From Sulfurimonas sp. HSL-1716 (GTDB taxonomy: Bacteria; Campylobacterota; Campylobacteria; Campylobacterales; Sulfurimonadaceae), in contig NZ_CP147918.1 in assembly GCF_039645975.1 (NCBI RefSeq), positions 1,860,001-1,924,000 of the forward strand: a DNA stretch of 64,000 bases, given 5' to 3'. Both the position numbers and the translations under genes were made by a program. Positions 1 through 64,000 of the stretch are shown in pieces; the stretch's first letter is position 1; every line of letters begins with the position of its first letter. A model generated the notes under the pieces. It was not told the DNA's origin, ran no database searches, and saw only the letters and a list, made by a program, of their open reading frames with translations.

Positions 1-1176
1 TGCACCTCAAATAAAGAGGAACCAAAAGAAGTAAAAAGAACGACCATCACCTTTAAGGAACTCTATGAGCTTTTCATAAAAGAGAAAAAGCTCACAGCTC
101 CAAATACTACTCAAAGTACATGGAGAGATTATGAAGCTGCATATCAAGACTTTATCTATGTCATTGAAAATGCAGAGGCTAGAGACATTACCTCCTTTAC
201 AAAAGAAGACCTAAGAACCTTTGCAGATGCACTGCATAACCACCTTCCCTCTAGCAGAACTAAAAAACCACAGTTTAAACACCTTACCTACTCTGAGCTT
301 AAAACCATAGAGTTAAAAGAGAATGAAAAAACAGCATTCGCTACAAAGCAAAAGAAGATGCTCTCAATAAAACAGATATTCGATATTGCAAGCGATGCGA
401 GATACAGCTATATAACAGAAAACATAGTCGAACCATTCTTGATGAAAAAACCAAAAAACAGCAAGAAGATTCAAAAAGAGAGAAAACCACTAAGCGAAGA
501 GAATCTTAAAAAGCTTTTCACTTCTAAACTCTATACGGACAAGCTGAAGCATACCCTCACATTTGCACCTGAGAAATACTGGATTCCTATAATTGCTGGT
601 TATTCTGGTATGCGACAAAACGAGATATGCCAGCTCTATGTAGAAGACCTTAAAAGTATTACAACAGACATGGGTGAGATTATATGGTACTTTGACCTCA
701 ATGAAGAGAAAGACAAACATCTTAAAAATGAGAATGCCTTCCGTCTAGTGCCACTTCATCCTAAGCTTATTGAGCTTGGATTTATTGAATACTACAATTC
801 CATAAAAAATAAACAGCCAAGACTATGGAAAAACCTGAGGCTCCACCCGAAAGAGGAAAGGTACAACACGGACTATGGCAAGAATTTTATGAAGTATTTC
901 AGGAAGCATGTAACTGAAGAAGAAGATCAGGTATTTCATAGTCTTAGACATAATGTTGGAGACCAGCTTATGAAAAATGCTGTTCACTATAAGCTGCCAA
1001 AAGACCTTATGAATCGCATTATGGGTCACGAACCTGACAAAGATATGACCTCTGTTGTTTATTCGCAAGGGTATGGAGTTGAAGAGCTTTATGAGGGGAT
1101 TAAGACACTTGACTTCAAAGATCTTATTCACTTGAAATTAAATTCAACCTGCGCTATGCTTCCTTTTCAGAATTAA
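1..1176 (+). CDS. Tyrosine recombinase/phage-type integrase, 5' truncated by the window edge
   Basis: The reading frame is open from base 1 and ends with TAA at 1174-1176, giving at least 391 residues without the true start. The first ~130 visible residues look like a helical core-binding domain. The catalytic half carries the arginine box (YSGMRQNE, near 607), an HxxR box (HSLRHN, near 940) and a late GH...Y segment (IMGHEP, then VVYSQGY), which supply the usual R, H, R, H and Y. The enzyme should catalyse site-specific DNA strand exchange, probably moving the neighbouring accessory genes. Its last 33 bases overlap a convergent gene, so the element end is not directly behind it and no attachment site was recognised here. 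Certain as a family; its target is unknown. Confidence 0.9.
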   Translation, partial: CTSNKEEPKEVKRTTITFKELYELFIKEKKLTAPNTTQSTWRDYEAAYQDFIYVIENAEARDITSFTKEDLRTFADALHNHLPSSRTKKPQFKHLTYSELKTIELKENEKTAFATKQKKMLSIKQIFDIASDARYSYITENIVEPFLMKKPKNSKKIQKERKPLSEENLKKLFTSKLYTDKLKHTLTFAPEKYWIPIIAGYSGMRQNEICQLYVEDLKSITTDMGEIIWYFDLNEEKDKHLKNENAFRLVPLHPKLIELGFIEYYNSIKNKQPRLWKNLRLHPKEERYNTDYGKNFMKYFRKHVTEEEDQVFHSLRHNVGDQLMKNAVHYKLPKDLMNRIMGHEPDKDMTSVVYSQGYGVEELYEGIKTLDFKDLIHLKLNSTCAMLPFQN

Positions 1177-1533
1177 AGCTCCTGGTGTTTTAGACATGAT
1201 TCGATAATTATTGCGGATAGCTTTAAGGCCAACTATTCCGCCCATAACCACTCCTAAACTTATCATTGCAATCGCCGCAGGCATACCAATCAAAACTGAC
1301 ACTCCACCAGCGGCGATAGCTGATACGGGAGTTGTACTTCCTCCTGTTGCTGGTGTTGCAAGGAGACTATATATACCTGCTGCCACTAGGCAAATTGCCA
1401 CACTCCATGTAACTTGTTTAATTCCATGAATAAGAATAATCCATTTTTCTAGCTCTGGATTGTCAACTTTAATTTCATCTTCACCGCTTAGAATAGCATC
1501 TTTCAATGTTTGCTTTGATTTTACTTCTACCAC
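1144..1533 (-). CDS. Small hydrophobic membrane protein, GTG start
   Basis: A GTG at 1533 is preceded by AAGGAA about 10 nt upstream and is a better start than the in-frame ATG at 1572, giving about 130 residues. The N-terminus is charged. It is followed by a hydrophobic segment (residues ~43-60), a Gly/Thr/Pro/Ser-rich linker and a long Gly/Ala-rich hydrophobic stretch (~70-100) that could form one or two further helices, then a basic tail. I do not recognise the family. It lies 62 nt downstream of the DUF2326 ATPase gene on the same strand, with no strong terminator between, so it may be the last gene of that operon; a membrane role there is inference. It overlaps the convergent integrase end by 33 bp. 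Confidence 0.6.
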   Translation of the reverse strand: MVEVKSKQTLKDAILSGEDEIKVDNPELEKWIILIHGIKQVTWSVAICLVAAGIYSLLATPATGGSTTPVSAIAAGGVSVLIGMPAAIAMISLGVVMGGIVGLKAIRNNYRIMSKTPGALILKRKHSAG

Positions 1534-1595
1534 TATTAGATATTTCCTTATAAATAATACAAATAGATTCACCTAAAAAGATAAGTGATCTATAC

Positions 1596-3284
1596 TTAAA
1601 AATCGCCTATTAATTTATCTGTTTCACTTAAATATCTAACAACATAATTATCTTTAATCTCTTGTAGATTAGTTGCATTATTAACAACCTCAGATACTGT
1701 AGTAATAATCGTTTGAATATTTTTTGCACCTAATTCTTTGATGGCAGTATACACACCATCTTGATATGTATTTTTATCACCATCAAAAGGACTATCAAAA
1801 GCAACAAATTTTATGAACTCTTTATCTTTATATGATTCTGCCAGTGCAGCAGCAAAAACAAAACATAAAAGCTTTTTAAGCGTATGCCCTTCATCTAAAG
1901 CATTATCAAAACCTTGACTATTTTCTACCTTCAAGTCAAATTCAATATTATCTGAAGTATTAAATCCTATTGAAAAAGCCAATTCTCTATTAAAAACAAG
2001 CTTACCGTATTTAATTAAATTAGATTTCAATTGAGTTATAAATGGACTAGTTATTATTCTTTTATTTTCTTGAATTGTCTTACTAAGCTCTTCTCGTCTA
2101 GAAGTTAAAGTTTCTTTCATTAGTTGTATCTCATCAAAAATATTTAATCTATCTTTGTGAACTTCTATCTTTGTTCTAAAATTAATGATTTCTTTTTCTA
2201 ACTCTTTGAATTTGGCCATTGTATCTGTATTTTTTAATACAGATAGGATCTTACTTCTCTCTTCATTCAAACCAAGTAATTCTTTTTCAATATTTTCAAT
2301 TTGTGCTAAAAATTCTGTCTTATTTTCTTTAAATACTACTATTCTTTCTTCCAAAATTTGTTTGTTAAAAGCAATGACACTGGTATAGTTCTTTTTTAAA
2401 TCTGTAGGAAATAGAACTTTCATTTCATCAAATAAACCATTAATATCCTCTTCATCAATTGCTATTTCTTCTTCCAAAGATTTATTTATATAATCTATTT
2501 CTCTATTGAGTGAGTTTCGCTCTTGGTTTAATAATGATATTTCTGTTTCTATGTTGTTAATAAGTTCTTTACTTATATTCTTTTCACTTAAATAAAAGTC
2601 GAAATTAGCATAGAGTTCTTCTTTTTCGCTTAATTGCTTTTCATAAACAGATATTTCTTCTATAATAGATTCTTTAGTTCTATAATTGCCTAAATCATTT
2701 TCTTTTACAATAATTTGTTTTGATATCTCTTCTATTTCATTATCAAGTTCATATTTTCTTCTTATCTTGTTTCCATCAATGCCTAATAGATTTGAAATTA
2801 TTGGCTTATAATGAATATCTCTCTGTCTTATAAATTTATTTAACCTAAAAACATCACTTTGATTATCTTGATCTCTTAAAAAGTAACTCACATATTGTCG
2901 GTAATCATCTAAACAAAATCCTATGCTTTTTTGAATGTACGCTTTAACTACTTCGACTCCACCTACAATATCAAATGTATCAGTATCTAGTAAAAGATCT
3001 TTATGATCTAAAATCTTTGCTGTAATATTGCTTGAACCACGAGTTGGTCTTTTTATTGTCAAATATTTATTTGAATTTACTTCCAATTCTAAGTAAAATG
3101 TAAAGTTTGAAAATTGTTCTCTGCTTAAGAAATCTTTACTTCCTTTTAACAAACAAAAGTCAATTAAACTAAATAATGTACTTTTACCAACACTATGATC
3201 ATCTGACAAGATAAAATTTATACTATCTCTAAATACTATGCTTTTAAAATTCTCATTATCTGAATATATTTTTGATAATTTCAT
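1596..3284 (-). CDS. DUF2326-type SMC/RecN-like ATPase of an ABC-three-component (ABC-3C) system
   Basis: This 562-residue protein has the layout of a small Rad50/SMC-like ABC ATPase. An N-terminal nucleotide-binding half has a P-loop variant ending VGKST at residues ~31-35, a long central coiled-coil (~190-400) is rich in Glu, Lys and Leu, and a C-terminal half has an EGHTLKKLL signature-like segment and a Walker B strand ending FDSPFDGD (~496). The DSP after the strand replaces the usual DE, as I recall for DUF2326 proteins. It begins inside the preceding 80-residue gene (ATGA overlap), so the two are translationally coupled. Established knowledge places such ATPases in ABC-3C conflict systems; that this copy is anti-phage is inference. 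Confidence 0.75.
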   Translation of the reverse strand: MKLSKIYSDNENFKSIVFRDSINFILSDDHSVGKSTLFSLIDFCLLKGSKDFLSREQFSNFTFYLELEVNSNKYLTIKRPTRGSSNITAKILDHKDLLLDTDTFDIVGGVEVVKAYIQKSIGFCLDDYRQYVSYFLRDQDNQSDVFRLNKFIRQRDIHYKPIISNLLGIDGNKIRRKYELDNEIEEISKQIIVKENDLGNYRTKESIIEEISVYEKQLSEKEELYANFDFYLSEKNISKELINNIETEISLLNQERNSLNREIDYINKSLEEEIAIDEEDINGLFDEMKVLFPTDLKKNYTSVIAFNKQILEERIVVFKENKTEFLAQIENIEKELLGLNEERSKILSVLKNTDTMAKFKELEKEIINFRTKIEVHKDRLNIFDEIQLMKETLTSRREELSKTIQENKRIITSPFITQLKSNLIKYGKLVFNRELAFSIGFNTSDNIEFDLKVENSQGFDNALDEGHTLKKLLCFVFAAALAESYKDKEFIKFVAFDSPFDGDKNTYQDGVYTAIKELGAKNIQTIITTVSEVVNNATNLQEIKDNYVVRYLSETDKLIGDF

Positions 3285-3523
3285 TTAGATAACCTTATTG
3301 TGTCTTCAGCTTTAATATATTCTAACTTGCCTAAGATATACAAAAAATTCAATGTATAAACAAAATCTTTTTGTTGTATTTTTAATTTATTTTTCAAATA
3401 TTGATACATATCATTTAATTTGTATTCTTTATGTGTTTTCATTTCCATCATAAGATGATATGACACTACCAAAACACTTCGCTTCAAATCTTTACTTCTA
3501 TGAGTCATAATATATCTAGGCAT
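3281..3523 (-). CDS. Small middle component (MC6-like) of an ABC-three-component system
   Basis: This 80-residue basic, helical protein with no membrane segment overlaps the gene before it by 8 bp and the ATPase gene after it by 4 bp. Size, position directly before a DUF2326 ATPase and the general look (probable small winged-helix fold, ending in a short Lys/Leu/Ser tail) match what is called ABC-3C middle component 6. No catalytic motif is visible. In this system type the middle component is thought to link the effector/sensor protein to the ATPase. The assignment rests more on gene context than on a diagnostic motif. Confidence 0.65.
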   Translation of the reverse strand: MPRYIMTHRSKDLKRSVLVVSYHLMMEMKTHKEYKLNDMYQYLKNKLKIQQKDFVYTLNFLYILGKLEYIKAEDTIRLSK

Positions 3524-4058
3524 CTTTAAGCCCTATATAACAATATCTATATAAATAATATATTATGAGTTTCATAATACCTTTTTCTTGACCACCTGAT
3601 ATTGGCTTTGTATGTTCTTGAATGATTGCATTAAAAATCATAGGCTCTAACTTCATACTATTTCTATTGGCATAAGTGAATATAAACATCTTAATTGAAT
3701 CAGCAGCACTTTCAATATCATCTACATAATCATTCTCTTGAAAAAATTTATCTAATGCCAAAAGTTTTTGTTCTATTCTTTTTATAAAGTTTTCGTAGAA
3801 TTCTTCTAATCCATTCTGAAGATTTTTATCACTGATAGGAATTGTTCTTTCATCTGGAGCAAATTGACTTGGAATCGTATGCAACTTAGTAAGTGATGCT
3901 TTTATAACAAGAGGATTATTTTCTAAAATATCTTTTAAAATACCAATATCTAAGTCTACATGGTTAAGAACATAGGTCTTTTTATCACCCATGACTTTGT
4001 CACCAATGACTTTATCACCATGAACATTATCTCCTTCTGTATGATCAAATAAGCTCAT
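3516..4058 (-). CDS. ABC-3C sensor/effector protein with N-terminal GDKV repeats and C-terminal helical domain
   Basis: The protein has 180 residues. Residues 8-26 are four imperfect pentapeptides of the form G-D-(K/N)-V-x. The remaining ~150 residues form a helical domain that would correspond to one of the C-terminal domains that ABC-3C proteins use to couple to their ATPase. No enzymatic motif is present, so the effector activity, if any, must lie elsewhere, perhaps in the upstream membrane protein that carries the same repeats. It starts by ATGA overlap with that gene and overlaps the middle-component gene by 8 bp. Function is inferred from context. Confidence 0.65.
   Translation of the reverse strand: MSLFDHTEGDNVHGDKVIGDKVMGDKKTYVLNHVDLDIGILKDILENNPLVIKASLTKLHTIPSQFAPDERTIPISDKNLQNGLEEFYENFIKRIEQKLLALDKFFQENDYVDDIESAADSIKMFIFTYANRNSMKLEPMIFNAIIQEHTKPISGGQEKGIMKLIIYYLYRYCYIGLKDA
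3978..4037 (-). repeat. 15-bp in-frame repeats coding G-D-(K/N)-V-x, copy block in the sensor gene
   Basis: Four imperfect 15-bp units near the 5' end of the sensor gene, each coding one pentapeptide. The top strand shows repeated variants of the core tttatcacc spaced by 15 bases. The units are less alike than those of the neighbouring block at 4079-4135, so this block looks older or more selected. Confidence 0.8.
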
Positions 4059-4273
4059 GATTTATCTTTCTCATTGACGATTTTATCACCCATAACTTTA
4101 TCACCACCAACTTTATCACCCATAACTTTATCACCATTAGTTGCATCACCAATTCCAATTACTTTGGCCGTTGACGGATCCTTTTTCGTAAATGACTTGT
4201 AAGTGTAAAACACACCAATAGCAGTCACCATTAATGTCAAAAGTGCAATAACCATCATTGTAGAATCATTCAT
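4055..4273 (-). CDS. Single-pass membrane protein with GDKV pentapeptide repeats, first gene of the ABC-3C operon
   Basis: This 72-residue protein has a hydrophobic helix at residues ~5-24, a short basic stretch (~25-32) that would favour a cytoplasmic C-terminus, and four G-D-K-V/I pentapeptides at 47-65 before a charged tail. The same repeat occurs at the start of the next gene, which it overlaps by 4 bp, so the two proteins probably interact or share a repeat-made structure. I know of no described function. It could anchor the ATPase complex to the membrane or act as a membrane-damaging effector; both are inference. It is the most upstream gene of the operon, with the promoter expected in 4274-4330. 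Confidence 0.6.
   Translation of the reverse strand: MNDSTMMVIALLTLMVTAIGVFYTYKSFTKKDPSTAKVIGIGDATNGDKVMGDKVGGDKVMGDKIVNEKDKS
4079..4135 (-). repeat. 15-bp in-frame repeats coding GDKV-x, copy block in the membrane protein gene
   Basis: Tandem 15-bp units, almost identical in DNA, code four pentapeptides at residues 47-65 of the 72-residue membrane protein. The block lies only 42 bp from the related block at 3978-4037, across the gene junction, so recombination or slippage between them could vary repeat number. Confidence 0.8.
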
Positions 4274-4568
4274 AAATTACCTTTTACATTTATTTGCTTA
4301 TTATAGCAAAATCTTTCAAGATACCTGATTTTTGAGTCACTTTTTAATTAATAATATAAACATCTTTCTAAAAAGTATTTCATCAATTTTTTATGTACAT
4401 CTTTCACTATACTTCGTTCACAACTTATACAGAAAATAAACACAGTATTTACGGCACTATATATATTATTTTCCTTCTCTTACTGACAAAATAATGCTTT
4501 ATGAATAGATTTCGTTTCACCATCTCTTTTTATGTTATTTAACACCAAAAGAGATGGTGTCACTCGGA
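4274..4568. other. AT-rich intergenic region between the ABC-3C operon and rep
   Basis: No gene is visible in these 295 bases. The part next to 4273 should hold the ABC-3C operon promoter, but I see no convincing -35/-10 pair. The part next to 4569 holds the large inverted repeat listed separately. Confidence 0.6.
4518..4559. repeat. Perfect 13-bp inverted repeat downstream of rep
   Basis: Arms 4518-4530 (caccatctctttt) and 4547-4559 (aaaagagatggtg) are perfect complements around a 16-nt spacer. It lies 9 nt past the end of the HUH rep gene. Neither strand has a U-run after the stem, so it is not a typical intrinsic terminator. A structured end or recognition site of the rolling-circle element is possible. 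Confidence 0.7.
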
Positions 4569-5945
4569 CTACTCCAACAACCAAGAGTAAACTATTTCGT
4601 ATTGCGGTTCAAGATATATTTTAAATACTTTGTCTTCAAAAATAACATCAATGACTCTTATTGTAAAAAAAGCTTTCCAATAATCTTGATCGTAGAACTT
4701 GCCAGGGATCAGATGCCCCTGAAAGTTTTTAAAGTTATAGCCTAAAAGATCTTGTGGCAATGGCACAAAATCTGTTTTGGAAGCTTTCCACTGGAAACTT
4801 CCAAAAGAGGTAAACTCATAATGATCTCTCACTTTCAGTTTACCTCTCCTTTGCATTTTTGCAAGTGTATATAAGCTATGTTTGTCTTCCTTGGATATGA
4901 CTTGTTCTTTAATCAGCTTGTTTTTAATCGCCCGAAACTTTGTTAATGAAAACAGTACTCCCCGTTTGAAACTAAATGGGTTAATTCGTAAAAAACTAAA
5001 TACTGCTCTCTGTAATGATGCTTTTGTATGTTCACTTGATCGAGTCTTGAGCAGATATTTCATTATGTATCTGCTGACAGCTTTTTTTGACTGTTTATTG
5101 GATTCTTTCCTCTTTGTAAGCACTCTTATTATGAAGCCTTTACCTGCATCCTGATGGCCTTTTTCAAAGAATTTTACATGTGAATAATCCACTAAAAGGT
5201 ACTCATTTGTACTGATTCTTTTGTATTCAAGTTTTCTTGATATCTCTTTCCACGAGCGCGGATCAACAGTAAGATGTGTTCTACCAACAAGTGGGAAGTC
5301 CAGCCATTTTCTGCCGATTAGTTCTATCATATCTATTAGGTTATCTCTCTTGATATACAAAGCTTCGTGCAAATGAGCATTTCCGATCTTGGTGAACTCT
5401 AGCATTCGCATCCAAAAAAAGTTTGGCATTTTGTACTTTGTCAAGCGATCTGAATAAATCAATTTCATAAAATATCTTAGAATTTTCACTTGATCATATA
5501 CTACAGTTGCGTGTTCTAAAAACGATACATTCGAACTTTTACTTTTCAATTCTTCATTTGTTAAAGTAAGCGTCAGCATATACGGTTCAAGAGTAAACTC
5601 GTCTGCGTGTGCTTCCATTGAGCTCATTAGATTTTGTACTTCTGCTCTTTGTGCCTTCTCTTGTGTGTCATGTAATTCTCGCATACCACATATATAACGA
5701 TCATTTTCTCTTTTTATTACATACGCTTTATCCAAAAAATTATTTGTTCTTTCATCCGCATAATCTCTGTAAATATTGCAGTAACTATGGAACGCATTTG
5801 TTGTCATAGGTGCAAATGTCAATGTGTCCGAGAAGTCAGTATAAGGATACAAGGAGGTGGGGAAATCATTATTTTCTTCTTGTATCTTTTTCTCTTTTAT
5901 GAAGCCCGAGATAAACTGTAAACGCTCTTGTATAGTGTCAAACAT
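4569..5945 (-). CDS. Rolling-circle replication initiator (HUH endonuclease, Rep-like)
   Basis: The 458-residue protein shows the three motifs of HUH replication initiators in order. A TLTLT strand lies at residues 122-129 (motif I), the metal-binding AHLHEAL at 190-196 with the His-Leu-His pair (motif II), and YIMKYLLK at 293-300 (motif III) with the candidate nucleophile tyrosine and the usual lysines. Such enzymes nick one strand at the origin, stay bound to the 5' end through tyrosine and start rolling-circle replication or transfer. It is about the size of plasmid and phage Rep proteins and lacks the features I expect of IS91 transposases. The start has AAGGA 7 nt upstream, inside a palindrome that could hide it. 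It is the last gene of a run with a tyrosine recombinase and an HTH gene. Confidence 0.75.
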   Translation of the reverse strand: MFDTIQERLQFISGFIKEKKIQEENNDFPTSLYPYTDFSDTLTFAPMTTNAFHSYCNIYRDYADERTNNFLDKAYVIKRENDRYICGMRELHDTQEKAQRAEVQNLMSSMEAHADEFTLEPYMLTLTLTNEELKSKSSNVSFLEHATVVYDQVKILRYFMKLIYSDRLTKYKMPNFFWMRMLEFTKIGNAHLHEALYIKRDNLIDMIELIGRKWLDFPLVGRTHLTVDPRSWKEISRKLEYKRISTNEYLLVDYSHVKFFEKGHQDAGKGFIIRVLTKRKESNKQSKKAVSRYIMKYLLKTRSSEHTKASLQRAVFSFLRINPFSFKRGVLFSLTKFRAIKNKLIKEQVISKEDKHSLYTLAKMQRRGKLKVRDHYEFTSFGSFQWKASKTDFVPLPQDLLGYNFKNFQGHLIPGKFYDQDYWKAFFTIRVIDVIFEDKVFKIYLEPQYEIVYSWLLE

Positions 5946-5976
5946 AGATAGGTCCTTAAAGGAAGATATCTATGTT
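5941..5976 (-). promoter_or_regulatory. Palindrome covering the rep start codon and ribosome-binding site
   Basis: Arms 5941-5950 and 5967-5976 form a perfect 10-bp inverted repeat (aacatagata / tatctatgtt). Between them a second short repeat pairs TCCTT with AAGGA, the rep Shine-Dalgarno. The rep ATG (5943-5945) lies within one arm. In mRNA read through from the recombinase gene this would fold over start and ribosome site. It could equally be the operator of a dimeric repressor. Confidence 0.6.
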
Positions 5977-6008
5977 GTAAACTGTAAAAATTTTTTTGAT
6001 TTTTGAAA

Positions 6009-6872
6009 TTAGAAAGAAGTTTGGGAAAGATACCAGGCTGTAATGCTTGGTCTTACATGATTTATCTCTTTTGACACAATAGCAAGGGCTTCTTTATAGC
6101 TTGTTGTCTTTAAAAGCTGTTCCATACGGTTTCTGACATAGGTGAAACGCATTCTATGACTTGTCAAACCCAAAGATTTTAAAGCGTTTTGGTAAGACTG
6201 GTAGCTTACTGTTTGATTTTGCTTTAATAATTGTCGTAATTCCATCGTTAATGGCTTTGGTTCGTACACATGATTACCTTTACCGACCAACCCTTGAATA
6301 GCATTGTCTTGTTTAATATACTGGTCTGAATTTTTTAAAAGTTCTATTCCTTCTGACACTCTAAGACCCAAACTGCTTTGCAACTTTGCCATAGCAGCAA
6401 AAGATGGGTTAATTTCATATAACTCGTTGATTACACTTTCTATATCTTTAATATCTCTATTCTGTGTTTTTTGCTGATTTCGCTTGCTTTGCTTGACCTT
6501 ATTTACATGTAAATCGAAGACATTTTTATCTACATTAGCAGTGACTCCTGTACTTTTCAAAGCATCCACTAAAGCTGAAAATCCTCTGATAAAATTGATT
6601 GCAGATTTTTGACTTAAGTGAGCTGTTTTTAGAGTAAGAAAATCATTAACAATCTGATTATTCATATAGTTGTTTAATTTCGTCTCATTTAACTTCAAAG
6701 AACTCGCATACTCTGCAAAAGATTTCAACCAATAGTCTCGCTTCAAGGCTAGGGCGTTGCTATGGGTAAGATGTAAATCTTGTTTTTGATACCTACCAAT
6801 ACCTCGAGCTTCTATGCGTATTTTTGCATTCACTATTTGTTTCGAAAATGTACTTCCTTTTAAGTTTGCCAT
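6009..6872 (-). CDS. Second tyrosine recombinase, short divergent type
   Basis: ATG at 6872 has AGGAG 8 nt upstream and is preferred over the in-frame GTG at 6881, giving 287 residues. Catalytic landmarks: Arg in SLGLRVSEG (~171), Lys in VGKGNH (~198), H-R-M-R in SHRMRF (~239-242) giving the HxxR pair, His in INHVRP (~272) and Tyr in TAWYLS (~281). All active residues are therefore present, but the protein is clearly unlike the integrase at 1-1176. The N-terminal half is a helical core-binding domain. The start overlaps the end of the HTH gene and rep follows 63 nt later, so it should be co-expressed with both. Resolution of multimers or integration of the rolling-circle element is the likely job (inference). 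Confidence 0.75.
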   Translation of the reverse strand: MANLKGSTFSKQIVNAKIRIEARGIGRYQKQDLHLTHSNALALKRDYWLKSFAEYASSLKLNETKLNNYMNNQIVNDFLTLKTAHLSQKSAINFIRGFSALVDALKSTGVTANVDKNVFDLHVNKVKQSKRNQQKTQNRDIKDIESVINELYEINPSFAAMAKLQSSLGLRVSEGIELLKNSDQYIKQDNAIQGLVGKGNHVYEPKPLTMELRQLLKQNQTVSYQSYQNALKSLGLTSHRMRFTYVRNRMEQLLKTTSYKEALAIVSKEINHVRPSITAWYLSQTSF

Positions 6873-7258
6873 AATTGCCACTCCTGATATTTTTGTATAT
6901 AGGCCCTGATTGTTTGTCGAGAGACTTTTATATTATGTAGCCTTTGTAATTCTGCTGTAATCCATCCCCAACCTTTTAATGTTCCAATTGTTGAATTATA
7001 AAGTTCAACAATGTCAGCTCGATATTTTCTAACTACAATGTGCTTCATATCAAAATCCGGATATTCAACCACATCTTTTTTCTTTCGTGTTTTTTGTAAT
7101 TTATCAGCAAGAATACTTATGGTCCGTGCCACTGTATAAGTGTTTATATTGTTCTCTTTCAGATAAGCAGTACACATGTAAAGTGCAGAGTGAACATCCT
7201 GTTCAGAACATTCAAAGATGTGAGATAATCTTTTTACATCATTTTTTTTGAATGCCAT
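6860..7258 (-). CDS. Small helix-turn-helix protein of the rolling-circle module
   Basis: The 132-residue protein ends in a segment (about residues 85-125) with the spacing of a helix-turn-helix and recruiting pattern of DNA-binding domains: WITAELQRLH, then VSRQTIRAYIQKY. The first half is helical and Lys-rich. I do not recognise the family. It starts 1 nt after the stop of the 78-residue gene, with AAGG 9 nt before the ATG, and its end overlaps the recombinase gene by 13 bp. It could be an excision or copy-number control factor, but nothing beyond DNA binding can be read from the sequence. Confidence 0.6.
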   Translation of the reverse strand: MAFKKNDVKRLSHIFECSEQDVHSALYMCTAYLKENNINTYTVARTISILADKLQKTRKKKDVVEYPDFDMKHIVVRKYRADIVELYNSTIGTLKGWGWITAELQRLHNIKVSRQTIRAYIQKYQEWQLWQT

Positions 7259-7259
7259 A

Positions 7260-7496
7260 TCACTTAACCTTCTTAGAATACTTAAAATTGATATCTATAT
7301 CTTCAAATTCCCAGATAATGGCATCTATTGAAGAGAGCGTTGCTTCTAAAATAATCCAAGCATCTCCGATATGTAATCCATCTAAATAGTAGAATTGACG
7401 ACTAAGGTTTTTTATATTTACGATAAGCAAAGTTTTTTTTGCAACATTGATAAAATATTTATCACCGTAAAATTCGAAATGTAGTTTATGTGGCAT
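7260..7496 (-). CDS. Small protein of unknown function, first gene of the rolling-circle module
   Basis: This 78-residue protein has a strong ribosome site (AGGAGG, 5 nt before ATG). The sequence has alternating hydrophobic residues typical of a small beta-rich fold, many aromatic residues and an acidic C-terminal half, with no membrane segment and no motif I recognise. It opens the compact run 78 aa - HTH - recombinase - Rep, all on the minus strand with 1-63 nt spacing or overlap. Confidence 0.6.
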   Translation of the reverse strand: MPHKLHFEFYGDKYFINVAKKTLLIVNIKNLSRQFYYLDGLHIGDAWIILEATLSSIDAIIWEFEDIDINFKYSKKVK

Positions 7497-7899
7497 AATG
7501 GCCTCCTTTTATTGATTTACTACTTCATTAAAAAGAGTCCTAGAAGGACATAATAATAATTATGTGTACAGCGCAAAAAAATTAGACAAGTATAGTTTTT
7601 ATAGTGGGAACATATACCGAAAACCCTATTAAAATGAACACACAATGCACGATCAGCAGAGTATTTATATTATGAATAGTATGTCACTTTGAACACACAA
7701 ACTCGAGCTAATATGATGAGAGTATAGCTGTCACTCTCTCTATGCTTTTACTTATTTTTTTATTTTTCTCTCCTTTTTTCTTTTATTTAAAGACTAATAG
7801 TCCTTACATTGTTATAAACCTTACAAAAAAAAGTTTTTTTCTAAATATATGGTTTCTAAAATTATAAGTGAAGTTTATAAAAATAATTAGTGTAGTTTC

Positions 7900-7929
7900 T
7901 TGACATTTCAAGAGAAAAAAGGATAGAAT
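7900..7929 (+). promoter_or_regulatory. Strong sigma70-type promoter for a candidate small RNA
   Basis: TTGACA at 7900-7905 and TAGAAT at 7924-7929 are separated by 18 nt. The -35 is a perfect consensus and the -10 has one mismatch. No open reading frame with a ribosome site follows on this strand. Confidence 0.6.
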
Positions 7930-7935
7930 CGGTAT

Positions 7936-8047
7936 ATAAATTTTGTACACAAATTTGTACACACGAGAGTTGTGATACTCAATTAAGGGCCCTAAAATTG
8001 GGCTGGAAAGTGATGGAGTGACCCTCCCCTTGGAGTCACCACTTTTT
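7936..8047 (+). ncRNA. Candidate ~110-nt small RNA
   Basis: The predicted start (7 nt after the -10 box) and the U-run of the terminator delimit about 112 nt. The 5' part contains two TGTACA words able to pair with each other. The middle contains GCCC/GGGC around a 7-nt A/T-rich loop. The 3' end is the hairpin at 8014-8041 followed by CTTTTTC. The segment is visibly more GC-rich than its surroundings, as is common for structured RNA. It matches no RNA family I know. Position next to a rolling-circle rep operon suggests a control RNA, but no complementarity to rep was established. Confidence 0.45.
8014..8047 (+). terminator. Intrinsic terminator of the candidate small RNA
   Basis: TGG 8014-8016 pairs with CCA 8039-8041 and, after a two-base bulge, TGAC 8019-8022 pairs with GTCA 8035-8038, with two further C-G pairs inside. 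The run CTTTTTC follows at 8042-8048. Confidence 0.55.
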
Positions 8048-8274
8048 CTTTCTAAATCCATGTTTCACTACATTTTAAAATATCTGAATTTAAAAAAAAA
8101 TATTTTTATACACATTTTTGACGCACACTGGTAGTCAAATAATGGGTACATACATTTATCAATACAACAGAGTTTTCCACTTTGAACATCAAATTCCAAG
8201 GTTGATTGTCTTACTGGCAAAAAAGCTTTTTTCTCTGCCTTCATATTCTAGAAATGAGTAAGACTTCTTTTGAA

Positions 8275-8460
8275 TTAGTTTCCCTCTGTTAAATTAAACC
8301 CTTGAGTAATTTCCGGAAGAACATTACAATCTACTGTCTTGATAGGAAATGATTTTATTTTTTTTGTATCCCAAATCACGGTCTCTTCTTGATAATGAAA
8401 CATTTTATAGTTTTGAATAAAAGATTCTTCTTTCTTCATGTGTGTAAAAAAATCTGTCAT
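8275..8460 (-). CDS. Possible small protein, weakly supported
   Basis: A 61-residue frame with a weak ribosome site (ggctgggta just before ATG). Composition is ordinary (acidic and aromatic residues, no membrane segment) and I recognise nothing. It is isolated from other genes on both sides, which keeps confidence low; it may be a remnant of accessory DNA. Confidence 0.25.
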   Translation of the reverse strand: MTDFFTHMKKEESFIQNYKMFHYQEETVIWDTKKIKSFPIKTVDCNVLPEITQGFNLTEGN

Positions 8461-8607
8461 TACCCAGCCATTGCCGCTATGCTATAACAGTCTTTACAGA
8501 CCTTCTCAGTGTTTTTATGTATTTTGCGTAGAAAATCTCTTGGAAACTTTCCACTAAATTCGAAGGTGTATAATATAGTTTATCATTAATAAAATGAACC
8601 AAAACTC

Positions 8608-9240
8608 TTACTTTTTACTTCTGAGCCTTTGAAGAATGTTAAGAGAAGTTTGAAGATACTTTCGTCGATTCTGATCAGCTAGTAATCCCCATTTATATTC
8701 GGGGATTACTAGCTGAGGACTTAATTTCCCTTGAAATGCACCGATACCATGGAGTGCAATCCATCTTGGATCATAGTTATACGGTGTTGCTTTATCCCAA
8801 TTTATGGCTTTAAAAATCATCTTTTCTGTAAGATCAGGATTTTGAGCTTGCTTTTTATAAAATTCCGATGGCAAGTTCCTACTCAGTATTACCACTGCTC
8901 CTTTTACTGTAGGATCCGTACACCTTTTAATGTCAAATATTGTTCTGATTCTTCCTGCATGAAACCAAAAAAGTGCTTCGTCCATTTTTCCTTGTTTAAA
9001 GAGCTCTCTTGCAACAGGGAAAAAAACTGCAGGAGCGTATTTATCCGAATGGTTCTTTATTTCTTCTATTGCACTATTTTTTTGTTCTTGAGTTCCTTGG
9101 CTTAACTCTTGAATTTTCTGAACTTGGGATTTCGTATTAACTGGACTATAATCTATCCCATGTGCTGAATGATAAGAAGTTTTAATATTAGCACACCCAA
9201 GAAAAGAAAAAACAATTAAAAATATAGATATTATTTTCAC
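8608..9240 (-). CDS. Lipoprotein of unknown function with a long 5' leader
   Basis: The 210-residue protein starts with a short basic/hydrophobic signal (residues 1-15) ending in FLGC at ~13-16, a lipobox, so it should be a periplasmic lipoprotein. Residues ~35-105 have a helical-repeat look (Gln/Glu-rich pairs, then a segment with LFKQGKMDEALFWFHAGR) like a Sel1/TPR-type scaffold. I do not recognise a named family. A good promoter (CTGACA, 17 nt, TATAAT) lies ~170 nt upstream, leaving a long leader that contains a closed stem. It marks the transition from accessory DNA to more typical chromosome. Confidence 0.65.
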   Translation of the reverse strand: MKIISIFLIVFSFLGCANIKTSYHSAHGIDYSPVNTKSQVQKIQELSQGTQEQKNSAIEEIKNHSDKYAPAVFFPVARELFKQGKMDEALFWFHAGRIRTIFDIKRCTDPTVKGAVVILSRNLPSEFYKKQAQNPDLTEKMIFKAINWDKATPYNYDPRWIALHGIGAFQGKLSPQLVIPEYKWGLLADQNRRKYLQTSLNILQRLRSKK

Positions 9241-9270
9241 TTTTTACCCCTCTTAAACATATTTAAATCT

Positions 9271-9339
9271 AGTGCATTATTTTCACATGTCTGGACACGC
9301 CAACGTCTGAGAAATCTATCTGTTTTAGCTAGATGCACT
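9271..9339 (-). promoter_or_regulatory. Structured 5' leader element of the lipoprotein gene
   Basis: A perfect 7-bp closing stem (AGTGCAT / ATGCACT) encloses 55 nt. Inside, on the minus strand, ATCTA pairs with TAGAT around an 11-nt loop, and further short pairings (ACG/CGT, TGTC/GACA) are possible, giving a multibranch shape. It lies between the predicted start site and the start codon. It matches no riboswitch consensus I can recall. Confidence 0.4.
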
Positions 9340-9412
9340 TATCAGCTGAAATACTTCATCGATCATTCTCTTCTCGAAAAGAATATCTTAGTAAATCATA
9401 ATTTATTATTAA

Positions 9413-9441
9413 ATTATAGCAATATTTAATTGAAATGTCAG
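9413..9441 (-). promoter_or_regulatory. Sigma70-type promoter of the lipoprotein gene
   Basis: Minus-strand CTGACA (9441-9436) and TATAAT (9418-9413) with a 17-nt spacer. The predicted start near 9406 gives a leader of about 165 nt. Confidence 0.65.
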
Positions 9442-9605
9442 TCATCTCAAAAAACAAAAATAACCTAATTTTAGCCCAGTAATCGTTCCCATATTTTATC
9501 TTTCATTTCAAACTTTGTCAGTTTTTTTGTGAAAGTTTACAATCTTACATAAACTTACCGAAGCATTGAACTATACTGACGATTTTATAGCATATGCATT
9601 ATATT

Positions 9606-10712
9606 CTATTTGACGGTGAAGTATTTCTGTTTTAAGATCGTGAACTTTTTGGCGTCTTCATTTTTCTCAAGTCCGAGCTTGCCGAGTGCTTTGGGATTTA
9701 CAATATAAAATCCAAGCTCTGCTTCGATCGTGTCTTTGCTTTGCAGATGAGTTGTATATGCCACGGTCCTTTTTTCGTCTGCCTTTATCATAGTGTTCAT
9801 TAGAATTTTATCGGCTATCCACGGCATGGACGGTTTGCCGTCATGTCCTATCACTTTTAAAAACTTTTGACTTTTTAAAGCGGTCGTTTTACCGTTTCGT
9901 ATGAGGTTGACTCTAAGCTCTACGACTCTTAAAGGATGGGTTAAAAGATCATGCGGCGATCTGTTTTTTATACCAATGCTAAAGCCATTCTCGTTTTGTT
10001 CAAAGCTGAGTTCAACGTACTTAGACAGCATCTCCGAGTTATTTCTAGCACCGGCAAAACCGTGAAAAGCATGTGTTTCGCTGATCCTGATCGTAGTCGC
10101 AGTGCCTTTGATTTTTGGCATATGGCATGTAATACAGTTTTGTTTTTTACTGCTCGCGCCCTCTTTGTCCGTCTGACAGAGCGTGAATTGATGAGAATTT
10201 TGTTTATGAGAGTGGCATCCCATACATATCTCTCCCGTATAAAACTGCTTGTTTCTATAATCTATCTTATGGTACGGAGACCCTACCGTTCCTGTCTGCA
10301 ATCCGAAAAATGAAGTTTTTTCTTTATAGACCAACTTTTCGTTCTCTCTTCCCGCCTCTGCAGAATAGAACTGTTTTGGCTTGGTTTCGTAAATATTTTT
10401 ATCTGAGATCGGATGATGTTCTATATTTGTTATCGTATGGCAGCTCAAACATGTAAACGGTTCTTTCATATCCTCTTCGTTTTTAGCGTTTGGAGCATGA
10501 CATTTAGCACATTCATACTTACCCTTTGCATGAAGCGGATGTCTGTCCCAGAGTGCTTTATGTATCTTATCATCGTTGAAAGAAGCATGTTTATGTAAAG
10601 AACTTTGAAACTCCTCGACTATTGTCGGATGACATTTTTTACATGCCTGCGTCTCCGATTTTGCAAATAATACGGACGAAACGAGCATAATTAACAACAA
10701 TATTTTTTTCAT
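9606..10712 (-). CDS. Periplasmic pentahaem cytochrome c
   Basis: The ATG at 10712 has AAAGGA 8 nt upstream and begins a clean signal peptide, so it is preferred over the in-frame start at 10733; the product is 368 residues. Five CXXCH haem sites are visible (CKKCH, CAKCH, CLSCH, CMGCH, CITCH), all in the first ~200 residues, with extra histidines that could be distal ligands. The C-terminal ~160 residues have no haem site and look like a beta-rich domain. This is the layout of cytochrome c-554-like multihaem electron carriers or reductases; the substrate cannot be read. An FNR-type box lies near -41 of a plausible promoter, suggesting oxygen- or nitrogen-oxide-dependent expression. Confidence 0.85.
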   Translation of the reverse strand: MKKILLLIMLVSSVLFAKSETQACKKCHPTIVEEFQSSLHKHASFNDDKIHKALWDRHPLHAKGKYECAKCHAPNAKNEEDMKEPFTCLSCHTITNIEHHPISDKNIYETKPKQFYSAEAGRENEKLVYKEKTSFFGLQTGTVGSPYHKIDYRNKQFYTGEICMGCHSHKQNSHQFTLCQTDKEGASSKKQNCITCHMPKIKGTATTIRISETHAFHGFAGARNNSEMLSKYVELSFEQNENGFSIGIKNRSPHDLLTHPLRVVELRVNLIRNGKTTALKSQKFLKVIGHDGKPSMPWIADKILMNTMIKADEKRTVAYTTHLQSKDTIEAELGFYIVNPKALGKLGLEKNEDAKKFTILKQKYFTVK

Positions 10713-10744
10713 ATAAACAATCCTTTTAATCATTATAATCTAAA

Positions 10745-10785
10745 ATTTTAACAAGTACTGAAAACTACGCCTTGATTTATATCAA
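10745..10785 (-). promoter_or_regulatory. FNR/CRP-type box and -10 element before the pentahaem cytochrome
   Basis: TTGAT-TTAT-ATCAA at 10772-10785 is a perfect TTGAT-N4-ATCAA site. A TAAAAT -10 candidate lies at 10750-10745 on the minus strand, placing the box centre about 41 bases before the expected start site, the class II activator position. A second candidate -10 (TATAAT, 10737-10732) would put it near -53. Confidence 0.55.
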
Positions 10786-10980
10786 CGGAGAGTATGCACA
10801 AGATATATTTTTTCTTGACTTTTCATATCCGGAAATGATAAAATTTTTCGAAATTTTAAGGATATATGTCAAGCAAAAGCCCAAAAATAGAGATTTTTCG
10901 CTTAACAGAAACTCTTCCTTTGAAGTCTATACTTCACTTTCAAACATCAAATTTTTCATTTATTTAAGGTAAAAAAACTT

Positions 10981-11529
10981 ATGAAAGCTTACTCAATCGA
11001 TCCAGCGGACAAGAGCATAAAAATCCAAGAATTTGACGGACAGGTAAATAGTATATATACTTTTTTCAATTCTATATTGGTAGACAGCTCGCATATCCTC
11101 AACGATCATATAATCTATACGGACGGAAATGCTCTTAGTACTACGCATACTCCTTTTTTTATAGGCCAGCAGCTCTTTTTGGGCAAAGCACTTATCATCG
11201 GGCAAAACGGCTTGGAAGAAGTGGATGTCAAGATACAAGAGAACGAACTGGAAAAACTGATCGATTATAATATAAACGATTTCTATAAAAAAGCTCTTGA
11301 TTCACTGGCTCTTCAAGATATAAATCTCTATAAGACATTTGAGGTCGACGACAACGGCTCAAAACTCTCCTTAAACTACGAGTGGGTTATCTATACTTTT
11401 AATATGGCCGATGTAAAAACTCAAAACTATTTTTTGATCGAACTGGATAAAATCATAGACGGATCTAAAAGTATAGAAGATTATTTTCAAAAAATGGCGC
11501 AGCTCGCCGTAAATGCAGGGAACAGATAG
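10981..11529 (+). CDS. Conserved-looking cytosolic protein of unknown function
   Basis: The 182-residue protein has no signal or membrane segment. Residues ~1-85 look like a small mixed alpha/beta domain (short strands, a FFIGQQLFLGKALIIG stretch) and the rest is helical and acidic. I do not recognise the family. It stands alone between a divergent cytochrome gene and a convergent chemoreceptor gene, with only 9 bp to the latter's end. Confidence 0.7.
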   Translation: MKAYSIDPADKSIKIQEFDGQVNSIYTFFNSILVDSSHILNDHIIYTDGNALSTTHTPFFIGQQLFLGKALIIGQNGLEEVDVKIQENELEKLIDYNINDFYKKALDSLALQDINLYKTFEVDDNGSKLSLNYEWVIYTFNMADVKTQNYFLIELDKIIDGSKSIEDYFQKMAQLAVNAGNR

Positions 11530-11538
11530 AGAAATCCT

Positions 11539-13461
11539 CTAACTGTTCAGCTTCTTGACTTCAGCAAGCATACTGTCCATCAATACGAACAGTTCAGAAC
11601 TTGCTTTTTCCATCTCTTGGAAATTATTTATGATCTCGTCTTTATGCACAAGGATGTTTTCTGCCGGATTATCAGCTTCTAAGAATTTCATATTTCCGTT
11701 AGCGTTTTTATGCACCGTAGAGTGAGGTGCAGGGAATTTCGCATATGAATTGGTATGGTCGAATCTCTCTTTGCCTTCTCCGTCATACCATTTACCAAGA
11801 CGGCATCCATGATGATCGACGACAGAGAGGACAGGTTTGGCAGTTATAATACTGTTGTATGCACGCGATTTATAAAGTATATGATCTATCTTGGCCAATA
11901 CGACAAATACGCTGTTTTCCATGCTGTATGACGATTTGACTATGCTTGAAGAGTTATCGCTGAGCTCGGTCAGCGTTTCTTCAAAATCATATATCTTATG
12001 AGTTGATTGTTCGACTATATTACTCATAGAATCGCTGCTTGCCTGTATTTCACTCATACCCTGCTGCAGCGTTTTGATCGAGATCGAAATCTCTCCCGTT
12101 GCTTTATGCGTACGTTCGGCAAGCTTTCTGACTTCATCCGCCACAACGGCAAAACCTCGTCCGTGCTCTCCCGCACGCGCTGCTTCTATCGCCGCATTGA
12201 GTGCAAGCAGGTTCGTCTGGTCTGCGATATCGGTAATGAGTTCTATGACCGAGGTGATACTTTCAGCCTGAGAAGCAAGTTCATCTATGGCATGATTGTT
12301 TATACCGACCTGCTCTTTCAAATCTTCAAGCTCTTTTACTATCGATTCGATATTTTGTTTAGAGTCCGTTGCCTGGGCTTCGGCGGATTTTGTAGCCTGT
12401 GTTACGACTTTTAAAGCTTCGATATTGGTAGCCAAATCCTGCTGGATTAACGTCATACTCTCGGTCACACCGATACTTAGAGTACTAAGCTGAGAGTTAA
12501 ATCCGTCTTGCTGTTTTTTAAACTCCTGCTCTTTCATAACATGTATACTGTTTTTAACGAGTTCGATACCTTTGACAAACTCGCCTTTCATCCCCTTTGC
12601 ATTTATCTCGTAGCTAAAATCGCCCGTAGAAGCTTTACTGATCGAGTTGTTTATCTGATGCACAAAGTTTTCGATCTGATCCAAAAGCGATGACAAAGCT
12701 ATTCCCATTACTCCAAACTCGGTAGATTCGTTTTTGCTGATATTGTCGTGTTTTAAATTACCTTCTGCAGTGTGCTTCATCACCTGCGTAAAACTGCTTA
12801 TTGCGTTAATGATGGATTTGATCAGGATTTGAGAGAAGATTAAGACCGTTATACCGATACCGATACCCGCGATCAATGCGATAAACTTGTATATAGAGGT
12901 GCGCGTCGACATATCCTCACTTGCTTTTTCAAGAGCCTGCGCTTTAAGTTCGACGACCTTTTTAAATTTTTCTCTGGACTCTTCGGCCGGCGGGGTCAAT
13001 GTCGTTTTGTAACGCTTATATATCTCACCCTCTTTATCTTCGCTTATCTGCTGGGGAGTCAAGGACTTCATCATTGTAAATGCGTTGTTTAAAAAGAACA
13101 TTGTAGATTTTTCCGCGTCGTTTATCAAAGAGAGTTCATTGTCATTTACAGCGGTTTCTTTTAGGTTTTTAAAGTTTTTGGATACGTTATCGATCTTTTG
13201 GGATATTTTTTGTATATCCGCGTCATGATTTCCGCCGAGCATAATATCCCTGTCCGTTCTGCTGACATAGTTCATATCTGCTTCGATGGAGAGCGTATAT
13301 ATTTCTCCTGCTACATATTTTTCTTTCAATCTTTGATATCTGGAGTCTATACTGTTTAAAATAAAAAAGGTAGATATGGATCCGAAAAATATTGATATGG
13401 CAACAAAAATCAAAAGATAATTCATCTTCTTATGGATACTCATGTTCTTAGAAAATTCCAT
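11539..13461 (-). CDS. Methyl-accepting chemotaxis protein with C-terminal CZB zinc domain
   Basis: The start has GGGGAG 7-8 nt upstream. The protein has 640 residues with TM1 at ~14-33, a periplasmic helical domain (~35-190) like the 4HB_MCP sensor, TM2 at ~192-215, HAMP (~216-270), and the signalling hairpin with the conserved tip [20 protein letters not shown]. It ends in a CZB domain (~550-635) with HHGCRLGKW and later His residues that bind zinc. Such receptors pass ligand signals to CheA/CheW; CZB domains are linked to oxidant (hypochlorite) or zinc sensing. The ligand of the periplasmic domain is unknown. A TATAAT -10 candidate lies at 13519-13514. A second CZB receptor is at 38077-40311. 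Confidence 0.92.
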
Positions 13462-13536
13462 TGGTTTACTCCCCGTTTTGCTGAATGAATATGCGTTTAT
13501 TCTAACATATTTTATTATAATATTAACACCTATTGA

Positions 13537-13896
13537 TCACCAATCTTTAAATTTTTCCGCCTTATGTTTATCTTTCTTATACTTTCTATTATTTTTCGTT
13601 TTTTCAAGTCTGTTTGCCTTATATAATATATCACTTTTTATATTTTCTATCGTTTCATCACCGCTTGAATAGGCTATCATCTCCTTTACCAGAGACTCCA
13701 GATCACTGAACTCTCCTTTGTACAACATCACACTCTGGGTTTTTTGAAAATATTTTAGATTGTTCTCTATTTTTTTAACATATCCCTCTTTTGTTATCTC
13801 TCCTGTTATGGAAAGATACGATACGACACTTTTAAAAAATCTCTCCAAGACTCTTATATATTTAAGTCTTAAAACGGAATCTATATTTTTTGACAT
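13537..13896 (-). CDS. Small basic cytosolic protein of unknown function
   Basis: The first two codons are both ATG; the second (13896) has the better distance to AGG, giving 119 residues. The protein is helical with no membrane segment, and its C-terminal 35 residues are very Lys-rich (RLEKTKNNRKYKKDKHK). I do not recognise the family. It may be the first gene of a unit with the chemoreceptor 75 nt downstream, but a promoter-like TATAAT lies between. Confidence 0.55.
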   Translation of the reverse strand: MSKNIDSVLRLKYIRVLERFFKSVVSYLSITGEITKEGYVKKIENNLKYFQKTQSVMLYKGEFSDLESLVKEMIAYSSGDETIENIKSDILYKANRLEKTKNNRKYKKDKHKAEKFKDW

Positions 13897-13961
13897 CATT
13901 TACCTAATTATTAATTTATATAAGTATAATTATATAACAAAACAGAGGTAGGACACACAGT

Positions 13962-14357
13962 ATGAAAATATTTATATTGTTGTTGCTTTTAGCTGCGACA
14001 TCGTTATTTGCGGAAGTCATAAAAATATATCCGGATCAGAGCTTTTTGAAAAAAGACATACCGATAGTAGATATAAGGACAAAAGGCGAATGGAAAGAAA
14101 CAGGAATATTGAAAAATGCTATCCCTATCACTTTTTTTGATGAAAAAGGCAACTATAACATACCCGTTTTTTTAAAGAAGCTGTCTGAGAAAGTCGATGT
14201 GAAAAAACCATTCGCCCTTGTATGCAGGACGGGGAGCAGAACGAACCTTGTCTCAAAATTTTTATCGAACGAACTGAAATACCATGTATATGACTTAAAA
14301 GGCGGTATGATGTATGCCATCGGGGAAAAACTGCCTGTCGTCCCTTACAAAAAATAG
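13962..14357 (+). CDS. Periplasmic rhodanese-like sulfurtransferase
   Basis: The 131-residue protein has a signal peptide (1-17, cut near LFAE) followed by a single rhodanese domain. The VDIRTKGEW strand and the active-site loop CRTGSR (~88-93) are present, with the cysteine that takes up the persulfide sulfur. Exported one-domain rhodaneses are common in sulfur-oxidising Campylobacterota; a role in periplasmic sulfur handling is inference. It is followed 68 nt later by a diguanylate cyclase gene on the same strand. Confidence 0.85.
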   Translation: MKIFILLLLLAATSLFAEVIKIYPDQSFLKKDIPIVDIRTKGEWKETGILKNAIPITFFDEKGNYNIPVFLKKLSEKVDVKKPFALVCRTGSRTNLVSKFLSNELKYHVYDLKGGMMYAIGEKLPVVPYKK

Positions 14358-14425
14358 ACCTTATTTATAATTTCTGGCATTAAACTTGCTTTGTTTCTCT
14401 ATTATAGAAATCATAGGAGAAATGC

Positions 14426-15649
14426 TTGAAGTTTATCGATGCCCTTCGTCTTAAAAGCAAACTGCTCTTTCTTTTTATACTTATCACCCTCGGTCTCTCG
14501 TTTATAGGCATCGTAGGAACACTCAATATCACGTCAATGAAAAAAAATCTGGATTCCCTGTATTTTGGTTCTTTTGTAACCGTTTTGGAGCTTGATGAGA
14601 TATTGGATGCTTATCATATACATCTTCAAACGAATATCTATCTGGCAAAAAACAATATTATGAACTCACGTCAAACCGCCGCTACTATCAAGCAGGCGAT
14701 AAAAAAAATAGATAAGAATTGGAACAGTTATAAAAATCAATATAAAAGCAATGATGAAATTCCCTATATTAACTACGCTACCAAGGAGATCGAAAAATCA
14801 AAAAAATATCTTCAAAAGCTAGAACAAATCTGTCTCGAGGGAAAAGAGGTAAATAAGATATCCATAAAAACGCTAACGTCAGAAATAACCCATATCGATG
14901 AAATAGTCAGTAAATTAAGGGCCTATGAGATAGACAGTGCACAATTTCAAAGAAAAGAACTTTTAGATACATATTACGAAACGAAGATAAAATTGGGGAT
15001 TATCCTGTTCTTTGTCATTGGCGGCGTATTATTGATATCGTTTATTGTCTTTAAAAGCATACAAAAAGATCAATCGGATCTGGAAGTGGCTTCACGCAAA
15101 TTAAAAGAAGCCAACAGGAAACTGGAAAATGCCTCTTATACCGACTCACTTACAAATCTTCATAACAGACGATATTTCAATTTAGTATTTGAAAGAGAAG
15201 TCAAACGCGCAAAACGTGTTAAAAATCAGATAACCTTTATGATGCTCGATGTAGATTATTTCAAGCAATACAACGATACATACGGGCATATCGAAGGAGA
15301 TAAAGCACTCAAAGAGGTTGCAAGGGTGTTAAAATCGGTTTTAAAAAGACCGAGCGACTTTGTCTTTAGACTCGGCGGAGAGGAGTTCGGTGTTCTTATC
15401 ACGGACGTAGACGCACAAGACAGTGCGACATTGGCGCAAAAGATATGTACTGAGATGGAAGAGTCCAAGATCCCGCACAGCGGCAGTAAAGTAAGCGATT
15501 ATTTAACTCTTTCCATCGGTCTTGTATCCTGTATAGCCGATGAAGCTCTCAACGAAGAAGATATCATAAAACAAGCAGATAAAAAACTCTATGAAGCAAA
15601 AGAAAGCGGAAGAAACAGATATATTATGAGTAACGGCGTCATAGGCTGA
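14426..15649 (+). CDS. Membrane diguanylate cyclase with periplasmic helical sensor
   Basis: A TTG at 14426 with AGGAG 6 nt upstream starts the protein; the nearby ATG at 14422 is out of frame. It has 407 residues: TM1 ~13-33, a periplasmic helical domain of ~150 residues like four-helix-bundle sensors, TM2 ~187-208, a short coiled-coil, then GGDEF (~235-405). The active site is GGEEF, and RPSD lies five residues before it, which is the product-inhibition I-site. It should make c-di-GMP from GTP under control of an unknown periplasmic signal, with feedback control intact. Confidence 0.92.
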   Translation: MKFIDALRLKSKLLFLFILITLGLSFIGIVGTLNITSMKKNLDSLYFGSFVTVLELDEILDAYHIHLQTNIYLAKNNIMNSRQTAATIKQAIKKIDKNWNSYKNQYKSNDEIPYINYATKEIEKSKKYLQKLEQICLEGKEVNKISIKTLTSEITHIDEIVSKLRAYEIDSAQFQRKELLDTYYETKIKLGIILFFVIGGVLLISFIVFKSIQKDQSDLEVASRKLKEANRKLENASYTDSLTNLHNRRYFNLVFEREVKRAKRVKNQITFMMLDVDYFKQYNDTYGHIEGDKALKEVARVLKSVLKRPSDFVFRLGGEEFGVLITDVDAQDSATLAQKICTEMEESKIPHSGSKVSDYLTLSIGLVSCIADEALNEEDIIKQADKKLYEAKESGRNRYIMSNGVIG

Positions 15650-15825
15650 CAAAAAGATCTTTTTATATGATGGAATAAAGCTCCAAACAAACAAACCTAC
15701 TTACATAACGATCTGACTATTTATATACAACTTTGTTATCAAAGATACGAATCTACACAATTAGTAAAAAGATAGTTGTCAGTTATAAATAAAAAGTTTT
15801 TATATGAGCTAGATTTGAAAGAGGA
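15650..15825. other. Gene-free stretch between diguanylate cyclase and porin genes
   Basis: A palindrome AAAAAGATCTTTTT just after the cyclase stop may help termination. Otherwise nothing is recognised besides the porin terminator that follows. Confidence 0.5.
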
Positions 15826-15847
15826 TATTTCGCCCGAAGGCGAAATA
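15826..15847 (-). terminator. Terminator of the porin gene, UUCG tetraloop
   Basis: A perfect 9-bp stem (tatttcgcc / ggcgaaata) around four bases that read UUCG in the porin mRNA, an unusually stable loop. It begins about 22 nt past the porin stop. A weak U-rich stretch follows. Confidence 0.7.
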
Positions 15848-15869
15848 GAGGTTTAACTAAAAACTTTTA

Positions 15870-17204
15870 TTAGAAGTTTAGAGTTAAATATGCTTGTACT
15901 TGGCTATACGCGCTACCTTTTGTATGACCTGCTTTGATATTTTGATTTTTAGCATCAATATTGCTATATGCTAGAGTTGCGTCTAACGGACCAAATGATC
16001 TAGTAGCTGTTAATGTAATTTCACTTAAATCATGTTGTACTGCGTTACCGGCATTTGTAGCACCTTTTGCACTTTGATCAGCATTTGTATAATAAACACC
16101 AAAATCTGCAACATTTTTAACAGGTACTTCAAGAGTTATGTTATAAGAATTTGTGCCAGTTGCAGATACATAACCATAGTTCCACCATGCTTCTGTATAA
16201 AGTTTAGATTGTGCATCAGCAGTAGCAGTATTATAACCAGCTTTACCAACACTACCATCATCATTAACCGATGAATAAGAAGCTTTAACTGTAAACTTAT
16301 CTTTCATTGCATAACCTAACATTAATGCATATACATTATCTTCTTTTGAACCTGAAGCATCTGCTTTAACTGCAGAATATTGAGCACCTGCCATTACACC
16401 GTTCATGCTAAAATCAGCTTGTAACCAATAAGCTTGTGCATATTTAGACACATCGTAATACCATGCTTGTGCAGTTAAAGGTTTGTAAGAGTTGTTTATG
16501 ATACCTGCAGCATATGCGCCGTCTGTACCATAAGTTTTAAACTCACCATTTTGATTAACAACAGCACCCACAGCCAGACCTGCAGAAGAAACTGTTTTAC
16601 TATTATCATTGCCATTACCATTGCCAACATAAGCGCCTACCAATGTTGTGTCAGGAATATTTTGGTTGATTACTACGGCCGCTTCAAAGCTGTTACGCTC
16701 AATTGACCAAGTTTCTGTAAATGCCAACGGTGTATCAAGTTCCATACGACCGACTTTAACAGTTGTTTTATCTAAAGTTGCTGCTATCCATGCTTCATTG
16801 AACCATGAAGAATTTTCAACTTTTGCACCATATCCAGAACCATTACCGACTGTAGCAGCGTGAGAACTTCCCCACACGTTACTTACAAAGTTGTTTTCTA
16901 ATCCTAAAGTTGAAAGAGCAGTGAAAGCAGCACCTGTACTTACGCTTACTAAATCATTTTTTACTAAATCTGCACTCGCATTTAAATGCACGCCTGCATC
17001 TGCAGCAGAAGTTTCTTTATCAAATAAAGAACCGCTTGTACCTGTTTTAGCTAAACCAACACCAGATACACCACTATTTGATGGTGTCATGTCATTTGTA
17101 CTATAAAATACTTGTACATCACCTGATACTTTTACATTGTCGATTGCAAATGCAGATGCACCAACTAACAAAGCTGCCGCAAGACTCATTTTTACTATTT
17201 TCAT
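15870..17204 (-). CDS. Major outer-membrane porin, Campylobacterota type
   Basis: The start has AAGGAG 5 nt upstream. The 444-residue precursor has a classic signal peptide (1-20, ending SAFA), then alternating beta-strand sequence rich in Ala, Gly, Asn, Ser and Tyr with almost no cysteine, and ends in LTLNF, the terminal Phe typical of outer-membrane barrels. This fits the Opr/MOMP-like porins abundant in Campylobacterota. It should form a trimeric diffusion pore. The gene is monocistronic, with its own extended -10 promoter and a strong terminator, as expected for an abundant protein. Confidence 0.85.
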   Translation of the reverse strand: MKIVKMSLAAALLVGASAFAIDNVKVSGDVQVFYSTNDMTPSNSGVSGVGLAKTGTSGSLFDKETSAADAGVHLNASADLVKNDLVSVSTGAAFTALSTLGLENNFVSNVWGSSHAATVGNGSGYGAKVENSSWFNEAWIAATLDKTTVKVGRMELDTPLAFTETWSIERNSFEAAVVINQNIPDTTLVGAYVGNGNGNDNSKTVSSAGLAVGAVVNQNGEFKTYGTDGAYAAGIINNSYKPLTAQAWYYDVSKYAQAYWLQADFSMNGVMAGAQYSAVKADASGSKEDNVYALMLGYAMKDKFTVKASYSSVNDDGSVGKAGYNTATADAQSKLYTEAWWNYGYVSATGTNSYNITLEVPVKNVADFGVYYTNADQSAKGATNAGNAVQHDLSEITLTATRSFGPLDATLAYSNIDAKNQNIKAGHTKGSAYSQVQAYLTLNF

Positions 17205-17247
17205 TCATTCTCCTTAAGCTTGACCTATTTTAATTTTTGCCGGGACC

Positions 17248-17257
17248 ATTGTAGCAC
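17248..17257 (-). promoter_or_regulatory. Extended -10 promoter of the porin gene
   Basis: TG-C-TACAAT on the minus strand, with TACAAT at 17253-17248. The predicted start near 17241 leaves a leader of about 37 nt ahead of the strong ribosome site. No good -35 is visible, in keeping with Campylobacterota promoters. Confidence 0.55.
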
Positions 17258-17431
17258 AGATTTCTTAAAAATTTCTGTAAAAACAGATAAAAAGATTTGT
17301 CCTGTTTTAGCCCGATACAAGGGATTTATAACAATATTGTCACAACAATTTAAAGTATAAATGTGAAAAACTCTCTTTTTTTGATATACTTATGTTTCTT
17401 TTAAAAAAAAATTAAGCTATGAAGGAAAAAA

Positions 17432-17923
17432 ATGAGATTTCTGGGTCATTTATGTATGTTTACTTCTGTAACATTTCTAATCGCTGGATGCAGCGGTCAT
17501 ACGATGCAAGATTATGCTGATAAGCATTTCAACAATAAGAAAAAAACAAACGAAGAAGTAATAACACCTTCGCAGAATAAAGAATTAAATACGGTGTCTC
17601 CGATGCACAAGGAAGTAAAAAAAGAAGTAAAAAAGGAAATAGTGACGCCTTCACAGAATAAAGAATTAAACGCGGTGTCCCCGACACATCAAAACAAAAA
17701 AGACGGAGTAATGCAAAAATCACTTGACGCCTGGATCGAAAAAGAGTGGACTCCGACAGTCGACAAGAACGAAACTATTAAAAAAATGGATGAGAACGAA
17801 AGCAGAAACTTTACTCTTCAAGAGTATGTGGATAAAGTGGGGGCTTATATAAAAAACAAACCCAAATCAAACGAACCGTCTATGAAAGAGAAAATGGACA
17901 AACTGCCTGTTATAGGAAAGTAG
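17432..17923 (+). CDS. Lipoprotein with a duplicated 17-residue segment
   Basis: The 163-residue protein has a lipobox LIAGC (cysteine at 20). After it the sequence is very charged and low in hydrophobics, so it is probably disordered or extended in the periplasm. Residues 43-59 and 70-86 are near copies (core TPSQNKELN), also similar in DNA (17558-17608 and 17639-17689, 81-bp period). It lies divergent from the porin. I do not recognise the family. Its stop codon lies in a hairpin shared with convergent fabI. Confidence 0.7.
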   Translation: MRFLGHLCMFTSVTFLIAGCSGHTMQDYADKHFNNKKKTNEEVITPSQNKELNTVSPMHKEVKKEVKKEIVTPSQNKELNAVSPTHQNKKDGVMQKSLDAWIEKEWTPTVDKNETIKKMDENESRNFTLQEYVDKVGAYIKNKPKSNEPSMKEKMDKLPVIGK

Positions 17924-17935
17924 ACATTCTGTCTA

Positions 17936-17937
<2 letters not shown>
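17919..17937. terminator. Shared bidirectional hairpin between lipoprotein and fabI
   Basis: An 8-bp perfect stem (agtagaca / tgtctact) with a 3-nt loop. Both convergent stop codons lie inside the stem. T-rich sequence follows only weakly. Confidence 0.55.
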
Positions 17938-19478
<1,541 letters not shown>

Positions 19479-19482
<4 letters not shown>

Positions 19483-20681
19483 GACATCACCGCTTTTACA
19501 AGTGGTTCGACTCCGGGAAGTGTTTTTCCTTCCAAAAGCTCCAGCGTGGCACCGCCTCCCGTCGAGATAAAAGTCATCTCTTCATCAAGTCCGACTCGCT
19601 GTACCAGATCCGCAGTATCGCCGCCGCCGATCACGGTCGTTGCATAACTGTCTGCCACATAATGAGCTATCTTGCCTGAACCGCGTGAAAAACGTTCCAT
19701 TTCGTAAACACCCATAGGACCGTTCCAAAGTACGGTTTGAACATTGCCCAGCACTTCACGGTAGAGTCTGACGGTTGCCGGTCCGATATCAAGCCCCATC
19801 CATCCGTCAGGGATCTCTTGCGCCGTGACCGCTTTGCTGACGGCATCTGCATCGAATTTTTCAGCAGCGATGACATCTACGGGAAGATAAAATTTCACTC
19901 CGAGCCTTTTTGCTTCATCCATTATGCGTCCCGCTTCTTCAAGCAAATCATCCTCGACAAGCGACGCTCCGATGTTGTAACCGAGTTTTTTCAAGAAGGT
20001 AAACGCCATTCCGCCGCCGATAAGTATCTTATCTACGCGAGGAAGAAGGTTTACGAGTGCTTCAAGCTTTCCTGATACCTTGCTGCCGCCGACTATCGCC
20101 ACGAACGGACGGGCAGGCTTTTTCATCAATGTAGCAAAGAACTGTATCTCTTTTAAAAGCAAAAATCCTGCGGCTTTACTGTTTTCGTCAAAGAAATGCG
20201 TAATCCCCTCGACCGATGCATGCGCACGGTGAGAGACGCCGAATGCATCGTTGATATAGATATCCGCCATCGATGCCAGTTTCTTAGAAAGCTCTTCGTT
20301 ATTTTTTGTCTCGCCCGGTTCAAAACGAAGATTCTCTAAAAGCAAAACTTCGCCGTTTTTGAGTTCCGATACTTTCTGCATCGCATCATGACCGACAACA
20401 TCGTTCGCAAGAACGACGTCTCTTTTTAAAAGCTGGTACAGGCGTTTTTGAACGGGAGCAAGCGAATATCTTTTATCACACTCTCCCTGCGGACGTCCAA
20501 AATGCGAAGCAAGGATCACTGCACACTCCTGATCCAAACAGTAGTTTATGGTCGCCAATGCCGAGCGGATACGACGGTCATCCGTTATGTTGTTATATTC
20601 ATCCGTAGGAACGTTAAAATCACAACGGATAAATACTTTTTTATTCGTTAAATCCAGATCTTTTATACTATATAGCTGCAT
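19479..20681 (-). CDS. pgk: Phosphoglycerate kinase
   Basis: About 400 residues. The N-terminal substrate domain has RCDFNVP (~19-25) and HFGRP (~61-65), and the C-terminal nucleotide domain has the GGGDT loop. It transfers phosphate between 1,3-bisphosphoglycerate and ADP. The ATG at 20681 is chosen over a TTG one codon earlier at 20684; both are 8-11 nt from the gap stop and the ribosome site (GTGAGA) is weak, suggesting coupling to gap. Confidence 0.95.
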
Positions 20682-20691
20682 CAAATCTCAC

Positions 20692-21693
20692 TTACTTACT
20701 GATGTGAAGCGCCATATCGATCAGACGGCTTGAGTATCCCCACTCATTGTCATACCAAGCCATCACTTTAACCATATTGCCGCCTATTACCTGCGTCAGA
20801 TCATCAGCCACGATAGAGCTGTAAGTAGAACCTACGAAATCTTGAGAAACACGCATCTCTTCATCTACCAGTAAAAGTCCTTTAAGGTTGGTCGCTGCTT
20901 TTTCTTTGAACAGCGCACTTATCTCCTCTTTTGAAGTATCGCGTCCGACTATTACGTTTAAATCGACCATCGAAACATCAGGAGTCGGAACACGAACGCT
21001 CTGACCATGAAGTTTGCCGAGAAGCTGCGGAAGAACGAGACCGATGGCTTTTGCCGCACCTGTCGTCGTAGGGATCATATTGATCGCACCTGCGCGGGCA
21101 CGGCGTTTATCTTTTGTATGCTTTACATCTAAAATATTTTGATCGTTAGTATATGAGTGAATAGTCGTCATCAGACCTTTTTCGATCTTAAATGCGTCAT
21201 CAAGTACTTTTGCGACCGGTCCGAGACAGTTGGTCGTACATGAAGCATTGGAAACTATCTTTTGCCCGTCATAACTGTTCTCATTTACGCCCATAACGAA
21301 CGTCGCCGTTTCTTTATCTTTTGAAGGAGCTGAGAAAAGTACTTTTTCTACACCGTTTTTTATATGGATTTGTGCACTTTCCTGCGTTAAAAACACGCCT
21401 GTACACTCTAAAACGATATCCGCGCCGCAACCTGCAAAATCAAGGTTTTTAGGATCTCTGTCGCAAAATACTTTTACTTTGTTTTTTCCGATTTTAAGGT
21501 AGTTGTTTTCTAAAATTTCTACATCTTTTCCAAAGTTACCATGAACAGAATCGTTATTTAAAAGATACACCATCATATCTAAACTTGCAGTGTCGTTTAT
21601 AGCTACTATCTCAACATCATTACGCTCTGAGGCTATCCGTGCCACACAACGTCCAATACGTCCAAATCCATTAATTGCTATCTTTAGTGACAT
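20692..21693 (-). CDS. gap: Glyceraldehyde-3-phosphate dehydrogenase
   Basis: The 333-residue protein has the NAD(P)-binding GFGRIGR at 9-15, the active-site cysteine in SNASCTTNCL (~151-160) and the paired histidine in the IHSYTNDQ region. It carries out the phosphorylating oxidation of glyceraldehyde-3-phosphate and heads the gap-pgk-tpiA-fabI operon. The 81-bp gap to divergent nadD must hold both promoters. Confidence 0.95.
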   Translation of the reverse strand: MSLKIAINGFGRIGRCVARIASERNDVEIVAINDTASLDMMVYLLNNDSVHGNFGKDVEILENNYLKIGKNKVKVFCDRDPKNLDFAGCGADIVLECTGVFLTQESAQIHIKNGVEKVLFSAPSKDKETATFVMGVNENSYDGQKIVSNASCTTNCLGPVAKVLDDAFKIEKGLMTTIHSYTNDQNILDVKHTKDKRRARAGAINMIPTTTGAAKAIGLVLPQLLGKLHGQSVRVPTPDVSMVDLNVIVGRDTSKEEISALFKEKAATNLKGLLLVDEEMRVSQDFVGSTYSSIVADDLTQVIGGNMVKVMAWYDNEWGYSSRLIDMALHISK

Positions 21694-21743
21694 ATTATTC
21701 CTTACTAATAAGCGTTAAAATTGGGCTTATTTTAGCAAAAATT

Positions 21744-21752
21744 TGCTATAAT
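21744..21752 (+). promoter_or_regulatory. Extended -10 promoter of nadD
   Basis: TG at 21744-21745, one base, then a perfect TATAAT at 21747-21752. The expected start near 21759 leaves only ~16 nt before the nadD ATG at 21775. Confidence 0.6.
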
Positions 21753-21774
21753 TTTGTTTAAAGGCACCCTGTTA

Positions 21775-22314
21775 ATGAAAACTATAGCTCTTTTTGGCGG
21801 AACGTTCGATCCTCCCCATCTAGGTCATCTCAGTATCGTCAAAGCTGCGTTATCCTGTTTGGATGTAGATAAAGTTATAGTCATGCCGGCATTTTTAAAC
21901 CCTTTTAAATCAAAAGTGCATGCGCCGCCCGAACTGCGTTTAAAATGGCTGAAAAAGATATTTTCTGTCTATGACGATGTAGAAGTGGATGATTTTGAAC
22001 TTGCCTGCAAGCGTAAAGTCCCCTCTTTAGAGACCGTACGGCACCTAAAAAAAAGATATGAGAAGATCTATCTCGTCATAGGCGCCGATAATCTTAAGAG
22101 TTTGGACAGATGGTACGGTTACGACGAGCTCAAAAAACTAGTCACTTTTGTCGTAGCTTCCAGAGACGATATCGATATACCTTCAGGGTATATCCTCTTG
22201 CATGTGGATGAACCCGTAAGCTCGACGAGTTTAAGAGAAAAGACCAAAAAAGAGTTTTTACCCGTAGAAATAGCAGGTGAAATAGAAAAATTTTATAAGG
22301 AAAACAATGGATAA
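21775..22314 (+). CDS. nadD: Nicotinate-nucleotide adenylyltransferase
   Basis: The ATG at 21775 is used because the protein then begins directly with the nucleotidyltransferase signature GGTFDPPHLGH; an upstream in-frame TTG lies on the promoter. The product has 179 residues, with the second motif SSTSLREK near the end. It makes deamido-NAD from nicotinate mononucleotide and ATP. It overlaps rsfS by 8 bp; nadD-rsfS pairing is widespread. Confidence 0.93.
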   Translation: MKTIALFGGTFDPPHLGHLSIVKAALSCLDVDKVIVMPAFLNPFKSKVHAPPELRLKWLKKIFSVYDDVEVDDFELACKRKVPSLETVRHLKKRYEKIYLVIGADNLKSLDRWYGYDELKKLVTFVVASRDDIDIPSGYILLHVDEPVSSTSLREKTKKEFLPVEIAGEIEKFYKENNG

Positions 22315-22627
22315 AAGAGTAGAAAAGATATCTGATATTTTAGATGCGAACAAAGCTGAAGCGATCGAGGTTTTCGACCTTAGAAACAAGGATTATTTCG
22401 TAGACTATGTCATCATAGCTTCATCTTTGGGGCAGCGCCATACAGAAGCGTTGCTTGACCATCTGAAAAAAGGACTCAAACCCGCAGAAGAGTTCCTGCA
22501 CGTAGATGAGAGCAGCGACTGGATCGTCGCCGATCTTGGAGATATCTTGATCCATATTATGACTCCTGAATTCAGGGTCAAGTACGATATGGAAAGTTTT
22601 TTGACCGAACTCGGCAAAGCACAATAA
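22307..22627 (+). CDS. rsfS: Ribosomal silencing factor RsfS
   Basis: The 106-residue protein fits the RsfS/Iojap family: DYVIIASSLGQRH (~31-43) and DWIVADLGDILIHIM near the end. It binds L14 (uL14) on the large subunit and blocks subunit joining when nutrients are low. Start overlaps nadD, so the two are coupled. Confidence 0.93.
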   Translation: MDKRVEKISDILDANKAEAIEVFDLRNKDYFVDYVIIASSLGQRHTEALLDHLKKGLKPAEEFLHVDESSDWIVADLGDILIHIMTPEFRVKYDMESFLTELGKAQ

Positions 22628-22647
22628 TCAAGAATCTTCTTGGTTAT
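22624..22647. terminator. Hairpin between convergent rsfS and ymdB
   Basis: A 9-bp stem (ataatcaag / cttggttat, one G-U pair) with a 6-nt loop, overlapping the rsfS stop. Confidence 0.45.
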
Positions 22648-22657
22648 CGAACAAACC

Positions 22658-23467
22658 TCATCTTTCGATCCACCCTTTTGTGATTATTTTGGTATTATCG
22701 TCAAATATTTTGATTTTAAACGTATCTTCGCACTTCCCGTCTTTTATATCATAAATCACCGTTTGCAGAATCTTTTTACAATTTTTCGGAACGTCGAAAT
22801 GCCCTTTGATACCTGTAAAAAAAGCATCTAAAGGAGTCTTTTTGTCCATCCCGATAATATTGTCGCGACAGCCGGTCAAGCCTATATCGCTCAGATAAGC
22901 CGTGCCTTTTGATATCTGTAGGTCATCGCTGCTCACATGCGTATGCGTTCCGCACACGGCGCTCACACGCCCTTCTAAAAGCATCATCATAGCCCGTTTT
23001 TCGCTGGAAGCTTCGGCATGAACATCCACAAAAATATTTGTGATGCCGTCATCATGCAACGCCTTTACCGTTTCATCTGCGCATCTAAAAGCGTTATCGA
23101 CGTAAGGCATCCCGTAATGTCCCATGACATTTAAAACAGCCAGTTTTTCACCATTTACTTCATAAACTTTCATTCCTGTTCCCGTCACACTGTCCGGATA
23201 GTTATGGGGACGCAGTATCTCGTACGAATCAAACAGATCGAATATCTCTCTTTTGTCGAAAGTATGGTTCCCTCCGGTCATCACATCTATACCGGCTTTA
23301 AAAAGTTCGTCGGCATTTTTTTTCGTAAGCCCGAAACCGTGTGAAGCGTTCTCGTAGTTGGCTATCACAAAATCTATCTCGTATTGATCGCGAAGTTCTT
23401 TTAAGTATTGTTGTACCATGACCCGTCCCGGGCGACCTACTATATCTCCGATAAATGCTATTTTCAC
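22658..23467 (-). CDS. YmdB-family metallophosphoesterase
   Basis: A GTG at 23467 with AAGG 8 nt upstream starts the conserved VKIAFIGDIVGRPGR, so the upstream in-frame ATG (23512) is rejected; product 269 residues. Metal-binding residues lie in GDIVGR, NYENASHG, GGNHTFD, HAEAS and GTHTHV. This family (TIGR00282/YmdB) hydrolyses 2',3'-cyclic nucleotides and in Bacillus affects biofilm formation; the role in Campylobacterota is not settled. It lies downstream of mfd on the same strand, separated by two hairpins. Confidence 0.85.
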   Translation of the reverse strand: MKIAFIGDIVGRPGRVMVQQYLKELRDQYEIDFVIANYENASHGFGLTKKNADELFKAGIDVMTGGNHTFDKREIFDLFDSYEILRPHNYPDSVTGTGMKVYEVNGEKLAVLNVMGHYGMPYVDNAFRCADETVKALHDDGITNIFVDVHAEASSEKRAMMMLLEGRVSAVCGTHTHVSSDDLQISKGTAYLSDIGLTGCRDNIIGMDKKTPLDAFFTGIKGHFDVPKNCKKILQTVIYDIKDGKCEDTFKIKIFDDNTKIITKGWIER

Positions 23468-23492
23468 TGTAAAGACCTTCTTAATTTGATAC

Positions 23493-23517
23493 GTAAAATG
23501 AGTAAAACCCATTTTAC
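23493..23517. repeat. Dispersed hairpin element, copy 1
   Basis: Stem gtaaaatg / cattttac (8 bp), then an A/C mismatch, two further pairs (G-C, T-A) and an AAA loop. The core ATGAG-t-AAA-a-CCCAT is shared with the element at 33562-33586, with compensated changes. Confidence 0.55.
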
Positions 23518-23546
23518 TGCGCTAGCCGCTAAGGCACTAAAGCTTG

Positions 23547-23562
23547 CCTCATAAGAGGCAGA
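23547..23562 (-). terminator. Hairpin downstream of mfd
   Basis: A 6-bp stem tgcctc / gaggca with a 4-nt loop, 9 bp past the mfd stop. There is no clear U-run on the minus strand. Confidence 0.4.
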
Positions 23563-23570
23563 GTTTTATT

Positions 23571-26561
23571 TTAAAAAACTTTGGGTTTGGAGTTTCTTAG
23601 ATACCCCAGTGTTGCTTTGATGATATCGTCATCGTCTTTGCTCGGTGCACTGATGCTCTCTTTAGAATCATTTTGATAGATAAACGTAATGTTTTGAGCA
23701 TATGAGGTGACTGTTTTTATCTTTTTGCTCAGACTCAAAAGCTTGATGACCATAAGCTCGAAGAACTGTTTTGTCACATCATCAAGTGCACCGAATCTAT
23801 CGACCGTCTCCTCTTCTATCTCATATATCTCGTTTACATCTTCAGCCTGTGAGAGGCGGCGGTACAGATCGAGTCTGAGTCTGTCTTCACTTACAACAGC
23901 ATCTGATATATATGCGCTGATAGCAAGCTTTATATCGACCTTTGCTTTTTTCTCTTCAACCTTGTTACTAAGCTCTTTTATCGCATCTTCGAGCATCCGC
24001 AGATAAAGAGAGTAACCGATGTTTTTAATATGGCCGCTTTGTGCATCGCCTACCAGATTTCCTCCGCCTCTTATTTCAAGGTCATGATAGGCAAGAACCG
24101 AACCGCTTCCCAAAAACGAGTTTGATTCCAAAGCGATAAGGCGTTTTTTTGCTTCTTCTGTAATATTCTCTTTATCTTCGACTATAAAATAGGCGAAGCC
24201 TTCGATATTCGAACGCCCTACGCGTCCGCGCAGCTGATGAAGATCCGCGATACCGAATCGGTCGGCTCCGTCTATTATCATCGTATTTACCGAAGGCATA
24301 TGAATACCCGACTCGATGATGGAGGTCGCGATCATCAGGTCATACTCACGGTTTTCAAACTTTAAAAGCTCTTTTTCCGTATCTGCCGAAGAAATCTTGG
24401 AGTGAAGCATGACCATTCTGAGTTCGGGCAGAAGCGCTCTTAACTCGCCGTATTTTATCGGCATGTGGTCTATGGAGTTATGGACGTAAAAAACCTGTCC
24501 GCCGCGGCGAAGCTCGCGAAGGATCACCTCTTTTATGAGTTTTTCGTCATAGCTTTTGACAAAGGTCCTCACCCCCTGTCTCTCCATCGGCGGGGTCTGA
24601 AGCGTGCTCATGGTCTTTATGGAGCTAAGCGCCTGGTTAAGCGACCTAGGGATAGGCGTGGCACTCATGGAAAGCATATGGATATTATTATAAAGCTCTT
24701 TGATCTTCTCTTTTTGTTTTACTCCGAACTTGTGTTCTTCATCCACGATAACAAGCCCGAGTTTGTGAAACACGGCGCCAAAGACGGCATGCGTACCCAC
24801 CACGACATCGATGGCACCCTCTTTTAAAGCACTTAATATGTTTTTCTTCTCTTTTGCACCGATAAACCTGTCAAGCTTTGCTACTCTGACACCCAATTCG
24901 TCAAATCTTCTGTCAAGCGATTTAAAATGCTGTGAGCTCAATAACGTAGTGGGAACGATCAACGCGCTTTGAAATCCCGCTTTACAAGCGGCGTAGATTG
25001 CATTCATAGCCACCTCCGTCTTTCCAAAACCGACATCCCCGCTTAAAAGCCTGTCCATGATATGCCCGCTTGATATCTCATCAAGGATCTCGTCTATAGA
25101 CTGCTTTTGGTCATCGGTGTAAAGGAATCCCGCCGAAGCTTGAAAATCCTGTATGATACCTTTGGAGACTTCGATCTTCGGCGCTTTTATGAGCGCGCGC
25201 GCAGCAGCGGTGTTCACGATCGATGAAGCTATCTCGAAGAGTTTGCTTCTGACACTCTCTTTGAGTTTTGCAAAACTGCCTTTTCCGAGCCTGTCCAAGA
25301 CCGGAACGGCTCCGCCTCCGGCGATATATCTGTCTATATAATCCAGGTTCTCTACCGGCAAAAGAACCTTATCGTCACCCATATAGCGGATAACGATGAA
25401 ATCTTTTATGCCGCCGAGTATCTCCATCTGGTCGATCTTCTCAAAGATACCCACGCCGTAATCTTCATGAACTACATAATCGCCCGGTTTTAGATCATCT
25501 AAAAGGATAGATGTCTTTCTTCGTCTGCGTTTCTTTTCGGGTTTATTGAGCGAAACGATAAGCTCGTTTTCTCCTATTACGTTTAGTATTATCGGAGCGT
25601 AACGGACTTCTATCCCTTCAAGGTCAAAGATACCCGACTGTTTTATCTGTGACTCATTTGAAGCGATAAGCGTGATTTTTTTGTTTTTATGAACGTTTAA
25701 AAGACTCTTGACGTCGGTGAGAATGACAGGGTGATAAATATCTTCGGGAGCAACAATATCTGCGTTGAAAGACTCTCTTGGTATCTGCGGATCGTTTAAT
25801 CCGTACGCCTCGTCTAAAACCGGCTCCAAACCGTGTATCAGTTTTACGTTTTTGCCCTCTAAAAAGTTTTGAGAAAGCTCATCGAGATACCAAAAACCAA
25901 GCGATGCCAGATCTTTCACAAAGCTGTCGCTGTCGCTTTGTACGATCCTCTCTTTTAAAGAGTTGAACTCCCCTTCCTCAAGTGAATAAAAGGCAGAAGT
26001 TATCTCAAAATTCTCCAGCTCTTCGCCTACGGTTCTCTGAGTCTCAAGTTCAAACTCCTTTATCTGCTCGATCTCGTTGTCAAAAAGTGAAACTCTTACC
26101 GGATTTTTTGCCGAGGGAGAGTAGATATCGATGATGTCTCCACGAAAAGAGATCTCTCCCTCCATCTGAACGATATCGACGAACTCATAGCCCCAAAAAA
26201 ACATCTGTTCTTTAAAGCCGGGCAGATCTATCGTTGAACCGAACTCTATAACAGTCGAGCGCAAAAGCTCCTCTTTCGGGAAAGGAAAAAGCAGGGTTTT
26301 AACAGGTGAGATCACCAGCGGTTTTTTGTCGCTGTTATAGTATTTTCTAAGAGCTCTGAAAAGTTCGAAAAGTTCCTCTTTAAAAGGGCGGAGATCATCT
26401 TTGAATCTTGCTCGAAAATCGGGGAAAACGACATAATCCAGATCGAAGAATCCGGCTACGTCGGCGAGAGAAGAAGCCTCTTTGTCATCTTGACATATCA
26501 AGAGGTCCAAAGAGGGTTTCTTTGTAGTTTTTATATACTCAAATAAACGTGTTTGCGACAA
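23571..26561 (-). CDS. mfd: Transcription-repair coupling factor
   Basis: TTG start at 26561 with AGGAT 7 nt upstream. The protein has 996 residues, shorter than the ~1150 of E. coli but normal for Campylobacterota as I recall. In order: UvrB-like N-terminal region, RNA-polymerase-interacting domain (DLKPGDYVVHEDYGVGIF, ~354-371), and the SF2 translocase with Walker A GDVGFGKTE, DEEH box and the RGRVGR motif VI, then a C-terminal TRCF domain. It removes RNA polymerase stalled at DNA lesions and recruits UvrA. Confidence 0.96.
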   Translation of the reverse strand: MSQTRLFEYIKTTKKPSLDLLICQDDKEASSLADVAGFFDLDYVVFPDFRARFKDDLRPFKEELFELFRALRKYYNSDKKPLVISPVKTLLFPFPKEELLRSTVIEFGSTIDLPGFKEQMFFWGYEFVDIVQMEGEISFRGDIIDIYSPSAKNPVRVSLFDNEIEQIKEFELETQRTVGEELENFEITSAFYSLEEGEFNSLKERIVQSDSDSFVKDLASLGFWYLDELSQNFLEGKNVKLIHGLEPVLDEAYGLNDPQIPRESFNADIVAPEDIYHPVILTDVKSLLNVHKNKKITLIASNESQIKQSGIFDLEGIEVRYAPIILNVIGENELIVSLNKPEKKRRRRKTSILLDDLKPGDYVVHEDYGVGIFEKIDQMEILGGIKDFIVIRYMGDDKVLLPVENLDYIDRYIAGGGAVPVLDRLGKGSFAKLKESVRSKLFEIASSIVNTAAARALIKAPKIEVSKGIIQDFQASAGFLYTDDQKQSIDEILDEISSGHIMDRLLSGDVGFGKTEVAMNAIYAACKAGFQSALIVPTTLLSSQHFKSLDRRFDELGVRVAKLDRFIGAKEKKNILSALKEGAIDVVVGTHAVFGAVFHKLGLVIVDEEHKFGVKQKEKIKELYNNIHMLSMSATPIPRSLNQALSSIKTMSTLQTPPMERQGVRTFVKSYDEKLIKEVILRELRRGGQVFYVHNSIDHMPIKYGELRALLPELRMVMLHSKISSADTEKELLKFENREYDLMIATSIIESGIHMPSVNTMIIDGADRFGIADLHQLRGRVGRSNIEGFAYFIVEDKENITEEAKKRLIALESNSFLGSGSVLAYHDLEIRGGGNLVGDAQSGHIKNIGYSLYLRMLEDAIKELSNKVEEKKAKVDIKLAISAYISDAVVSEDRLRLDLYRRLSQAEDVNEIYEIEEETVDRFGALDDVTKQFFELMVIKLLSLSKKIKTVTSYAQNITFIYQNDSKESISAPSKDDDDIIKATLGYLRNSKPKVF

Positions 26562-26605
26562 ATTTTATCCTATAAAAAATTGTCCGTATTTTAACATAAC
26601 TAACG

Positions 26606-26992
26606 TTATTTAACCGAAGAACTCGTCTTTATTTTACTGTCTCCCTCGAAAATACCTTTTGATTCTATTATGAATTCGGACGAAGTGATCGTACCTACGA
26701 CATGCCCGCCTGCTTTTATATGCACTTTATCCGCGTCTATGGTTCCGTCGATCTTGCCTTGGATGATTATATACTTTGCGATGACATTGCCTTTTACATG
26801 TCCGTTTTTACCGATATTTACATTTTTCTTGGAGTTGATAACGCCCTCAAACTCACCGTCTACGTAAAGATCACACTCTAGATCTATTTCCCCTTTAATG
26901 AAAGCACCGACGGTGATGATGGTTGTACTTGCGTCTGTGTTGGTGCTGTTACTACTTTCAGGTTTGACGTCGCTGTTACTAAAGATTGCCAT
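26606..26992 (-). CDS. Bactofilin (polymer-forming cytoskeletal protein)
   Basis: The 128-residue protein has a disordered Ser/Thr/Asn-rich N-terminus and a bactofilin core of short beta rungs (GEIDLECDLYVDGEFEG, then repeated I-x-GxxxGxI steps). Homologue of CcmA, which in Helicobacter works with M23 peptidases to bend the cell. It starts with AAGGAAG ~10 nt before ATG, deep inside the M23 peptidase gene: the two frames overlap by 109 bp. Cell-shape function is well supported by family and neighbour. Confidence 0.9.
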   Translation of the reverse strand: MAIFSNSDVKPESSNSTNTDASTTIITVGAFIKGEIDLECDLYVDGEFEGVINSKKNVNIGKNGHVKGNVIAKYIIIQGKIDGTIDADKVHIKAGGHVVGTITSSEFIIESKGIFEGDSKIKTSSSVK

Positions 26993-27852
26993 GGTATGTT
27001 TACTTCCTTTTCAAAAATTTCCTTATAGTTTTTTACACTCCATTTTATAAAATAAAACGGATTTAGAGGCCTTTGTATAAATCTAATCTCATAATGCAGA
27101 TGCGGACCGTTGCTCATACCGCTGTTCCCCGTATATGCGATAATAGTTCCTTTTTTTACAAATTGGCCTGATTTTATCACAATTTTATTGAGATGTCCAA
27201 AAAATGTCTTAAATCCGAAACTGTGATCTAAGATTACCAGGTTTCCGTATCCGCTTGTTTTATGATATCCTGCATATTCGACCATGCCGTCAGCCGTTGC
27301 ACGTACGGGAGTGTTAAGTTCGGCTTTTAGATCGTCTCCGCGATGAAACTCTTTAATATGAAGAGTGGGATGGATACGATAACCGAATTTACTCGTAATC
27401 CCATTATAAGGGATCGGTGAACCGTTTGGTACGAGTTTCATAAGCACTGCGATCTGCTGTGACGTTACCTTCGTCATATCGGCTCTTTGTATAAGAGGCA
27501 TGTTCGTAGGAGGATTCAATCCTATGAGGTCTTCGATATCTTCAAGCTTATCCGAAACGCTTTGCAGTTCATCTTTTTTATCGTCCAGATTCTTTTGTGT
27601 CTGCGCGATTGAAAGTTTCAGTTCATTATTGTGTTCGTTCAAGATCTTATATGCTTCTTCAAGTTTGTTCTTTTTTTGAGCAACGGCATCTACCCTGTAA
27701 TCGAGATAGAGTATCGTCGTCACGGCGATAAACGCCAAAGTCATTAAAAAAACCACGGCATACGCAACTGCTTTTTTTACAAACTTATGTAAGTTTATCT
27801 GTTTAAAATTATTATCATCATGAATGGTGATCGTAAATTTTTTATCCAACAT
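26884..27852 (-). CDS. Membrane-anchored M23 metallopeptidase (cell-shape type)
   Basis: The 322-residue protein has a cytoplasmic N-terminus, TM at ~31-52, a periplasmic coiled-coil (~55-110) and an LytM/M23 domain (~145-260). Zinc ligands are the His and Asp of HRGDD and the HLH pair in HLHYEI, so it is probably an active peptidoglycan endopeptidase. The C-terminal tail (~285-322) is low-complexity Thr/Gln/Pro/Ser and is exactly the part whose DNA is shared with bactofilin. Helicobacter Csd1/Csd2-like role is inferred. It overlaps folC by 11 bp. Confidence 0.9.
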   Translation of the reverse strand: MLDKKFTITIHDDNNFKQINLHKFVKKAVAYAVVFLMTLAFIAVTTILYLDYRVDAVAQKKNKLEEAYKILNEHNNELKLSIAQTQKNLDDKKDELQSVSDKLEDIEDLIGLNPPTNMPLIQRADMTKVTSQQIAVLMKLVPNGSPIPYNGITSKFGYRIHPTLHIKEFHRGDDLKAELNTPVRATADGMVEYAGYHKTSGYGNLVILDHSFGFKTFFGHLNKIVIKSGQFVKKGTIIAYTGNSGMSNGPHLHYEIRFIQRPLNPFYFIKWSVKNYKEIFEKEVNIPWQSLVTATSNLKVVTAPTQTQVQPSSPSVLSLKGK

Positions 27853-28993
27853 AACCCTTTAAAAATGTCTCGGCAACACTAAATGAGCCAAAAACCAGAT
27901 ACTCTTTATCTTTATCGATCGTTGTAAAATCCCTATACGGTATGGACAACTCCTTAAAGACTGACTGCAAAATATCTTTTTCCACTATTCTCTGCTCATT
28001 CACTTTTATGATTTCAACACTCTCTATTATAGGTTTTAAAACAGCTAAAATCGATTTAAAATCCTTATCTTTATACGTATTGTAGACAAGTGTGATTTTT
28101 TTACCCGCAAAAGATTCTGAAATCGCATCCGCCGCCAAAGCATTATGCCCGACGTCAAGATAGACGTTCGATGCCACTCTACTGAGTCTGCCGAATAGTT
28201 CGGCATCCGCAAAATCATCTGCATCGTAGTCAAATCCCAAAGTTAAAAGTGCCGCTGCTGCCAAAGCCAGATTACCTCTGAGATGGTTCGCGAGCCTCAG
28301 ATTTTTGGCTATCATATCTATTTTTTCGATATTATAGGAACTCAGATCTTTCACAAAGATAATATTAGCATTTTTTTTATACGCGATATCACGTGCCAAC
28401 TCATAAACCTCTTCATGTTTTTGAAATCCGATAACCGCTGTTTTTGCCATAGCGTTCAGCTTTGTCGTCGCTATACTTTTGATACTCTCGCCCAAAAATG
28501 CCTGATGATCGAAATCTATAGGCGTAAAAAGCGTCAACTCTTTTTCAAATACCGCCGTAGCATCATGTTCACCGCCAAGCCCGGCTTCCAGCACGATATA
28601 TTCACAACCCTCAAAAACGATTATCGCAAGAAGCGTCGTATACTCAAAATAGCTAAGAGCTTCCCTGTCCTCCTTATCAAGAAGTTTGTAGAGCTTTTTA
28701 TGTGCCGTCTGCAGTTCTTTGTCCGTGACATCGCTGCGGTTTTTCCAGATCCGCTCATTGAACTTTAATATATGAGGGGAGGTGTAATGTCCGACGTTAA
28801 AGCCTTTGTGAAAAAGAGCCGTGGCCAAAAATCTGCCCGTCGTCCCCTTTCCGTTCGTTCCTATCAGATGTATTATTTTTGCATGAGGCAGTTTAGATCT
28901 TATTTTCGCATAAACACGAGGCATTCGCTCATAATCGATCTCTTCATAAAAAAGAGGTTTATTTTCCAAAAATCGATCCAGGGGCTGTATCAT
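27842..28993 (-). CDS. folC: Folylpolyglutamate synthase/dihydrofolate synthase
   Basis: The 383-residue Mur-ligase-like enzyme has the P-loop GTNGKGTT (~44-51), HYTSPH (~70), and the EAGLGGEHDAT segment (~139). It adds glutamate to dihydropteroate and to reduced folates. It starts by ATGA overlap with the upstream cyclase gene and overlaps the peptidase gene downstream, so it sits in one long minus-strand operon. Confidence 0.92.
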   Translation of the reverse strand: MIQPLDRFLENKPLFYEEIDYERMPRVYAKIRSKLPHAKIIHLIGTNGKGTTGRFLATALFHKGFNVGHYTSPHILKFNERIWKNRSDVTDKELQTAHKKLYKLLDKEDREALSYFEYTTLLAIIVFEGCEYIVLEAGLGGEHDATAVFEKELTLFTPIDFDHQAFLGESIKSIATTKLNAMAKTAVIGFQKHEEVYELARDIAYKKNANIIFVKDLSSYNIEKIDMIAKNLRLANHLRGNLALAAAALLTLGFDYDADDFADAELFGRLSRVASNVYLDVGHNALAADAISESFAGKKITLVYNTYKDKDFKSILAVLKPIIESVEIIKVNEQRIVEKDILQSVFKELSIPYRDFTTIDKDKEYLVFGSFSVAETFLKGYVG

Positions 28994-30531
28994 GGCGATT
29001 CTATCCTGTTTCTTCCGTTTTTCTTTGCCAGATACAGATATTCGTCTGCCGAGTGGATAGCGGATTTTTGAGACGGAAACCTCGCTCGTTCGCTTACGCC
29101 TGCACTTACGGTTACGTCTATGCGCCTGTTTTGAAACAGGAATTTTGCTTTTTGTACATGTTCACGCACTTTCTCGGCAAAGATAACGGCACCCTTCAGA
29201 TCGGTTTCACTGAGAATGGCCATAAACTCTTCACCTCCGTATCTGCCGACTGTATCTACAGTTCTGCACTCCTGTTTTAATATATTTGCAAAAGCGGTTA
29301 AGATCACGTCACCCGCTTCATGTCCGTATTCGTCGTTGACTTTCTTAAAATAGTCTATATCAAACATAACAATCGAGTAATCTCTGCCGAATCTCTCGAA
29401 TTCATTCTCTTTTATCTCCAAAGTATCGTCAAGAGCGCGTTTATTGAAAAGTTTTGTCAAGAAATCTTCTCGCGATGCTTTCTTTGCATCTTCGAGCTCT
29501 TTTTCAAGCACCTCTATCTTCTTGCCCAAAAGTTTTACTTCGTCATCATGGGCTTTTAGGTCTTTACTGAGTGCAGCCGTATTCTCTTCGAGTGCTATAG
29601 CTATGGTATAGAGTTTATTATGAGCTGTCTTAAAATCCAGATTTTCCTGTCTGTTGAGATTATCAAGGTCTTTTTTGATCTCTTTTATCTCGGAGTTCGA
29701 CTGGTCGGATTTTTCGATCATATCTATAAGCTGTATCGAGAGTTTGTCCAACACCATATCTAAAGACTGTATCATCTCTTTTAAAGCATCTTTGTCAAGT
29801 GCTATACGGAGCTTTATAGCAGTTTTTATCTCTTTTTCAATCGATTCGGAAGTAAGAAGTTCGGGATTTTTTCTCAGATCGTCACTGATTTTTGCTATTT
29901 TGTCGTTTACGCTTGAAGCGATAGAAGGGACCAAAGAAGCTATCATGATCGTCGCAATATGCCTGAGATCCCTGTCTTTGGAGACGGATTTTTGATGTGC
30001 AAGGTTTTCAATGGTAGTCTTTAAATCTTGAGAATAGACCTTGCCCATCGGTTTTAGATGGTTCAAAAACGCGTCGTCATAGCTGGTTATAAAATTGATC
30101 CAAAGCTGACGGTAGTGTTCATACTGCTCTTTTGAAGCATTTGGCGTATTTATGATATCTATACTTTTTTTTGCTAGAGTCGCGGCTTCTTTATTATGAA
30201 GAAGCTCAACGGCTTCGAGCACTCTTTTTGTCAAGAGCTGGTTTTCAGCCAAAATGGTAGCACAGTTCGTCGGATTCATACGGTTGAGTTTTGATATCAG
30301 ATACCGTACCAGCTCCTGCGTGGTTTTTAAGTGATACTGCCGTAACTCCTGCTGATAATCTTTATTTAAAGTATTGGCGTATTTATCTACCTGATTACAA
30401 TCCTCGACAAGCATTCCTGCAATTTTGGCCTCTTTACAAAAAGCTTCCGCATACGCGTCTGGCATTAACAGCTTGTCTTCTCTTTTTAGTCTTTCAACAG
30501 CGTTTTTAATAATACCGTTTATTGTCATCAT
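28990..30531 (-). CDS. Cytosolic diguanylate cyclase
   Basis: The 513-residue protein has no membrane segment. A long helical N-terminal region (~1-350) ends in a coiled-coil, followed by GGDEF (~355-510) with active site GGEEF and an I-site RTVD five residues before it. It should make c-di-GMP with product inhibition. A homologous GGDEF protein between folC and leuS is what I recall in Campylobacter. The input is unknown. It overlaps both neighbours by 4 bp. Confidence 0.92.
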   Translation of the reverse strand: MMTINGIIKNAVERLKREDKLLMPDAYAEAFCKEAKIAGMLVEDCNQVDKYANTLNKDYQQELRQYHLKTTQELVRYLISKLNRMNPTNCATILAENQLLTKRVLEAVELLHNKEAATLAKKSIDIINTPNASKEQYEHYRQLWINFITSYDDAFLNHLKPMGKVYSQDLKTTIENLAHQKSVSKDRDLRHIATIMIASLVPSIASSVNDKIAKISDDLRKNPELLTSESIEKEIKTAIKLRIALDKDALKEMIQSLDMVLDKLSIQLIDMIEKSDQSNSEIKEIKKDLDNLNRQENLDFKTAHNKLYTIAIALEENTAALSKDLKAHDDEVKLLGKKIEVLEKELEDAKKASREDFLTKLFNKRALDDTLEIKENEFERFGRDYSIVMFDIDYFKKVNDEYGHEAGDVILTAFANILKQECRTVDTVGRYGGEEFMAILSETDLKGAVIFAEKVREHVQKAKFLFQNRRIDVTVSAGVSERARFPSQKSAIHSADEYLYLAKKNGRNRIESP

Positions 30532-31058
30532 TTGGCCTTTTTGGATCTAGCTCCCTGTGCAGAAACTTTAGCGACAAAAGATGAGATGGCTTTGGTCGCA
30601 CTGTATTTGATCGCTTCAAAACGGATCTGATCAGATATTATAGCATTTGGTTCGATCGCAAAATCATACGTTCCTTTGACACTGTACACTTTGCTTATCC
30701 CTTCATGGATCATATCGATCTTTAAAACTGTCGTGGTTCTGTACCCTATCACGTATCCGTTGTTGTCATACTGGACGGGAGCATAAGAAACACCTTGTAA
30801 CGAAATGACGAGATGTGTCGTAGAATGAGCTCTGTCAGTTAAAGAGGTCTTAAAACTTTTAATGACCGCACTGTCTACTGCATCTTTGATAAGCACCGTA
30901 TTTTGAGGATCGACGGCAGAAATGATGACCTGTGTGCTGACTTTATCGCCTACGACCTCTCTTGCATATTTGGAACTCGGCAGGTACCCGCATCCCGTCA
31001 ATACGCTTACATGTAAGATGATAACCAAAACTGCTACAAAATTTCTTACATGATACAC
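30528..31058 (-). CDS. lptE: LptE-like LPS-assembly lipoprotein
   Basis: GTG at 31058 with AAGGAT 7 nt upstream. The 176-residue protein has a signal with lipobox LTGC (cysteine ~23) followed by GYLPSS, and an alpha/beta domain of LptE type. With LptD it would form the outer-membrane LPS translocon. Identification rests on size, lipobox and position next to leuS, as in other Campylobacterota. Confidence 0.75.
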   Translation of the reverse strand: MYHVRNFVAVLVIILHVSVLTGCGYLPSSKYAREVVGDKVSTQVIISAVDPQNTVLIKDAVDSAVIKSFKTSLTDRAHSTTHLVISLQGVSYAPVQYDNNGYVIGYRTTTVLKIDMIHEGISKVYSVKGTYDFAIEPNAIISDQIRFEAIKYSATKAISSFVAKVSAQGARSKKAK

Positions 31059-31062
31059 TTTT

Positions 31063-33513
31063 TTATCCTTTTATCACTATATTGACAAGTTTTCCCGGGA
31101 CGATTATCTCTTTTATTATCGCCTTGCCTTCTATCCATTTTTCGACACTCTCTTTGGCAAGAGCCAAAATATCTGCATCTTCTTCACTTACACCGACCTC
31201 TATTTCCGCACGTTTTTTGCCGTTTACGGATACGCCCATGCTTATAGTATCGACTTCAAAGACCTCATCTATGATCTTTTGAGGTGCAAGGTTTTTACAC
31301 TCGAACAGATTTGAGCTTAACTCCCAGCAGATATGCGGAACAACAGGTTCAAGGATCGAAGCAAGGATCCAGTATCCCTCCGTCCAGACATCCGCGTTTT
31401 CCTGCGCACCGAGTGCATTCATCGCTTCCATCACACCGGCGATCATCGTATTGAAAGTATAACGCTCGGCATAGACCTCTACGCTTCTTTGTAGTGCCTC
31501 ATATACTTTTCTGCGGGCAAATTTTTCATCTTTTGTTAGATTTGCATGCTCTATTACAGGTAAAGCCTCACACTTGTATGCATTTGCACTTCTGTCATAG
31601 AAGCGTTTTAAGAATCTGTATGCTCCCTCTACCGCACTGTCGTTCCACTCCAGCTCCTGCGTCGGAGGTGCTGCAAAAAGGATGAAAAGCCTTGCCGTAT
31701 CCGCACCGTATTTCTCTATAAGTGCATCAGGATCGACCGTATTGCCTTTTGATTTGCTCATCTTCGAACCGTCTTTAAGGACCATCCCCTGAGTAAGCAG
31801 TCTGTCAAAAGGTTCCGTATTATCTATGTAACCGAGGTCTCTTAATACTTTCGTAAAAAATCTTGAATATAAAAGATGCAGTATCGCATGTTCGATACCG
31901 CCGATATAATGATCGACGTTCATCCAGTAATCGACCTCTTTTTTATCAAAGCCTTTTTCGTTCCATGTCATTTTTGATGCCGTATAACGTAAAAAGTACC
32001 AAGAAGATTCGACAAATGTATCCATGGTGTCCGTTTCGCGGAGTGCATCTCCGCCGCATTTCGGACATTTGCAGTTTTTCCATGTCGGATGGTTATCTAT
32101 GGGATTGCCTTCTCCCGTGAACGCTACATCTTCAGGCAGAGTGACCGGAAGATTTTCTTTTTTTTCTGCGACTATTCCGCACTTGTCACAGTGTACTAAA
32201 GGGATCGGTGCGCCCCAATATCTTTGACGCGAGATTCCCCAGTCTTTTAAGCGGAAGTTGATCACCTTTTGACCGATATTTTTGGCTTCGAAATGATCCA
32301 TAATCTTCTGTTTCGCATCGATCGAAGAGATGCCGTCAAACTTACTTGAGTTGAACAAAACTCCGGCTTCGGTATATGCGGCATCGGTCGGCAACTCACC
32401 CTCTTTTGGTCTGATGACCGCATTTATCGGCAGGTCATATTTTTTCGCGAATTCATAATCTCTGTCATCATGAGCAGGAACGGCCATAACCGCACCGCTG
32501 CCGTAATCCATCAATACAAAATTTGCTATCCATACAGGAACGCTTTTGCCCGTAAGCGGGTGGATGACATTGATCCCAAGAGCAACACCCTGCTTGTCTT
32601 TTTGACGATCGATGTTATTCGAATTTTTCATATGACGGACAAGGTTAGCCGTCTCTTCATCAAAAAGCTTGTTCTCTAACATATAGGTAACGATGTCGTG
32701 TTCGGGTGCGAGTGCCGTATAGCTTACTCCGTAGATAGTATCGGGACGGGTAGTAAATACGTCGAACTTTTCAAAGTTTCCGCCCAGAAGCTCTTTACTT
32801 GCATCATCGAGATAAAGATCGAACTCCAGACCTGTCGACTTTCCTATCCAGTTTTCCTGCATAGTCAAAACCTGCTTCGGCCAGCCGTTTTCAAGAAGCT
32901 TCAGGTCGTTTAAAAGCTCATCTGCATACTCTGATATCTTGAGGTAGTATTGATACATCTCTTTTTTTACGACTTCGGTATCACATCTCCAGCAGCATCC
33001 GTCAATCACCTGTTCGTTTGCAAGCACGGTTTGGTCATGCGGACACCAGTTCAAGAAACCTTTTTTACGGTAAAGCAGCCCTTTTTCGAACATATCGATA
33101 ATAAAACCCTGCTCGAACTTTGTATAGATCTCATCACTCGTCGCAAACTCACGCTCTTTTGAAAACGAAAGACCGAGATTTGCAAGTTCACCTCTCATAT
33201 AGTCTATATTTTCATATGTCCATTTTTTCGGATGTATTCCATTTTTGATGGCTGCATTTTCTGCAGGCATACCAAAACTGTCAAAACCGATAGGATGAAG
33301 AACGTTTAGCCCCTGCTGACGGTAATAGCGTGCAAAGGCATCGCCGATCGAGTAGTTACGGACATGCCCCATATGCAGTCTTCCGCTCGGAAAAGGAAAC
33401 ATACTGAGTATATATTTTTTCTCTTTGCTAAAGTCATCATTCGGCTCGAAACTGGAATTCTCATTCCAGAACTTCTGCCATTTTTTTTCTATATCCATGG
33501 GGGTGTATTGCAA
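31063..33513 (-). CDS. leuS: Leucyl-tRNA synthetase
   Basis: TTG start at 33513 with AGGAGA 5 nt upstream. The 816-residue class I synthetase has the HIGH-type motif HMGHVRN (~47), a CP1 editing domain (~220-410), a zinc-ribbon segment (CDKCG ... CPKCG, ~445-490) and KMSKSKGN (~590). It charges tRNA-Leu. The two hairpins upstream (33540-33586) separate it from the previous gene. Confidence 0.96.
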
Positions 33514-33539
33514 AAAAATCTCCTACTTTAGGGGGTTGT

Positions 33540-33557
33540 AGGGACATGGGTGTCCCT
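33540..33557. repeat. Hairpin before leuS
   Basis: A 7-bp perfect stem (agggaca / tgtccct) with a 4-nt loop, adjoining the dispersed element at 33562. Confidence 0.5.
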
Positions 33558-33561
33558 GCTT

Positions 33562-33586
33562 CTCAAATGGGCTTTGCTCATTTGAG
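33562..33586. repeat. Dispersed hairpin element, copy 2
   Basis: Stem ctcaaatg / catttgag extended by inner pairs around a 3-nt loop. Read on the minus strand it has the core ATGAG-c-AAA-g-CCCAT of copy 1 (23493-23517), in the same kind of place, a gap within a minus-strand operon. Confidence 0.55.
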
Positions 33587-33599
33587 TGCATAACATTAC

Positions 33600-33938
33600 T
33601 TAATACTCTTCTCTATTTTTGGAACTCTCTATATATACAAGTCCCATCGAAAATATGTTTGCGATAAGCGCTCCGATGGAGAGTGCAATCGCCCAGCTCA
33701 TGTTTCCGACTATCTCCACATACACAAATGCCGGTATAAGGTGTATATCCGCTACCAATGAACTGGCTAAAAGCTCGGCTGCAAGAAGGTTTCTCACACC
33801 GATCTTCAGTATCGTCGAAACAAGGTTTACACTTGCGGCGACAAATAAAGCGGTACTTGTGTGTTCATATAAAAATCCGGCTATGGATGTTAAACTCATC
33901 AATGAAAAAAATACGTATACTACTTTTCCCCAGTCCAT
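33600..33938 (-). CDS. Four-helix inner-membrane protein, DUF6394-like
   Basis: ATG at 33938 (AGGAG 6 nt upstream) is preferred over GTG one codon earlier, giving 112 residues. About four hydrophobic helices fill almost the whole chain. It resembles the DUF6394 family found in Campylobacterota; no function is known. It lies 15 bp after secF in the yajC-secD-secF run, so it may be co-expressed with the Sec auxiliary proteins. Confidence 0.7.
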   Translation of the reverse strand: MDWGKVVYVFFSLMSLTSIAGFLYEHTSTALFVAASVNLVSTILKIGVRNLLAAELLASSLVADIHLIPAFVYVEIVGNMSWAIALSIGALIANIFSMGLVYIESSKNREEY

Positions 33939-33953
33939 CACACTCTCCTTTGG

Positions 33954-34925
33954 TTAAACTACACCACCCTCGTATTGAGCTCTCATTTTCTCTTTTTCAA
34001 GCTCACGTTTCTCTTTTTCAGCCAGCTTCGCACGGTAAGATTTTATATCAAATCCAAACCATAACAGTATCGGCGAAGCCACGAATATCGACGAGTATGT
34101 ACCGACCACGACACCCACGAGCATCGTGAAGGAAAACGCATTGATGATCTCTCCACCGAACAAGAAGAGTGTCAATACAACGAAAAATGTCGTAAGTGAA
34201 GTAAGCGTTGTACGGGAAAGCGTTCTCGTAATAGAATCATTTATAACTTCACTCAGCTCCAGCTCTTTTGTTTCGACGACCCCTTCACGTATCCTGTCAA
34301 AAACGATGATAGTATCATTTAAAGAGTATCCTAAAATCGTAAGAACTGCCGCAAGCACGTCTAAGTTTACATCCAGACCTACAAGAGAGATCGCACCCAG
34401 CGATATGGAGACGTCATGTACAAGTGCAGCCACAGAAGCCACCGCGAAACGCCATTCAAATCTAAATGCGACATAAACGAGTATTCCAAGGATAGCCAAG
34501 ACCAAAGACATCACCCCTTTTTCTCTTAGCTCGCTTCCCACTTTCGGACCGACGATATCGACACGTCTTATCTCGAAATCACCGCTGCCTTTAAGCGCTG
34601 CTCTTGTCACGTCGCCGATATCTTGTCCCACACTGCTTGAAGATGTCTTCATACGTATGACGACCTCCTGCGGCGAACCGAATTCCGTGATAGAAGCTCC
34701 GTCGTACAATGGATTTGATTTGAGTTGTTCTCTCATCTTATCGATAGGAGCCGCTCCTTTGTATTTTACCTGAACGATCGTTCCGCCGGCAAAGTCTATC
34801 CCGTAATTTAAACCTTTTGTAGCCAACATCGCATACGATGATAAAACCAAGATGATCGAGATAGCAATAGCTATTTTTGAACGTCCCATAAAGTTAAAGG
34901 GGCGTGTGTATCTAAAAAACTCCAT
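33954..34925 (-). CDS. secF: Protein translocase subunit SecF
   Basis: The 323-residue protein has an N-terminal TM, a periplasmic domain opening with GIDFAGGT, then five TM helices with the D-x3-LRFEWRF-type and IVFDRIRE conserved stretches. With SecD and YajC it uses the proton gradient to pull exported proteins through SecYEG. It starts on the last base of secD (TAATG), with AGGAGAAG just upstream. Confidence 0.95.
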   Translation of the reverse strand: MEFFRYTRPFNFMGRSKIAIAISIILVLSSYAMLATKGLNYGIDFAGGTIVQVKYKGAAPIDKMREQLKSNPLYDGASITEFGSPQEVVIRMKTSSSSVGQDIGDVTRAALKGSGDFEIRRVDIVGPKVGSELREKGVMSLVLAILGILVYVAFRFEWRFAVASVAALVHDVSISLGAISLVGLDVNLDVLAAVLTILGYSLNDTIIVFDRIREGVVETKELELSEVINDSITRTLSRTTLTSLTTFFVVLTLFLFGGEIINAFSFTMLVGVVVGTYSSIFVASPILLWFGFDIKSYRAKLAEKEKRELEKEKMRAQYEGGVV

Positions 34926-36493
34926 TACTTCTCCTTAATCCCGAACCAAAATAGATAGTTCTTGCTTTTTTCCACTCTGCTCTCTAACATATCATAGATA
35001 CCATGCGTTCCGAGTATTGCCGTTAACATGGAAGCCAGAATACCGATGCTAATGGTGATAGCAAAGCCTTTGATCGCACCCGTTCCGTATGCATACAGTA
35101 CGACAGAAGCGATCAAGGTAGTGATGTTCGCATCCAAAATTGCACGCATCGCGTTTGAATACCCCTCTTTTATCGCTTTTTTCATAGAAACGCCGTTATA
35201 TAAAAGTTCTCTTATCCGCTCGGAGATAATAACGTTCGAATCGACGGCCATACCGACGGTGAGTACGATACCCGCCATTCCGGGAAGCGTCAAGGTAGCA
35301 CCAAAGAGCGCCATGATCGCTATGATCAAGAAAAGGTTGGCGACAAGTGCAATATTTGCGATGATTCCGGCCATACGGTAGTAAACGATCATAAAACCAA
35401 ATACTAAGACGAATCCACCCGTAAGAGCCATCATACTGTCCCTGATACTGTCCGCTCCAAGACTCGGACCGACCGAACGTTTTTCCATTAGGTATATCGG
35501 TGCCAGAAGTGCACCCGAACGAAGAGCGATAGCAAGATCCTGTGCTTCGGCGACCGAATAGTTTCCGCTGATCTGTCCACTTCCCCCGCCTATACGCTCG
35601 TTGATGACAGGAGCAGAATAAACTTTGCCGTCAAGCACTATTGCAAGGTGGTTTCCTACGTTTTTGCCCGTAAAATCTCCAAATATCTGAGCACCTTCGG
35701 AGTTGAGCGTAAAACTGATAACGGGACGGTTATTCTTATCGAACCCGACTCTTGCATCTGTGAGCATCCCTCCGTCAAGTATCGGGATCTCCTTTACAAG
35801 ATGTTTCACCTCTTTATGCTGTGCATCGGGAAGTATCACGTCACCAAATGAAGATGCCTCAGGTCTGCTCATCGTGTTTACGCGGGCAGCGCGGTCTTCA
35901 TCTACGGCCATAAGTTCGAGTTTTGCCGCACGCGAGATAAGCTCGCGGGCACGCTGTTCCTCCTCTTGAGTCTTTATTCCCGGAAGCTCGACGAGTATCT
36001 TGTCCTCGCCCTGGCGAGCGACGATCGGCTCAGCCAGACCGAACTGATCCAAACGGTTACGGATAGTTTCGATAGCCTGCGTGACAGCCTGCTGTTTCGT
36101 TTTGACGATCTCTTCTTGCGTTAGAGATACCGTATAGTTTTCACCTTTTACATCGACTTTTACACCTTTGATCTTTTTGAAAAACTCGGAAAGGGATTTT
36201 GTGTCATCGGAATCCAAAAGAGAGAAAACGACACTGCTTTCTTTCACGCTGAGCGAGTCGATCAAGATATCATTATGGTCCGTGAAATGTTTCACGCTGG
36301 AAGCCAGGGATTTTATACGGGAAACTACGGCTTCGTCGGTTTTTACTCCAAGAAGCATATGAAGTCCGCCTTGAAGATCAAGGCCAAGTGTTATTTTAGC
36401 ACCTTTGTCAGTCTGTAGAATGGATGGAAGAGAAAACGTGATCCCAAAGATTATTGCGACGGCAAAGATTATTATTCTATAATTAAACTTCAT
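34925..36493 (-). CDS. secD: Protein translocase subunit SecD
   Basis: The 522-residue protein has TM1 (~7-26), the GLDLQGGLHM motif (~38-47), a large periplasmic domain including the P1 head (~100-310) and five C-terminal TM helices with SNVIISERIRE. It forms the RND-type SecDF export motor with SecF. It overlaps yajC by 11 bp. Confidence 0.95.
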   Translation of the reverse strand: MKFNYRIIIFAVAIIFGITFSLPSILQTDKGAKITLGLDLQGGLHMLLGVKTDEAVVSRIKSLASSVKHFTDHNDILIDSLSVKESSVVFSLLDSDDTKSLSEFFKKIKGVKVDVKGENYTVSLTQEEIVKTKQQAVTQAIETIRNRLDQFGLAEPIVARQGEDKILVELPGIKTQEEEQRARELISRAAKLELMAVDEDRAARVNTMSRPEASSFGDVILPDAQHKEVKHLVKEIPILDGGMLTDARVGFDKNNRPVISFTLNSEGAQIFGDFTGKNVGNHLAIVLDGKVYSAPVINERIGGGSGQISGNYSVAEAQDLAIALRSGALLAPIYLMEKRSVGPSLGADSIRDSMMALTGGFVLVFGFMIVYYRMAGIIANIALVANLFLIIAIMALFGATLTLPGMAGIVLTVGMAVDSNVIISERIRELLYNGVSMKKAIKEGYSNAMRAILDANITTLIASVVLYAYGTGAIKGFAITISIGILASMLTAILGTHGIYDMLESRVEKSKNYLFWFGIKEK

Positions 36494-36749
36494 CCTCGTA
36501 CTTTCTTGATACTGAATCTTTTACCAATTTTGCTGTATTTTCTTTATCTATCGCGACTATTAAAAACTTCTCTTCAACTTTTTTTATCTCGACGATAAGA
36601 CCTCCTCCGGTAATGATTCTGTCGCCTTTTTTAAGTGACGCTATCATATCTTTGCGGGCTTTTGCCTCTTTTTGCTGAGGACGGATAATCACAAAATACA
36701 TGATCGCAATTAAAAATATAAACGGCAGCAACTGACTAAATAGTTCCAT
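36483..36749 (-). CDS. yajC: Sec translocon accessory protein YajC
   Basis: The 88-residue protein has one TM (~3-22) followed by the family signature RPQQKEAKARK and a small beta domain with GDRIITGGG. It is the first gene of yajC-secD-secF; 69 bp separate it from divergent lnt. Confidence 0.93.
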   Translation of the reverse strand: MELFSQLLPFIFLIAIMYFVIIRPQQKEAKARKDMIASLKKGDRIITGGGLIVEIKKVEEKFLIVAIDKENTAKLVKDSVSRKYEDEV

Positions 36750-36818
36750 AAATAACCTTTAACGTAAAAATTGCTGTTATTATACAAAACTAAACATAAA
36801 CAAAGATATAATTTTGGC

Positions 36819-38048
36819 ATGAAAAGCCATATTAACAGTATGAACCCTTACTTAAAAGATATTTTATCGGCCATATTTACCGCATCTATGTTCAGCGCTT
36901 TTATCTATTTGGCTCATTTTAATCTTACATGCAGACTATGCGATTCGCTTTTTGCTCTTATAGCGATCGCGCTTTTGCTCTACGGTTCAAAACAAGCCGT
37001 ACTTTTCAGCGGTTTTTTCATCGGATTGTTCTGGTTTTACTGGATCGGATACAGCTTTCAATATTATGGGATGTCTACTTGGGTAGAGCCGCTGGTAGCA
37101 CTTGGTTTTTCTCTTGTATATACGCTGTTCTTCGCTCCTCTGGCTCTGACAAGAAAAGTCTGCATAAGAGGGTTGATTCTTTTTGGACTCAGTTTTATCG
37201 AACCTTTCGGCTTTAACTGGATGAAGATCGAACTGCTCTTTGTCGACAGCTATTTTGGAATATCGAAGCTTGATCTGGCACTTGTCCTGATCGCTTTGTC
37301 ACTGCCTGCTTTATTAAAAGGAAGATACAGATACTCCCCTCTTTTGATCCTTGTTGCCGCCCTCTCTTTTACGCATCAGAAGCTGCCGCTGCCGCCTTTA
37401 AAGATAGATCTCGTTGCGACCGGCCTCGGGCAGAACGAAAAGTGGGACAGGGCCAATCTGCGGGAAATAGTAAACATGAATCTTTTATATATAGACGATG
37501 CGGTTAAAAACGGTTACGACGTGGTCGTCCTCCCTGAATCCGCTTTTCCTCTTTACTTAAACCGTTCACAACAGCTGCTTTCGTACCTCGGCAAAAAATC
37601 GAAAAAAATCGATATCATAACAGGCGCGCTGATCTTGGAGAACGGCAAGCACTTTAACGTAACATATCATTTTAAAGACGGAAACTATACGATCGCTAAA
37701 AAAATGGTTCTGGTTCCTTTTGGAGAGTATGTACCGCTTCCGAAATTTGCACAAAAATGGGTAAGCGATACTTTTTTCGAAGGGGCATCGGACTTTTCAG
37801 TCGCTTCGGATCCGACGGACTTCATGATAAAAGGAATCAAGTTTAGAAACGCCATCTGTTACGAAGCCACAAAAGATGAACTTTATAAAGACAACCCCAA
37901 GTTCATGTTCGCCACAAGCAATAACGCATGGTTTTTGCCTTCGGTCGAACCGACCATACAAAGACTGCTTATGAAGTATTATTCAAAAAAATACGGTACT
38001 GTTATATTTCACGCAGCAAACCGCGCGGGAACAGGCATTATCAGATAG
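36819..38048 (+). CDS. lnt: Apolipoprotein N-acyltransferase
   Basis: The ATG at 36819 is the most likely start (410 residues); an ATG at 36840 is also possible and no ribosome site is obvious. Six or so TM helices fill residues ~10-200, followed by a periplasmic nitrilase-like domain. The catalytic triad is visible: Glu in LPESAFPL, Lys in IAKKMVLVPFGEY, Cys in AICYEAT. It adds the third acyl chain to lipoproteins, and thus serves the several lipoproteins of this window. Confidence 0.93.
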   Translation: MKSHINSMNPYLKDILSAIFTASMFSAFIYLAHFNLTCRLCDSLFALIAIALLLYGSKQAVLFSGFFIGLFWFYWIGYSFQYYGMSTWVEPLVALGFSLVYTLFFAPLALTRKVCIRGLILFGLSFIEPFGFNWMKIELLFVDSYFGISKLDLALVLIALSLPALLKGRYRYSPLLILVAALSFTHQKLPLPPLKIDLVATGLGQNEKWDRANLREIVNMNLLYIDDAVKNGYDVVVLPESAFPLYLNRSQQLLSYLGKKSKKIDIITGALILENGKHFNVTYHFKDGNYTIAKKMVLVPFGEYVPLPKFAQKWVSDTFFEGASDFSVASDPTDFMIKGIKFRNAICYEATKDELYKDNPKFMFATSNNAWFLPSVEPTIQRLLMKYYSKKYGTVIFHAANRAGTGIIR

Positions 38049-38076
38049 AGCCCGGCGTTTTGCTTATGTTATTTGA

Positions 38077-40311
38077 TCAATGTTCACCCTGTACACGCAT
38101 CTGATCCATCACTTCAAAGAGCATATCGCTGGATTTTTCCATCTCTCTTAAGAGTTTTATAACGGTATCTTTATTTTCTCTTCTGGTATCTTTGCCTTGA
38201 ATGAACGTAAGAACTTTTTTTACGCTGTCATGAACCGCAGCGTGCGGAGAAGATAGCTGTTTAAAGGCATCCGTCTCTCCAAAACGTTCCAAACCGGCCT
38301 TTTGCTGCCATTTGCCCAAGCGGCACTCGGTGTGATCTTGATACTTTACCTCTTTGCTGTCTGCATCGATGATCGCATTGTAAGTATTGGATTTAAAGAT
38401 GATGTGATCTATTTTTGCCAGTACGATAAAAACTTGATTTTCGATGTTATCCACGACATCTGACATCGCCCTTGCATCTTTATCCAACTCCAGCATAGTC
38501 TCTTTGAAAAGCTCGACCGAAGAGGAGGATTCATGCGCGATCTGGGTCATATCGCGCGATTTTTCCATGATAGCTCCAGATTCCTGCTTCATCGTATTGA
38601 TCGAGATCGTGATCTCTTGAGTCGCTTTCTGCGTGCGTTCGGCAAGCTTTCTTACCTCATCGGCGACAACAGCGAAGCCTCTGCCATGTTCTCCTGCGCG
38701 CGCGGCTTCTATTGCGGCATTGAGTGCCAACAGGTTAGTCTGATCTGCGATATCTTTGATCAGATCTACAACGGACGTTATCTCATTGGTTTTGGAATCA
38801 AAACCCTCGATTGCAATGTTGTTTTCGTTGATATGTTCCACCAATGTTTCCAATTTGACCAAGATATCTTCGACGACTTGTATGCTTTGCGTCGATTGTT
38901 TACTGGTCTTTTTAGTTGTCTGCTGCACATCAACCAAATTATCGATAGTATTGGTGATCTCGCTTTGCATCAGGCTTAAACCGGCCCCCGTATCTCCAAC
39001 CGAACGCACTTCAGACGTAAAGTTGATGATCTGCTGCTTATTGTGAGACTCTTTCATAGCGCTGATACCACGGTTTACCATATCGATCGCTTTTGCAAAA
39101 TCACCGTCAAATCCCTCGTTGCTTAAATTAAAAGAGAAATCTCCTTTTGCCGCTTTTTCTACCGACTCATTAATGCGTTTTGTCATCTCGGCCACGATTT
39201 CAACCAGGGATTGCAGCAGTTTGGTTATATCTCCCATCTCGTCACGGCTTGTCTTTCTACGGTCGACAACTACGTTAAGATTGCCATGATTTACGTTTTC
39301 TATCAGATCTTTAAATCGTAAGATCGCACGTTTTATGGAAAATGCCACGCCTCTTGATACGATTATCAAGATAGCAAACGTAATAGACGAAGCAGCAATA
39401 ACGGAGATTAAAATAAAAAGTGCATTTTTAGCGTTACTCTCGGCGATTCCGATCGTTTCATCGGCCAGCCTGTCTTCCATCCATTTGAGCTTGTTGATCT
39501 TTGTCGTAATGGTCTTAAACCAAAAAGTCGGATCGATCCCAAAACCTTCCTCTTTGCTTAAAGCCAGCTCCCGCATACGCTTTACTTCAGCAAACGAGGG
39601 GTCCTGCTGCGCGATCTTGTAGTTTTTAAGAGCCGTAGAGGAAGCAGTGGTTTCAAATAGATTTAAAAATGCTTCCTGCTGCGAAAGAACCGACAAAAAT
39701 TTGGCGTAAGAGTTCCTGTCGAATTTATCTGCGCCAAACACGTTGGATAAAACGGCTCTTTCTATTCCTGCCCGCTCTTTTGCACTTATAAAAACCACAA
39801 AACTGTTCATCGCATTACGGGTGGTAAGCTCTTTTGGATTAGTGGAAAAAACCGCTATCGTATCGACGATCGATTTGTTCAAATTCGTATAATACGCTAC
39901 AAGCTCTTTTACTGTTATAGCCTGCTTTAGAACCTGTTTTCGTATGTTTGAGAGTTCGGAAAAATCTATCTTTTCCTGAGCATATTTTTTATACTCATTG
40001 CTGCTGTCGGCGAAATACTGTTTTAATATATCAAGTTTTTTGTCGGTGTCTTTTTTTTGGTTTGATAAGATATCCGCAAAACTGGCTCCCTTTGATCCGA
40101 CAAAGCCGGCACTGGCACCCCTCTCCTTTTGCAGCTCATGCAAAACGGCACTCATTTTTAGCGAGAGCGCCACTATCGACTGGGTATTTTTGGCATCGCG
40201 GTAATTGGTATAGCTGTCGTAAGAAAGTTTCATACCAAATAAAAAAATAGCGCCTATCGCCAGTGCGCCTACGACAAAGAGTTTGTTATGTATGGTTAAT
40301 CTTCGAAACAT
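38077..40311 (-). CDS. Methyl-accepting chemotaxis protein with NIT sensor and CZB domain
   Basis: The 744-residue receptor has TM1 (~12-30), a periplasmic helical NIT (nitrate/nitrite-sensing-type) domain (~45-290) marked by [11 protein letters not shown] at ~55-65, TM2 (~298-325), HAMP, the signalling hairpin [20 protein letters not shown], and a C-terminal CZB zinc domain with [12 protein letters not shown] domains in other proteins detect nitrate or nitrite, but the ligand here is inferred. The promoter has an FNR-type box centred ~41 bases before the expected start site, in keeping with a respiratory signal. Confidence 0.92.
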
Positions 40312-40353
40312 GATTATCCTTAATTAAAATTTAAAAAATATATATAGTTTCGG

Positions 40354-40395
40354 ATTATAATAAGAATCGAAATGGCTGGCATTGACCTAAATCAA
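40354..40395 (-). promoter_or_regulatory. FNR/CRP-type box and -10 element before the NIT chemoreceptor
   Basis: TTGAC-CTAA-ATCAA at 40382-40395 (one mismatch to TTGAT-N4-ATCAA, with flanking A and T extending the symmetry). A perfect TATAAT lies at 40359-40354 on the minus strand; the start expected near 40347 puts the box centre at about -41.5, class II activator geometry. Confidence 0.65.
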
Positions 40396-40499
40396 TTTTC
40401 CTCTTAACGTGATTTTATGCCTTTTCTATGGTAAAATAATCCTAAACTATTAAATTTTTCAATAGAAAATATATATATCGATAATGATGAAGGAAAAAG

Positions 40500-41423
40500 A
40501 TGAGGATCGCTCAAAATATAACCGAACTTATAGGAAACACTCCCTTAATAAAACTCTCAAAACTTTCAGATCAGACAGGAGCGACGATACTGGCAAAATG
40601 CGAATTTATGAATCCGACCAGTTCTGTAAAAGACCGCATAGGCTTCAATATGATAAAGACCGCCATGCAAAACGGCCTCATCGACAAAGACACGACAATC
40701 ATCGAACCGACAAGCGGAAACACGGGTATAGCTTTAGCTTCAATCTGTGCCGCACTTGATCTCAAGCTCATCCTTACGATGCCTGAATCCATGAGCTTAG
40801 AGAGACGCAAGCTTTTAAAAGCTCTCGGGGCAGAACTGGTCTTGACGGATGCCGCAGAGGGGATGAAAGGCGCCATCAACAAAGCCGATGAACTCAAAAG
40901 CAATATAGAAAACTCTCTTATCCTGCAGCAGTTCGCAAATCCTGCAAACCCGGAGGTCCATAAAAAAACGACGGCTTTGGAAATATTAAGAGATACCGAC
41001 GGAAATGTCGACGCTTTTATTGCGGCCGTCGGTACGGGAGGAACTCTGACGGGAACATCCAGCGTACTAAAACAGGAGATACCCGATATAAAGATCTTTG
41101 CCGTGGAACCGCGTGATTCCGCAGTCCTTTCAGGCGGACGGCCGGGACCGCATAAGATACAGGGTATCGGTGCGGGATTCGTACCTGATGTTTTGGATGT
41201 AACGATCTATAACGAAGTCATAAAGGTCAGCAACGAAGATGCTATCGAAACGGCAAAGATGCTCGCACGTACGGAGGGTCTTTTAGTCGGTATATCCGCG
41301 GGGGCGAACGTTTATGCGGCAATACAGGTGGCTTCAAAAAAAGAGTTTCAAGGCAAAACCATAGTAACCGTTTTGTGCGATACGGGTGAAAGATATCTGA
41401 GTACCTCTTTATTCGATGAATAA
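40500..41423 (+). CDS. cysK: Cysteine synthase (O-acetylserine sulfhydrylase)
   Basis: The 307-residue PLP enzyme has the lysine loop TSSVKDRIG (~39-47), TSGNTG (~69-74) and the phosphate loop GTGGTLTG. It makes cysteine from O-acetylserine and sulfide. AAGGAAAAAG precedes the ATG. It overlaps the next gene by 8 bp. CysK rather than CysM is chosen from overall similarity; the distinction is not certain. Confidence 0.92.
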
Positions 41424-41994
41424 GAACCTGCTAGAAACCATCAAGATAATCGACGGCAAGATACAAAACCTCTCCTACCATCAGGCACGATATGAAAACT
41501 CCCTGCATACCTTGAACAAAGAGGCGAGATACCATTTGCAAGAGCTCATCGTACCCCCGACAAAAGGGATCTACAGATGCAGAGTGATATATAATGAAGA
41601 TGACGTCACGGTTTCTTACCATCCCTACACGTTTCATGAAGTAACTTCTTTAAAACTCATCCATAACGACAACATAAACTACTCTTTGAAATATGAGAAC
41701 CGAGAATATCTTGATCTGCTTTTTGAACAAAGAGAAGGATGCGACGATATAGTTATCGTCAAGAACGGCTACATAACCGATACTTCAAAAGCAAATCTTG
41801 CTTTTTTCGACGGGTCGAAATGGTACACTCCCGCATCTCCTTTGCTCTACGGCACGACAAGGGCCCGATATCTCGATGAAGGAAAGATCTTCGAAAAACA
41901 GATATCCGCCGATGAGATGCAAGAGTTCGCCAATGTCGCCGTATTAAACGCAATGGTTGATTTTTGCATAGTTAAAAATGGTATAATTTTATAA
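41416..41994 (+). CDS. Aminotransferase class IV-like PLP enzyme, possible aminodeoxychorismate lyase
   Basis: At 192 residues it is short for class IV (usually ~270): the N-terminal domain is trimmed. The PLP lysine lies in SLKYENREY (~94-102), and the typical [18 protein letters not shown] segment and late PLP-phosphate contacts follow. Candidates are PabC-like lyase (folate pathway) or a small branched-chain aminotransferase relative. It is coupled to cysK by an 8-bp overlap. Confidence 0.75.
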
Positions 41995-42020
41995 AAAATA
42001 CTAGTTTAAAGGCTGTTCCT

Positions 42021-42479
42021 ATGTTATTTGATATCGTAAAAAATAACAATTTTAGAAAACTGATGCAAAATCACATCGAAGAGCTGATAATATTCTTTTT
42101 TAAAAATGAGCAGAATTTTGGTATCTTATGCAAAATCGACGAGATATCTTTTGAGCCTGAACTTCCTGATTATATCCGATCCGAATTCAGACCGATGACA
42201 CTGTTTTTTTTGGCAGGCTATACTTTTGAAACAGCCCATATAGACGACGACAGACTTATATTTGAAGCCGGTTTCGGTTCGGAGAACATAGGAAGCTTTG
42301 TAAGCGTACCTCTGCTTAGCATAATGCAGATTATAATCGATGAAACGCCTATCTTCGTCAATCTTGCTACATATGAAAAGATAAAAGAAGAGAGTACCGC
42401 GGTAAAAAACGACAACGGCATAAAAAACTCTATGGAAGCACTGCTTTCAAATCCTGAAAACAAAAAATTCAAAAAGTGA
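42021..42479 (+). CDS. Acidic cytosolic protein of unknown function
   Basis: The 152-residue protein has no signal or membrane segment. A mixed fold is likely, with a central stretch of beta-type sequence (FETAHIDDDRLIFEAGFG) and a disordered Lys/Asn tail. I do not recognise the family. It lies 26 bp after the aminotransferase gene and is probably co-transcribed with it. Confidence 0.7.
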   Translation: MLFDIVKNNNFRKLMQNHIEELIIFFFKNEQNFGILCKIDEISFEPELPDYIRSEFRPMTLFFLAGYTFETAHIDDDRLIFEAGFGSENIGSFVSVPLLSIMQIIIDETPIFVNLATYEKIKEESTAVKNDNGIKNSMEALLSNPENKKFKK

Positions 42480-42483
42480 TCAG

Positions 42484-42505
42484 AGATCTCTTTTTACGGA
42501 GATCT
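42484..42505. terminator. Bidirectional hairpin between convergent genes
   Basis: A 7-bp perfect stem agatctc / gagatct around an 8-nt loop, followed by CTTTTATT on the plus strand. It overlaps the end of the lysR-type gene. Confidence 0.6.
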
Positions 42506-43400
42506 AGACTTTTATTGACAAAAGAAAGTTTACGACATTGTCGATGAACGCGTCATGTTTGCGCTCTTTTGAATACGCGATGTAGAATTTACGGGTGATC
42601 TTGTAGTTCTTGATCCTCGCTTCATATAAAGTGTTGTTCTCGATCTCGTCTGATATCACATGGCGGGATACGACCGATACGATAGGGCGTCCGTTTTTAG
42701 GGGCATGCGTGATCGATTCTTTTATGGCAGTCGTACTTGCAACGACACCGATAACATTGAAACTGCTGCACTCAACGCCTATCTCTTCAAACACTTCTGA
42801 GGTCAGCTTTCTTGTATGGGAGTTTTCATCCCTGCATATCCAGTCAAATTTGTAAAGATCCTCTTTTCTAAGATTTTTCGGGATCGGCTGGTTCGAAAAG
42901 ATGACCAGTTCATCTTCGACCCACTCCCTGTAGATGATGCCGTCATGAAAGATCGGGGACTCGATAAGAGCTATATCTATCTTTTTATCTTCAAGCTGAT
43001 CTATGATCTCGGCTGAAAACGCCACCTGCATGTGGACCTCATTGTTGATCTTGTCTTTTATCGCTCCGATATATGAAGGCAGAATATAGTTGCCGATCGC
43101 GTAAGACGAACCCATTACGAACGTAAAATCTTTGTTTATTATCTTTAAAAGCTCTTTTTCACTGTTCATAATCGCTTTTTCCAAACGTGTCGCTATACGG
43201 AAAAGATCTTCACCCTCTTTTGTTAAACGGATGCCGTTTTTTTTGCGTTCCACAACTTTCGTGTCAAGATAATCCTCTATGAATTTTATCTGTTGCGTTA
43301 CCGCCGGCTGGGAAATTCCCAACTTTGCAGAGGCTTTGGAAAAGCTCTTTTCTTTTACTACGGTCAAGAATGTTTGTAATTTAGCAAAATCTTTTAACAT
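42504..43400 (-). CDS. LysR-family transcriptional regulator
   Basis: The 298-residue protein has the N-terminal winged helix (FLTVVKEKSFSKASAKLGISQPAVTQQIK, broken here at KL, residues ~11-39) and a C-terminal two-lobe effector domain. CysB/CysR-like control of sulfur genes is possible given nearby cysK, but the two are 1.1 kb apart and convergent, so this is a guess. The binding site should lie in 43401-43536, before uvrD. Confidence 0.9.
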   Translation of the reverse strand: MLKDFAKLQTFLTVVKEKSFSKASAKLGISQPAVTQQIKFIEDYLDTKVVERKKNGIRLTKEGEDLFRIATRLEKAIMNSEKELLKIINKDFTFVMGSSYAIGNYILPSYIGAIKDKINNEVHMQVAFSAEIIDQLEDKKIDIALIESPIFHDGIIYREWVEDELVIFSNQPIPKNLRKEDLYKFDWICRDENSHTRKLTSEVFEEIGVECSSFNVIGVVASTTAIKESITHAPKNGRPIVSVVSRHVISDEIENNTLYEARIKNYKITRKFYIAYSKERKHDAFIDNVVNFLLSIKV

Positions 43401-43536
43401 AATAATTCCTATAAGTTCAATGAATAATAAAATTATAACTCAAAATTATAATGAATGCAATAGTTTTGAAATAAAACATATTTTTTTAGGTATAATTAAA
43501 GAATAAATCAAATATTACAGATAGCGATGTGACAAT

Positions 43537-45585
43537 ATGGAAAAGATTTTTAGTAAACTCAATGTTGCTCAGATAGACGCCGTAAAGCAAACGGAGGGTC
43601 CCGTCCTTATCCTTGCGGGTGCCGGCAGCGGTAAAACCACGACCATCACCTCACGACTGGCATATCTCTTAAAAGAGGTCGGTATACCCGCAGGAAATAC
43701 GCTTACTTTGACGTTTACGAACAAAGCTGCAAACGAGATGCGCGAGCGTGCTTTGAATATGATCGACAACAAATCCTATCCTCCCTTGCTCTGTACTTTC
43801 CACAAATTCGGGCTACTGTTTTTAAAGTTCAATATCCATCTTTTAGGACGCGACAACAACTTCGTCGTTATAGATACCGATGATAAAAAAAAGATCCTCA
43901 AAAGGCTCAATCCCGAGATTCCCACACCACTGATCGCAAGCGAGATATCAAGATACAAAAACTCTCTTTTAACACCCGACGATGCTTACAAACAGGCGGA
44001 GATGACGATCTATCAGCAGATCGCAACGGTTTATGAAGAGTATGAACGCTATCTTTTAGAGAACAACCTCGTAGATTTCGACGACCTTCTGGCTTTGCCT
44101 TACAGACTTTTATGCGAAAACGAAGATCTAGCTCTAAAAACAAGCCGAAAATATCAATATATAATGATAGACGAGTATCAAGACACAAACGAACTGCAGC
44201 TGAAACTTATCCAAAAGCTCTGTATGACACATAACAATCTCTGTGTCGTAGGCGATGACGACCAAAGCATCTACGGATGGCGCGGTGCGCACATTAGAAA
44301 TATTCTGGAGTTTGACAAAGATTTTACGGATGCCTATGTCGTAAAACTCGAAGAGAACTACCGTTCACGCGAACCGATACTCAAAGTCGCCAACGCGCTC
44401 ATAGAGCACAACCGCTCCCGTCTGGGCAAAAAGCTCATAAGCACGCGAGGAAAAGGTGATGATGTAAGAACATTGAACTCAGATGATGAGAATGAAGAAG
44501 CAAGAAAGATAGCCGATCAGATCATCAAGCTTATCGACAGCGGCATCGCACCGCGTGAGATAGCCATACTCTACCGCGTCAATGCCCTGAGCCGTTCCAT
44601 AGAAGATGGGCTCAACCGCGCAAACATCCCTTACAAGCTTGTCGGCGGTCTCAGATTTTATGACCGGGCAGAAGTAAAAGACCTTATCTCGTATCTGCGC
44701 GTCATCACCAATTTCCATGACAATTTTTCATTCAAAAGGATTATGAACAAGCCTAAACGCGGTCTTGGAAAAGCGACCATAGACAAACTCGAGCTCGCTG
44801 CGATCAGTGAAGATATCTCTATGTTCGAATATATCGACAAACATTCTCTTTCAGAGCTCGAAGAGCTTGTCAAAAAGAAAAATGCCAAAACACTGAAAAA
44901 TTTCATAGACGACATAAAAGAAGCTTACAAAATCTCACAAGAAGCGATGTATGAATTCGTGGATTTCATAGAAGACACTTTTCATATCAAAGATATCTAC
45001 AACGCTCTTCCCGACGGGCAAGAAAGGATACTCAACATTGACGAGTTTTACGGAATGTTTCGCGAATACGTCAAACACCAGCCCGAAGTGAGTTTAGATG
45101 AGTTCTTGAACGAGCTTACGCTTCAAAGCGATCAGGATGAAATAGAGGGTGAGAGCATCTACATGATGAGTATCCATGCCTCCAAGGGACTAGAGTTCGA
45201 ACATCTGTTTATCATCGGCTTGGAAGAGGGCTTCCTGCCTCTTATAGGAGACGGCAGCGATTTGGAAGAGGAGCGCCGTCTGGGATACGTGGCATTTACA
45301 AGAGCAAAAGAAAGCCTCACACTCTCACACGCCAACAGCAGATTTTACAAAGGCAGAAGAAGCGAACTGGGAAAAAGCAGGTTTTTTAACGAAGCAGGAC
45401 TATGCGAAGGTTCTTTGGTCGTAGAAAAGAGCACAACCTTTAAAAAAGGTGATCTTGTCCGCCACAAAATATTCGGTGCGGGACGCGTAACGGGCATAAG
45501 CAAAGCCGGTAAAGAGTTTAAATTAAGCATCAATTTCGGCGGAAGCAATCGAGAAATACTGGCCTCTTTCGTGGAAAAGCTGTGA
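43537..45585 (+). CDS. uvrD: UvrD/Rep/PcrA-family DNA helicase
   Basis: The 682-residue SF1A helicase has Walker A GAGSGKTTT (~27-35), Walker B DEYQDTNELQ (~211-220), motif III GDDDQSIYGWRGA and motif V/VI SIHASKGLEFEH and VAFTRAKE. The C-terminal ~40 residues form a PcrA-like RNA-polymerase-interaction (Tudor-like) domain with HKIFGAGRV. It unwinds DNA in nucleotide-excision and mismatch-linked repair and removes obstacles from forks. It overlaps truB by 4 bp (GTGA). Confidence 0.93.
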   Translation: MEKIFSKLNVAQIDAVKQTEGPVLILAGAGSGKTTTITSRLAYLLKEVGIPAGNTLTLTFTNKAANEMRERALNMIDNKSYPPLLCTFHKFGLLFLKFNIHLLGRDNNFVVIDTDDKKKILKRLNPEIPTPLIASEISRYKNSLLTPDDAYKQAEMTIYQQIATVYEEYERYLLENNLVDFDDLLALPYRLLCENEDLALKTSRKYQYIMIDEYQDTNELQLKLIQKLCMTHNNLCVVGDDDQSIYGWRGAHIRNILEFDKDFTDAYVVKLEENYRSREPILKVANALIEHNRSRLGKKLISTRGKGDDVRTLNSDDENEEARKIADQIIKLIDSGIAPREIAILYRVNALSRSIEDGLNRANIPYKLVGGLRFYDRAEVKDLISYLRVITNFHDNFSFKRIMNKPKRGLGKATIDKLELAAISEDISMFEYIDKHSLSELEELVKKKNAKTLKNFIDDIKEAYKISQEAMYEFVDFIEDTFHIKDIYNALPDGQERILNIDEFYGMFREYVKHQPEVSLDEFLNELTLQSDQDEIEGESIYMMSIHASKGLEFEHLFIIGLEEGFLPLIGDGSDLEEERRLGYVAFTRAKESLTLSHANSRFYKGRRSELGKSRFFNEAGLCEGSLVVEKSTTFKKGDLVRHKIFGAGRVTGISKAGKEFKLSINFGGSNREILASFVEKL

Positions 45586-46406
45586 ACAGACTTTTCGTGG
45601 CATACAAACCTACGGGCGTAGGTTCCAATAAATTTTTATCGCAGTTAAAAAGAAAATATAATGAGAAAAAAGCCGGATTTTCCGGAACGCTCGATCCTTT
45701 TGCCAAAGGAGCGCTTATCATCGGCTTCGGCTCACATACCAGACTCTTTCGTTTTTTGGACAAAACGCCAAAAAGATACCGTGCGACCCTTTGGCTCGGT
45801 GCACATTCGGACTCTCTGGATATCGAAATGATAGACAAAGTAGATGAAATAACACCTTTTGACGAAAACACTGTGAAAGATTCCATAAAAAAACTTGAAG
45901 GGATTTTGACCTATGAACCACCGATATTCAGTGCAAAAAAGATAGACGGACAGCGTGCCTACGATCTTGCACGCGCGGGCAAAGAGGTTGTTTTAAACAA
46001 GATAACCTCAACCATATACGAGACAAAGTTCATCTCCTACTGTCATCCTTTCATTACGTTTGAAGCAACGGTTTCAGAGGGGACGTATATCCGCTCTCTT
46101 GGGCGTATCATAGCACATAACCTAAATGTTGCAAACGGCAGTCTTACGGCTTTAGAAAGGCTCAACGAAGGAAGTTTTTTCTATGAAGACGAAAAACCGC
46201 TCGATATAAAAAAAGTGCTCAATATTCCGAAAAACTATTACCAAGGGGACAGCCAAAACATCTTTTTTGGAAAGCCTTTAGAGATAAGAGATATGAAAAT
46301 ACAAGAAGACGGTTACTACTACTTGGATAATAATGATACAATTACGATAATAAATGTATCTGAGAACAAAGTCAAATATGAACTAAATAAGGTTGAAGTA
46401 TGCTAA
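45582..46406 (+). CDS. truB: tRNA pseudouridine-55 synthase
   Basis: GTG start inside the uvrD stop. The 274-residue protein has the catalytic aspartate in GTLDPFAKG (~36-44) and the RYRATLWLG segment. It makes pseudouridine 55 in the T-loop of tRNAs. It overlaps csrA by 7 bp. Confidence 0.95.
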
Positions 46407-46636
46407 TTTTATCTCGCAAATTAGACGAATCCATAATCATTGGCGATAACATAGAGGTAAAGATAATCTCTATTGACAAGGGGATGGTAAAGATCGGGAT
46501 CGAAGCGCCGTCATCGATATCGATACTGAGAAGCGAACTCATAAAAGAGGTAGAGAATTCGAACAAAGCGGCATCCGTCCATGTCGATGACTCTATCCTG
46601 GAGAGTTTTTATAAGAAGTTTTCCAAAAAAGTATGA
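46400..46636 (+). CDS. csrA: Carbon storage regulator CsrA
   Basis: The 78-residue RNA-binding protein has the canonical opening [16 protein letters not shown] and the APSSISILR region that contacts GGA motifs. In Campylobacterota it is antagonised by FliW and represses flagellin translation. The C-terminal extension (~60-78) is longer than in E. coli. Confidence 0.95.
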
Positions 46637-47421
46637 AGCTATACAAAGCCTGTGCCAAAGTAAATATTTTTCTAAAAATCACCGGAACCCGCGGAGATTA
46701 CCATGAAATACTTTCACGTTTTATGAAAATACCCTCTTTATACGATGAGCTTTCCTTTGTTCCAAAAACAAGTGAAAAGTTCGAGATCACCGGCAACTTT
46801 AACTGCGAAACTTCGCAAAATACGATATATAAAGCATATATGGCCCTTAAAGAGTATACAAAATCGGAATCTCTCACGAAACTGCTTCGAAACTATGGTG
46901 TACATGTAAACAAAAAGATCCCTTCCTTTGCGGGTCTTGGCGGCGGAAGCAGCGACGCGGCAACATTTTTAAGAATGTGCAACGAAGTGCTTCACCTGGG
47001 GCTTTCAAAAGCGGAACTGGCAAAAATCGGGACTAAAGTGGGAGCGGACGTGCCTTTTTTTATTTATGATTATGACAGCGCGAACGTCAGCGGCATAGGA
47101 GAGATAGTGGAAAAATTCGATGAGGAGCTTTTGAATCTGGAAGTATTCACGCCCGATATCGAGATATCCACACCAAAGGTATACAAAACCTACAGAGAGC
47201 TCTACTTTGATCCCATAGACGGATTCAAAGCCGATAAATTAAAAAGGATGAAATCGGCGGAGATACTGAAAAACTTCAGTATCGACGAAGCAAACGACCT
47301 GTTCAAACCCGCTCTTCACAACTACCCAAAACTCAAAGAGAGTTATAGGCAGGGGTATTTTTTCAGCGGAAGCGGAAGCAGTTTTTTTTATATGAAGGAA
47401 GTCAAGGACAAAAATGGGTAA
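46633..47421 (+). CDS. ispE: 4-diphosphocytidyl-2-C-methyl-D-erythritol kinase
   Basis: The 262-residue GHMP kinase has the ATP loop [10 protein letters not shown] (~100-109), AKVNIFLKI at the N-terminus and a late GSGSSFF loop. It phosphorylates CDP-ME in the MEP isoprenoid pathway. It overlaps csrA by 4 bp and smpB by 8 bp. Confidence 0.95.
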
Positions 47422-47866
47422 AACGATAGCAAAAAACAAAAAAGCCTATCATGACTATCACATAGAGGAAAAGTTTGAAGCGGGAATGGTACTGACCGGC
47501 AGCGAGATCAAAGGCATCCGTGCTTCAAGGGTCAATCTCAAAGACAGTTTCATCCGTTTCGTAAAAGGAGAAGCGTATCTCTTTAACGCACATATCGGCA
47601 GACTCGAGACGACTCACCGTTACTACGCACATGAAGAAAGAGGCAGCAGAAAACTTCTGCTGCACAAAAAAGAGCTCAAAAAACTTCAAGAAGCAGTAGA
47701 AAAAGACGGTTACACGATCGTCCCACTGGAGCTGTATCTAAACAGCAGAAATCTGGCGAAGCTTCAAATAGCCATCGCCAAAGGAAAGAATCTGCATGAC
47801 AAACGCCATGATCTCAAAGAAAAAGATATGAAAAGAGATATACAAAGAGCCCTCAAAGACTACTAG
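47414..47866 (+). CDS. smpB: tmRNA-binding protein SmpB
   Basis: The 150-residue protein is an OB-fold with [13 protein letters not shown] (~24-36) and the basic C-terminal tail ([16 protein letters not shown]) that enters the decoding centre. It partners tmRNA in rescue of stalled ribosomes; the tmRNA gene is not in this window. It is the last gene of the uvrD-to-smpB operon. Confidence 0.96.
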
Positions 47867-47878
47867 ATCGTCTTTGAG
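47852..47878. terminator. Shared bidirectional terminator between smpB and the RND pump gene
   Basis: A perfect 9-bp stem ctcaaagac / gtctttgag. The smpB stop lies in the 9-nt loop, so the end of smpB is itself the stem. Confidence 0.6.
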
Positions 47879-47884
47879 CAAAGA

Positions 47885-50800
47885 TCATACGCCCTGCACC
47901 TTTTTTTTATCAAATATATACGCAAACATCGGGACATAGACGAGGGTCAAAAGAGTACCCACCAAAAGCCCTCCTATCGCAACGTCTGCCAGCGGACTCA
48001 AACGCTCGAGTCCCACTGCTTGTTCGAGCGCTATTGGGATCATCCCGGCGATCGTCCCAAACGCCGTCATCATGACCGGGCGGAACCTTACTTTTACCGA
48101 TTCTACCGCACTCTCATACGCACCTTCTCCCTCGGCACGATATGTTTGATAAAAATCGATCAGCAAAACAGCATTTTTTATGATAATCCCAAACAGCAGA
48201 AGTATCCCTATCAGGCTGGGCATACAGCTCGGTTTTTCAAAGATCAGCATAGACCATGACGCCCCGATAAGAGAAAGCGGCAAAACGATTATCATGATAA
48301 ACGCCATCCTCACCGAACGGTAGATGGCTATAAGCGTCATGATAAGCATGACTATCCCAAGCCCTATGGCTTTGAGCATACGTTTGAAACTGTCATTGAT
48401 CTGAGCGATATCTCCCGCCTGGCTTATCCGTATGTCATTAAGATCCACTTTTTTCAAAGCTGCCTGGGCGTCTTCTGTAATGTGTGTCACCGGGCGTTTA
48501 GCTCGGTACCCGTTTACATCAAGACTGTAAAGCATCTTGTCGCGTTCGATCTTCGCAAAGGTGAGATGGCGTTTTATCTTTGCCAGTGTTTCCAAAGGTA
48601 CCTCAGCCGTCGGTGTTTTTATAGGAAGAAGCCTCAACGTTTCGATATTTTTAGAAAATTTTCCTTTGAGATAGAGTCTTACGAACTGGGTGTTCATAGA
48701 CTCCAGATTCGCGTTAAGACCGACCACTTCCCCTTTTATGGGAAGCTGCATCGCTATTTGATACGGCGTTATACCGTAGCTGAGAGCTTTGTTCTCATCG
48801 ATATCCAGTTCTATCTCCGTAAAATCTTTATCCCAGCTTGTCGAGACGGAAGTAAGCCCGCGGACATCCTGTATCGCTTTTTCTATCTTATGCGATGCAT
48901 CAGCCATTCCTTCTACGACGGAAGATTGAAGTCTGACATCCAGACTCGCTTTTATCGAAGAAAGAGCGGTCGCTCCAAAATCATAGACATCGTCTCTTTT
49001 AACGCCTTCTAAGTGCGAGATTTTCTCCCGTATGATGTTTTCAAGCTCCCAGATAGTCTGGCGTCTGTCAAAACGGTTGACCGCATTAATGGTGATAGTC
49101 GCTTCAGCGGGAGTATTGCCGCTGCCAAGACTGAGTACTCCCGCTTCGGTACCGAATGCGACCGAGCTCATTTTCACCCATGGCTGTTTGTCGATCCATT
49201 GTATCAGCGGTCGTATCTTTGCTTGAGCGCTTTCGACGCTTTCATTTGAACTAAATGCCACCTGCGCTTTGATGATCCCCGTGTCCATCGGCGGCATTGC
49301 ATCCTTGCCGATGGTAGGCATAATATTTTTCATGCTAAGGATCAGTACTATGATGACACCCGCACTCAGCATCATGCGGCGTAATATTTTTAATTTTCCG
49401 TTTGAAAATCGGAGTATCCCGACATAGGGTCCTACAAGCCTTCCGATAGTTTTCTCATAAAACGTATCAAATATTTTCTCTATTTTTGTCTTGCCCGTAC
49501 CGTTTTTATATAACCATGAAGAGAGAAGCGGTATAAAAGTAACGGATAAAAAATAACTGACCAAAAGTGCGATGATGAGAGTTTCGATCAAAGGCCTGAA
49601 TATCTTTTGCGGAAATCCGCCGACGAACATAAGCGGAAAGAGGATGGCAATTGTTGCGATCGTTCCTGCAAACACAGGATTTAAGACCTCTTTTGTTCCG
49701 TTCTTGACGGCAGTTTTTAGATCTTCATGCACTTCGTTGAGATGTCTCTCTATGTTTTCAAGGATGACGACGGCATCGTCTGTGAGCATTCCCAAAGCCA
49801 AAATGATACCGGTATAGATGACGATATTGAGCTCTCCTCCGCTCAGCCATATGATCGCCATCGTCGAAAAGAAAACCATCGGTATGGAAAGACCCGCGGC
49901 GATGATGGCTCTAAAGTTGCCCAAAAATATCATGATCACCAACAAAGTATAGATAACGGCGTCTTTTAGAGCCTCAAGCATATTCGTATTCGCTTGTTCT
50001 ATAAGGTCTCTTTGCGTATCGCTTATCTGAAAATCGATATTGGGATACTGTGCTTCTAGCTTTTTCATCTCCAAGCGGGCCGCTTTACTCACATCCAATA
50101 CACTTCCGCCAGGAGCACGCTGTATCGCAAGAGCGATCGCATCTTTGCCGTTGCCGATGTAACCGCTGGTACGTTTTTTATAGCTCCAGCTGATATCCGC
50201 TATGTCGCTGAGCTTTACGTTGGCAAGAACGGGCAGCTGCTTTAATTTCTGGATATTGTCCTTTTCGCCGTAATAGGTCACTGTATAAAAATCGTTATCC
50301 CCTTTTATAAACCCAAGAGGCATGTCACGGTTTAGAGCCTGAAGCGATTTTGTTATCGTCTCGAAGTTCACGCCGTATCTTTTTGCTTTAAACGGATCCA
50401 CTTCTATGTTTACCGAGCTTTCATATCCGCCGAAAACTTCGACGTTTCCTATCTCCTGATTGCTCAGAAGATAGGGTTTTATGAAACTATCCGCAATCTT
50501 TCGGATATCGGCAAGGTCTATATTGTTATTTTTCGGACTTAAAGATATGACATCGACGGGAAGCGTAAAATCTCCGGCAGTATAGATCGCCGGATTTGCA
50601 CCCGAAGGCAGTTTTGCTTTTGCGATGGAAAGTGCGTTTGCGACATCTACTGCAGCGGCGTTCAACCCTTTTTTATACCCAAAATCAGCTTTTACGATCG
50701 AGAAGTTCGCCACGTTGATGCTGCTGACATCCGTTACCAGACCCAAACGCGATATCTCCTCCTCTATCGGTTTTGAAACCGTACTTGCAGCCACTTGCGC

Positions 50801-50962
50801 CGTAGCTCCCGGAACCTTTGTTATAACGATCACCTCGGGAGGGTTCGCATCGGGAAAGAGATTTTTCGGCAGGGTCGTCAAAGCTATGATCCCCATAACG
50901 AAAAAAGTTGCTATAAGGGAGTAAAGCATATATGGACGCTTGTAAAAATACTCGAATATCAT
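47885..50962 (-). CDS. RND-family efflux transporter (inner-membrane pump)
   Basis: The 1025-residue protein has the two-fold repeat of RND pumps: TM1, a large periplasmic loop, TM2-6, TM7, a second loop, TM8-12. The segment TDDAVVILENIERH in TM4 carries the proton-relay acids typical of HAE-type pumps. It is slightly smaller than AcrB and is closer to the simpler hydrophobe/amphiphile exporters; substrates unknown. Encoded 3 bp after the membrane-fusion gene, in a tetR-tolC-mfp-rnd operon. Confidence 0.93.
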   Translation of the reverse strand: MIFEYFYKRPYMLYSLIATFFVMGIIALTTLPKNLFPDANPPEVIVITKVPGATAQVAASTVSKPIEEEISRLGLVTDVSSINVANFSIVKADFGYKKGLNAAAVDVANALSIAKAKLPSGANPAIYTAGDFTLPVDVISLSPKNNNIDLADIRKIADSFIKPYLLSNQEIGNVEVFGGYESSVNIEVDPFKAKRYGVNFETITKSLQALNRDMPLGFIKGDNDFYTVTYYGEKDNIQKLKQLPVLANVKLSDIADISWSYKKRTSGYIGNGKDAIALAIQRAPGGSVLDVSKAARLEMKKLEAQYPNIDFQISDTQRDLIEQANTNMLEALKDAVIYTLLVIMIFLGNFRAIIAAGLSIPMVFFSTMAIIWLSGGELNIVIYTGIILALGMLTDDAVVILENIERHLNEVHEDLKTAVKNGTKEVLNPVFAGTIATIAILFPLMFVGGFPQKIFRPLIETLIIALLVSYFLSVTFIPLLSSWLYKNGTGKTKIEKIFDTFYEKTIGRLVGPYVGILRFSNGKLKILRRMMLSAGVIIVLILSMKNIMPTIGKDAMPPMDTGIIKAQVAFSSNESVESAQAKIRPLIQWIDKQPWVKMSSVAFGTEAGVLSLGSGNTPAEATITINAVNRFDRRQTIWELENIIREKISHLEGVKRDDVYDFGATALSSIKASLDVRLQSSVVEGMADASHKIEKAIQDVRGLTSVSTSWDKDFTEIELDIDENKALSYGITPYQIAMQLPIKGEVVGLNANLESMNTQFVRLYLKGKFSKNIETLRLLPIKTPTAEVPLETLAKIKRHLTFAKIERDKMLYSLDVNGYRAKRPVTHITEDAQAALKKVDLNDIRISQAGDIAQINDSFKRMLKAIGLGIVMLIMTLIAIYRSVRMAFIMIIVLPLSLIGASWSMLIFEKPSCMPSLIGILLLFGIIIKNAVLLIDFYQTYRAEGEGAYESAVESVKVRFRPVMMTAFGTIAGMIPIALEQAVGLERLSPLADVAIGGLLVGTLLTLVYVPMFAYIFDKKKVQGV

Positions 50963-50965
50963 GAA

Positions 50966-52015
50966 TTATTCCTTTACTTTTAAAGCATGTCCGCTAAGAA
51001 GTTTCAGCAAGATATCCGGCTTGGCGACGACTATCTTTTCATCTGTTAAAGGCTCTTGTGTGATGATCCCCTGCTGTGCGCTTTGCAAGATGTGAACCTC
51101 CTTAGGCACGGCTTTACTGCCTTTGATGACCAGTACAAAACTTTTGCCCTCTTTGTTTAAAACGGCGTCAAACGGAAGGAGTACTGTTTTGCCCTCATAC
51201 AAGACGGCATCGACCTCTATTCTGTCTCCGCTTGTAAGCTTGCTTCCTCCCACATAGACCTTATACTCGGCCAGTCCCGCGTATGTGCTTCCAAGAGCCA
51301 TAGCAGGATATGTTTTACCGTTATACAAAACAGCTTTTATATTTAGCTCGCTCGGAACCCTGACCATCAGATAAAAACCGTTTTTTGCACTTATGGACAG
51401 CAGTGCTTTGCCCGGCATGCTAAGTGCGCCGTCATTGTCAAAAGTCTTAGTTATCACCCCTTCCACGGGAGAAATGATAGTCGCATATGAGAGACTGTTG
51501 TCAAGCTCTATCTCTTTTTGTCTGAGTGAAGCGATCTGTGCCTCCGTGTTTGCTATGGCGTTTTGCTCTTTTTGCGATTCTTCCACGGATGCCCCTTGAA
51601 TCTTTAAAAGCTCCTTTGTTCTTTGATGCGTCGCTTTTAAATTTTGCAGGGAAATATCCGCTGCTTTTAGCTGCTCTTTTACACTTGCAAGACTGCTTGT
51701 GATCGCCGTCGTATCCAGCCTGACTATGACATCGCCCTTATGCACATGCGATCCGCTTGACTTGATACTTAATATCCTTGCAGAGATACGAGAAGAGAGT
51801 TTTACATCCTTGTCGTTACTGACTTCTGCAAGGTAGGGAAGCGTCAGCCTCACATCCGTGATCTTTGGCACTATCTGTGAAACGACTATAGGGTATATTT
51901 TGGCCTGAGGAACAGCAGTATCTCTGGCTCTTGCATTTTTTATCGTCTTGACACCTGCTAAGATTAGTGCCGCGACGATCGCCGCACCTAGCGCTATTTT
52001 TATCGCTTTATTCAT
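50966..52015 (-). CDS. Periplasmic membrane-fusion (adaptor) protein of the RND pump
   Basis: The ATG at 52015 overlaps the outer-membrane-channel stop and has GAGGAG 8 nt upstream; the upstream in-frame start at 52075 is rejected. The product of 349 residues begins with a signal/anchor helix (~5-24), then a barrel-sandwich half, a long coiled-coil hairpin (~95-160) and beta-barrel domains. It bridges pump and TolC-type channel. Confidence 0.92.
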   Translation of the reverse strand: MNKAIKIALGAAIVAALILAGVKTIKNARARDTAVPQAKIYPIVVSQIVPKITDVRLTLPYLAEVSNDKDVKLSSRISARILSIKSSGSHVHKGDVIVRLDTTAITSSLASVKEQLKAADISLQNLKATHQRTKELLKIQGASVEESQKEQNAIANTEAQIASLRQKEIELDNSLSYATIISPVEGVITKTFDNDGALSMPGKALLSISAKNGFYLMVRVPSELNIKAVLYNGKTYPAMALGSTYAGLAEYKVYVGGSKLTSGDRIEVDAVLYEGKTVLLPFDAVLNKEGKSFVLVIKGSKAVPKEVHILQSAQQGIITQEPLTDEKIVVAKPDILLKLLSGHALKVKE

Positions 52016-53286
52016 TTTACTATCTCCTCGATATTGTTTGCGTATATGACGGCCAGCTGCATCAGCGTCTGCCATGATTTTGCTTCTGTTTTATAAAGAT
52101 TGGCTTCCTGCTCGACCACGTCATCCTCATACCGCAGATACTCTTCGGTTGAAAGCCTTGCATTTGTATAGTTTAGTTTTGCGATTTCTAAAAGTTTTTT
52201 CTTTTCATCTATGCTTCTCTTATACAGCTTTGCGGAGTTCTCAAGCAGAGGCAGGGATTCTTGCAGCACCCTTGCTTGTGAAGAGAGCTCGTCACTTAGT
52301 TTTTGCAGCTCGATCTCGCTTTTAGCAGATTCAAGCTTCGCCAAAGAGATCTCCTCGTATTGGTTCATATTAAATATCGGAATGTTGAGTACCACTCCGA
52401 CATTACCGTACTCTTCACTTATAGAATCATAGGTGTTATACGATTCGCCGTAGCTTTTCATATAACTTCCATGTGCATAAAGGGATGGGTAGAGCTTCTC
52501 TTTTTGTGCCTTTGTTTCCAATCTGTCCGCTTTTACCCGTTCGCGAAGCGGCTGAAGCGATCCAAATTCATTTTTCGTGATCTCCGCCGTTTTTTGCATC
52601 GCCAGGGCATCATCGATCTTGATTCCCGTCAGACCCTCTATCGTACCGATTACCGATCTTTTTTGGATCTCGATATCGTTGTCGGCTATATCTATCTGAT
52701 TTAGTCTGTCGTTTATCATATAAAGTGCAGATGCCGCCGCACGCCCGTTACCGACTTTTATCTCCACTGTTTTTTTTGTTTCTTGCAGCGATCGCTTTTT
52801 GCCTTCGAGTGCTTTTTCGAGTGCTTTTAGATATATCAGATTCGCATTGGCACCCACTATGAGTGCTTCGTTTTTTATAAGGTTTATCTTTTTTTGCGCT
52901 TCTGCGCTCTTTTGCATCATCTTGGCTTTATCCGCCATGGTAAAGATGGATTTGACAAAAAGAGGCATCGATATCGATACTCCCGTCGAGTAGATATTGT
53001 AACTAAACGGCTGCGCAGGATGAGACGGATTTTGTACCAAAGAGAGCATATGGTTGGGAGCCAACGGGATCATCCCGGTAGGAAGCGAATAGTTGTCATA
53101 TTTTGCAAACAGGTTTACTTCCGGATAAAGTTTGGAGTAGGTTTTCTCTTCGCCTGCCTTTGCTTTTTTCACGGATATCTCGTCGGATTTGGACTGCGGA
53201 TGCGATTTTAGCGCATCAAAAAGTTCAGAGACGGTATGAGCGCTGAGCAAGAACGGAAAGAGAAGTAATAAGAGTATCCTGTTCAT
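52012..53286 (-). CDS. TolC-family outer-membrane efflux channel
   Basis: The 424-residue protein has a signal peptide (1-17, ending LLSA) and long amphipathic helices with internal two-fold similarity, typical of the channel-tunnel family. It starts inside the end of the tetR-type gene (4-bp overlap) and completes the tripartite pump with the two following genes. Confidence 0.92.
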   Translation of the reverse strand: MNRILLLLLFPFLLSAHTVSELFDALKSHPQSKSDEISVKKAKAGEEKTYSKLYPEVNLFAKYDNYSLPTGMIPLAPNHMLSLVQNPSHPAQPFSYNIYSTGVSISMPLFVKSIFTMADKAKMMQKSAEAQKKINLIKNEALIVGANANLIYLKALEKALEGKKRSLQETKKTVEIKVGNGRAAASALYMINDRLNQIDIADNDIEIQKRSVIGTIEGLTGIKIDDALAMQKTAEITKNEFGSLQPLRERVKADRLETKAQKEKLYPSLYAHGSYMKSYGESYNTYDSISEEYGNVGVVLNIPIFNMNQYEEISLAKLESAKSEIELQKLSDELSSQARVLQESLPLLENSAKLYKRSIDEKKKLLEIAKLNYTNARLSTEEYLRYEDDVVEQEANLYKTEAKSWQTLMQLAVIYANNIEEIVK

Positions 53287-53915
53287 TCTTTAACCTCCAA
53301 TATGCCCTTAATCTTTTCAAATATATAATTGGATATCTCATCTATGGAGCAGTCGCTGCATGTATCGATCTCTTCATTTATCAGTGCCGCTTTTTTGCGA
53401 AGCGGCGCCGTGGTTACTAGCAGGTTGATCGTTCCGATTATCATAAAATGTATAACCATAGGAACGACGTTTTGAAAGACTCCCTCCTCTTCGCCTTTTT
53501 TCAGTATCGCGCTTAAAAGCTTAAAAAGTCTTCTCATACTTGAGAACATCTTTTCGGGAAGATGTGCTCCGTTGTCACTGAGCTCTCTTAAAAGCAGCGC
53601 GGGAAAATAGGGCTGTTTGTCTGCAAAATCCGCATAAGTTTTTATAAAAGCCTCCAGCTCGGAAACCGGATTCGTACACAGTTTATTGGCTTCTATGATT
53701 TGAGCATAGATAGAGGAGAGAACTTCGTTCATGACGGTTTCATACAGTATAGATTTGTTTTTGAAATAATAATAGAGCAAAGCTTTGTTAACTTCGCTTT
53801 CATTTGCTATCTCATCGACGGTCGTAGCATCAAAGCCGTTTTTTGAGAACAGGATCATGGAGTTTTCAATGATCTTCGCTTTTGTTGATATCGCATTACG
53901 TTGTGATTTTGACAT
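53283..53915 (-). CDS. TetR-family repressor of the efflux operon
   Basis: The 210-residue protein has an N-terminal HTH with TTVDEIANESEVNKALLYYY split as DEIANESEVN and KALLYYYF (~30-52), the classic TetR recognition helix region, and a ligand-binding helical C-terminus. Two cysteines lie close together near residue ~190 (CSDCS). It is the first gene of the operon and has a perfect 26-bp palindrome 9 bp before its start, so self-repression is very likely. The inducer is unknown. Confidence 0.92.
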   Translation of the reverse strand: MSKSQRNAISTKAKIIENSMILFSKNGFDATTVDEIANESEVNKALLYYYFKNKSILYETVMNEVLSSIYAQIIEANKLCTNPVSELEAFIKTYADFADKQPYFPALLLRELSDNGAHLPEKMFSSMRRLFKLLSAILKKGEEEGVFQNVVPMVIHFMIIGTINLLVTTAPLRKKAALINEEIDTCSDCSIDEISNYIFEKIKGILEVKE

Positions 53916-53924
53916 ATCGGCTCC

Positions 53925-53950
53925 TAATTAACTAACTAGTTAGTTAATTA
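53925..53950. promoter_or_regulatory. TetR-type operator, 26-bp perfect palindrome
   Basis: Both halves read taattaactaact toward the centre; the two arms are exact complements over 13 bp. It overlaps the upstream edge of the tetR ribosome-site region (TAGGAG at 53928-53923 on the minus strand), so binding would block the operon promoter and start. Confidence 0.85.
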
Positions 53951-54046
53951 TATATCAAAAAAAAAGAAATTACAATAAACGAGAATGTGTAAAAAATATG
54001 TTAAAAAATAGGGAGATCGAAGATATAGAGCGGAGACTTAGAAGAA

Positions 54047-54406
54047 TTATTTTCTTCTAAGTTCTTTAATACGAGCAGCTTTACCTGCAAGATCGCGAAG
54101 ATAGAATAGTTTTGCACGACGTACGCGACCGCGGCGAACGACTGTGATCTCATTAATGCTATCTGTATAGATTGGGAAAACTCTCTCGATTCCAACACCG
54201 TTAGCACCAATTTTACGGACAGTGACGGTTTTTCCTGTTCCTTCACCACGAATCGCTATACAGACACCTTCGTAATTTTGAACACGAGTTTTATCACCCT
54301 CTTTAATTGTTACTGCTAAACGAACAGTATCACCAGCACGGAAATCAGGAATGTTTTTCTCAGCTATCTGTGCTTTTTCAAAATTTTCAATATACTTATT
54401 TCTCAT
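54047..54406 (-). CDS. rplS: Large ribosomal subunit protein bL19
   Basis: The 119-residue protein has the bL19 signature [17 protein letters not shown] split over residues 25-41, and the basic [16 protein letters not shown]. It lies at the 30S-50S interface. Its start overlaps trmD by 11 bp. It is the last gene of rpsP-KH-rimM-trmD-rplS. Confidence 0.97.
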
Positions 54407-55100
54407 AAGATTTCCTTGTATTATGCTTCAAATGCCTACCCGGACGAAAAAAAGAGGTTTTACATTCTGATAAAGCAAATTTTAGTGTGCGAATTTTACT
54501 ATGATTTCCCTTTAAAAATTCTGATGGGACATTTTTTTCTTTATAAATTTGCGGTTTGGTAAAGGATGGGGCTTCCAAGAGCTCGGATTCAAAGCTTTCG
54601 ACCTCTAAAGATTCGCTGTTTCCAAGCACTCCGTCGATATTTCTAACGATAGCGTCGCACATGACAAGCGAAGGCAGTTCGCCGCCCGTGAGGATGTAAT
54701 CACCGATGCTGAGGACCTCGTCCGCATACTCCTCTACGACCCTCTCGTCGATCCCTTCATATCTGCCGCTTACAAAAACTATGTGTTTTTTGTCTGCCAG
54801 ACGTTTTGCATCGTTTTGCACAAAGCTTTTTGCTACGGGAGTGACAAAGACGATGTAGGCATCTTCATCCTCCTGTTTTATGCTGTGCAGCGTATCATAA
54901 AGAGGCTGAGGGGTCATCAACATTCCCGCACCGCCGCCGAATGCCGTATCATCTACCTTGTTATGCCTGTTCTGGCTAAAATCTCTCGGATTTACAAAAT
55001 CAACCGTAAAAAGCTGTTTTTCGATCGCACGTGAAAGAATGGAATCTTGAAAATATCCTTCAATAAGGTTTGAAAAGAGTGTTACAAATGTAAACTTCAT
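54396..55100 (-). CDS. trmD: tRNA (guanine-37-N1)-methyltransferase
   Basis: The 234-residue SPOUT-fold enzyme has the SAM-binding knot residues [11 protein letters not shown] and [13 protein letters not shown] (~105-140). It methylates G37 next to the anticodon to prevent frameshifting. Located 15 bp after rimM. Confidence 0.96.
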
Positions 55101-55115
55101 TATTGTTCACTCCTC

Positions 55116-55655
55116 TTATGAATTTTCTAAGATATCCAACCCGCCGCTTACTTGTATACTCTTTTTATCGATATCTACGGAGACGATAAAATGATCCTGG
55201 TAAGGGATCAAAAACAATTTCGGCAGCTGTTTTGCGACTAATGCTTCATCAGTGATCATAGAAAGATAATCGGTAGGACCTATACGTTCTACCTCATCCA
55301 CGATTCCTAAAAGAAGCCCGTTGTCATAAACCTTACACCCTTCGATGTCAAAATAAAAATACTGACCCTCTTCAAGCTTTATGTTCTTTCTTGTCTCTTC
55401 GTAGGTCGTGTATATTTTTTCATTCGTGTAACGTTTCGCATCTTCGGGATTATCGACGCCTTTTATTTTAAAAAGGTTACGTTCCAGATCGATCTCTTCG
55501 ATCTCGACGGTACGGTTTTTACTGATGAGAAACTTCGCGCCTTTAACAAATTGTTCGGGGAAGTCACTTTTTATATGAAGTTTCATATCGCCTTTGAGTC
55601 CCACCGTTTTTCCGATGGTCGCGATATGAAGAAGTTTATCTGATAGGTTCGACAT
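55116..55655 (-). CDS. rimM: 16S rRNA processing protein RimM
   Basis: The 179-residue protein has the RimM N-terminal barrel (IATIGKTVGLKGDMKLH, ~12-28) and a C-terminal PRC-barrel. It assists maturation of the 30S head around uS19. It overlaps the KH gene by 20 bp; the start at 55655 has only a weak ribosome site, so coupling is likely. Confidence 0.93.
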   Translation of the reverse strand: MSNLSDKLLHIATIGKTVGLKGDMKLHIKSDFPEQFVKGAKFLISKNRTVEIEEIDLERNLFKIKGVDNPEDAKRYTNEKIYTTYEETRKNIKLEEGQYFYFDIEGCKVYDNGLLLGIVDEVERIGPTDYLSMITDEALVAKQLPKLFLIPYQDHFIVSVDIDKKSIQVSGGLDILENS

Positions 55656-55875
55656 TGATACGGTAACTCTTGCCGTCTTTGGCTTTACAGCCCGATATCA
55701 CTGTTTTGATCGCACCGATCATTTTGCCCTCTTTACCTATCAGTTTGCCGACATCGACCTGATTGGCAAAGAGTACGATCTCCACTAAATCGTCGCTCTC
55801 TTTTGACTCCACTTTAATCTCATTTGGATATGTTGCTATCAAACGGGCAAATTCAGCGACGAAGTTGGTTATCAT
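55636..55875 (-). CDS. KH-domain RNA-binding protein (KhpA-like)
   Basis: The 79-residue protein is a single KH domain with the GKLIGKEGKMIGAIK loop (GxxG type, ~39-53). It is found between rpsP and rimM in many bacteria. The RNA target in Campylobacterota is not defined. Confidence 0.92.
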   Translation of the reverse strand: MITNFVAEFARLIATYPNEIKVESKESDDLVEIVLFANQVDVGKLIGKEGKMIGAIKTVISGCKAKDGKSYRINVEPIR

Positions 55876-55877
55876 GA

Positions 55878-56105
55878 TTATTTACCGGTGATTTTTTTAA
55901 CGCGGTCGCTCATTTTTGCACCGACACTTAACCAGTAGTCAAGGCGTTCTGCATCAAATTTAAGCGTTTTTTCTTCGTTCATCGGGTTATAATGTCCGAT
56001 CAATTCTATCCATCCGCCGTCTCTGCGTTTACGAGAGTCTGTTACCACGATACGGTAAAATGGTTTTTTGTTACGACCCATACGAGTAAGTCTAATTGTT
56101 GTCAT
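55878..56105 (-). CDS. rpsP: Small ribosomal subunit protein bS16
   Basis: The 75-residue protein opens [20 protein letters not shown], the universal bS16 start. It is the first gene of the operon, with its promoter in the 174-bp gap to ffh. Confidence 0.97.
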
Positions 56106-56279
56106 TAGTTTTCCTTAGATAAATGTAATATAGGGGGAATGTCGCAAAATAAAATTTATGTAGTTTTATTGTGCCTCTTACCGCCTTATGGCGTTATATA
56201 CAGCTTTCAATCACAGAGGGATTATTTCAAAAGCCAAAACGATAACGCAATTGTACTAAAATTTTTACCAAAAGTAAAG
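56106..56279. other. Gap between ffh and rpsP with promoter and small hairpins
   Basis: No gene. On the minus strand a weak stem (tttac/gtaaa, then AAATTTT) follows the ffh stop, and a cgcc/ggcg stem lies near 56180-56195. Either could be a terminator or part of the rpsP leader. Confidence 0.4.
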
Positions 56280-57632
56280 TTATCTTCTAAGAGCGTTCAA
56301 CCCGCCGCCGCCCATCTGGCTCATCATGTTTTGCAGGTCCTGCATCCCTTTTTTACCGGAGAACTTCTTAGCCATCTTTCCTGCATTTTTAAACTGTTTT
56401 AAAACTCTGTTCACTTCAGGCTGGCTCAGTCCGCACCCTTGCGCGATCCTCTGTTTGCGAGAGTTGTTTAAAAGATCGGGGTCTTCACGCTCTTTTGGCG
56501 TCATGGATGAGACCATCGCTTTTATCTGCTTGAGCTCTTTTGAGTTATCCAGATCGAAGTCTTTGAGCGCTCCGGCCATACCCGACATTCCGGGGATCAT
56601 GCCGATGAGAGACTTCATGCTTCCCATCTTTTTCATACTTTCCATCTGCTCTAAAAAGTCATTGAAGTTGAACTGACCTTTTTTAATCTTTTTTGTCATC
56701 GCTTTGGCTTGTTTCTCATCGATGATATTGGCTGTTTTCTCGGCCAATCCTTCGATATCTCCAAGACCCATCAGACGGTTTACGATACGTTCAGGAATAA
56801 AGACCTCTATATCCTCCATCTTTTCACCGCTTCCGATAAAACGAAGCGGAACCTGTACTTGAGACGAAAGTCCGAGCGCCACGCCGCCTTTGGAGTCACC
56901 GTCATATTTGCTCAGTATTACTCCGTCGATACCTATCTGCTCTTTAAAGCTGATAGCTGTTCTGACCGAATCCTGCCCCGTAAGAGAATCTGCAACATAA
57001 AAGATCTCATCGGGATTGGCAACCTCTTTGACCTCTTTAAGTTCGCTCATAAGCTCTTCATCGATCGCCAGACGCCCCGCCGTATCTATAAGCACAACGT
57101 CAAAAAGCTTCGTATTTGCATATTTAAGCGCTGCTTTTACCACTTCTACAGGATTTTTATTTGCTTCGTCTTCATAAAGTTCCACCTCTATCTTCGAGGT
57201 TATCTGGCGAAGCTGTTCCACCGCTGCCAGACGCTGCAAATCCGCTGCGACGACTAGGACTTTTTTCTTTTTGTTTTTAAGGTAGAGTGCCAGTTTTCCC
57301 GTTGTCGTGGTTTTACCGGAACCTTGAAGACCCGTCATTAAAATGATAGTAGGAGGGTTGGGTGCAAAGACGAAACCTTTTTTGCCTCCGACTTCCAAGA
57401 TGGAGTAGAGAGTCTCTCTTAAAGCTTCGAGAAACTGGTCTTTACCGATACCTTTGGCTTTTGTTTTCAGCTCTACATCTTGTATCAGTTCTTTTACGAC
57501 TTTATGATTCACATCGGCTTTCAAAAGCGCTTTTTTAAGTTCGCCCGTCGCTTTTGTCAAAGATTTTTCATCGTCATGAAAACGTATCTTTTTTATTGCA
57601 GATGTAAACGAGTCGGTCAATGTTTCAAACAT
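56280..57632 (-). CDS. ffh: Signal recognition particle protein Ffh
   Basis: The 450-residue protein has an N domain, a GTPase G domain (P-loop GLQGSGKTTTTGKLA split at ~107, DTAGR ~190, SKYDGDSKGG ~245) and the Met-rich M domain (~300-450) ending in Gly-rich sequence. It binds signal sequences and SRP RNA. AGGAT precedes the ATG. Confidence 0.97.
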   Translation of the reverse strand: MFETLTDSFTSAIKKIRFHDDEKSLTKATGELKKALLKADVNHKVVKELIQDVELKTKAKGIGKDQFLEALRETLYSILEVGGKKGFVFAPNPPTIILMTGLQGSGKTTTTGKLALYLKNKKKKVLVVAADLQRLAAVEQLRQITSKIEVELYEDEANKNPVEVVKAALKYANTKLFDVVLIDTAGRLAIDEELMSELKEVKEVANPDEIFYVADSLTGQDSVRTAISFKEQIGIDGVILSKYDGDSKGGVALGLSSQVQVPLRFIGSGEKMEDIEVFIPERIVNRLMGLGDIEGLAEKTANIIDEKQAKAMTKKIKKGQFNFNDFLEQMESMKKMGSMKSLIGMIPGMSGMAGALKDFDLDNSKELKQIKAMVSSMTPKEREDPDLLNNSRKQRIAQGCGLSQPEVNRVLKQFKNAGKMAKKFSGKKGMQDLQNMMSQMGGGGLNALRR

Positions 57633-57691
57633 AAAACTATCCTAAATGTAATTAAAGTGTCAAATTGTATCAAAAGCTTGCTTAGAAAAAT

Positions 57692-58429
57692 TTATGATTC
57701 AAAGTGCTTGAACGCTGTGGGTTCAGGCGCTTCGAAAATCATTCCCAAAAGTGTGACCTTTCTTGCATGGAGCATCACACGCTTGTAACGTCTGCCGCCG
57801 TACTGCTCATCACCGATGATCGGAAAATCGATGCTTCTGAGGTGCGCGCGTATCTGATGCGTGCGTCCATGATGGATAACGCACTTCACTTTTGTCTTTT
57901 TACCACTCACTATTTCGGGAGTGACCTCGGTACGTGCAGGTTTTCCCTTTTTAGAGATTTTCGTATATGCTTTATTGTTCCTTTTCTCGGTGATCAGTGC
58001 TTTGTCTATATCGACGCTTTCGACCAAAATACCGTCAACCCAGGCAGAATACTCTTTGTATACATTGTCTTTTTTGAACTCTCTTATCGCTTTTTCGCGG
58101 AACTCTTCGTTTTTAACGAGCATCAATACTCCGCTTGTCTCACGGTCAAGTCTGTGAAGAAGCTTCGCACCTTTAAATTGACGTTCTATCTCGTCGGAGT
58201 TCACAAATGCCGGTTTGTCCACTACGATCAGATCGTCATTTTCAAAAATAGGTTTGATCTTCTCGACCTTCTCTACTCTAAACTTCGTCTTTACGTCGAT
58301 ATCTCCGCGGGCGATCATCACTTTTTTATTGCCCGCGTATACGAGACCTCTGTCTATCAGAGATTTTGCTTCGCTGTTTGAGATGCCTTCTTGCTGTGCC
58401 AATACTTTATACGCTTTATCTTTTTCCAT
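57692..58429 (-). CDS. RluA/RluD-family rRNA pseudouridine synthase
   Basis: The 245-residue protein has an S4-like N-terminal RNA-binding domain (~1-55) and the catalytic motif HRLDRETSGV (~91-100) with the active aspartate. It is shorter than RluD; the modified position cannot be read from sequence. It lies between waaA and ffh, as I recall in C. jejuni. Confidence 0.9.
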   Translation of the reverse strand: MEKDKAYKVLAQQEGISNSEAKSLIDRGLVYAGNKKVMIARGDIDVKTKFRVEKVEKIKPIFENDDLIVVDKPAFVNSDEIERQFKGAKLLHRLDRETSGVLMLVKNEEFREKAIREFKKDNVYKEYSAWVDGILVESVDIDKALITEKRNNKAYTKISKKGKPARTEVTPEIVSGKKTKVKCVIHHGRTHQIRAHLRSIDFPIIGDEQYGGRRYKRVMLHARKVTLLGMIFEAPEPTAFKHFES

Positions 58430-58455
58430 TGTTCACTCCTTGAGTAAAATCCCGT

Positions 58456-59619
58456 TTAACTCTTTATATATTTTATCACTCTGTCCAGGTCTATCTTTTC
58501 ATCGACCGATGAAGGCGGAAGATTTTGTGCTTCTTTGAGCGCAGAAAAAAGTTCGCCGTTTTCTATATACTGTACATGATGGACATACTTGAACAGCTCT
58601 TTTTGGTCATGAAAATGTTTGCCCGTTATGATTCTGCATCCAAAATATGCCGGTTCAAGCGGATTGTGTCCGCCTACGTCCTCTTTAAATGCTCCGCCCA
58701 AAACGGCAATATCGCTTATCTTATAGATATTATTCAGTTCGCCCATCATATCGACTAAGACAATCTGTGTAGAGAGGCTCTTATCTTCACTAAAACGGCT
58801 CAGTTCTACGTTATTTTGTCTGCAGAACTCAAGCAGCATTCTATATACCGATTCAAATCTTTCGGGATGGCGCGGAACTATGACAAGTTTTGCTTTATTC
58901 TCTTTTATATACTCTTTATATCCTTGCAAAACTATCTTTTCTTCACCTTCATGCGTACTTGCCGCCACTATGGTCAAACCTGCCGGTTTTTCATACTCTT
59001 TGTTCTCTTTTATCTCCTGCGCCAGTTTGATGTTACCGACGACTTCGATATTTTTAGCACCCAGGGTTTCAAAACGATATGCATCGATCTCGCTTTGACA
59101 AAAGACGACATCCACATATCCCAAAAGACGTCTGTAAAACCACCCCATCTTCATATATTTTTTGACGCTTTTGTCCGATATGCGGGCATTTAAAAGTACG
59201 ATTTTTCCGCCGCGCGCGGACATCACGGCAAAAAGCATATACCAAAACTCCGCTTCTAATACGATCAGCATCCTTTGCGGTCTTATCCAAAACGGTAGAA
59301 ACATCTCATAGGGAAGATATCTTAGTTCCACGCCGTACTTTTTTGCTTCGTTATGCCCCGTATGCGTGATAGTCGTTATTTTTACGTTCTCTTTATCCAC
59401 TTTTTCCAAGATAGGTTTTAACGCTCTGCTTTCACCGAGCGAGCAGACATGAAACCATATACCGTTGGAGTTTTTAAATCTCGGATTGTTGAAAAGAAAG
59501 AAACGTGATGGGACGGATTCTTGATATTTTTTTTTGAATGACAAAGATATCAAAAGCGGCAGAGCCAGAATATAAAGCCCCGCGCTTAAGATATAATAGA
59601 TGAAAGAAAACGGCTTCAA
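58456..59619 (-). CDS. waaA: 3-deoxy-D-manno-octulosonic acid transferase (KDO transferase)
   Basis: A TTG at 59619, 2 bp after the upstream stop, starts the natural N-terminal membrane anchor (residues ~2-28); upstream in-frame ATG at 59673 lies inside the neighbouring gene and is rejected. The product of 387 residues is a GT-B glycosyltransferase with VCSLGESRA, SEIDAYRF and GGHNPLEPA (~300). It adds KDO to lipid A at the inner membrane. Confidence 0.92.
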   Translation of the reverse strand: MKPFSFIYYILSAGLYILALPLLISLSFKKKYQESVPSRFFLFNNPRFKNSNGIWFHVCSLGESRALKPILEKVDKENVKITTITHTGHNEAKKYGVELRYLPYEMFLPFWIRPQRMLIVLEAEFWYMLFAVMSARGGKIVLLNARISDKSVKKYMKMGWFYRRLLGYVDVVFCQSEIDAYRFETLGAKNIEVVGNIKLAQEIKENKEYEKPAGLTIVAASTHEGEEKIVLQGYKEYIKENKAKLVIVPRHPERFESVYRMLLEFCRQNNVELSRFSEDKSLSTQIVLVDMMGELNNIYKISDIAVLGGAFKEDVGGHNPLEPAYFGCRIITGKHFHDQKELFKYVHHVQYIENGELFSALKEAQNLPPSSVDEKIDLDRVIKYIKS

Positions 59620-59621
59620 GC

Positions 59622-60338
59622 CTATGCTTCTTCGCCCTCGGCGATATATAGTATGCGGCCGCAGTGTGGACATGTGACGATCTCTTCGCCTTTGATGACG
59701 TCTGCGTACACTTTATCGTTTACATGCATGAAACATCCCATACAAGCTTGTTCTTTTACTTCTACTGCCGTAGTGTTTTTAGCCCAGCGGCGGATCTTTT
59801 GGTAAAAAGCAAGACCTTTTTGGTTCATCCCGCCTACCAGTTTCTCTTTTCTTGCAAAAACCTCATGACGGGCTTTTTCGATATCTGTCAACTTCTCATC
59901 GACATCGGCTTTAATCGTCGACAGGTTTTCCTGTAGGTCGTCTCTTTTTTGAACCAGTTCTTCAAGCTTCTCTTTTTTTGTACTGATCAGCTTATCCAGA
60001 CGTACGATCTCCTCGTTTGCAAAAGTCACCTGCTCTTTTGCGATCTCCTCTTCAAGCTGCAGGGATTTCATCTCGCGTTCTGTTTTTATCTCTGCGGATC
60101 TTTTCTTATTTTCTTCAAGTTTTGCAGAAAGCTCTGCCAGGTGAAGCTCGTTTTTATGTTTTTTCAACTCTTCGTTCTTCATCTCTTCTTCTAAAGACGA
60201 GATCTCGCCGTCTATATTCTCTTTGGTTACAAGAGCCGCTTCGTACTGATAGTTCACCTCATCGATCTGAGGCTCAAAAGCGTCTATCTCTTTGTCAACT
60301 TCAGAGAGGTCTATTAGTTGTTTTAAGTGTTTGTTCAT
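59622..60338 (-). CDS. Coiled-coil zinc-ribbon protein, HP0958/FlgZ-like
   Basis: The 238-residue protein has a long coiled-coil (~15-170) and a C-terminal zinc ribbon: CMGC (~199-202) and CPHC (~223-226). Its Helicobacter homologue HP0958 binds RpoN and flaA mRNA and is needed for flagella; the same role here is inference. Gene order with waaA and Nif3 matches C. jejuni. Confidence 0.85.
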   Translation of the reverse strand: MNKHLKQLIDLSEVDKEIDAFEPQIDEVNYQYEAALVTKENIDGEISSLEEEMKNEELKKHKNELHLAELSAKLEENKKRSAEIKTEREMKSLQLEEEIAKEQVTFANEEIVRLDKLISTKKEKLEELVQKRDDLQENLSTIKADVDEKLTDIEKARHEVFARKEKLVGGMNQKGLAFYQKIRRWAKNTTAVEVKEQACMGCFMHVNDKVYADVIKGEEIVTCPHCGRILYIAEGEEA

Positions 60339-60371
60339 CTATTTCCTTTTTGGATGCGTGCGACAATATCC

Positions 60372-61094
60372 CTATATATACGTGAAAGGGTTTTTTGATT
60401 GTGAAATTATAACCGCTAATCCTAAATTTTCCAAATATGTTGCTAAAATTTTTCCAAAAAACTGTTCGCTCTCATAATGACCGATATCTATCATCGAAAG
60501 ATTTATGGTTTTTGCCTCCATAGCATCGTGATATTTTATATCGCCCGTCAAAAAGCATTCTGCATCTATGGAACGCATCAGCGAAGCTCCAGAACCCGTC
60601 GTCAAAGCTACGGTTTTTATGCGTTCATGCACCTTTACGCATTTTACATGCGGCAGATTAAAAGCAGCAGAGATCTTACGTGCAAAATCATCAAAATTTT
60701 CATCGACTTTCATATAGGCTATAAAACCCTCTTTTTTTACTATCTCAAGCCCTAACACTTTTGTAGCAACATACTCGTTTAGATGTGTCTGGTCAAAATT
60801 TGTATGCATTGCGATATTGGAGATGTTCTTTTGTACCATCTTTCTTATCAGATGTGCCGGGTACTGATTGAACTGGAGCTGTTTTATACCGCCGAATATC
60901 AAAGGGTGATGCGTGATAAGCAGAGAGTTCTCATCCATCTCCTCTATCAGTTTTTCATCGACATCGATGCTCAGATATACTTTGTCCACCTCTTCGTTGA
61001 GATCACCCAGCAAGAGTCCCGAATTATCCCAGTTCTCTTGAAGTTCAAAAGGCGAGATCTCATCTAAAAAATTATAAATATCTATTATTTTCAT
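60372..61094 (-). CDS. Nif3-like (DUF34) dinuclear metal protein
   Basis: The 240-residue protein has the family features ENWDNSGLLLG (~20-30), THHPLIFGG (~61-69) and late DIGHYESE, which hold metal-ligand His, Asp and Glu residues. It is often named GTP cyclohydrolase 1 type 2 without firm proof in bacteria. It overlaps the NYN gene by 4 bp. Confidence 0.88.
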   Translation of the reverse strand: MKIIDIYNFLDEISPFELQENWDNSGLLLGDLNEEVDKVYLSIDVDEKLIEEMDENSLLITHHPLIFGGIKQLQFNQYPAHLIRKMVQKNISNIAMHTNFDQTHLNEYVATKVLGLEIVKKEGFIAYMKVDENFDDFARKISAAFNLPHVKCVKVHERIKTVALTTGSGASLMRSIDAECFLTGDIKYHDAMEAKTINLSMIDIGHYESEQFFGKILATYLENLGLAVIISQSKNPFTYI

Positions 61095-61840
61095 ACATAG
61101 TTCCTTGAGCGTTTACATCTGACATAGACCGCTTTGGTCTTAAAGCTTGAGTCTTCTTTAAACTCGAACAAGTTCGTACTCTGCATCAGATCGAAAAGTT
61201 TTTTGAATCCGTAGTTTCGAGAATCGAACTCGGGTATCTTGTTGACGATCTTTTGTCCCACCGACCCCAGATACGACCATCCAGTATAGTCCGACGTATC
61301 GTCTACGGCGTTGCGCAGGATCGCCAAAAGCCTTATATCTCTTGATATATCTTTTATCGGCTCTTTTGGTTTTTCGGCTTTGTCGGTTTCTTCTATCTCG
61401 TCGCTTCTGAGGTTTTCCGTATAGATAAATTTATCGCACGCGCTCATAAACGATTTAGGCGTTTTTTTCTCCCCGAATCCGTAAACCGTCAATCCGCTTT
61501 CACGTATCCTTGAAGCCAGACGCGTAAAGTCGCTGTCGCTTGAAACGATGCAAAAACCGTCGAAATTTTTGGCATATAAAAGATCCATCGCGTCGATGAT
61601 CATCGCAGAATCGGTCGCGTTTTTCCCGGTGGTGTACGCAAACTGCTGCATCGGATGGATGCCGTGTTCAAGCAGTGCGTTTTTCCACCCCTTTAGTTTC
61701 GTATCCGTCCAGTCCCCGTATATCCTTTTGACACTCGCAACGCCGTAGTTCGCTATTTCGTCGAGAAGTCCTTCGATAATCTTGGGCTGCGAATTGTCCG
61801 CGTCTATAAGTACGGCCAGTTTTTTTTGTTCTCTGCTCAA
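61091..61840 (-). CDS. NYN-domain RNase-like protein with C-terminal OST-HTH/LOTUS domain
   Basis: TTG start (61840) overlapping the TPR gene stop, with AAGGAAAAAG upstream. The 249-residue protein has a PIN-like NYN domain (~8-145) with acidic residues in LIDADN, TDSAMIIDAMD and SSDSDFTRL, and an OST-HTH/LOTUS-like domain (~165-240), a known pairing. It probably cleaves or binds RNA; the target is unknown. Confidence 0.85.
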   Translation of the reverse strand: MSREQKKLAVLIDADNSQPKIIEGLLDEIANYGVASVKRIYGDWTDTKLKGWKNALLEHGIHPMQQFAYTTGKNATDSAMIIDAMDLLYAKNFDGFCIVSSDSDFTRLASRIRESGLTVYGFGEKKTPKSFMSACDKFIYTENLRSDEIEETDKAEKPKEPIKDISRDIRLLAILRNAVDDTSDYTGWSYLGSVGQKIVNKIPEFDSRNYGFKKLFDLMQSTNLFEFKEDSSFKTKAVYVRCKRSRNYV

Positions 61841-62430
61841 ACTTTTTCCTTGATCTTTTGTATTTCCGCTTCTGCTTCTTTAAGTTCCGGATTCAGTTCC
61901 AGCGCTTTTTCATACATCTTCAAAGCTTCGTCGTACCGGTTCATGTCCGTAAGAAGGTTCGCGTAGTTAAAGTATGTGACATCATACCCGGCATCTATTG
62001 CCAGAGCTTTCTTATAATGCTCCTCGGCTTGTGAAAAATCACCTTGTTTTCTCAATAAGGATGCCAATGCGTTATGCATTGTATCATTATATTTGTCAAT
62101 GCTCAAAGCCTCTTTATAATACGATACCGCTTCGTTATCTCTTGCTTCCTGCGCCGAAATATATCCCATTTTTCCAAGTATGTCGGCATTTTTCGGATCT
62201 TTTACGTTTGCTTCGTCCAAAAGTGCAAACGCTCTTTTAAGATCTCCCGCCAAAAAAGCCTCGTCCGCTTTTTTTACGAGCTGCGGCGGATCAAAAGGGG
62301 AAAAACCGTTTTGAGAACGCTGCCCTTGTTTTTTGTTTTGTCCGCTCTCTTCTAAATTTTGCACATGCTGATAAACTTTATATGAAAAAAACGCTGCCAG
62401 CCCCAGCATAAGAATTTGAAATAGTGTCAT
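61837..62430 (-). CDS. Membrane-anchored TPR protein
   Basis: The 197-residue protein has an N-terminal TM/anchor (~2-18), then a Gln/Gly-rich linker and four to five TPR repeats (~55-190; EALSIDKYNDTMHNALASLL split by family spacing). It is a scaffold of unknown partners. AAGGA lies 5 nt before the ATG and a TATAAT at 62453-62448 gives a very short leader. Confidence 0.85.
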   Translation of the reverse strand: MTLFQILMLGLAAFFSYKVYQHVQNLEESGQNKKQGQRSQNGFSPFDPPQLVKKADEAFLAGDLKRAFALLDEANVKDPKNADILGKMGYISAQEARDNEAVSYYKEALSIDKYNDTMHNALASLLRKQGDFSQAEEHYKKALAIDAGYDVTYFNYANLLTDMNRYDEALKMYEKALELNPELKEAEAEIQKIKEKV

Positions 62431-62447
62431 ATGATTCCTTTTTGGAT

Positions 62448-62483
62448 ATTATAACCTTTTTGTAATCATCTCTACGATATAAT
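62448..62483. promoter_or_regulatory. Divergent -10 elements for the TPR operon and ppk
   Basis: Minus-strand TATAAT at 62453-62448 serves the TPR-NYN-Nif3 run; plus-strand TATAAT at 62478-62483 serves ppk, with a start expected near 62490 and a ~22-nt leader. Confidence 0.55.
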
Positions 62484-62511
62484 AAGTAAAATTTAATTGA
62501 TACGGTTTTAT

Positions 62512-64000
62512 ATGATGATAAATTTAAAAGACCCTAGTTTATACAACAATCGCGAGCTGTCATGGCTTCAGTTTAACACAAGAGTGTTAAAGCAGGCTCA
62601 AGACGAGTCCCTGCCTACACTTGAAAGATTAAAATTTCTCGCTATCTACGGCACGAACCTCGATGAATTCTATATGATCCGCGTGGCCGGACTAAAAAAA
62701 CTTTTCAGTGTCGGGGTCATCGTATCGGGAGCCGACAGACTCACTCCTCTGCAGCAGCTCATCGACATCAGAACATATCTGCATCAAGAACAACAGGTCG
62801 TCGAATACTGTATGACCGATATATTCAAATCGCTCGAAAACGAGGGGATATTTCTAAAAAAATATAAAGATCTCAGTATTCAGGAAAAAAAGATCATCAA
62901 CAAAAAGTTCTTTGAATCCATCTATCCTATCATCATCCCTATCGCCGTCGATGCGACGCACCCTTTTCCTCACCTGAACAATCTTAGTTTCGGGATCATC
63001 GTCAAACTTCTGGATAAAGACGACGACACGGTCGAAAGATTCGGGATAGTAAGGGTTCCTCGCGTCTTGTCGCGGTTTGTGCAGCTGACAGAGAGCATCT
63101 ATGTTCCGGTAGAGGATGTCGTCTCCGAACATATCGAAGATATTTTCCCGGGTTACCGCCTTTTAAAAAGCGTACCGTTTAGGATAACGAGAAACGCCGA
63201 TATCGCCATAGAAGAGGAGGAAGCGGATGATTTTCTGGAGATCCTCGAAGAGGGTCTGAAACTCCGTAGAAAAGGGGAGATCGTTAGACTTGAGGTCGGT
63301 TCTGATGCCGATGACGAGATCATCGATTTTTTTAACAGCCATATCAACGTATTCAAAAACGATATCTATAAGTTTCATACCATACTCAATCTTTCATCCC
63401 TTTGGCAGATCGTCGGCAACAAGGATTACGCACATCTTTTAAACGAGCCGTTCAATCCTAAACTGCTGCCGCCGTTAAACTCCAACGAGAACATCTTTAA
63501 TATTCTTGAAACACAAGATATCACTCTGTACCATCCGTACGAAAGTTTCGAACCTATCGTCAAGATGATTCAAAGTGCGGCAAAAGATCCGGATGTCGTC
63601 ACCATAAAGATGACGCTTTACCGTGCGGGACCGCTCTCTCCGATAGTCCAGTCGTTGATGAACGCCGCAGAATCGGGCAAGCAGGTAACCGTCATGGTCG
63701 AGCTCAAAGCAAGGTTTGACGAAGAAAACAATCTTATCTGGGCAAAAGCCCTTGAAAAAGCGGGAGCACACGTCATCTACGGTATTTTCGGCTTTAAGGT
63801 CCATGCAAAAGCAACGCTTATAACAAGGCGTACGAACGGAAAGCTCAAACAGTACGCCCATATCGGAACCGGCAACTACAACCCGAGTACGGCGAAGATA
63901 TATACCGATGTCAGCTATTTGACCGCAAAAGATGAGATAACAAACGACTTGACACGTTTTTTCCACTTTCTAACGGGATTTAGCAAAAAAGGGAAACTGG
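62512..64000 (+). CDS. ppk: Polyphosphate kinase 1, 3' truncated by the window edge
   Basis: Starts at tandem ATGs (62512, 62515) and is open to the end of the window (496 codons of ~690). The N-terminal SLYNNRELSWLQFN and the NLDEFYMIRVAG segment are family hallmarks; near the edge KVHAKATLI carries the phospho-histidine and is followed by HIGTGNYNPSTA. It makes polyphosphate from ATP, linked to stress survival and motility. Confidence 0.95.
   Translation, partial: MMINLKDPSLYNNRELSWLQFNTRVLKQAQDESLPTLERLKFLAIYGTNLDEFYMIRVAGLKKLFSVGVIVSGADRLTPLQQLIDIRTYLHQEQQVVEYCMTDIFKSLENEGIFLKKYKDLSIQEKKIINKKFFESIYPIIIPIAVDATHPFPHLNNLSFGIIVKLLDKDDDTVERFGIVRVPRVLSRFVQLTESIYVPVEDVVSEHIEDIFPGYRLLKSVPFRITRNADIAIEEEEADDFLEILEEGLKLRRKGEIVRLEVGSDADDEIIDFFNSHINVFKNDIYKFHTILNLSSLWQIVGNKDYAHLLNEPFNPKLLPPLNSNENIFNILETQDITLYHPYESFEPIVKMIQSAAKDPDVVTIKMTLYRAGPLSPIVQSLMNAAESGKQVTVMVELKARFDEENNLIWAKALEKAGAHVIYGIFGFKVHAKATLITRRTNGKLKQYAHIGTGNYNPSTAKIYTDVSYLTAKDEITNDLTRFFHFLTGFSKKGKL

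Follow-up and report, generated by a model that had tools for sequence, protein, structure and literature searches.

Upstream of a chemoreceptor gene of Sulfurimonas sp. HSL-1716 lies a palindrome resembling an FNR site, which raises the question of whether it is a working activator site and, if so, which gene it serves and which regulator reads it. We analysed the 64,000-nucleotide stretch that contains it (the window, to which positions refer unless marked as genome positions) together with the complete genome (2.26 Mb, one contig). The reading we favour, with a probability of about 0.78, is an Nss-dependent class II promoter by which the NIT chemoreceptor is co-produced with the denitrification enzymes.

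The chemoreceptor and its promoter

The features of the receptor locus are as follows.
38077 to 40311, minus strand: chemoreceptor gene, 744 amino acids, domain order NIT-MCP-CZB
39457 to 40146, minus strand: NIT sensor domain, residues 56-285 (E 5e-51)
38434 to 38814, minus strand: MCP signalling domain (MCPsignal), residues 500-626
38209 to 38406, minus strand: CZB zinc-binding domain, residues 636-701
40382 to 40395, minus strand (40395-40382 as read): Nss/Dnr/FNR-like palindromic box TTGATTTAGGTCAA, centre at -41.5
40354 to 40359, minus strand: perfect -10 element TATAAT, 22 bp 3' of the box

The initial annotation had placed a matching box at -41.5 before a NIT-domain chemoreceptor, and its coordinates and geometry are right: the 22-bp gap between TTGATTTAGGTCAA and TATAAT puts the centre of the box at -41.5, the geometry of class II promoters. 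At 17 bp spacing from TATAAT, the -35 hexamer is ATGCCA (4/6). After TATAAT comes a leader of about 36 nt, and AAGGA precedes the ATG at 40311. The box conforms to the Nss consensus (TTGA-N6-TCAA) and starts 48 nt (14+22+6+6) before the predicted start site, near 40347. In Nitrosophilus labii, the nap, nor, and nos genes have boxes of this consensus that begin 48-49 nt ahead of the start site (PMC11539149).

The receptor possesses both a NIT domain and an MCP signalling domain, the combination by which NIT chemoreceptors are recognized. Its NIT domain is flanked by two hydrophobic stretches and is therefore probably periplasmic. When compared with the NasR structure (PDB 4akk), this domain matched at an E value of 1.6e-5 only. 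Residues R64, R185, and R247 align with NasR arginines that we take to be its nitrate contact residues, and they are invariant in nine homologues, which is compatible with nitrate or nitrite as the putative ligand. It is nevertheless quite conceivable, at odds that we set clearly below even, that the Nss site is real and the receptor recognizes something else, for example another N-oxide or a redox-linked signal. The NIT domain of Pseudomonas aeruginosa PA4520 bound neither nitrate nor nitrite, and deletion of PA4520 left nitrate taxis intact (PMC6381276); the CZB domain may also add a zinc or redox input. The three aligned arginines argue against such a ligand.

Significance and conservation of the box

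In the window, the exact box TTGAY-N4-ATCAA occurs at two places, 10772 and 40382 (both strands together give 3 matches). The second box precedes a cytochrome gene, as the annotation had stated.
10772 to 10785, minus strand: second box TTGATATAAATCAA, before the multihaem cytochrome gene
10745 to 10750: -10 element TAAAAT, 21 bp from the second box
9606 to 10733, minus strand: multihaem c-type cytochrome gene, predicted to belong to the same regulon as the receptor

A second MCP-CZB chemoreceptor is encoded near this cytochrome (11539-13461, minus strand) and has no box of its own.

Since at least 3 exact matches were also obtained in 5 of 100 shuffles, the window alone is weak evidence, and a search of the window allowing one mismatch revealed no enrichment (20 observed versus 17.5 expected). 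Demanding a correctly spaced -10 element left just the sites at 10772 and 40382. The search was extended to the whole genome, as the annotation had recommended, with reversed patterns and simulated sequence as controls, and strong enrichment before respiratory genes was observed. The exact box is present at 12 sites and matches 20 times when both strands are counted (versus 6 for the reversed control), TTGA-N6-TCAA followed by TANNNT at 21-23 bp was found 30 times versus 7, and the strict box plus -10 element 20 times versus 1. In 59 related genomes, the last pattern was found 559 times versus 93.

The -10 part of an earlier promoter model had been selected by pattern, and a stricter model was therefore derived from eight promoters of denitrification genes in this genome, which were selected by gene function and did not include the receptor. 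With this model, whose training sites all contain TTGA-N6-TCAA, the receptor promoter scores 26.8, a value that neither 118 Mb of intergenic-like nor 118 Mb of genome-like simulated sequence reached at any position. By the first model, the receptor site is among the three strongest in approximately 244 kb of genome scanned. The receptor box is not a chance match. A fortuitous box before an ordinary constitutive promoter would agree with its poor preservation at homologous receptors, yet both the empty null sequence and the rank of the site in the genome make this improbable.

The box is found directly upstream in one of about 24 campylobacterotal receptor homologues (L038, the same locus as L111), where it sits in an AT-repeat that renders the -10 element uninformative. 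All 79 loci together contain 2 strict hits, and the other is located at -268 with no -10 element. In one genome (G059), a box and TATAAT precede a 111-aa gene that itself precedes a NIT receptor, on which the box possibly acts through that gene. No exact box was detected at 20 other chemoreceptor loci (L042-L061), of which some extend only a short way upstream. In other families of the order, the box with 22-bp spacing recurs ahead of nap and nos genes. Its rarity at receptor homologues indicates that the promoter link is probably lineage-specific; such poor conservation makes the case less certain, although peripheral members of regulons often show it.

On the plus strand, the box reads TTGACCTAAATCAA, and it lies in an intergenic region common to the receptor and a divergent gene for a PLP enzyme (cysteine-synthase-like) at 40500 (plus strand), which it could serve instead. 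This is very improbable, as no -10 element is present at 20-25 bp in that direction (best 3/6), the box scores 15.3 toward the PLP-enzyme gene versus 26.8 toward the receptor, and the nearest TAAAAT would put it near -55.5 rather than at -41.5 or -61.5.

The regulon, its regulators, and their putative sensors

Most of the strong sites lie ahead of nap, haem-d1, nor, nos, NnrS, or cytochrome genes. A box-to-(-10) spacing of 21-23 bp is found, among others, at the sites of the porin, the nssA-like gene, napA, sirohaem synthase, nirDL-like, nor, moaA, NnrS, cytochrome c, nosZ, and the nssC-like operon. The box sites are given below by genome position.
100305/100333: porin and nssA-like gene
102082: napA
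110924: sirohaem synthase
115367: NirDL-like protein (nirDL-like)
118076: norCB-like operon, then cd1-type nitrite reductase
128400: moaA
130768: NnrS
132075: small cytochrome c
327767: standalone NIT protein opposite a pentahaem cytochrome
1253574: haem-copper oxidase-family enzyme, may be a NO reductase
1452026: MauG-like protein with a pentahaem cytochrome
1777674: clade II nosZ
1779877: nssC-like operon
1870745: multihaem cytochrome of the window
1900354: NIT chemoreceptor

The half-sites are of the TTGAT type at napA and most nir and nor sites, and of the TTGACC type at nosZ and the nssC-like operon; the receptor box is a hybrid with one half of each type. Because the two types are mixed across relatives, the type of box does not name the acting regulator.

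Several of these loci deserve separate description. The standalone 283-aa NIT protein and the divergent pentahaem cytochrome (genome 326877-329091) have a single Nss-type box in common; this box is absent in 13 of 13 relatives, and the cytochrome is not kept beside homologues of the NIT protein. At genome 1253574-1255907, the box is followed by genes for a CuA-like subunit (196 aa) and a protein of the haem-copper oxidase family (557 aa); the latter matched no named oxidase family above the cut-off and is possibly an alternative NO reductase. At genome 1450794-1452067, a MauG/cytochrome c peroxidase-like protein is encoded together with a five-haem protein behind a box and TAAAAT, and this locus may be a new member of the regulon. 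A possible further site is present at purH (genome 672925). Two further boxes, one inside coding sequence (genome 243323) and one at the start of the trigger-factor gene (genome 2156379), were judged to be chance occurrences.

In the genome we found five proteins that contain a cyclic-nucleotide-type domain; one of these, of 625 aa, belongs to a different type. The remaining four are small Crp/Fnr proteins with 0-2 cysteines each, none in the N-terminal cysteine cluster of FNR. Their recognition helix carries ETLSR in three and ATLSR in one. Nss-like regulator genes adjoin nap, nor, and nos, and the small proteins resemble the Dnr-type regulators called Nss in Wolinella and Nitrosophilus; gene position suggests orthology to Wolinella succinogenes NssA, NssB, and NssC, which respond to nitrate, NO, and N2O (PMC6682613). 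The divergent neighbour of the fourth regulator (genome 1062013-1064442) is a 420-aa membrane protein for which Pfam gave no match, and TTGACGTTCGTCAA lies between the two. Control by oxygen-sensing FNR, whose classical site has the same sequence and -41.5 position, is scarcely credible, since no Crp/Fnr protein with an Fe-S cysteine cluster was found in the genome and, according to a review, Campylobacterota have no known FNR orthologue (PMC6682613). Of the annotated regulon joining respiration and taxis, respiration and one chemoreceptor stand, while the oxygen-sensing "FNR-type" label gives way to the Nss consensus (PMC11539149). The receptor promoter is most likely an N-oxide-responsive, not an oxygen-responsive, class II promoter.

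Computation gives the box with its spacing and statistical strength, the common regulon, and Nss-like regulators in the genome; binding and activation by one of the Nss proteins we infer. A dimer of this Dnr-like Crp/Fnr type, produced in the presence of nitrate, NO, or N2O, would bind TTGATTTAGGTCAA centred at -41.5 and recruit RNA polymerase to TATAAT. The NIT chemoreceptor would then be made along with the denitrification enzymes, and a cell equipped for N-oxide respiration would also bear a receptor of the nitrate/nitrite type. Taxis would thereby be tied to the denitrification programme in motile sulfur-oxidising denitrifiers that have no known FNR or NarP orthologue.

In two cases, the nssA-like gene beside nap and the nssC-like gene beside nos, the gene after the regulator encodes a kinase-less NarX/PilJ-like membrane protein.
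Genome 100381-102044: nssA-like gene and partner, beside nap
Genome 1777725-1779362: nssC-like gene and partner, beside nos

The partners (332 and 325 aa) contain no recognised output domain. By coordinates, the Nss gene and the partner are adjacent in about 20 of the 26 relatives that have a partner. All 14 nap-type partners (napA was seen in the locus for 7, and the neighbour was not seen for 7) keep the N-x-x-G-x-x-R-M of the nitrate P-box. It is missing from all 7 nos-type partners (for five of which the locus shows nosZ), where (N/H)-x-QK-x-x-x-QEI-x-KN stands instead. Judged by these motifs, the nap-type partner is a candidate nitrate sensor and the nos-type a candidate N2O sensor. We tentatively suggest, at slightly less than even odds, that an Nss protein and its kinase-less partner form an undescribed two-part system, in which the P-box partner senses nitrate, the P-box-less nos-linked paralogue may sense N2O, and nitrate sets the level of the NIT receptor via the regulon. 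This combination was not found in the open literature; the original Wolinella Nss paper lay outside the search, and an earlier description is possible. If the suggestion is true, one receptor would read nitrate for gene expression and so determine how much of another, the NIT-type receptor for swimming, is made. The conserved Nss/PilJ-like pairs provide concrete candidate sensors for nitrate and N2O.

Comparison with known systems

The Nss regulon of W. succinogenes (NssA/B/C) and N. labii shares with the present one the TTGA-N6-TCAA box, its distance to the start site, regulators that adjoin nap, nor, and nos, and the lack of FNR; it differs in that a chemoreceptor target was not found in the publications consulted. 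McpN, the nitrate chemoreceptor of P. aeruginosa, likewise ties a chemoreceptor to nitrate, but through a PilJ rather than a NIT domain, and its transcript falls with nitrate independently of NarX (PMC6381276), whereas the receptor described here is predicted to be induced by N-oxides. NasR of Klebsiella oxytoca (NIT-ANTAR) has the NIT domain and the aligned arginines, but it is an antiterminator and not a chemoreceptor. In P. aeruginosa, aer is controlled by ANR, an instance of Crp/Fnr control of a taxis receptor as proposed here, although ANR is an oxygen-sensing regulator and the aer product is a PAS receptor.
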